DNA of 32,329 bases from Candidatus Izemoplasma sp. (GTDB taxonomy: Bacteria > Bacillota_I > Bacilli_A > Izemoplasmatales > Izemoplasmataceae), in NCBI GenBank assembly GCA_007116245.1, contig SKIW01000090.1, forward strand, positions 1-32,329. Reading direction: 5' to 3'. The position numbers and the translations under genes are program-made. Shown here one piece after another: positions 1-32,329 of the stretch. How positions within the stretch are numbered: position 1 is the first letter of the stretch; each line of letters begins with the position of its first letter. The notes beneath the pieces were generated by a model, which saw only the letters and a program-made list of their open reading frames with translations, made no database searches and was not told where the DNA came from.

Positions 1-2598
1 AAACCGTTTGTAATTCGCGAGTTAATTAACCGTGAAATTTCATCAAATATTAAAAACGCGAAATCGTTAATCGAGCGCCTTGACCCTAAAGTTTGGTCAG
101 TTCTCGAAGACGTTATCCGTGAATATCCAGTGCTCTTAAACCGTGCACCAACCCTTCATAGATTGGGAATTCAAGCATTTGAGCCTAAACTTGTTGAAGG
201 AAAAGCGATCCGTTTACACCCGCTCGTCACTACCGCTTTTAACGCGGACTTTGACGGTGACCAAATGGCAGTTCACGTACCATTAAGTGAAGAAGCACAA
301 GCGGAAGCACGCGTTTTAATGCTAGCATCTAATAACATCCTTAACCCTAAAGATGGTAAACCCGTAGTTACACCATCACAGGATATGGTCTTAGGAAACT
401 ACTACCTTACTCTTGAGCGCGCTGGTGCAAAAGGCGAAGGGAAAGTATTCGGAGACTTTAATGAAGCTGTAATCGCTTTTGAAAACGGTGATATTTCACT
501 GCATGCACGCATCGCATTACGCGGGGATGCACTTGGAAATGCACCACTAACTAAAAAGCAAAAAAGTGGTTACTTAGTGACGACGTTTGGAAAACTAACT
601 TTCAATGAAATTCTTCCTAAAAGCTTTCCATATCTTAACGAACCAACAAGAGAAAACTTAGAAGAAAATACACCGAATACATACTTTATCGAACGTGGTA
701 AAAATATCCCAGAAGAAATAAAAAATATGCCGCTCGTCGATCCTTTCCGTAAACGTTTCTTATCGATGATAATCTCGCGTGTATTCGTTGAGTTTAAAAT
801 CAATGAAACGAGTAAGATGCTCGATAAAATGAAAAATCTTGGGTTTAAATACTCAACGTTTGCAGGAATTACAGTTAGCGCATTTGACGTTACACCGTAT
901 AGTCGAAAAGGCGAAGTTTTATCACGTGCAGATAAACGTGTCGAACAAATTCAAGAGTACTTCGAGACCGGACTATTAAGTGAAAATGAGCGTTATGAAC
1001 ATACGATTAAAATTTGGTCTGAAACCAAAGATGTCATTCAAAAAGGCTTACTCGAAGAACTTTCTAAAGATAATCATATTTATATGATGAGTGATTCTGG
1101 AGCGCGTGGTAACGCATCAAACTTTACTCAGTTAGCTGGTATGCGTGGGTTAATGTCTAACCCGTCTGGTAAAACGATTGAGTTACCGATCAAAGCCGCC
1201 TTTAGAGAAGGCTTAACGATGTCAGAGTTCTTTATCTCTACCCATGGTGCACGTAAAGGTTCAACCGATACCGCACTTAAAACCGCCGATTCAGGGTACT
1301 TAACACGACGTCTTGTAGACGTTAGTCAGGATTTAGTTATTACCGAAGAAGATTGTCAAACAGATCGCGGGATTGTCGTAAGAGACATCATTGACAACGA
1401 TGGTAAAATTATTGAACCGGTTGTTGATCGTCTAACAGGACGTTACAGTCAACAAACTGTCGTTCATCCCAAAACAGGTGAAATTCTTATCCAACGCGAC
1501 ACCTATATAACCGAAACAATGGCAAAAGAAGTTGTCAATGCAGGGATTAAAGAAGTCAAAATACGCACTGTCTTAACCTGTAACGCTAAAAACGGTTTAT
1601 GTAAAAGATGTTATGGACAAAACCTTGCAACCGGTGAAAAAGTTGAAGTTGGTGAAAGTGTTGGGATCATCGCAGCACAATCCATTGGTGAACCAGGAAC
1701 ACAGCTTACAATGCGTACCTTCCATACAGGTGGGGTTGCTGGTGCGGATATTACCCAAGGGTTACCACGTATTCAAGAGCTTTTTGAAGCACGTGAACCA
1801 AAAGGGAAAGCCGTTATTAGTGAAATCGATGGGACTGTAACTGACATCGAGCAAATAAATGAACGCTATAAAGTGACTGTCGAAGGTATCGATCGTCATG
1901 TTTACGAAACTAACAGTGGTGTAACACTGCTCGTAAAAGAAGGCGAAGATGTTGTGGCTGGTCAGCAAATTACAGAAGGATCAATCAACCCGAAACAACT
2001 ACTAAAAGCGACCGATGCAGAAACTGTTCAACAGTATATTTTAAAAGAAGTACAAAAAGTATATCGTGCACAAGGTGTTGAGATTTCGGATAAACATATC
2101 GAAATTATCGTCCACCAAATGATGCGAAAAATTAATATCATTATCGAAGGTGATACAGAGCTATTACCTGGAGCACAAGTTTCTATCAAAGAATTTAAAG
2201 AAGCGAATCGTCGTGCTATCACAGCGCGTTCATTACCAGCAGTAGGTCGTCCTGTGCTATTAGGAATCACACGTGCATCATTAAGAAGCGAATCATTCTT
2301 AAGTGCAGCGAGTTTTCAAGAAACCACAAGAGTCTTGACCGATGCGGCTATACGTGGTAAAGTCGATGATTTAGTGGGACTTAAAGAAAATGTTATTATC
2401 GGCGGGTTAATTCCTGCAGGGACAGGAATCTTAAAACACACCTCATTTGAGTATGAAAAACCTGAGCCTGAAGAAGTCGATATTTTAGAAGAAGATGAAT
2501 ACACCGCAGAACGTCCATTTGATTTTGATGAAGATACAGAAGATATTGTTTATGAAGATTTAATGGAAAGTTTCGATGATGATGACGGAGTTTATTAA
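1..2598 (+). CDS. rpoC: DNA-directed RNA polymerase subunit beta' (5'-truncated by window)
   Basis: Frame is open from position 1; [12 protein letters not shown] catalytic motif, C-terminal Zn site [11 protein letters not shown], bridge helix/trigger-loop region ([19 protein letters not shown]); stop TAA 2596-2598. Confidence 0.98.
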
Positions 2599-2605
2599 TT
2601 AATTT

Positions 2606-2640
2606 AAGGTGGGTGTTGAAAAACATCCACCTTTCTTTAA
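2606..2640 (+). terminator. Rho-independent terminator after rpoC
   Basis: AAGGTGGGTGTT-GAAA-AACATCCACCTT (12-bp stem with one G-U, GAAA tetraloop) followed by TCTTT. Confidence 0.85.
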
Positions 2641-2658
2641 GGAATCAGATAATATCTA

Positions 2659-2687
2659 TTGACACACCAGGTTCAGTGTTATATAAT
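2659..2687 (+). promoter_or_regulatory. sigma-A-type promoter of the rpsL operon
   Basis: TTGACA (2659-2664), 17-bp spacer, TATAAT (2682-2687). Confidence 0.85.
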
Positions 2688-2797
2688 AACACTTGCGAAA
2701 AACATAAAAACATAGAGTTTATATAACAACCACTGTTTTTATTAGTAAAACCGACACACATGGATGTGTTGCAGTATGAAGAGAGGAGGAATACCCC

Positions 2798-3208
2798 ATG
2801 CCAACGATAAATCAATTGGTAAGAAAAGGAAGACATTCCAAAATTAAAAAAACCAAATCACCACACTTAGGGATCGGCTTTAACTCACTGAAAAAAGAAT
2901 ATACCGACACCCCAAGTCCGCAAAAACGTGGCGTTTGTACACGTGTTGCAACCATGACACCAAAAAAACCGAACTCGGCACTACGTAAATACGCTCGTGT
3001 GCGTTTGACTAACGGTATCGAAGTGACTGCTTATATTCCAGGAATCGGTCATAAACTTCAAGAACATAGTGTTGTCTTAATTCGTGGTGGTCGTGTAAAA
3101 GACTTACCGGGTGTTCGTTATCATATCGTTCGTGGTACGAGAGACACGACAGGTGTTGAAAATCGTAAACAAGGACGCTCGAAATACGGAACTAAAAAAG
3201 AACAATAA
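2798..3208 (+). CDS. rpsL: 30S ribosomal protein S12
   Basis: [12 protein letters not shown] start, [11 protein letters not shown] and [29 protein letters not shown] motifs; SD GAGGAGG. Confidence 0.99.
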
Positions 3209-3251
3209 CATAAATTTAATCATATTAACGATATGAAAGGAGGAGCCGACT

Positions 3252-3722
3252 ATGCCTCGTAAAGGACATATAGCGAAAAAAGATGTATTACCCGATCCGA
3301 TTTATCATTCAAAACTTGTGACTAAACTGATCAACAACATCATGATTGATGGTAAAAAAGGAACGGCACAAACGATTTTATATAACGCTTTTAAACGCGT
3401 TGAAGAAATGACTAATAAACCCCCAATAGAAGTATTTGAGGAAGCATTAAATAATGTTATGCCAACATTTGAAGTACGAGCTCGACGCATCGGTGGACAA
3501 AACTATCAAGTTCCAAACGAAGTTAGAGAGGAAAGACGTTTCACGTTAGGTCTTCGTTGGTTAACATTATACGCTCGTTTACGCAACGAAAAAACGATGG
3601 AAGAACGTCTAGCCAAAGAAATCGTTGATGCAGCAAACGGAATTGGTGCATCAGTTAAAAAACGTGAAGACATGCACAGAATGGCAGACGCAAACAAAGC
3701 ATTTGCGCACTATAGATGGTAG
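3252..3722 (+). CDS. rpsG: 30S ribosomal protein S7
   Basis: [50 protein letters not shown]. Confidence 0.99.
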
Positions 3723-3737
3723 AAAGGAGCACTCATT

Positions 3738-5807
3738 ATGGCACGTGCATTTAGTTTAGAAAAAACACGCAATATCGGCATCATGGCACATATCGATGCG
3801 GGTAAAACCACGACAACTGAACGTGTCTTATTTCATACCGGCAAGATTCATAAGATGGGTGAAACACATGATGGTGCTTCCCAAATGGATTGGATGGAAC
3901 AAGAACAAGAACGTGGGATAACGATTACTTCCGCGGCAACCACGGCGTTTTGGAGAGAACACCGTGTCAACATTATCGATACACCAGGTCATGTCGATTT
4001 TACTGTAGAAGTTTCGCGATCATTACGTGTACTCGATGGCGCTGTTACCGTACTTGATGCGCAAGCAGGCGTCGAGCCACAAACGGAAACTGTATGGCGT
4101 CAAGCCACAGAATATCGCGTCCCAAGAATTGTATTCATTAATAAAATGGATAAAATTGGCGCGGATTTCGAATACAGTATTTCAACTATAAAATCGCGTC
4201 TTGGTGTTACAACCGCAGCGATTCATTGGCCCATTGGCGCTGAAAATCAGTTTTCAGGAATCATCGATCTAATCGAAAAACGCGCCTATCATTTTGATGG
4301 TGCTGCTGATGAGGTTGCTAAAGAGATAGAAATTCCTGAACATTTAGCTGACATCGTAGAAGAAAAACGTAACGAACTTATTGAAATCCTTGCGGATTTT
4401 AGTGAAGAAATTATGTTACTCTACTTAGAAGGTGAAGATGTTCCGGTAGAACTTATTAAAGAAACGATTCGTCAAGCCACTTTAAATGTTAAATTTTTCC
4501 CTGTACTCTGTGGAAGTGCCTTCAAAAACAAAGGGGTAAAAATGATGTTAGACGCAGTTATCGATTTCCTTCCGGCACCAACGGATGTCGTTGAAGTCAA
4601 AGGAAAACTTAAAGATGGTAGCGAAATTCGCGTACCTTCTAGCGATGACGAAAAATTCGCTGCATTAGCATTTAAAGTTATGACAGATCCCTTCGTCGGT
4701 AAGCTGACCTTCTTCCGAGTTTATGCAGGGGTATTAAAAAAAGGTTCATACATTTCTAACACCACGAAAAACACAAAAGAAAGAGTTGGGCGTATCTTAC
4801 AGATGCATGCTAACCATCGTGAAGAAATCGACACAGTTTACGCAGGTGATATAGCAGCAGCGGTCGGTCTTAAGAACACAACGACAGGGGATACTTTAGC
4901 ACAAGAAAAATACGATATTATACTTGAACAAATGAAATTCCCTGAACCCGTTATCAGCGTTGCAATCGAACCAAAATCGAAAGGTGACCAAGATAAAATG
5001 GGTATAGCACTTCAAAAGCTTGCCGAAGAAGATCCAACCTTTAGAACATACACCGACGGTGAAACAGGACAAACTATTATTGCAGGTATGGGAGAACTTC
5101 ACTTAGATATTATCGTTGATCGAATGAAACGTGAATTCAAAGTTGAAGCAAACGTAGGTGCACCTCAAATTAGTTACCGTGAAACGATTACTACAATGGC
5201 TGAAATCGAAGGGAAGTTCGTTCGCCAATCTGGTGGACGTGGGCAATACGGACACGTTTGGATTAGATTCGAACCTAACCAAAATAAAGGGTTTGAGTTC
5301 CAAGATAAAGTCGTTGGTGGAGTGGTACCAAGAGAGTATATTCCTGTAGTTCAAAAAGGATTAGAAGAATCACTCGAAAACGGTATCCTAGCAGGGTATC
5401 CAATCATCGACCTTAAAGCGACTTTATATGATGGTTCATACCACGAAGTCGATTCATCTGAAATGGCATTTAAAATTGCCGCATCAATCGCATTAAAACA
5501 AGCAAAAGACCATTGTAAAGCAATTCTATTAGAACCTGTCATGGATGTTGATGTTATCGTCCCAGACGATTACTTAGGAAACGTGATTGGTGATATTACT
5601 TCAAGACGTGGTAAAATCGAAGCGCAAACCCCACGTGGTAACGCGCATCAAATCGAAGCGAAAGTACCACTTGCAGAAATGTTTGGTTACGCAACCAGCT
5701 TACGCTCGAACACTCAAGGTCGTGGAAACTACTCAATGCAGTTCTCACACTATGACCCAGCACCTAAATCAATTGCTGAAGAGATTATCAAAAAACGTAA
5801 CGGCTAA
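3738..5807 (+). CDS. fusA: Translation elongation factor G
   Basis: [23 protein letters not shown] (catalytic His present), NKMDK, domain [18 protein letters not shown]. Confidence 0.99.
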
Positions 5808-5820
5808 TTGATTTAATAAC

Positions 5821-5849
5821 TTGCAATATCAGTTATTTTAAGGTAAAAT
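5821..5849 (+). promoter_or_regulatory. Putative tuf promoter
   Basis: TTGCAA (5821-5826), 17-bp spacer, TAAAAT (5844-5849). Confidence 0.5.
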
Positions 5850-5856
5850 AACCATG

Positions 5857-5882
5857 TTATAAGACCAAATTATAAGACCAAA
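5857..5882 (+). repeat. Perfect 13-bp tandem duplication in tuf leader
   Basis: TTATAAGACCAAA at 5857-5869 and 5870-5882. Confidence 0.95.
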
Positions 5883-5900
5883 TCAAGGAGGAAACCTATA

Positions 5901-7091
5901 ATGGGTAAACAAAAATTTGAACGTACAAAGCCCCATGTTAATATTGGAACAATTGGACACGTAGACCATGGGAAAACCACTTTAACAGCTGCAATCGCAA
6001 CTGTTCTATCTAGAAGAGGCATTGGTGATACACAAGCGCAAGATTACGCTTCTATCGATAATGCACCTGAAGAAAAAGAAAGAGGAATTACAATCAATAC
6101 AGCACACATTGAGTATTCTACTGAAGCGCGTCACTATGCACACGTAGACTGCCCAGGACATGCCGACTATGTTAAAAACATGATTACTGGTGCGGCACAA
6201 ATGGACGGAGCAATCTTAGTTGTTAGTGCTTCTGACGGACCGATGCCACAAACACGTGAGCATATCTTATTAAGCCGTCAAGTTGGTGTACCTAAACTTG
6301 TTGTGTACATGAACAAAGTTGATATGGTAGACGACGAAGAATTACTTGAACTCGTAGAAATGGAAATTCGCGATTTATTAACTGAGTACGACTTCCCTGG
6401 AGATGATATTCCAGTTATTCGTGGATCTGCTTTAAAAGCACTCGAAGGTGATGAGAGCTATGAAGACAGCATCATCGAGCTTATGGAAGCAGTCGATACA
6501 TACTTCGATAACCCAGTTCGTGAAACTGAGAAACCATTCTTAATGCCAGTTGAGGATGTATTCAGTATTACTGGACGTGGAACTGTTGCAACTGGACGTG
6601 TAGACCGCGGTACAGTTAAAGTTCAAGAAGAAGTTGAAATCGTTGGTATTAGACCAACACGTAAAACCGTTGTTACTGGTGTTGAAATGTTCCGTAAATT
6701 ATTAGACCGTGCAGAAGCCGGAGACAATATTGGAGCATTATTACGTGGAATCACACGCGACGATGTACAACGTGGACAAGTGCTTGCTAAACCAGGAAGC
6801 GTTACACCACATACTAAGTTCCGTGGTGAAGTTTACGTATTAAGCAAAGAAGAGGGTGGACGTCATACCCCATTCTTCTCAAATTACAGACCACAATTCT
6901 ACTTCCGTACTACAGATGTTACAGGTGTCATCGAATTACCACAAGGTGTTGAGATGGTTATGCCTGGCGACAATGTAGAAATGATTGTAGAACTTATTCA
7001 CCCAATCGCTCTTGAACAAGGAACCAAGTTCTCTATCCGCGAAGGTGGACGCACCGTAGGTGCAGGCGTTGTTGCTGAAGTTACTAAGTAA
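5901..7091 (+). CDS. tuf: Translation elongation factor Tu
   Basis: [41 protein letters not shown]; full-length 396 aa. Confidence 0.99.
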
Positions 7092-7110
7092 GCAATCAAA
7101 TTAAAATGTC

Positions 7111-7162
7111 AAAGGCCATAAAGTTAGGATCATATGATCTTCTATCTTTACGGCCTTTTTTT
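7111..7162 (+). terminator. Rho-independent terminator after tuf
   Basis: AAAGGCCATAAAG...CTTTACGGCCTTT interrupted stem, with inner GATCATATGATC palindrome, followed by T7. Confidence 0.85.
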
Positions 7163-7216
7163 AAAACAGGACCTCAAAGTGCACAAACTAAACTATGACA
7201 TGGAGGAATCGTAGAT

Positions 7217-9289
7217 ATGAAACAATATCCAACCGAAAACATTCGTAACATTGCAATTATCGGGCACCTCGGATCAGGAAAGACATCTCTCACAGAATCC
7301 TTGCTTTATGTTTCAGGTGCTATCGAAAAAAAAGGTGAAGTCGAAAAAAAGTCAACAGTTTCAGACTATTTGCCTGAAGAACACAACCGTTTAACATCAT
7401 TATCAAGCAGTCTTATCCCTATTGAATGGGGAGATTACAAATTAAACTTTATCGATACGCCAGGTAGTGAAGAATTTGTTGGTGAAATCAATCAAGCATT
7501 GACGGTAGTTAAAGCCGCAATCCTTGTTATTGATGGAGCAAAAGGAATTGAGGTAGGAACAGAACGCCTTTGGATTGAGCTAAACAAACGCCATATTCCT
7601 ACGATCATCTTCATTAACAAACTTGATAAAGAAAACATCAAGTTCGATGAACTCATCCAAGATATCCGCAACCGTTTTGGCAAACAAACTGTCCCTTTCG
7701 CATGGCCTATCGGTGAAGGTGAATCCTTTAACGGATATGTCGATTTAGTGAACGACGTTGCAAAAGTTTCCGATGGAACGCAATGTGTACCCACAGATAT
7801 GCCAGACAACATGAGTGATATCGCTGCAGAAATGCGTGAACTCATAATCGAATCTGTTGCAGAAACATCTGAAGCATTGATGGAAAAATACTTTGAAGGT
7901 GAAGAACTTACAGAAGGTGAAATCCGCACAGGATTAAGACTCGGTGTACTAAGTGGAGACCTTAAACCAATCCTAGTAGGATGCGCTACAAAAACATTAG
8001 GTATTCGTACAATGCTCGATATGTTAGGAACTTTCTTACCAGCACCGAATGAACTTAAAGCAATGAAAGGTACTGATGTAGAGACTAAAGAAGAAGTAGA
8101 GCGGAAAACGAGTAATGATGAACCGTTTAGTGCGTATGTTTTCAAAACAACAGTCGATCCATTTATCGGTGCTGTAAACCTATTTAAAGTCGTATCAGGG
8201 ACACTTAAATCCGGAAGAGAAGTTTTAGTTACAAACACTAAGAAAACCGAAAAAGTTAACCAACTCTTCACGTTGATGGGAAAAACACAAATCCCTGTTG
8301 ATGAGCTTTCTGCAGGAGACATCGGTGCCGTTGCAAAACTTGACAGTATTTTCACTGGCGCAACGTTGTCCGATCCTAAAAAACCAATTCTATATACCCC
8401 CGCAGAAGTTCCATCAGCTACTATATACGTAGCGATTCAACCAAAGCATAAACAAGATGAAGACAAAATCTCTACAGCGTTACAACGTCTAAACATCGAA
8501 GATCCAACCTTTGAGGTAAAACGCAATAAAGAAACAGGACAATTACTCATTGGTGGACAAGGAATGACACATATCGGATTTATTTTAGACAAAATGAAAA
8601 ACATGTTTAAAGTTGATGTCGATACATCAGATCAAAAAATCGTTTACCGTGAAACCATTAAGAAAATGACTCAAGCTCAAGGTAGACATAAAAAACAATC
8701 AGGTGGATCCGGACAATTCGGTGACGTTTGGATTCGTTTTGAACCACTTAATCCAAACGAACATAAATTTGAGTTTGCAGAAGAAGTCTTCGGTGGAGCT
8801 GTACCTAAAAACTACTTCCCCGCTGTTGAAAAAGGACTTATCGAAACATTAGAACACGGACCATTAGCTGGATTCCCAGTAATCGGTCTTAAAGCGACAC
8901 TTTATGATGGTTCTTATCACGCGGTTGACTCAAACGAAATTTCGTTCAAGCTCGCCGCATCACTCGCTTTTAGAAATGCTATAAAGGAAGCGCAACCAAC
9001 TGTTTTAGAACCCATTATGCGTGTTGAAATTACGGTGAAAGACGATTATGTAGGAGACGTTATGGGCGATATAAACAAACGCCGTGGACGTGTTCTCGGT
9101 ATGGATCCAATTTCGGACGGTATTCAAAAAGTGTCCGCAGAAATTCCCGAAGCTGAAATCGTGAAATACACCATCGATTTAAAAGCGATGACGCAAGGTA
9201 GTGGGGCTTTCGTACGTGAGTTTGCCCGGTATGAAGAAGTGCCAGGAAATTTGATCGACAAAATTATTGAAGAGTACAAAAAAGACTAA
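7217..9289 (+). CDS. EF-G-like translational GTPase paralogue
   Basis: EF-G domain architecture over 690 aa (GHLGSGKTSL, DTPGSEEF, NKLDK, QSGGSGQFGDVWIRFEPL), divergent from adjacent fusA. Confidence 0.92.
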   Translation: MKQYPTENIRNIAIIGHLGSGKTSLTESLLYVSGAIEKKGEVEKKSTVSDYLPEEHNRLTSLSSSLIPIEWGDYKLNFIDTPGSEEFVGEINQALTVVKAAILVIDGAKGIEVGTERLWIELNKRHIPTIIFINKLDKENIKFDELIQDIRNRFGKQTVPFAWPIGEGESFNGYVDLVNDVAKVSDGTQCVPTDMPDNMSDIAAEMRELIIESVAETSEALMEKYFEGEELTEGEIRTGLRLGVLSGDLKPILVGCATKTLGIRTMLDMLGTFLPAPNELKAMKGTDVETKEEVERKTSNDEPFSAYVFKTTVDPFIGAVNLFKVVSGTLKSGREVLVTNTKKTEKVNQLFTLMGKTQIPVDELSAGDIGAVAKLDSIFTGATLSDPKKPILYTPAEVPSATIYVAIQPKHKQDEDKISTALQRLNIEDPTFEVKRNKETGQLLIGGQGMTHIGFILDKMKNMFKVDVDTSDQKIVYRETIKKMTQAQGRHKKQSGGSGQFGDVWIRFEPLNPNEHKFEFAEEVFGGAVPKNYFPAVEKGLIETLEHGPLAGFPVIGLKATLYDGSYHAVDSNEISFKLAASLAFRNAIKEAQPTVLEPIMRVEITVKDDYVGDVMGDINKRRGRVLGMDPISDGIQKVSAEIPEAEIVKYTIDLKAMTQGSGAFVREFARYEEVPGNLIDKIIEEYKKD

Positions 9290-9293
9290 ATAT

Positions 9294-9320
9294 AACGGTG
9301 TGCCACGCACACCGTTTTTT
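9294..9320 (+). terminator. Rho-independent terminator after EF-G-like gene
   Basis: AACGGTGTGC-CAC-GCACACCGTT plus T-tract. Confidence 0.92.
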
Positions 9321-9415
9321 TATTGTATAAGCTATGATATAATGACTTGAACACAGTATATATTCTGAAAAAAAAACGAAAAAAAGGTATAATAACACCA
9401 CAAGGAGTGAGCACT

Positions 9416-10186
9416 ATGTTTATTGATACCCACGTTCATTTAAATAACCCAAAACTATATAAAGAACTCGATCACTATATCGCAAAAGCAAAGGCCGAAA
9501 ACGTGAATGTCATGATTGTGATTGGATACGACCATGAAACCAATCAAAAAGCAATTGAAATCGCAGAAAAATATCCTTTTATATACGCGTCTATCGGTTA
9601 CCATCCAACCATCGCAAAAGACATTCTTGAAAAAGACTTCACATTACTAGAAAAATTACTAAAACATCCTAAAGTTGTTGCTATTGGTGAATGTGGACTG
9701 GATTTTTACTGGGATAAAGACCACGTCAATGAGCAAATTAGTGTATTCAATAAACAGATTGAACTCTCTAAGCAATACCAACTTCCGATTGTGATACATA
9801 TGAGAGACGCCACAGAAAAAACATATCTAACTTTGAAAGATAATACACCGGATAAAGGAATTATGCATTGTTATAGTGGCTCAAAAGAAATGGCCATTAA
9901 GTTTATTGATCTCGGACTCCATATTTCTCTTGGAGGACCCGTTACCTTTCTAAACGCAAAGACACCAAAAGAAGTCGCAGAAGTTGTGTCTTTAGATAAT
10001 TTGCTTATTGAAACAGATGCACCTTATTTAGCGCCCCATCCTTATCGCGGAAAACAAAATGACTCCAGTTACTTACCACTGATCGCCCAAGCGATTGCGG
10101 ATATAAAAGGTATCCCTATTGAAACCGTCGCCTTAAAAACGACTGAAAACGCGGTTAAACTATTTAATCTTAAGGAGAATGAATAA
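9416..10186 (+). CDS. tatD: TatD family metal-dependent hydrolase (DNase)
   Basis: MFIDTHVHLN start (SD AAGGAG; the ORF-track start at 9347 is too far upstream), IGECGLDFYWD, ETDAPYLAPHPYRGK. Confidence 0.93.
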   Translation: MFIDTHVHLNNPKLYKELDHYIAKAKAENVNVMIVIGYDHETNQKAIEIAEKYPFIYASIGYHPTIAKDILEKDFTLLEKLLKHPKVVAIGECGLDFYWDKDHVNEQISVFNKQIELSKQYQLPIVIHMRDATEKTYLTLKDNTPDKGIMHCYSGSKEMAIKFIDLGLHISLGGPVTFLNAKTPKEVAEVVSLDNLLIETDAPYLAPHPYRGKQNDSSYLPLIAQAIADIKGIPIETVALKTTENAVKLFNLKENE

Positions 10187-11496
10187 TGAAAAAAATACTC
10201 GTACTACTTATGTTTTTTGCAGTTTTAACACTCTCAGCATGTGAATATTTATTCGATGCAAACGAAACACCTAAAATGTATTCAGAATCTGAAATCCGTG
10301 GCTTCATCGATGAAGCGCTTGATCAAAGAGATTCTGAAAATCTCTTAAATCTTACTGAAGAAGAACTAAATGATTTCATTGAAACATTACTCATTTCTAC
10401 AACCCTAACCGAACAAGAGATTATACATTTAGTCGAGTCATATCTACCCAATGATTTAACACGCGGTGAACTAATTGACATCATTGAAGGGTTACTCCCA
10501 GAAGATCGTTATAACACAGTCTATGATTTAGAAGATTTCGAAAATGTTGTTACAAGTATGCTTGAAGATGTCGGTAAAAGTGTAGTTTACGTACAAACAA
10601 CATCCGGAAGTGGATCAGGGGTTATTTACAAACGCAATGATAACACTTATTACGTTGTCACAAACCACCATGTCTTGCGTGAAGAACTTGAGAAATCTTC
10701 AGAAAGTCAACAAAATGTTAGTGTCTATTACGAACGCAATGGGTTATTAAATGTCATCGAAACGAGTGATACACGAATTATCGGTGGTGATGCAACAACC
10801 GACATCGCTGTCTTTAGATTTACATCGTTAAATCAAACCTTCCCAACCCTTAACTTTGGTGATTCATCCACAATTAAACCAGGACAATTCGTGTACGCGG
10901 TTGGAAATCCATTAGGATTCCAATATTACGGTACCGTAACGCAAGGTGTCATATCAGGAACAACACGCTATTATAACCCATTAAACGATGCATTTAACGC
11001 TGTAGTTATCCAGCATGATGCACCGATGAGTCCAGGAAACAGTGGGGGAGCATTAGTTAACTTAAACGGTGAAGTCATCGGGATTAACTTTGCGAAAATC
11101 GTCGATTCAGTGGCGAGTAATATCGGATTTGCGATTCCTTCAAACACCGTCCAAAGAATTGTTAATATATTAGAAGAACACGGTTCAATTAGTCGGCCAT
11201 TCTTAGGAATTTCAGCGGATGTCTACTTCAACACCTGTAACGTAGAATTTGGAGTTTGCGTGAATGTTATAGCAGGTGGTGCTGCAGCCAATGCCGGATT
11301 ACAAAATGGCGATGTGATTATCGGACTTAAACTAGAAGATTCATCTGAGTTTATTGAAATACTTAATTTTCACGACTTAAGAGAAGCAATTCTAAACCTT
11401 CAAGTTGGCGATCGTGTGATTATTCAATACACACGCAATGGTACTACATTTGAATCATCTCCAACCGAACTTGACGTCCATCCAGACGATCAATAA
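10186..11496 (+). CDS. HtrA-like trypsin-family serine protease, lipoprotein, with PDZ domain
   Basis: Signal plus lipobox LSAC; catalytic His (VVTNHHVL), Asp (TTDIAVFRF), Ser (PGNSGGALV); C-terminal PDZ-like GGAAANAGLQNGDVIIGL. Overlaps tatD stop by 1 nt. Confidence 0.88.
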   Translation: MKKILVLLMFFAVLTLSACEYLFDANETPKMYSESEIRGFIDEALDQRDSENLLNLTEEELNDFIETLLISTTLTEQEIIHLVESYLPNDLTRGELIDIIEGLLPEDRYNTVYDLEDFENVVTSMLEDVGKSVVYVQTTSGSGSGVIYKRNDNTYYVVTNHHVLREELEKSSESQQNVSVYYERNGLLNVIETSDTRIIGGDATTDIAVFRFTSLNQTFPTLNFGDSSTIKPGQFVYAVGNPLGFQYYGTVTQGVISGTTRYYNPLNDAFNAVVIQHDAPMSPGNSGGALVNLNGEVIGINFAKIVDSVASNIGFAIPSNTVQRIVNILEEHGSISRPFLGISADVYFNTCNVEFGVCVNVIAGGAAANAGLQNGDVIIGLKLEDSSEFIEILNFHDLREAILNLQVGDRVIIQYTRNGTTFESSPTELDVHPDDQ

Positions 11497-11570
11497 AAAT
11501 CAATTTTATTCACTTGTATTTTAATGCCATTTACTATACAATGTTATAGGCGCAAAAAGGAGGAAACATT

Positions 11571-12674
11571 ATGGCATTAACTGCAGGCATCGTCGGATTA
11601 CCTAACGTAGGCAAATCTACATTGTTTAACGCAATTACGCAAGCCGGTGTGCTTGCGGCAAACTATCCATTTGCAACCATTGAGCCCAATGTAGGTATAG
11701 TTCAAGTTCCAGACGAAAGACTTTATGATATATCACGGATTGTTAATCCAAAAAAGATAGTACCAACAACATTTGAATTTACCGATATCGCAGGTCTTGT
11801 TAAAGGTGCAAGCAAAGGAGAAGGGTTAGGAAATCAGTTTCTATCCCATATCCGAGAAGTGGACGCTATAGTTCACGTAGTACGCTGTTTTGATGATTCT
11901 TCTGTCACACATGTTGATGGCACCATTAATCCAGTTCGAGACATAGAAACAATCGATATCGAGTTAATTTTTGCAGACTTAGAAATCATCGAAAAACGTT
12001 TACCTAAAATTGAGAAAAAAGCACAATTAAAAGTGGATAAGGATATCGAAAGAGAGTTTCAAATATTAAAACTCATTCATACACAATTGCTCGATAATCA
12101 ACCAATCCGCTCACTCAACTTTAACGAAAATGATATTAAACTTATTAAAGGATACGGGTTTTTAACGTTAAAGCCTATGCTTTATGTATGTAACATCCCC
12201 GAACAAGATTTTATTCATAAAACCATCAATCATTATCAAAAATCGGTGATGGAATACGCCCAAAAGGAAAACGCACAAGTCATTCCTATAAGCGCAAAAA
12301 TCGAAGCTGAACTAGCTGATTTAGATGATGTAGATAAGCAAGATTACTTTAACGAACTCGGAATCGATCAATCAGGACTTGATGAACTAATAACCCAATC
12401 CTATAAACGACTCAACCTAGAAACATTCTTCACCGCAGGCGAAAAAGAAGTGCGTGCATGGACTTTTAAAAAAGGCCTAACAGCACCAGAATGCGCAGGC
12501 ATTATTCACAGTGATTTCCAACGCGGCTTCATTCGAGCTGAAACAATACATTACCATGATCTAATGTCACATCAATCAATGATTAAAGCAAAAGAAGCAG
12601 GAAAAGTACGTTCAGAAGGAAAAACCTATAAAGTCATCGACGGTGACATCTTGCTTTTCCGCTTTAACGTTTAG
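11571..12674 (+). CDS. ychF: Redox-regulated ATPase/GTPase YchF
   Basis: GLPNVGKSTLFNAIT, NYPFATIEPNVG, DIAGLVKGASKGEGLGNQFL, CNIPE. Confidence 0.97.
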   Translation: MALTAGIVGLPNVGKSTLFNAITQAGVLAANYPFATIEPNVGIVQVPDERLYDISRIVNPKKIVPTTFEFTDIAGLVKGASKGEGLGNQFLSHIREVDAIVHVVRCFDDSSVTHVDGTINPVRDIETIDIELIFADLEIIEKRLPKIEKKAQLKVDKDIEREFQILKLIHTQLLDNQPIRSLNFNENDIKLIKGYGFLTLKPMLYVCNIPEQDFIHKTINHYQKSVMEYAQKENAQVIPISAKIEAELADLDDVDKQDYFNELGIDQSGLDELITQSYKRLNLETFFTAGEKEVRAWTFKKGLTAPECAGIIHSDFQRGFIRAETIHYHDLMSHQSMIKAKEAGKVRSEGKTYKVIDGDILLFRFNV

Positions 12675-12685
12675 GAGGAACCACT

Positions 12686-13144
12686 ATGTTTTTTGATTAT
12701 GTAGCACTTACGTTCTTACTCTTTTTCATCACATTTTTCTTTGATGTATTTTACCGCTTTTTAAAACACCGAGAAATCACACCAAGAAAAATGTTTACCT
12801 TTAAAAAGGGCGGTTTATTTGAACACTATATCATTGTTTCAATCGTGCTAATCATAATTGTTACAACACAATTATTAACAGGCTTAAGTCCTTTTGATGA
12901 TAATATCTTTTTCCGAATTATTAACCTTATAACATTTACATCCGTGTCCTTTATCTTTTTAGTTTTCATACTCGTATTTATTTTTTATTTCTTTATGGTC
13001 GTTTACGCTAAAATACGCAAAATAGAAGACCGACAAAACTTTTTAAGAACCCATACTCACCGCATCATAACAAGCGCATTTATAATTGCGGTAGTGTTTA
13101 TTGGTTTTTGGTTAATCCAAGGAATTATCGAACTCATAAACTAA
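12686..13144 (+). CDS. Hypothetical integral membrane protein
   Basis: 152-aa ORF with several hydrophobic segments; SD AGGAGG overlaps ychF stop (TAGGAGG). Confidence 0.75.
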   Translation: MFFDYVALTFLLFFITFFFDVFYRFLKHREITPRKMFTFKKGGLFEHYIIVSIVLIIIVTTQLLTGLSPFDDNIFFRIINLITFTSVSFIFLVFILVFIFYFFMVVYAKIRKIEDRQNFLRTHTHRIITSAFIIAVVFIGFWLIQGIIELIN

Positions 13145-13166
13145 GCATGCCAAGCATGCTTTTTTT
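13143..13166 (+). terminator. Rho-independent terminator
   Basis: AAGCATGC-CAA-GCATGCTT plus T7; contains the stop codon of the upstream ORF. Confidence 0.88.
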
Positions 13167-13203
13167 ATGAAAATCATGCTATAATAAATATCGGGTGATA
13201 ACA

Positions 13204-14424
13204 ATGAACGCAACATTAATTTCAGTAGGAAACGAATTATTAAACGGAAAAACGATTAACACAAACGCGAGTTATATAGCTAAAAGTCTCCGTAGTTTAG
13301 GGATTATGGTTACCCGAACCATCACGATTAGCGATGAAGAAGAATGGATTTTTAAAACCCTTAAAGAGACCGAAGACAAGATTATTATCTTTACTGGTGG
13401 CCTCGGTTCAACGAGCGATGACTTGACAAAAGAAAGTGTGGCAAAGTTTTATAAATTAAAATTACAACTTCATCAAGAAAGTCTTACAAGAATTAAAAAC
13501 CACTTTGCTAGATCAAACAACGAAATGCCTAAGGTAAATGAGAAACAAGCGTATTTCCCTAAAGAAGCGATTATTTTAAACAACGATTACGGCACAGCAC
13601 CTGGTGCGATTATCCAACTTAAAGAAAGCACCATCGTACTTTTGCCAGGACCACCTCAAGAAATGAAACCGATGTTTAAATACGTGATGGCATTTTTAGA
13701 AGAACGTATCGATTACCGCTTCCATGAAGCGGGGTATCTAGTTGCTGGAACTAGTGAATCGGTAATGGAAGAAAAGCTTAAAGACTTTTATGCCAAACAT
13801 TCAGAAGTACGAATTGCACCGTATGCCGGGTTAGGTGAAATTAGTTACTTAATGACATCGAAAGACGCATCAAAACTTGAAAAAGCTTTAGAAGACTTTA
13901 AAAAGCAGTTTTCTAAAAACATTGTTGGACCATACAATCAAACCCTTGAAGAGATTCTCGTAGAGAGACTCATTGCTCAAAATCAAACCATCAGTTTCGC
14001 AGAATCATGTACTGGTGGCATGATTGCATCAAGACTGATCAATGTTCCTAACGCCTCAAAAGTTATAAATGAATCATTCATACTATACTCTGATACCTCT
14101 AAAATGAAACACCTAGGCCTTCATCAAAGTATTCTTGAACGTTTTGGCGCTGTTAGTGCTCAATGTGTTTACGAACTAGCCTATCAACTCGCTCAAAGAA
14201 CCGGTACAACCATCACCCTCAGCGTTTCAGGGATTGCAGGTCCTTCTGGTGGTACTCACAATAAACCGGTAGGTACAGTGTATTTCGGTGTCCATTATGA
14301 AGATAAAACAAGAACGTATCATAAAGTTTTTGTCGGTGACCGTGAAATGATTCGTAAAAAAGCGACTGCCTTTGGATTATATCTTCTTATTAAAACGATT
14401 AGTCATGAAGATATCGATTCATAA
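13204..14424 (+). CDS. cinA: Competence/damage-inducible protein CinA (MoaB-like plus PncC-like domains)
   Basis: ISVGNELLNGKTINTNASYIA, TGGLGSTSDDLTKE, LLPGPPQEMKPMF, SFAESCTGGMIASRL, SVSGIAGPSGG; ATG at 13204 is preferred over GTG at 13195. Confidence 0.94.
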   Translation: MNATLISVGNELLNGKTINTNASYIAKSLRSLGIMVTRTITISDEEEWIFKTLKETEDKIIIFTGGLGSTSDDLTKESVAKFYKLKLQLHQESLTRIKNHFARSNNEMPKVNEKQAYFPKEAIILNNDYGTAPGAIIQLKESTIVLLPGPPQEMKPMFKYVMAFLEERIDYRFHEAGYLVAGTSESVMEEKLKDFYAKHSEVRIAPYAGLGEISYLMTSKDASKLEKALEDFKKQFSKNIVGPYNQTLEEILVERLIAQNQTISFAESCTGGMIASRLINVPNASKVINESFILYSDTSKMKHLGLHQSILERFGAVSAQCVYELAYQLAQRTGTTITLSVSGIAGPSGGTHNKPVGTVYFGVHYEDKTRTYHKVFVGDREMIRKKATAFGLYLLIKTISHEDIDS

Positions 14425-15139
14425 AGAAACTTTAAATGGTATAAAATGCTTACAATATAAACACCCAAGGGCAGAAAAACTACTTTTTTTACAACACGGT
14501 ATCCATTCAAAAAAAGAAAATGTGATGAACTTATACGGAATCACGCTTGCAAAACTAGGCTATAACATCATCGCATTGGATGCTTATAAACATGGAGAAC
14601 GGATTGAAGAACCCTTTATATCGAAAGAGGATGATCAATGCACATTAGAAACAATGGATGTCGTTAAACACACTGCGTATGATATTAAAGCAATCTACGA
14701 AAATCATTTTAAAGATAGGTATAAAACATTTGATTTTATCGGTATCTCCATGGGTGGTATGATTGCATATTACCTTTCTACAATTACAAAACATATCGAT
14801 CAGTTAGTAGCGTTAATTAGCAGTCCTCAATTTTTAGAAACTGCTAACTATGTATTTCCACTAAAACGGCAACAAGTCCATCAAGAACAAAGTCAAAACG
14901 TTATAAAAGAGCTTAAAAATATCGATCCAAGTACACGAACAGAACACATGCACTTTCATCGCTTGATTATGTTGAATGGAAAGCATGATAACGTGATTCC
15001 TACAAACCAAAGTCAACGGTTTTATGAAGACCACCCTGACCTTCCGATTATGTTCAAACTCTACGACACAGATCATAAGGTTAATCAAGCCATGTTTGAG
15101 GATTTGCAAGACCTATTAAAAGAGAGTTTTAGGAGTTGA
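14405..15139 (+). CDS. Alpha/beta hydrolase
   Basis: LFLQHGIHSKKENV, nucleophile elbow GISMGG, terminal Asp/His region DTDHKV; overlaps cinA 3' end by 20 nt (internal Met 14405 favoured over 14372). Confidence 0.82.
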   Translation: MKISIHKETLNGIKCLQYKHPRAEKLLFLQHGIHSKKENVMNLYGITLAKLGYNIIALDAYKHGERIEEPFISKEDDQCTLETMDVVKHTAYDIKAIYENHFKDRYKTFDFIGISMGGMIAYYLSTITKHIDQLVALISSPQFLETANYVFPLKRQQVHQEQSQNVIKELKNIDPSTRTEHMHFHRLIMLNGKHDNVIPTNQSQRFYEDHPDLPIMFKLYDTDHKVNQAMFEDLQDLLKESFRS

Positions 15140-15158
15140 AAAATCAACTCCTTTTCTA
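15131..15158 (+). terminator. Rho-independent terminator
   Basis: AGGAGTTG-AAAAAT-CAACTCCT followed by TTTTCT; the TGA stop of the hydrolase is at the stem/loop boundary. Confidence 0.8.
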
Positions 15159-15186
15159 TTGCATTCTAAATAATTGATGCTATAAT
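15159..15186 (+). promoter_or_regulatory. Promoter of arsR operon
   Basis: TTGCAT, 16-bp spacer, TGC-TATAAT (15181-15186). Confidence 0.75.
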
Positions 15187-15212
15187 ATACTCGTATGCGA
15201 ATATGAGTATAT
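15185..15212 (+). promoter_or_regulatory. Putative ArsR-family operator palindrome
   Basis: ATATACTCGTAT-GCGA-ATATGAGTATAT: 11 of 12 positions are inverted-repeat symmetric; overlaps the -10. Confidence 0.72.
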
Positions 15213-15223
15213 GAGGTGTAAAA

Positions 15224-15577
15224 ATGATTAAAAGTAGCCAGATATTTAAACTATTATCCGATGAAACACGTCTTAGATTAGTGCTTGCACTAGCGATGAA
15301 TGAATACTGTGTATGTGAACTTGTAGGAATGTTAAACATACCACAACCGAAGATTTCTAAACATCTTGCCATGTTAAAATCTGAAAGCATTGTACAATCA
15401 CGGCGAGAAGATAAATATATTTTTTATACATTGAATGATACTTTTCCGATGCTTTCAAACATCGTTGAAACAGTGCTTAAACACGAAACTGAAAATCCCA
15501 TCATTATCAAGGATATAAAAGCACGAGAAACAATTCAGTCTCAAAAAGAATCAGGACTTAAAATTGTCTGTTTATAG
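15224..15577 (+). CDS. ArsR/SmtB-family metalloregulator
   Basis: SSQIFKLLSDETRLRLVLAL, EYCVCELVGMLNIPQPKISKHLAMLKSESIV winged HTH with CVC metal/metalloid-type motif. Confidence 0.9.
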   Translation: MIKSSQIFKLLSDETRLRLVLALAMNEYCVCELVGMLNIPQPKISKHLAMLKSESIVQSRREDKYIFYTLNDTFPMLSNIVETVLKHETENPIIIKDIKARETIQSQKESGLKIVCL

Positions 15578-15591
15578 AAGGAGAGAACACC

Positions 15592-16641
15592 ATGATCGAT
15601 GTATTATATGAGGCACTAATCTTTTTAGTCAATTATTTATTTTATCCAGGTGAAGAAGGTGTTTTCTCAATCCGAAGAATACTCTCTCTTTTTATCGCGT
15701 TTAGCGTTTCAGGGGCGATTGTAGTATTCATGTCTCAAGGCGCAATATTAAAATACTTCGGTGCAGAAACGAAAAAAACCACCGCATACCTAGTCGCTTC
15801 AGTTTCAGGAACAATTCTCGCGGTTTGCTCGTGTTCAGTGCTCCCGATGTTTGCAAGCATCCGTAAAAAAGGTGCTGGACTTGGACCGGCAATGGCATTT
15901 TTGTTCTCAGGACCCGCGATTAACATTTTAGCAATCACGATGACATTAGAACTTATCGGCATTGATATCGGTATTTTTAGAATTATTGGCGCTATAGTAC
16001 TAGCATTAGTGATCGGTATCACAATGCACGTACTATTTCATAAACAGGAATCACAAAACACGAGTGAAACATTTCAAGTTATACCTGAAGATAACGAACG
16101 AAAACCATGGCAAACCGGCTTATTCTTAGCTACATTAGTTGCCATCCTTATTTCCGGTGTAAGAAACCCGATATTTACGATTCTCTTTCTTGTGTTTTTG
16201 CTTATTCAATGGGTTCTATATTTCACAAAAGATGATTTATATGAATGGCGTTATGCCACATTTGACCTTATTAAAAAAATCGTACCACTATTTTTAGTCG
16301 GTGTCTTCTTAGCCGGAATATTACACAGCCTACTCACTGAAGAATTTTTAGCTTCTTTAGTAGGAACAAACGCATTTTCGTCAAACATATATGCAAGTCT
16401 CTTTGGGGCAACTATGTACTTCGCGACATTGAGTGAAGTCCCTATCGTTAACAGTTTAATTGATTTAGGTATGCATAAAGGACCTGCATTAGCACTATTA
16501 CTGGCTGGTCCTTCAGTGAGTATACCGAATATGGTTATTATAGGAAAAGTAATCGGAGTCAAACGAACCCTTGCTTACATAAGTTTAGTTATTTTACTTT
16601 CAGCAAGCGTTGGTTTAATCGCCGGTTTCATCATAGGATAA
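15592..16641 (+). CDS. Permease (DUF318/UPF0718, ArsP-like family)
   Basis: Multi-TM protein; CSCSVLPMF, GPAINILA and LLLAGPSVSIPNM motifs; adjacent to ArsR regulator. Confidence 0.85.
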   Translation: MIDVLYEALIFLVNYLFYPGEEGVFSIRRILSLFIAFSVSGAIVVFMSQGAILKYFGAETKKTTAYLVASVSGTILAVCSCSVLPMFASIRKKGAGLGPAMAFLFSGPAINILAITMTLELIGIDIGIFRIIGAIVLALVIGITMHVLFHKQESQNTSETFQVIPEDNERKPWQTGLFLATLVAILISGVRNPIFTILFLVFLLIQWVLYFTKDDLYEWRYATFDLIKKIVPLFLVGVFLAGILHSLLTEEFLASLVGTNAFSSNIYASLFGATMYFATLSEVPIVNSLIDLGMHKGPALALLLAGPSVSIPNMVIIGKVIGVKRTLAYISLVILLSASVGLIAGFIIG

Positions 16642-16654
16642 GGAGGAAAATAAG

Positions 16655-16885
16655 ATGCTTATAAAGATACTAGGCAAAGGGTGTAAAAAATGTGCATTAC
16701 TAGAAGAGAATACAAAAAAAGCATTACAAGAACTCGGCATCGAAGCTACCATCGAAAAAGTGACCGACATCGATGAAATTGCTAATCTCGGTGTTTTACA
16801 AACACCTGGACTCATTGTTGATGGAAAAATTAAACTCGCTGGAAAAATAGCCACAACACAAAAAATCAAAAAACTTTTATCGTAA
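16655..16885 (+). CDS. Small thioredoxin-like (redox-active disulfide) protein
   Basis: IKILGKGCKKCALLEENTKKAL (CxxC) ... VLQTPGLIVDGKIKLAGK; 76 aa. Confidence 0.87.
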   Translation: MLIKILGKGCKKCALLEENTKKALQELGIEATIEKVTDIDEIANLGVLQTPGLIVDGKIKLAGKIATTQKIKKLLS

Positions 16886-16915
16886 TTTTTTCACAGTAAA
16901 AAACCCGTCTTATTG

Positions 16916-16944
16916 TTTACAATCACTAGATGCTGTGATATAAT
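16916..16944 (+). promoter_or_regulatory. Promoter of rpsF-ssb-rpsR
   Basis: TTTACA, 17-bp spacer, TGA-TATAAT. Confidence 0.75.
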
Positions 16945-17011
16945 ACTTTACCGTGAGTTTAAAACTCATCCTTGCTGTTTTTACAGCCAGTAGACCATAA
17001 GGAGGATTAAG

Positions 17012-17299
17012 ATGACAAAATACGAAATCATGTACATTATTCGTCCTACGCTTGAAGAAGAAGCCCGTAAAGCATTGATTGAAGAACTCAATACAATCTT
17101 TACATCACGCGATTCTGAAGTGCGTAAGGTTGATGAATGGGGAATGCGTGACTTAGCGTACGAAATCGAAAAGCATACTAAAGGATACTACGTTGTTCTT
17201 GAAGTGACTGCTACCGAAGAAGCCCGCGCTGAATTCGACCGCATTGCGCGTATTCGTGAAAACGTTCTACGCTATTTAATTATTAAAGATGTTCGATAG
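17012..17299 (+). CDS. rpsF: 30S ribosomal protein S6
   Basis: MTKYEIMYIIRPTLEEEA, DEWGMRDLAYEIEKHTKGYYVVLE. Confidence 0.98.
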   Translation: MTKYEIMYIIRPTLEEEARKALIEELNTIFTSRDSEVRKVDEWGMRDLAYEIEKHTKGYYVVLEVTATEEARAEFDRIARIRENVLRYLIIKDVR

Positions 17300-17311
17300 A
17301 AAGGTGATAGT

Positions 17312-17731
17312 ATGATTAACCGAGCGATTTTAGTCGGAAGATTAACCAAAGATCCTGAACTAAGACATACTGCAAATGATATTCCCGTCGCTACATTTAC
17401 ACTTGCTGTTAACCGTCCATATTCAAACCAAAGCGGTGAAAGAGAAGCTGATTTCATACAATGCGTTGTATGGCGTCGCCAAGCAGAAACCGTGGATAAG
17501 TTCCTTTCTAAAGGAAGTTTAGTGGGCGTCGAAGGACGTATTCAAACGCGTTCTTACGATGATCAAGATGGTAACCGCAAGTATATTACAGAAATCGTTT
17601 GTGATTCTGTGCAGTTTTTAGAAACTAAAGCGATGAGTGAAAATCAATCGAACGATACAACAACCCGTTCAGAGACAAGTAAACCGAAACCAAAAGACGA
17701 TATCGTTTCCGAAGACGATTTACCATTTTAA
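17312..17731 (+). CDS. ssb: Single-stranded DNA-binding protein
   Basis: [20 protein letters not shown], acidic C-terminal tip EDDLPF. Confidence 0.98.
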
Positions 17732-17746
17732 AAGGAGGAATAATAC

Positions 17747-17980
17747 ATGGCAAGACCTAATACATTTCGTAAACGCCGTAAAAAAGTGTGCTTTTTCACT
17801 GAAAATAAAATTAAACACATTGACTATAAAAACGTAGATATGTTAAGACGCTTCGTTTCAGACCGTGGTAAAATCTTACCAAAACGTGTTACAGGAACGA
17901 AAGCTGGATATCAAAAAGAACTTAGTGTTGCAATTAAACGCGCACGCCATATGGCTTTACTACCATTTGTTAAAGACTAA
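17747..17980 (+). CDS. rpsR: 30S ribosomal protein S18
   Basis: [39 protein letters not shown]. Confidence 0.98.
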
Positions 17981-17985
17981 AACAG

Positions 17986-18013
17986 AATACGCCTTTAGAG
18001 GCGTATTTTTTTT
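17986..18013 (+). terminator. Rho-independent terminator after rpsR
   Basis: AATACGCCT-TTAG-AGGCGTATT plus T-tract. Confidence 0.92.
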
Positions 18014-18039
18014 GATATAATAGAGTTGGAGGTGTTCAT

Positions 18040-19215
18040 ATGGAAATCTTGCATAAAGACAAGGCTCACATCGATAAACTAAGTGAGTTTATGTATCGCT
18101 TAACCGATGAAGATAACAAAAAAGATATTGTAGAAGCCTACCAAGATACCATTAACAATGTTCGTCCAATAGATTTATTTTACGTAAAGATGTACCGTGA
18201 AAAATCTCAACGTTCACCTAAAGTGATTAAAGAGACAGCGAATAAATTTGTTAATGTGTTTTATAAATCACTTTCAAAATACGCATTAACAGAACATCCT
18301 CATCCATTTTTTGATGGATTATTAAAAGAAAATGAGGCAATTATCAAACATTTAGAAGGACTCAAGAAATACTTTAAAGGCGACACGATAGAAACGTATC
18401 AGGAACCGTTGCTTAAAGGGTTAGAAAAATGCTTAGAGTTTGAAAAAAAATGGTTAAAAAAAGAAAACATACTTTTTCCAAACATAGAAGCAAGCGTGCC
18501 CTCTCATAAACCATTAGATGTGATGTGGAGTCTACATGATGATGCGCGAACACAACTTAAGCACCTTATTAAGTTATTTACCAAAAAACCTTTAGATATT
18601 AAAACAATCAAACCTTTAATTGGGACATATTATTACTTGATCTATGGTATTATCCAGAAAGAATCCTTAATTTTATTCCCCGTCGCAAGTAAAATATTGG
18701 ATGACTCAAAACTCGACAAAATGTTTAAAGAATCCTTTCAATTTGGCTTTACGTTTGTTGAAATTCAGCCACCTTTAGAAAAAAACGCTATAAAAGATAA
18801 GCTTCGTGAGAATGTTTTTAGAGTTCCTAACGGACAACTCGATTTTAAACAACTCGATTTAATGTTAAATCATTTACCTTTAGACATAACCTTTGTAGAT
18901 AAGGATGACCGTGTTGCATACTTCAATACAACAGCACACCGTCATTTCCCAAGAAATCCTTCAGTTATCGGACGTTTGGTTGAACATTGTCATCCCCCTA
19001 AAAGTGTCGACACTGTTAAGAAAATTGTTCAATCCTTCAAAGAAGGCACAAAAGATGAAGCGGAGTTTTATATTCAGTTTAAGGATAAATTTTTGTATAT
19101 AACATATTACGCTGTTCGAGATGATAACAACGATTATCAAGGAGTTCTAGAAGTTTCTCAAGATGTTACACATTTGCGTAATCTTAAAGGTGAAAAAAGG
19201 TTACTTGATTGGTAA
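18040..19215 (+). CDS. DUF438-family protein (hemerythrin-like plus C-terminal PAS domain)
   Basis: C-terminal LPLDITFVDKDDRVAYFNTTAHRHFPRNPSVIGRLVEHCHPPKSVDTV...LEVSQDVTHLRNLKGEKRLLDW is characteristic of DUF438/PAS proteins; central helical hemerythrin-like region. Confidence 0.85.
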   Translation: MEILHKDKAHIDKLSEFMYRLTDEDNKKDIVEAYQDTINNVRPIDLFYVKMYREKSQRSPKVIKETANKFVNVFYKSLSKYALTEHPHPFFDGLLKENEAIIKHLEGLKKYFKGDTIETYQEPLLKGLEKCLEFEKKWLKKENILFPNIEASVPSHKPLDVMWSLHDDARTQLKHLIKLFTKKPLDIKTIKPLIGTYYYLIYGIIQKESLILFPVASKILDDSKLDKMFKESFQFGFTFVEIQPPLEKNAIKDKLRENVFRVPNGQLDFKQLDLMLNHLPLDITFVDKDDRVAYFNTTAHRHFPRNPSVIGRLVEHCHPPKSVDTVKKIVQSFKEGTKDEAEFYIQFKDKFLYITYYAVRDDNNDYQGVLEVSQDVTHLRNLKGEKRLLDW

Positions 19216-19218
19216 AAA

Positions 19219-19241
19219 AAATCCTGCAATTTGCAGGATTT
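19219..19241. terminator. Bidirectional terminator between convergent genes
   Basis: AAATCCTGC-AATTT-GCAGGATTT with A-tract upstream on the + strand (T-tract on -) and a short T run downstream. Confidence 0.85.
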
Positions 19242-19923
19242 ATTCATAAATCGGTTTTAGTTTTACCATTAAGTAGATAAACGGTGTATCTAACATAGCC
19301 ACTAAAAGTTTAATGACATAGGTTGTAATTATAATATCCCATAAAATATGACTAGGTACCAAACCTAAAAACGCAATAGGAACAAAGATAATAGTATCTA
19401 CTAATTGACTGATTGCGGTTGACCCAACATTCCTTACATACAGCAATTTTGGACTTGATAAACGATGTTTAATTTTTTGAAATAGATACACATCGAGTAA
19501 TTGACTAATTAAGTATGCAATAATACTCCCTAAAGCAATCCTAGGAATTAATCCAAAGATTAATGCCAAAGCATCTTGAACTGGTTGATTATCAGAAATC
19601 GCTTCAAACTGGAGTGCGACTTGCATAATAATAACCGTAGATAATAGAGTGAAAAAACCGATATAAACCGCTTTTTTTGCTTCTTTTATCCCGTATTTTT
19701 CATTCAAAAGATCCGTGGCTAAAAAGAGCGTACCAAACATAATATTACCAAGCGTTGCAGTAAGGGTAAAAATCTCAACCATTTTAACCACCTGAATATT
19801 TGCAATCACAGTTCCCATTGCAATCCAAGCGAATAAACCGACTTTTCCAAATACTTTGTAACAAAGCGCAATCATAATAAAATTGATGATTGCGAAAATG
19901 AACCATATAAACTCATTACTCAT
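19240..19923 (-). CDS. VUT/YhhQ-family queuosine precursor transporter
   Basis: Multi-TM COG1738-like protein: FGTLFLATDLLNEKYGIKEAKKAVYIGF, VRNVGSTAISQLVDTIIFVPIAFLG; SD AGGAGG. Confidence 0.85.
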   Translation of the reverse strand: MSNEFIWFIFAIINFIMIALCYKVFGKVGLFAWIAMGTVIANIQVVKMVEIFTLTATLGNIMFGTLFLATDLLNEKYGIKEAKKAVYIGFFTLLSTVIIMQVALQFEAISDNQPVQDALALIFGLIPRIALGSIIAYLISQLLDVYLFQKIKHRLSSPKLLYVRNVGSTAISQLVDTIIFVPIAFLGLVPSHILWDIIITTYVIKLLVAMLDTPFIYLMVKLKPIYE

Positions 19924-19928
19924 AATAG

Positions 19929-19967
19929 CCTCCTAGTTTTGATATCGCAGGATGGTTACGAACTGCG
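19929..19967 (-). promoter_or_regulatory. Putative preQ1-I riboswitch
   Basis: Minus strand CGCAG-UUCGUAACCAUC-CUGCG-AUAUCAAAACUAGGAGG: P1 of 5 bp, 12-nt loop ending in C, A-rich tail ending in CUAGGAGG (SD) with the same loop and tail lengths as my recollection of the B. subtilis preQ1-I aptamer; sits in the 5' UTR of a YhhQ-type transporter. Confidence 0.62.
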
Positions 19968-19979
19968 GGATACTTGCGT

Positions 19980-20008
19980 ATTTTAGCGAAACTATCGAGG
20001 TTTGTCAA
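19980..20008 (-). promoter_or_regulatory. Promoter of minus-strand transporter
   Basis: On minus strand TTGACA (20008-20003), 17-bp spacer, TAAAAT (19985-19980). Confidence 0.75.
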
Positions 20009-20099
20009 GACTTTATTTAAAACGATTGAAACAAGTTTTAAAGCCACAATGATTATGGTATAATATGATAAGCAAAGTGCATTACGAGGGGTGAATACG

Positions 20100-22526
20100 A
20101 TGCATCGAACACTGATGATAGTATCTGCAGTTGTCTTCACGCTATGGATAGTTTTACTAATCGTTTTTATGCAAAACACGAACATGGTCTTAGTGCTCGT
20201 CGTTTTTGCGTTGCTGTATACATTTAATGCAGTATTTTATATTATGTACTTTAAAACGAAGAATCAAACCTTAAAACAGTATAGTAGTACGTTAGATGAG
20301 AAAGAAAAGTTATTAGAACGTAAAGAGCAAATCGAACAAAAACTGATTAAAGAAATCCCGACGGGTATTGTGATTATTAATGAACTTTTTGATATCGTTT
20401 GGGCTAATGAAAAAGCGAAAGAAATTTTTCAAAACAATTTATTATCCAGAAATCTTTCATTAATTCATAAACCACTAAAAGAGTTTCTTACTTCAAACGA
20501 GAGACCGAAGCAAGTAGTAATGAAAATTTATGAAAATCATTATGATATCATTTTCGATGATCGTCTTAATACACTATATTTTTATCAAGTTTCTGAACGT
20601 GAAGAAGTTAAACGATTTAACTACGAGTACACAGATGTCGTAGGGGTCATTCATTTAGATAATCTTGAAGACTCAGTATCGGTTCTCGATGTACAAGAAA
20701 AAAGTGAAGCACAAGGACAATTTTTAGGTGCGTTAGATCAATGGGCGGAAGAGTTCGGGTTTTATTTAGCACCGATTAGTATTTCGAAAAGTATTGTATT
20801 TATGCATCGTAAAGACTTACTAGCCGTAATCGATAAACAGTTTCAAGTTATTGAGCGTATATCTGAAATATCAAAAGAATATGAGTTGATGGTTACCATG
20901 AGTGGTGGCTTTGCGTGTGCGAATATCCCGCTTAATCAACTCGGAGAACTTGCGGAATCAGCACTGGATTTAGCGTTAAGTCGCGGTGGGGATCAAGTCG
21001 TTATCAACGTGACAGGAGAACCTCTTAAATACTTTGGTGGAAACTCGAATACGCAAGAGAAACGCACACGGATCTCTAGCCGTTTAAACGCACAAAAGTT
21101 AGCAATGTTGTTTGAAGAAGCCGAAAATGTTTATATCGTTCCTCACACGTTCCCGGATACTGACGCTTTAGGGGCATGTATTGGTGTTTTAAAAATGGCA
21201 TTAGCGATGAAGAAGAAAGCGTATATTGTTTTAAACTTCAATGAACTCGATAAAACGGTTCGTAAAATATTACAGCTTATGGAATATGAGTATGTTGGTT
21301 TACTTGAGTACTTTATTAGTGTTGATGAAGCTTTAAATGAAGCTCATCGTGAGGATTTATTAGTTTTAATCGATCATCATTCATTCGGACAAGCGCTTGA
21401 TGAGAGACTATTTAATAAACTGCCACATCGCGTGATTATCGATCATCATCGTAAGTTAAGTGACTTTATACCCGATGCAAGATTGAGTTATATTGAGCCT
21501 TATGCTTCAAGCTCTACTGAGCTCATCGTTGAGATGATAAATGTATTCGGTTATGAAACAACCGTTAATCCTTTTGAGGCTACAGTAATGCTGTCGGGGA
21601 TTATTGTTGATACAAACAACTTCATGTATCGTACAGGTGCAAGAACATTTGAAGCTGCAGCGATACTAAGAAAATATGGTGCTGATACGTTTAAAGTTAA
21701 GACAATCTTACGCGAATCATTAAAAGATATCCAAGTTAAATCACAGTTATTAACGTTAGCGGAAGTCGTAAAAAAGCGTTTCTCTATCGTGATCGTACCA
21801 GATCATATCGATATTTCAAGAACGTTACTTGCGCAAGTTGCGGACGATCTTTTAGATATCGATAATATTGTAGCGGCTTTTGCGATTGGGAAACTCACGA
21901 GTTCATCAATTGGCATTAGTGCACGAAGTTTAGAAGGATTTAATGTTCAAGTCGTTATGGAAAAATTTGGTGGTGGTGGACATTTAAACAATGCTGGTGC
22001 CCAAATCGAAACAACCGATGTTAATAGTGTTAAAAAGGATTTAGTCGATTATTTAGAAAATGCGATACAGGAGGAAAAACCCATGAAGGTGATTCTAAAA
22101 AAAGATGTTAAAAACAAAGGCAAGAAAGGCGAAGTAATTGAAGTCGCTCCAGGATACGGCAATTATCTTCTAACAAGCAAACAAGCGATTGAGGCAACAC
22201 CGGAAAACATGCAGATTATTGAAGATGAAAAGAATCAACTTAAAGCGCAAGAAAAAGCTGAGTTAGAAGCAATGAATGAATTAAAACAACGCATTGATTA
22301 TCGTGCTGTAAAACTACCAGTAAAAATTGGAGAAAAAGGGAAGTTCTACGGAAAAGTCAGTACTAAGCAAATTGCCGATGCCTTAAAACAACAACATAAT
22401 ATTGAAATTGATAAACGCAAGATACAGTTGGATCAAACTATCGATGCTTTAGGAACATATAAAGTTCACGTTAAACTCCATAAAGACGTTATCGCAACGT
22501 TCGAACTACTCATCGTAGAAGCTTAA
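20100..22526 (+). CDS. GdpP-type cyclic-di-AMP phosphodiesterase (TM-PAS-degenerate GGDEF-DHH/DHHA1) fused in frame to ribosomal protein L9
   Basis: N-terminal TMs, GGDQVVIN, PDTDALGACIG, LIDHHSF/VIIDHHRK, GGGGHLNNAGAQ, then MKVILKKDVKNKGKKGEVIEVAPGYGNYLL (L9). No stop between the two; start ATG 20100 with SD GAGGGG. Confidence 0.93.
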   Translation: MHRTLMIVSAVVFTLWIVLLIVFMQNTNMVLVLVVFALLYTFNAVFYIMYFKTKNQTLKQYSSTLDEKEKLLERKEQIEQKLIKEIPTGIVIINELFDIVWANEKAKEIFQNNLLSRNLSLIHKPLKEFLTSNERPKQVVMKIYENHYDIIFDDRLNTLYFYQVSEREEVKRFNYEYTDVVGVIHLDNLEDSVSVLDVQEKSEAQGQFLGALDQWAEEFGFYLAPISISKSIVFMHRKDLLAVIDKQFQVIERISEISKEYELMVTMSGGFACANIPLNQLGELAESALDLALSRGGDQVVINVTGEPLKYFGGNSNTQEKRTRISSRLNAQKLAMLFEEAENVYIVPHTFPDTDALGACIGVLKMALAMKKKAYIVLNFNELDKTVRKILQLMEYEYVGLLEYFISVDEALNEAHREDLLVLIDHHSFGQALDERLFNKLPHRVIIDHHRKLSDFIPDARLSYIEPYASSSTELIVEMINVFGYETTVNPFEATVMLSGIIVDTNNFMYRTGARTFEAAAILRKYGADTFKVKTILRESLKDIQVKSQLLTLAEVVKKRFSIVIVPDHIDISRTLLAQVADDLLDIDNIVAAFAIGKLTSSSIGISARSLEGFNVQVVMEKFGGGGHLNNAGAQIETTDVNSVKKDLVDYLENAIQEEKPMKVILKKDVKNKGKKGEVIEVAPGYGNYLLTSKQAIEATPENMQIIEDEKNQLKAQEKAELEAMNELKQRIDYRAVKLPVKIGEKGKFYGKVSTKQIADALKQQHNIEIDKRKIQLDQTIDALGTYKVHVKLHKDVIATFELLIVEA
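22083..22526 (+). CDS. rplI: 50S ribosomal protein L9 as possible internally initiated product
   Basis: AGGAGG at 22069-22074, 8-nt spacer, ATG 22083 in the same frame as gdpP; 147-aa L9 sequence. Confidence 0.75.
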   Translation: MKVILKKDVKNKGKKGEVIEVAPGYGNYLLTSKQAIEATPENMQIIEDEKNQLKAQEKAELEAMNELKQRIDYRAVKLPVKIGEKGKFYGKVSTKQIADALKQQHNIEIDKRKIQLDQTIDALGTYKVHVKLHKDVIATFELLIVEA

Positions 22527-22527
22527 T

Positions 22528-23898
22528 ATGGAAGAACGTATGGTACCACATAACCTCGAGGCTGAGCAAAACGTACTCGGGGCTGTGTTCATTGATCCGA
22601 ACACTGTAAAAATTCTTGCGGATAAACTCGATGTAAACGATTTTTATAACCGTCGTCACCGTATTATATATGGGGCAATATTAGAGCTTTATAAAGAGAA
22701 GATTGAAATTGATTACACAACCTTAATCGATCGTATCGAAACAACCGAACTTATCGTGGATGCTGGTGGGTCAGATTATATTTTAGGGCTATCAGATACA
22801 ACACCATCAATTGTTAACTTAGAACATTATATTAATATTGTTAAAGATAAAGCGATCGTTCGCAACATGATTGAAGTGGCAAAAGACATTGCGAATGAAG
22901 GTATGAAAGCTGCAGATATGGTTTCGTTTATCGACGAAGCCGAGCGACGTGTTTTCAATGTTTCTAAAACCCGTCGTACGACAGATTTTATTTCAATTGA
23001 ACAAGCCACAAATGAGGTTATTGCTAAAACAGAAGCGGCTAAAAACAAAGAAGGTGTTCTCTTAGGCCTCGATACAGGGTTTAATGAAATTAATAATTAT
23101 ATTTTTGGTCTTCAACCGAGTGAGCTGTATATTATCGCTGCACGTCCATCTATGGGTAAAAGTGCGTTTGCTTTAAATATTGCAACAAATGTAGCAAAAA
23201 CAAAATCACGACCTTACGTTGCTTTTTTCTCACTAGAAATGGGTGTTGACCAATTAGTGAGTCGGATGTTATCGAGTGAGGCTAACGTTAAATCAGGTCG
23301 TTTACGCACAGGGGCATTAGAAGCACTTGAATGGCAACAAATTCAAGTTGCAAGCAACCGTTTATCGAATTTAAACATTGTATTTGATGACTCAGGAACT
23401 GTGAAAGTTACTGATTTAAGGCAAAAGTGTCGAAAGTTAGCACAAGAAAGTAAACTAGATTTAGTCGTTATTGACTACCTTCAACTCTTATCTGGTTCAG
23501 GAAACCAAACGAACCGTGTTCAAGAGGTCTCAGAAATATCAAGAACACTTAAAGAACTAGCTAGAGAGTTGAAAATTCCTGTTATCGCACTTTCACAATT
23601 ATCCAGAAGTGTTGAACAACGTACTGATAAACGTCCAATCCTTGCAGATTTACGAGAATCGGGATCTATCGAACAAGATGCCGATGTTATTTTCTTCTTG
23701 TTTAGACCGGATTATTACGAGAATGACCCGAAGAAATTCACCGACGAGGTTCAAGTTATTATCGCTAAAAACCGTTCGGGTGCTGTTAATACTGAAGGAA
23801 TTAAACTGATCTTTAAAAAGCAATATAGTAAGTTTAGAGATCGTCGCTTATCTTCTGATTCTACCGAATACGATGATGATATGGAAGATCTTGATTAA
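22528..23898 (+). CDS. dnaB: Replicative DNA helicase DnaB (DnaC in Bacillus nomenclature)
   Basis: VPHNLEAEQNVLGAVF, ARPSMGKSAFALNIA, VVIDYLQLLSG, LADLRESGSIEQDADVI. Confidence 0.97.
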   Translation: MEERMVPHNLEAEQNVLGAVFIDPNTVKILADKLDVNDFYNRRHRIIYGAILELYKEKIEIDYTTLIDRIETTELIVDAGGSDYILGLSDTTPSIVNLEHYINIVKDKAIVRNMIEVAKDIANEGMKAADMVSFIDEAERRVFNVSKTRRTTDFISIEQATNEVIAKTEAAKNKEGVLLGLDTGFNEINNYIFGLQPSELYIIAARPSMGKSAFALNIATNVAKTKSRPYVAFFSLEMGVDQLVSRMLSSEANVKSGRLRTGALEALEWQQIQVASNRLSNLNIVFDDSGTVKVTDLRQKCRKLAQESKLDLVVIDYLQLLSGSGNQTNRVQEVSEISRTLKELARELKIPVIALSQLSRSVEQRTDKRPILADLRESGSIEQDADVIFFLFRPDYYENDPKKFTDEVQVIIAKNRSGAVNTEGIKLIFKKQYSKFRDRRLSSDSTEYDDDMEDLD

Positions 23899-23922
23899 CA
23901 CGCTTTGAAGCGTGTTTTTTTT
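23897..23922 (+). terminator. Rho-independent terminator after dnaB
   Basis: AACACGCTT-TG-AAGCGTGTT plus T-tract; first arm overlaps dnaB stop codon. Confidence 0.9.
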
Positions 23923-23986
23923 AGGATTAAGTGTCGCAATTTTTAGCGAGCAGTGGTATAATATGTCGGTGTGAAATATTAAAGAC

Positions 23987-25417
23987 ATGGTGATGCATAT
24001 GATTAGACGAAATCATCGAAAAAAACCGATGAAAGTAAAGATTGATTTAACCGAAGGAAATATACTTAAAAAATTATTAATCGTTGCTATACCTATGCTA
24101 CTAACAAGTCTTGTTCAAATGCTTTACAATTTAACAGATATGTTTTGGGTAGCACGGGTTAATCGCATTGGGCTAGACCCTACAGTCGCGGTATCAGCGG
24201 TAGGTACTGCAGGTTACTACATGTGGTTTGGATTTGGACTTATACTCATCGCTAAGGTTGGTGTCAGTGTAAAGGTTAGTCAAGCCGCAGGTAGAAACGA
24301 TGCAGAACGGGTTAATACTATTGCGACAAACGGTTTAATAGCGATGGCCATTATGGCACTCATTTTTACGATTTATGGGGTCTTTTTTAATCACCATTTT
24401 GTCGGTATTTTTAAAATTGATGAACCTGAAGTTGTGGCGGGTGCTATGCGATATATGCGGATCGTTACAACAGCAGGGATGGCGTTTTTCCTTGTTAATA
24501 TGTTTAACGGGGTATACGATGGCTTAGGAAAAACCATAAATACGTTCTTTATTACAGGATCCGGATTAATTCTTAACATGGTTTTAGACCCGATATTAAT
24601 TTTAGGATTAGGATTAGGTATTAACGGTGCAGCGATAGCAACGGCTTTTTCTCAAACGGTAGTATTATTAATTTACATAGTTATATACCATTCACCTAAA
24701 AGACCAGCGATTATCTCATTTAAAAAATACTTTTCACCTAAAGAAATAAAAAATATAATTGTCTTAGGATTACCGGTGGGTATTCAAAGTATGTTAATGA
24801 CATCGATATCCATTGTTTTAGGTATTATGGTTGCACAGTATGGTGCATCTATTATGAGCGTGTCCCGTATCGGTAGTCAAATAGAAGCTTTAAGTTGGAT
24901 GATTGCTTCAGGGTTCCAAGTTGCCTTAGCATCCTTTGTTGGGCAGAACGTTGGAGCAGGACAATTCTCGCGGGTTAAAGATGGGTATATTACGAGTATG
25001 AAAGTACTTATCCCATATGGACTTGCGGTAAATGCAATCCTATTTTTTGGCGCACGACCATTATTTTCAATGTTTATTAGTACGCAACCAACCTTAGATC
25101 AAGGGATTACATATTTAAGAATCTTAAGTCTTTCTCAACTCTTTATGATTCTTGACATGGTTACCGCAGGAGCCTTTAACGGTTTTGGGAAAACATATAT
25201 TCCTTCGGCGATACAAATTGTCGGAAACGCACTTCGTATTCCCCTTGCGATTATCCTCAGCGGTATGTTGATACCTGAAGTTAATGGAATATGGTGGGCG
25301 CTTAATATTAGTTCAGTCTTTAAAGGTACTGTCTTATTTATACTCTTCTTATTCTTTATCATCCGTCTGAATAAACGGATTAAAAGTCAAGAAGTTGAAA
25401 ATTATGGAACAGTATAA
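23987..25417 (+). CDS. MATE family efflux transporter
   Basis: About 12 TM segments; PMLLTSLVQMLYNLTDMFWVAR, GLGLGINGAAIATAFSQ, FQVALASFVGQNVGAG. Exact start uncertain. Confidence 0.9.
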   Translation: MVMHMIRRNHRKKPMKVKIDLTEGNILKKLLIVAIPMLLTSLVQMLYNLTDMFWVARVNRIGLDPTVAVSAVGTAGYYMWFGFGLILIAKVGVSVKVSQAAGRNDAERVNTIATNGLIAMAIMALIFTIYGVFFNHHFVGIFKIDEPEVVAGAMRYMRIVTTAGMAFFLVNMFNGVYDGLGKTINTFFITGSGLILNMVLDPILILGLGLGINGAAIATAFSQTVVLLIYIVIYHSPKRPAIISFKKYFSPKEIKNIIVLGLPVGIQSMLMTSISIVLGIMVAQYGASIMSVSRIGSQIEALSWMIASGFQVALASFVGQNVGAGQFSRVKDGYITSMKVLIPYGLAVNAILFFGARPLFSMFISTQPTLDQGITYLRILSLSQLFMILDMVTAGAFNGFGKTYIPSAIQIVGNALRIPLAIILSGMLIPEVNGIWWALNISSVFKGTVLFILFLFFIIRLNKRIKSQEVENYGTV

Positions 25418-25441
25418 TATAATAATGTCCGGAGTGATAAC

Positions 25442-26503
25442 ATGAAAGATCGTTTAGATAAAATCGTCGAGCGATATGAAGAGATTACAAAGTTGTTAAG
25501 TGATCCTAATATCGTTAACGACATAAAGCGTTTAACCGCTTTAAGTAAAGAACAAAGTAATTTAGAAAAAACCGTCACAACATACAAGGAATACCTCGAT
25601 ACAGAACAAACGATTAAAGATTTAAAACAACTGACTAAAGATGAAGATGAAGAAATACGTGAGATGGCAGCAGCAGAGTTAGAAGAAAACAAAGAAAATC
25701 TTGGTCATCTCGAAGAAAAACTAAAAGTATTGCTTATTCCAAAAGATCCTAATGATGATAAGAACGTTATTATCGAAATTCGTGGTGCAGCCGGTGGTGA
25801 TGAAGCCAATATTTTCGCCAGCGATCTTTACAGAATGTATATTAAATATGCTGAAACCAAAAACTGGAAAGTTGAACTGGTTAATACGGTTGATAACGAA
25901 GCCGGCGGTTTCAGTCAAGTTGAGTTTACCGTTTCAGGAGACAATGTTTATTCTTTACTAAAATACGAATCTGGAGCACATCGAGTTCAACGTGTTCCTC
26001 AAACTGAATCGCAAGGCAGAATTCATACTTCTACCGCGACTGTACTCGTCTTGCCTGAGGCTGAAGACGTTGATGTAGAGATGAATATGGCTGATTTACG
26101 TATTGACACCTACCGTTCTAGTGGATCTGGGGGTCAAAGTGTTAATACGACAGACTCAGCCGTGCGTGTCACACATTTACCTACTGGTATAATCGTTACT
26201 TGCCAAGATGGGAAAAGCCAACACGAGAATAAAGCAACAGCCCTAAAAGTCATGCGTGCAAGATTACACGATAGAGTTCTTCAAGAAAGAATGGAAAAAG
26301 AAGGTGAAGAGCGTCGTAGTAAACTCGGTACTGGAGACCGCAGTGAAAAGATTCGTACCTATAACTATCCACAAAATCGTATCACAGATCACCGTATTGG
26401 TTATACCATCCAACAATTAGATCGTGTCATGGAAGGTAAATTAGAACCTGTAATCGATGCGCTTGTCGCTGAAGAGTTGAAGCGCAAACTGTCTGGTGAG
26501 TAA
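25442..26503 (+). CDS. prfA: Peptide chain release factor 1
   Basis: [26 protein letters not shown] (GGQ), [27 protein letters not shown]. Confidence 0.98.
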
Positions 26504-26519
26504 TCAAAGGAGAATGGCT

Positions 26520-27368
26520 ATGCCAACGTATCAAGAAGCTTTAAAAATTAATGAACAATACGCCCTTGATAATGATAAAGAACCAAGTGCTGTTAAAATA
26601 CTATTGTTGCATTTTTCGAAACTTAGTAGTTCACAACTTATCGAAAAATTCACTGAAGAAATGGACCATAACACGTACCAACACTTTTTAAAAGCAGTAG
26701 ATCAGTACATTATTAAGAATCGCCCAATACAGCATATTACTGAGACTGAGCATTTTTATGGTTATCAGTTTTATGTTAATCATCAAGTGCTTATCCCACG
26801 GTTTGAAACAGAAGAACTCGTTGGCTATGCCTTAGATTTTAAAAAAACGTATTTTGGTGATAACCCAATCTCTTTAATTGACTTAGGGACGGGTTCTGGA
26901 TGTTTAGCAATTACCCTTAATTTAGAAGATCCCTCGATTAAATCAGAGGGCACAGATATAAGTGAAGAAGCCGTAAAAATTGCTAAGCAAAACGCTAAGA
27001 AATTAAATGCCAACGTAACCTTTTATCAAGGTGATTTATATAAACCAATAAATGGTAAAAAGTACGATATGTTAATTTCAAACCCCCCGTATATTCCCAA
27101 TAATGAAGAGGTTGAGCCTATTATTAAGGATTATGAACCTCACATCGCATTATTTGGCGGGGAAGATGGTCTCGATTATTATCGTGCAATTTTAAAAGAT
27201 GCTGAAAACTATCTTAATGATAAATATATAATCGCTTTTGAGCATGCCTACGATAAAGCAAAGGCAATAAAAAAACTTTGCAAGAAATACTTAAAAGATA
27301 TTCGTATCATACAAAAGAAAGACATGCAAGGTCATGACCGTATGACATTTATTTTTAAAGAGGAATAA
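26520..27368 (+). CDS. prmC: Release factor glutamine methyltransferase PrmC
   Basis: IPRFETEELV, DLGTGSGCLAITL, ISNPPYIPN. Start 26520 fits SD spacing best; 26514 is possible. Confidence 0.95.
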   Translation: MPTYQEALKINEQYALDNDKEPSAVKILLLHFSKLSSSQLIEKFTEEMDHNTYQHFLKAVDQYIIKNRPIQHITETEHFYGYQFYVNHQVLIPRFETEELVGYALDFKKTYFGDNPISLIDLGTGSGCLAITLNLEDPSIKSEGTDISEEAVKIAKQNAKKLNANVTFYQGDLYKPINGKKYDMLISNPPYIPNNEEVEPIIKDYEPHIALFGGEDGLDYYRAILKDAENYLNDKYIIAFEHAYDKAKAIKKLCKKYLKDIRIIQKKDMQGHDRMTFIFKEE

Positions 27369-27394
27369 AAAAATTATATATATCTATATATATA

Positions 27395-27422
27395 AAAAGC
27401 GTGTCTGCTTGACACCTTTTTA
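27395..27422 (+). terminator. Terminator after prmC
   Basis: AAAAAG(C)GTGTC-TGCTT-GACACCTTTTT (one-base bulge) plus T run. Confidence 0.72.
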
Positions 27423-27438
27423 TTTTGTATGGCATAAT
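27410..27438 (+). promoter_or_regulatory. topA promoter
   Basis: TTGACA (27410-27415), 17-bp spacer, TGG-CATAAT (27433-27438). Confidence 0.75.
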
Positions 27439-27460
27439 AACACAAGTTAGGAGGTAATCC

Positions 27461-29524
27461 ATGAAAAGACTCGTTATAGTAGAATCACCAAGTAAGTCAA
27501 AAACAATCAAGCAATACCTCGGTAATGATTATGAAGTATTATCCTCAAAAGGCCATATCCGTGATCTATCAATCTCGAATGTTGGAGGTCTAGGACTGGA
27601 TATCGAGAATAATTTTACACCTAAATATGACATTATTAAAGATAAAGAAAAAACCGTAAGAGACTTGAATAAAGCAGCTAAAAAGGTTGATGAAATCTAT
27701 CTAGCTACTGACCCGGATCGTGAAGGTGAAGCCATAAGCTGGCATTTACAAGAGGTTTTAACAACGAAAGATAAGCCGATCAAACGCGTGATTTTTAACG
27801 AAGTTACAAAAAGCGCAGTGACTGAGGCTTTTCAGCAACCGCGTGATATCGATTTAGCGTTAGTATCAAGTCAAGAAACGCGTCGTATTTTAGATAGGAT
27901 TATCGGGTTTAAACTCAGCAAGCTACTTCAAAATAAAATAAAATCAAAATCCGCGGGTAGAGTGCAAAGTGCAGCGTTAAAAATTCTCGTTGAACGCGAA
28001 AAAGAAATCGATGCGTTTACACCAGAAGAGTATTGGAGAGTTAAAGCGATTTTCGAGCAATTTGAAGCAGAACTGGCCCGCGTTGATAAACGAAAAGCGA
28101 AGCTTACAAACGAAGCAGAGACAACTAAATTAATCGCTACGTTAGGTAAAACTTTTACGATTGATCAAGTAAGATCACGAGAACGTAAGCGCGCAGCAAA
28201 ACCACCATTCACAACATCTTCACTACAACAAGAAGCATCGAATAAGCTAAATTTCACAGCACAAAAAACAATGTTAATCGCACAGCGCCTCTACGAGGGA
28301 ATCGAGTTAGCCTCTGAAACAGTAGGGTTAATCACTTATATGAGAACGGATTCTAATCGCTTGAGTGATACATTTGTTTATCCTGCTAAAAGTTATATTG
28401 AAGAAACATATGGTAAAGAATATGTTGGTACAAAGTCACGCCATAAACATAAAAAGAATATTCAGGATGCGCATGAAGCGATTCGACCCACAGCAATTAA
28501 GTATCATCCAGATAAGATAAAAACGTATTTATCAAGAGATGAGTTAAGACTTTACACATTGATTTATCAACGTGCAGTGGCATCTTTAATGCGCTCAGCG
28601 CGTATTAATACCACGACTATCTTTTTGAACAACGCAAATACCGTCTTCAAAGCACGCGCACAAGAACTCACATTTGACGGTTATTTAAAAGTGTATGGAA
28701 AATACGAAAGCCTTGAACTTAAACAACTACCAGAGCTAAAAGAAGGAAATACGCTAGAAGCAAAATCATTTAATCCTTCTCAACACTTTACTCAACCACC
28801 GGCACGCTTTACAGAAGCAACACTCATTAAGGAGATGGAAGAACTCGGTATTGGGAGACCTAGTACGTATTCGCAAACCATATCTACCCTTAAAAACCGT
28901 AAATACGTCACTATAGAAGAAAAGAAATTCATGCCTACGGATCAAGGAAAACTCACTATCGAGAAACTAGATGGATTCTTTAGCCAGATTATTAACGTCG
29001 ATTACACCGCTAAAATGGAAAATATACTCGATGATATCGCACAAAATAAAGAAGAACAAACGGTTATAATTTCAAACTTCTATCACACGTTTATTCCATT
29101 AGTTGACAAAGCGAATCGTGAGATGGAAAAAACAGCACCGAAAACAACGGGCGAAACATGTCCGAAATGTGGTAAAGAAATGGTTTACCGTGAATCAAGG
29201 TACGGAACATTCGAAGCATGCAGTGGGTATCCGGATTGTAAATACATTAAACCGAATGGCGATAAACCAGAACCGCCTAAAAGCACAAACCTAAAATGCC
29301 CTAAATGTCAAAAAGGAACCATTGTAGAACGCGTTGCTAAAAGAGGAAAAAGCAAAGGCAATAGTTTCTACGCGTGTGATAATTTCCCTAAATGCAAGCA
29401 TATATTATCTGGGAAACCAACGCATGAACACTGTCCTAAATGCAACAACTTAATGGTAGAAACAGAAGATGGAACGATTCGTTGTGATGACCAAAAAACC
29501 TGTGGCTTTGTGCAAAAACCATAA
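27461..29524 (+). CDS. topA: DNA topoisomerase I (type IA) with three C-terminal zinc fingers
   Basis: KRLVIVESPSKSKTIKQYLG, TDPDREGEAISWHL, GLITYMRTDSNRLS, ELGIGRPSTYS; three CPKC-type zinc fingers. Confidence 0.98.
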   Translation: MKRLVIVESPSKSKTIKQYLGNDYEVLSSKGHIRDLSISNVGGLGLDIENNFTPKYDIIKDKEKTVRDLNKAAKKVDEIYLATDPDREGEAISWHLQEVLTTKDKPIKRVIFNEVTKSAVTEAFQQPRDIDLALVSSQETRRILDRIIGFKLSKLLQNKIKSKSAGRVQSAALKILVEREKEIDAFTPEEYWRVKAIFEQFEAELARVDKRKAKLTNEAETTKLIATLGKTFTIDQVRSRERKRAAKPPFTTSSLQQEASNKLNFTAQKTMLIAQRLYEGIELASETVGLITYMRTDSNRLSDTFVYPAKSYIEETYGKEYVGTKSRHKHKKNIQDAHEAIRPTAIKYHPDKIKTYLSRDELRLYTLIYQRAVASLMRSARINTTTIFLNNANTVFKARAQELTFDGYLKVYGKYESLELKQLPELKEGNTLEAKSFNPSQHFTQPPARFTEATLIKEMEELGIGRPSTYSQTISTLKNRKYVTIEEKKFMPTDQGKLTIEKLDGFFSQIINVDYTAKMENILDDIAQNKEEQTVIISNFYHTFIPLVDKANREMEKTAPKTTGETCPKCGKEMVYRESRYGTFEACSGYPDCKYIKPNGDKPEPPKSTNLKCPKCQKGTIVERVAKRGKSKGNSFYACDNFPKCKHILSGKPTHEHCPKCNNLMVETEDGTIRCDDQKTCGFVQKP

Positions 29525-29623
29525 GTGGTCAATCCCTTTAGAGTTTAAATAGTACCTTATTATCGTGATATTGTAGCTTACTTAAACTTTAGTGAAACAA
29601 AGAAATAATTGAGCTTCAAAACA

Positions 29624-29652
29624 TTGACACAAAAAAATGATTGTGGTATTAT
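29624..29652 (+). promoter_or_regulatory. Promoter of intergenic small RNA candidate
   Basis: TTGACA (29624-29629), 17-bp spacer, TGG-TATTAT (29647-29652). Confidence 0.8.
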
Positions 29653-29658
29653 TAAGGT

Positions 29659-29760
29659 GCGACTGAGAAGTCGCGACTTATCCCTTACATAGCATGGTGA
29701 ATAATTTTTTATTCACACATCCCCTTCCTTAATCCGCCGAGAGGCGGATTTTCCCTTTTT
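29659..29760 (+). ncRNA. Candidate structured C-rich small RNA of unknown family
   Basis: Downstream of a strong promoter: GCGACT-GAGA-AGTCGC hairpin, ATGGTGAATAA-TTTT-TTATTCACACAT hairpin, single-stranded TATCCCTT and ATCCCCTTCC, then terminator AATCCGCC-GAGA-GGCGGATT. No plausible ORF. Confidence 0.7.
29731..29760 (+). terminator. Terminator of small RNA candidate
   Basis: AATCCGCC-GAGA-GGCGGATT followed by TTCCCTTTTT. Confidence 0.85.
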
Positions 29761-29796
29761 ATAGGAATATCCTTTTTAAAGCACGCGTTTTTATGG

Positions 29797-29802
29797 TATA
29801 AT
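29797..29802 (+). promoter_or_regulatory. ftsY promoter, extended -10
   Basis: TGG-TATAAT separate from and downstream of the small-RNA terminator. Confidence 0.65.
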
Positions 29803-29834
29803 GGCCTGTGATAAAATGAAAGAATGGTGTAATT

Positions 29835-30800
29835 ATGGGATTCATTAAAGAGTTATTTCAATCAAAAAAACGTAAAGAAAAAGCACAAAAATATAATATT
29901 GGTATGAAAAAAACACGCCAGAGCGTGTTTAATCAGCTTGATGAATTATTACAAAAAAACGTTAAAATTACAGACGAATTATTTGAAGATATTGAAGAAA
30001 TATTTATTATGGCGGATATTGGTGTTAATACCGTTATTTCCATGGTGAATCATTTACGAGAGAATGTCGAAGTTAATAATGTAAAAAATGCGGAAGACTT
30101 AAAAGAGATGATTGTCGAAGAAATGTTTAAACGTTATGTTAAAGAAGATATCGTCGATACGAACCTTGACACTGAGCATAATCTTGCTGTCTTATTGTTT
30201 GTCGGTGTAAACGGAGTAGGTAAAACAACTACAATCGGAAAAGTCGCACATCTTTTAAAACAAAAAAATAAACGAGTTATGATGGTTGCGGGGGACACTT
30301 TTCGTGCTGGTGCAATCAATCAATTACGTATTTGGAGCGAACGGGTTGGGTGTGACTTTTATGAAAAAGCACCAGGTTCTGATCCATCTAGTGTAATGTT
30401 TGAAGCAATACAATATGCTAAAAAAAATAATATTGATGTCTTGCTTTGTGATACCGCAGGACGATTGCAAAATAAGAAGAATTTAATGAATGAGTTATCA
30501 AAAATACATCGTGTTATTGGTCGTGAGATAGAAGACGCACCACATGAGACACTGTTAGTCATCGATGCTACAACAGGTCAAAACGGTTTGAGTCAAGCAA
30601 AGATTTTCAATGAAGTCACAACACTAACCGGCGTGATTTTAACTAAACTTGATGGCACCGCTAAAGGTGGTATTGCTCTTGCGGTAAAAGATACACTTAA
30701 TATACCGATAAAAATGATTGGTTTAGGGGAAAAACTAGAAGACCTTGAGTATTTTGATATCGAGGAATATATTTACGGATTATTTGCGGATATCGTCTAA
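29835..30800 (+). CDS. ftsY: Signal recognition particle receptor FtsY (NG domain)
   Basis: GVNGVGKTTTIGKVAHLL, GDTFRAGAINQL, DTAGRLQNKKNLMNEL, TKLDGTAKGG. Confidence 0.97.
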   Translation: MGFIKELFQSKKRKEKAQKYNIGMKKTRQSVFNQLDELLQKNVKITDELFEDIEEIFIMADIGVNTVISMVNHLRENVEVNNVKNAEDLKEMIVEEMFKRYVKEDIVDTNLDTEHNLAVLLFVGVNGVGKTTTIGKVAHLLKQKNKRVMMVAGDTFRAGAINQLRIWSERVGCDFYEKAPGSDPSSVMFEAIQYAKKNNIDVLLCDTAGRLQNKKNLMNELSKIHRVIGREIEDAPHETLLVIDATTGQNGLSQAKIFNEVTTLTGVILTKLDGTAKGGIALAVKDTLNIPIKMIGLGEKLEDLEYFDIEEYIYGLFADIV

Positions 30801-31135
30801 TGGAAACTTTAGAACGCCATCACGAAATCGTTGAGTTATATGAAAGATATTATCCCCTTTTAACCATAAAACAGCAGAATGTTTTAGAGTACTACTATAT
30901 TGATAACTATTCGTTAAGTGAAATTTCTGAACTCAATCATATCTCGCGTAATGCAGTGCATGATTTGATTAAACGCACAGTAAGTAAACTATATGATTAT
31001 GAACGAAAGCTTAAGTTAAACCAAAAAAGAAATGCGCGATTAAAACTAATCGATGCATTACAAAACGCATCAACAGATGCGGAGATTAAGCAATTATTAG
31101 ATGAACTAGAGAAGGTGGAAACAGATGGCATTTGA
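30800..31135 (+). CDS. ylxM: YlxM/p13-family helix-turn-helix protein
   Basis: YYPLLTIKQQNVLEYYYIDNYSLSEISELNHISRNAVHDLIKR; located between ftsY and ffh. Confidence 0.93.
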   Translation: METLERHHEIVELYERYYPLLTIKQQNVLEYYYIDNYSLSEISELNHISRNAVHDLIKRTVSKLYDYERKLKLNQKRNARLKLIDALQNASTDAEIKQLLDELEKVETDGI

Positions 31136-32329
31136 TCAACTATCCGATCGCTTGCAAATGGCGCTACGCCGAATGACAGGTAAAGCACGATTAACCGATA
31201 ATGATATTGAGGAAATGATGCGTGAAATACGCTTGAGTTTACTTGAAGCAGATGTCAACTTTAAGGTTGTTAAAACATTTACTCAAGAAATTAAAGAGAA
31301 GGCGCTAAACGAAAAAATCTTGAAGGGACTAAACCCTTCACAACAAGTCGTTAAAATAGTACACGAGGCTTTAAAGGATTTACTTGGGGGAGAAACCAGT
31401 GTTTTCACTTTAAAGTCACAAGGAACGACGACATTAATGCTAACGGGGTTACAAGGTTCAGGTAAAACCACAACCGCAGGAAAACTCGCGAATTTTGTAC
31501 GTAAACACCATAAAGTTAAACCGTTACTCGTCGCGCTTGATATTTACCGTCCTGCTGCGGTTGAACAATTAAAAACCATTGGTCAACAACTTGATATCGA
31601 AGTTTTTGAAAAAGGAATTAACGTAAAACCACTCGAGATTGCAAAAGAAGCACTGCAGTTCGCTTCAGAGAACAATTATAATTTCATTGTTTTTGATACC
31701 GCCGGAAGACTCCATATCGATCATGAGATGATGGATGAAATTCAAGAACTAAAAAACGGTATTAAACCCGATGAAATCTTTTTAGTACTCGATGCAATGA
31801 CAGGTCAAGACGCTGTAAGCGTTGCAGATCACTTCCATACATCTTTAGGCATTACCGGAAGTATAATCACTAAACTTGATGGTGATACTAGAGGTGGTGC
31901 AGCGCTATCGTTAAGAAAAGTCACTGATGTCCCTATTAAATTTATGGGTTTAGGTGAAAAACTCGATGATTTTGATGTTTTCCATCCTGAGCGAATGGCT
32001 AGCCGAATCCTCGGTATGGGTGATATGCTCACGCTTATCGATAAAGTTACTGAGAATGTCGATGAAGATGACATGATGAACTTAATGGAAAAAATGATGT
32101 CAGGAAAATACAACTACAATGATTTCTTAAAACAGCTAAAGATGATAAAGCGTATGGGCTCTTTAGGGGGACTAATGAAACTCATTCCTGGGGTTAATAA
32201 AATGATGAAAAACGCCGATATAGATGAAAAGCAACTTGTCTATATTGAAGCATTAATCGGCTCAATGACGCATTCTGAACGGAAAAACCCTGATTTAATA
32301 AGACGCAGTAGTAGTCGCCGTAGAAGAAT
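31125..32329 (+). CDS. ffh: Signal recognition particle protein Ffh (3'-truncated by window)
   Basis: My translation from ATG 31125: MAFDQLSDRLQMALRRMTGKARLTDNDIEEMMREIRLSLLEADVNF..., LQGSGKTTTAGKLA, DTAGRLHID, TKLDGDTRGGAALS, M domain LGGLMKLIPGVNKM; open to window end, so absent from the ORF track. Confidence 0.97.
   Translation, partial: MAFDQLSDRLQMALRRMTGKARLTDNDIEEMMREIRLSLLEADVNFKVVKTFTQEIKEKALNEKILKGLNPSQQVVKIVHEALKDLLGGETSVFTLKSQGTTTLMLTGLQGSGKTTTAGKLANFVRKHHKVKPLLVALDIYRPAAVEQLKTIGQQLDIEVFEKGINVKPLEIAKEALQFASENNYNFIVFDTAGRLHIDHEMMDEIQELKNGIKPDEIFLVLDAMTGQDAVSVADHFHTSLGITGSIITKLDGDTRGGAALSLRKVTDVPIKFMGLGEKLDDFDVFHPERMASRILGMGDMLTLIDKVTENVDEDDMMNLMEKMMSGKYNYNDFLKQLKMIKRMGSLGGLMKLIPGVNKMMKNADIDEKQLVYIEALIGSMTHSERKNPDLIRRSSSRRRR

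Follow-up and report, generated by a model that had tools for sequence, protein, structure and literature searches.

Among the described small RNAs (sRNAs) closest to the locus reported here, UCCC seeds act on Shine-Dalgarno (SD) regions in RsaE/RoxS, FsrA, and LhrC (PMC4409812, PMC4132741). RsaE has been called the sole sRNA besides 6S that is common to Staphylococcus and Bacillus, and RoxS presents the sequence CCCCUUUGUU duplicated around CRR1 and CRR3 (PMC4409812). The window analyzed here is a stretch of 32,329 nucleotides, a contig in the 1.29-Mb draft genome of a wall-less marine bacterium (Candidatus Izemoplasma sp., SKIW01000090.1). We conclude that the gap between its topA and ftsY genes holds a member of a genuine sRNA family not catalogued before; the family is of a functional kind already known and has an unusual branch carried by phages. 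We found no description of this sRNA in the literature on Izemoplasma or Acholeplasma sRNAs.

At the level of the locus, the sRNA gene lies between two kept neighbors, topA upstream (27461-29524, + strand) and ftsY downstream (29835-30800, + strand). An earlier note on this DNA had proposed a self-contained transcription unit in the gap, and both its promoter and its terminator are present and kept in relatives. The promoter found by sequence scan (29624-29652, + strand) is a TG-extended TTGACA-17-nt spacer-TATTAT, with the -35 box at 29624-29629 and the -10 box at 29647-29652; of the family's 47 topA-ftsY copies, 44 keep TTGACA and 46 the TG extension. The intrinsic terminator (29731-29760, + strand), indicated by the terminator scan, the fold, and helix changes, has an 8-bp stem with a GAGA loop (AATCCGCC-GAGA-GGCGGATT, 29731-29750) and then a T-rich tail. 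The predicted sRNA (29658-29760, + strand, around 103 nt) matches the covariance model with 129.6 bits; its 5′ end was deduced from the -10 box (+/-3 nt) and its 3′ end was set at the first terminator. Past this terminator, 43 of the 47 relatives present a second short hairpin and a T-run (CCC..GGG plus T-run), and the window has a possible second small terminator hairpin there (AGGA-AUA-UCCU-UUUU, 29763-29777, + strand), so the 3′ end may be at about 29760 or about 29777. Downstream of the sRNA gene, ftsY has a separate promoter, as had been claimed (TTTAAA-16-TATAAT, 29775-29802). When scanning the region, two terminators were found against 0.2 expected, which is beyond chance, and three promoter sites against 2.7 expected, which alone is not. 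Because the promoter by itself is within chance for a region of such composition, we base the claim of an sRNA gene on conservation.

The fold of the predicted RNA (-32.9 kcal/mol, z = -5.3) gave exactly the three hairpins foreseen in the earlier note, with two C-rich tracts unpaired both in the window and in relatives. A 5′ hairpin with a GAGA (GNRA-type) loop occupies the extreme 5′ end (29658-29675). It is followed by C-rich region 1, ACUUAUCCCUUACAUAGC (29676-29693), by hairpin 2, with 11 bp and one A bulge (AUG GUGAAUAA ... UUAUUCAC A CAU, 29694-29720), and by C-rich region 2, ACAUCCCCUUCCUU (29717-29730), whose CCCCUUCCUU part is unpaired from around 29721; all of them lie on the + strand. 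Across the 47 copies, mean pairwise identity was 97% for the 21-nt core of region 1 and 99% for region 2, and 29-30% for the DNA just upstream and downstream of the sRNA, which is about background for AT-rich sequence. Most distant families retain the AUCCC(C/U)U of region 1.

The helices drift while the C-rich seeds stay near-invariant, and a covariation check of the kind suggested in the same note found compensatory changes well above shuffles. In a MAFFT alignment built without structure, 99.2% of the pair cells were standard pairs, and both-side changes occurred at 11 of 25 pairs (7.1 +/- 1.1 when shuffled) and in 71 cells (15 when shuffled). Its covariation score of 0.30 fell to 0.02-0.05 in slid versions. 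A wider, model-fitted alignment, which is biased towards structure, presented both-side variation at 23 of 25 pairs and in 250 cells against 55 in shuffles. The terminator helix changed on both sides at 4/8 pairs in the first alignment and at 8/8 in the wider one. In the 5′ hairpin, sequence drifts freely and pairing stays, with both-side changes in five of six pairs and 100% pairing. In the 5′ hairpin, and in the terminator when the wider set is considered, pairing is constrained and sequence is not; in the C-rich segments, which are unpaired, the constraint is on sequence.

The region was also said to contain no plausible ORF. A 12-codon frame (ATGGTGAAT...) is open in the window and could be taken for a small-peptide gene (MVNNFLFTHPLP), but no SD lies ahead of its ATG, and neither the frame nor the stop is kept in relatives, where its spacing from the second C-rich motif falls in all three frames (15/24/8). 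Since the frame varies in this way, we regard the small-peptide reading as already refuted and leave it almost no probability.

Regarding its distribution, a blastn search with positions 29600-29780 gave matches in 52 of 101 genomes, and a first covariance model was built from 32 members. In the window's own family (Izemoplasmataceae-type 'Ca. Izimaplasma'), the covariance model found the sRNA in 47 of 49 genomes, and the two genomes without it are 67-69% complete; topA and/or ftsY adjoin it in 47 copies. In a class sample, the first model was positive in 54/397 genomes and a second model in 80/397, and the latter was also positive in 35/396 genomes of a phylum sample; both samples are subsets of mostly draft genomes, and the E-values of these home-made models are rough. 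Distant members score around 30-80 bits with the second model and present the order 5′ hairpin, (U)UAUCCCCUA, hairpin GUG..CAC, A(A/C)AUCCCCUU, and terminator; the far end has drifted somewhat. Position lends independent support: of 38 distant loci, 24 have topA upstream in the same orientation, either directly adjacent or at one gene's distance, and 16 have ftsY as the first or second downstream gene. The topA-ftsY position is common to the own family, Acholeplasmataceae (our family f12, considered Acholeplasmataceae-type from one genome that corresponds to an Acholeplasmataceae record), and other families. To our knowledge, sequence-conserved trans-acting sRNAs seldom span beyond a genus or family.

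In another family, f18, the sRNA has neighbors other than topA and ftsY, and one f18 genome carries two tandem copies around 450 nt apart (L127, 3504-3614 and 4063-4133). Several sister genera lack the sRNA, and their topA-ftsY gap is only around 95-155 nt; where genera belonging to the same sister family retain a degenerate copy, it is around 190-225 nt. The gap thus shrinks where the sRNA is missing, as expected of a dispensable unit. Upstream of ftsY in L311, L314, L319, and L324, all from sRNA-less sister genera, the gap measures around 95-105 nt. These genera amount to a series of natural deletions that could serve functional comparison. No sRNA match appeared in model searches of the listed mycoplasma-like genomes that read TGA inside genes. 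A pattern match in a Verrucomicrobiales bin (L168) was discarded as a chance match lacking the structure.

Many own-family genomes harbor one to three further copies, and the second copies in many genomes carry their own promoter-like sites. In one copy group, the -35 boxes are weaker and the sRNA is found where a large gene ends, close to a gene for an FtsX-type permease; the only such large gene with a Pfam match encodes an Ig-like-domain surface protein. In L143-L152, this second chromosomal copy sits at the 3′ end of the large gene, which is fast-changing and adjoins the permease gene, and since the promoters there are weaker than that of the topA-ftsY copy, these copies are probably regulated differently. 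Another copy group maintains the same C-rich segments (ACUUAUCCCUUACAUAGCAUG and CACAUCCCCUUCC) with a mostly different middle hairpin and terminator. In several chromosomes, copies of this latter group adjoin tRNA or tmRNA genes.

On four IMG/VR contigs, two large serine recombinases are encoded in tandem, and the copies follow 40-60 nt downstream (L222, 11309-11407; L223, around 7080-7175; L224, around 12895-12990; and L225, 2728-2830). These recombinases measure around 566 and 550 aa on the four viral contigs and in L138. A tyrosine integrase together with an Ant antirepressor was identified on three of the four contigs, and repressor-like HTH genes on the one contig examined for them. The plasmid of Tenericutes bacterium MO-XQ presents the same layout (copy at L227, 6001-6075), with the recombinases deduced from matching gene lengths and positions. 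We read the copies of this group as belonging to temperate-phage or phage-derived elements, the MO-XQ plasmid being perhaps a phage-plasmid. L399, a fifth viral contig (81.8 kb), contains a variant copy at 4364-4480 with an enlarged middle hairpin in a different context; no tandem recombinase genes were found beside it within the 8.8 kb examined, and it is possibly an independent capture. A known phage collection gave no match to the sRNA.

The locus could alternatively be a cis element, either a topA 3′ UTR or terminator or a leader affecting ftsY, sometimes processed to a stable fragment. At the conserved locus the sRNA always reads in the topA/ftsY direction, and the gap has no other strong same-strand terminator, as such an element would have it. 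However, the sRNA has a conserved promoter of its own, ftsY retains its own promoter downstream, and there are copies at other sites next to unrelated genes, as well as phage and plasmid copies, which makes the cis reading improbable. The family is a conserved autonomous gene with a conserved structure, invariant unpaired seeds, multiple copies, and phage carriage. The autonomous C-rich sRNA proposed in the earlier note thus receives strong support from conservation, covariation, synteny, paralogs, and the absent ORF.

At the functional level, we consider it reasonably probable that this is the gene for a trans-acting regulatory sRNA of an uncatalogued family, whose seeds most likely pair with SD regions and block translation. 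The sRNA would be transcribed from its own strong promoter and end at its own terminator, and its 5′-terminal hairpin and terminator would presumably shield the RNA ends. The unpaired C-rich seeds (U)UAUCCCYUA and ACAUCCCCUU would flank the middle hairpin, one on each side, most likely pairing with the G-rich SD regions of several mRNAs and blocking their translation as in RsaE/RoxS and LhrC. Expression, pairing with mRNAs, and repression are what we infer, and an anti-SD role is plausible as the best reading by analogy. That analogy is strong, since RsaE/RoxS, FsrA, and LhrC use their UCCC seeds in this way.

We looked for an SD signal in stretches of 400, 369, and 400 kb from three relatives, comprising around 1,125 genes and about one fifth of the three genomes. 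Seed complementarity to the translation starts of these genes was not above that of shuffled seeds, in a test that is weak for few short-seed targets. Conserved target candidates among three-way orthologues of the three genomes were not above shuffles either, again with low power for a handful of such targets. In the own genome, no perfect complement of 11-12 nt was found outside the sRNA gene; in relatives, most long perfect-complement matches are the sRNA genes, and exact 10-nt complements of the second seed fall within coding regions and not at SD sites. An excess of AAGGGGATGT over its reversed control was rejected as an SD signal: it is due to coding sequence, with the sense sites mostly in one frame (GGG GAT codons), and the control was unfair because it contains TAG.

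RNAs such as 6S or the Csr type titrate or assemble other proteins, and the RNA described here could likewise act mainly via a protein, with the C-rich motifs around the hairpin as sites of an RNA-binding protein titrated or assembled on it. The unpaired motifs are near-invariant across families, which drifting mRNA targets would not obviously require, the mRNA target signal was not found in the searched stretches, and the copies are multiplied in some genomes. Nevertheless, the motif is that of proven base-pairing sRNAs in low-GC bacteria, and we know of no C-motif-binding sponge RNA in these bacteria; we see action via a protein as unlikely, although less so than the cis element. The near-invariance of the seeds suggests a generic partner, be it SD sequences as a class or a conserved protein.

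Returning to the sRNA as a whole, the same place and the same C-rich stretches across families, together with viral carriage, point to a probably ancient regulator of general scope. Several families share it at a fixed locus, and these lineages, which lead towards the genome-reduced Mollicutes, have hardly been studied for riboregulation. We tentatively propose, as a possibility short of an even chance, that temperate phages took up this core sRNA of wall-less and related bacteria. If so, the phage copy, which keeps the seeds but differs in scaffold and promoter and sits beside recombinase genes, could supplement or seize the host sRNA network during lysogeny. Cultured relatives exist (PMC8397711), and with the seeds copied onto phages, both the function and the phage takeover are directly testable.

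As for the relation to known families, no Rfam family matches the sRNA at the gathering threshold, and the window has no match to SRP RNA, 6S, tmRNA, RNase P, or riboswitches at that score, as the first reading of the sequence had anticipated. Relaxed thresholds gave just weak and inconsistent matches, with unrelated best matches for other members. The same reading had likened the RNA to RsaE in architecture alone, and the scores agree: RsaE/RoxS (RF01820, cut-off 79) gave 20.9 bits for the window and 18.6, 14.1, and 15.6 for other members. Two f12 members reached 28.7 and 24.3 bits with LhrC (RF00616, cut-off 110), which was not listed among the Rfam matches of the window. With both scores far below their cut-offs and no Rfam match, we do not file the sRNA as RsaE or LhrC. 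A divergent orthologue of either would be a very unlikely explanation: RsaE is the most plausible sub-threshold match of the window, aligning a hairpin plus CAUCCCCUU, and LhrC has its two f12 matches, but the other members have unrelated best matches, none of the 397 class genomes holds an RsaE above the cut-off, although the B. subtilis control was detected, and the RoxS repeat is absent, with CCCCUUCCU or CCCCUUUAAU in the sRNA members instead. The sole weak RsaE match of the class (L226) does not fit the sRNA model.

Compared to C-rich (UCCC) sRNAs in general, the locus is an autonomous unit within 70-150 nt with a terminator, judged from a promoter and terminator that are present and kept, for a predicted transcript; its UCCC motifs are unpaired and conserved. 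With RsaE/RoxS of Staphylococcus and Bacillus it shares a length of around 100 nt, several unpaired C-rich regions, broad conservation, and one C-rich region just before the terminator (CAUCCCCUU in common), preceded by a hairpin. It differs in the 5′ hairpin and in the missing repeat; membership of RsaE/RoxS also entails a ResD/SrrA-dependent promoter and NO induction. Listeria LhrC is likewise multicopy, with redundant UCCC motifs, one of them single-stranded between hairpins, but its motifs also lie in loop A and the terminator loop, whereas both motifs of the family described here are outside loops. FsrA and CsfG of B. subtilis and the Rsa RNAs of S. aureus also present C-rich seeds in unpaired regions, a likeness of kind only. 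Finally, AgvB and AsxR, the anti-sRNAs of EHEC prophages, are phage-borne sRNAs acting on an sRNA circuit of the core genome; AgvB imitates a host sRNA's target, whereas the phage copies found here bear the host sRNA's own seeds.
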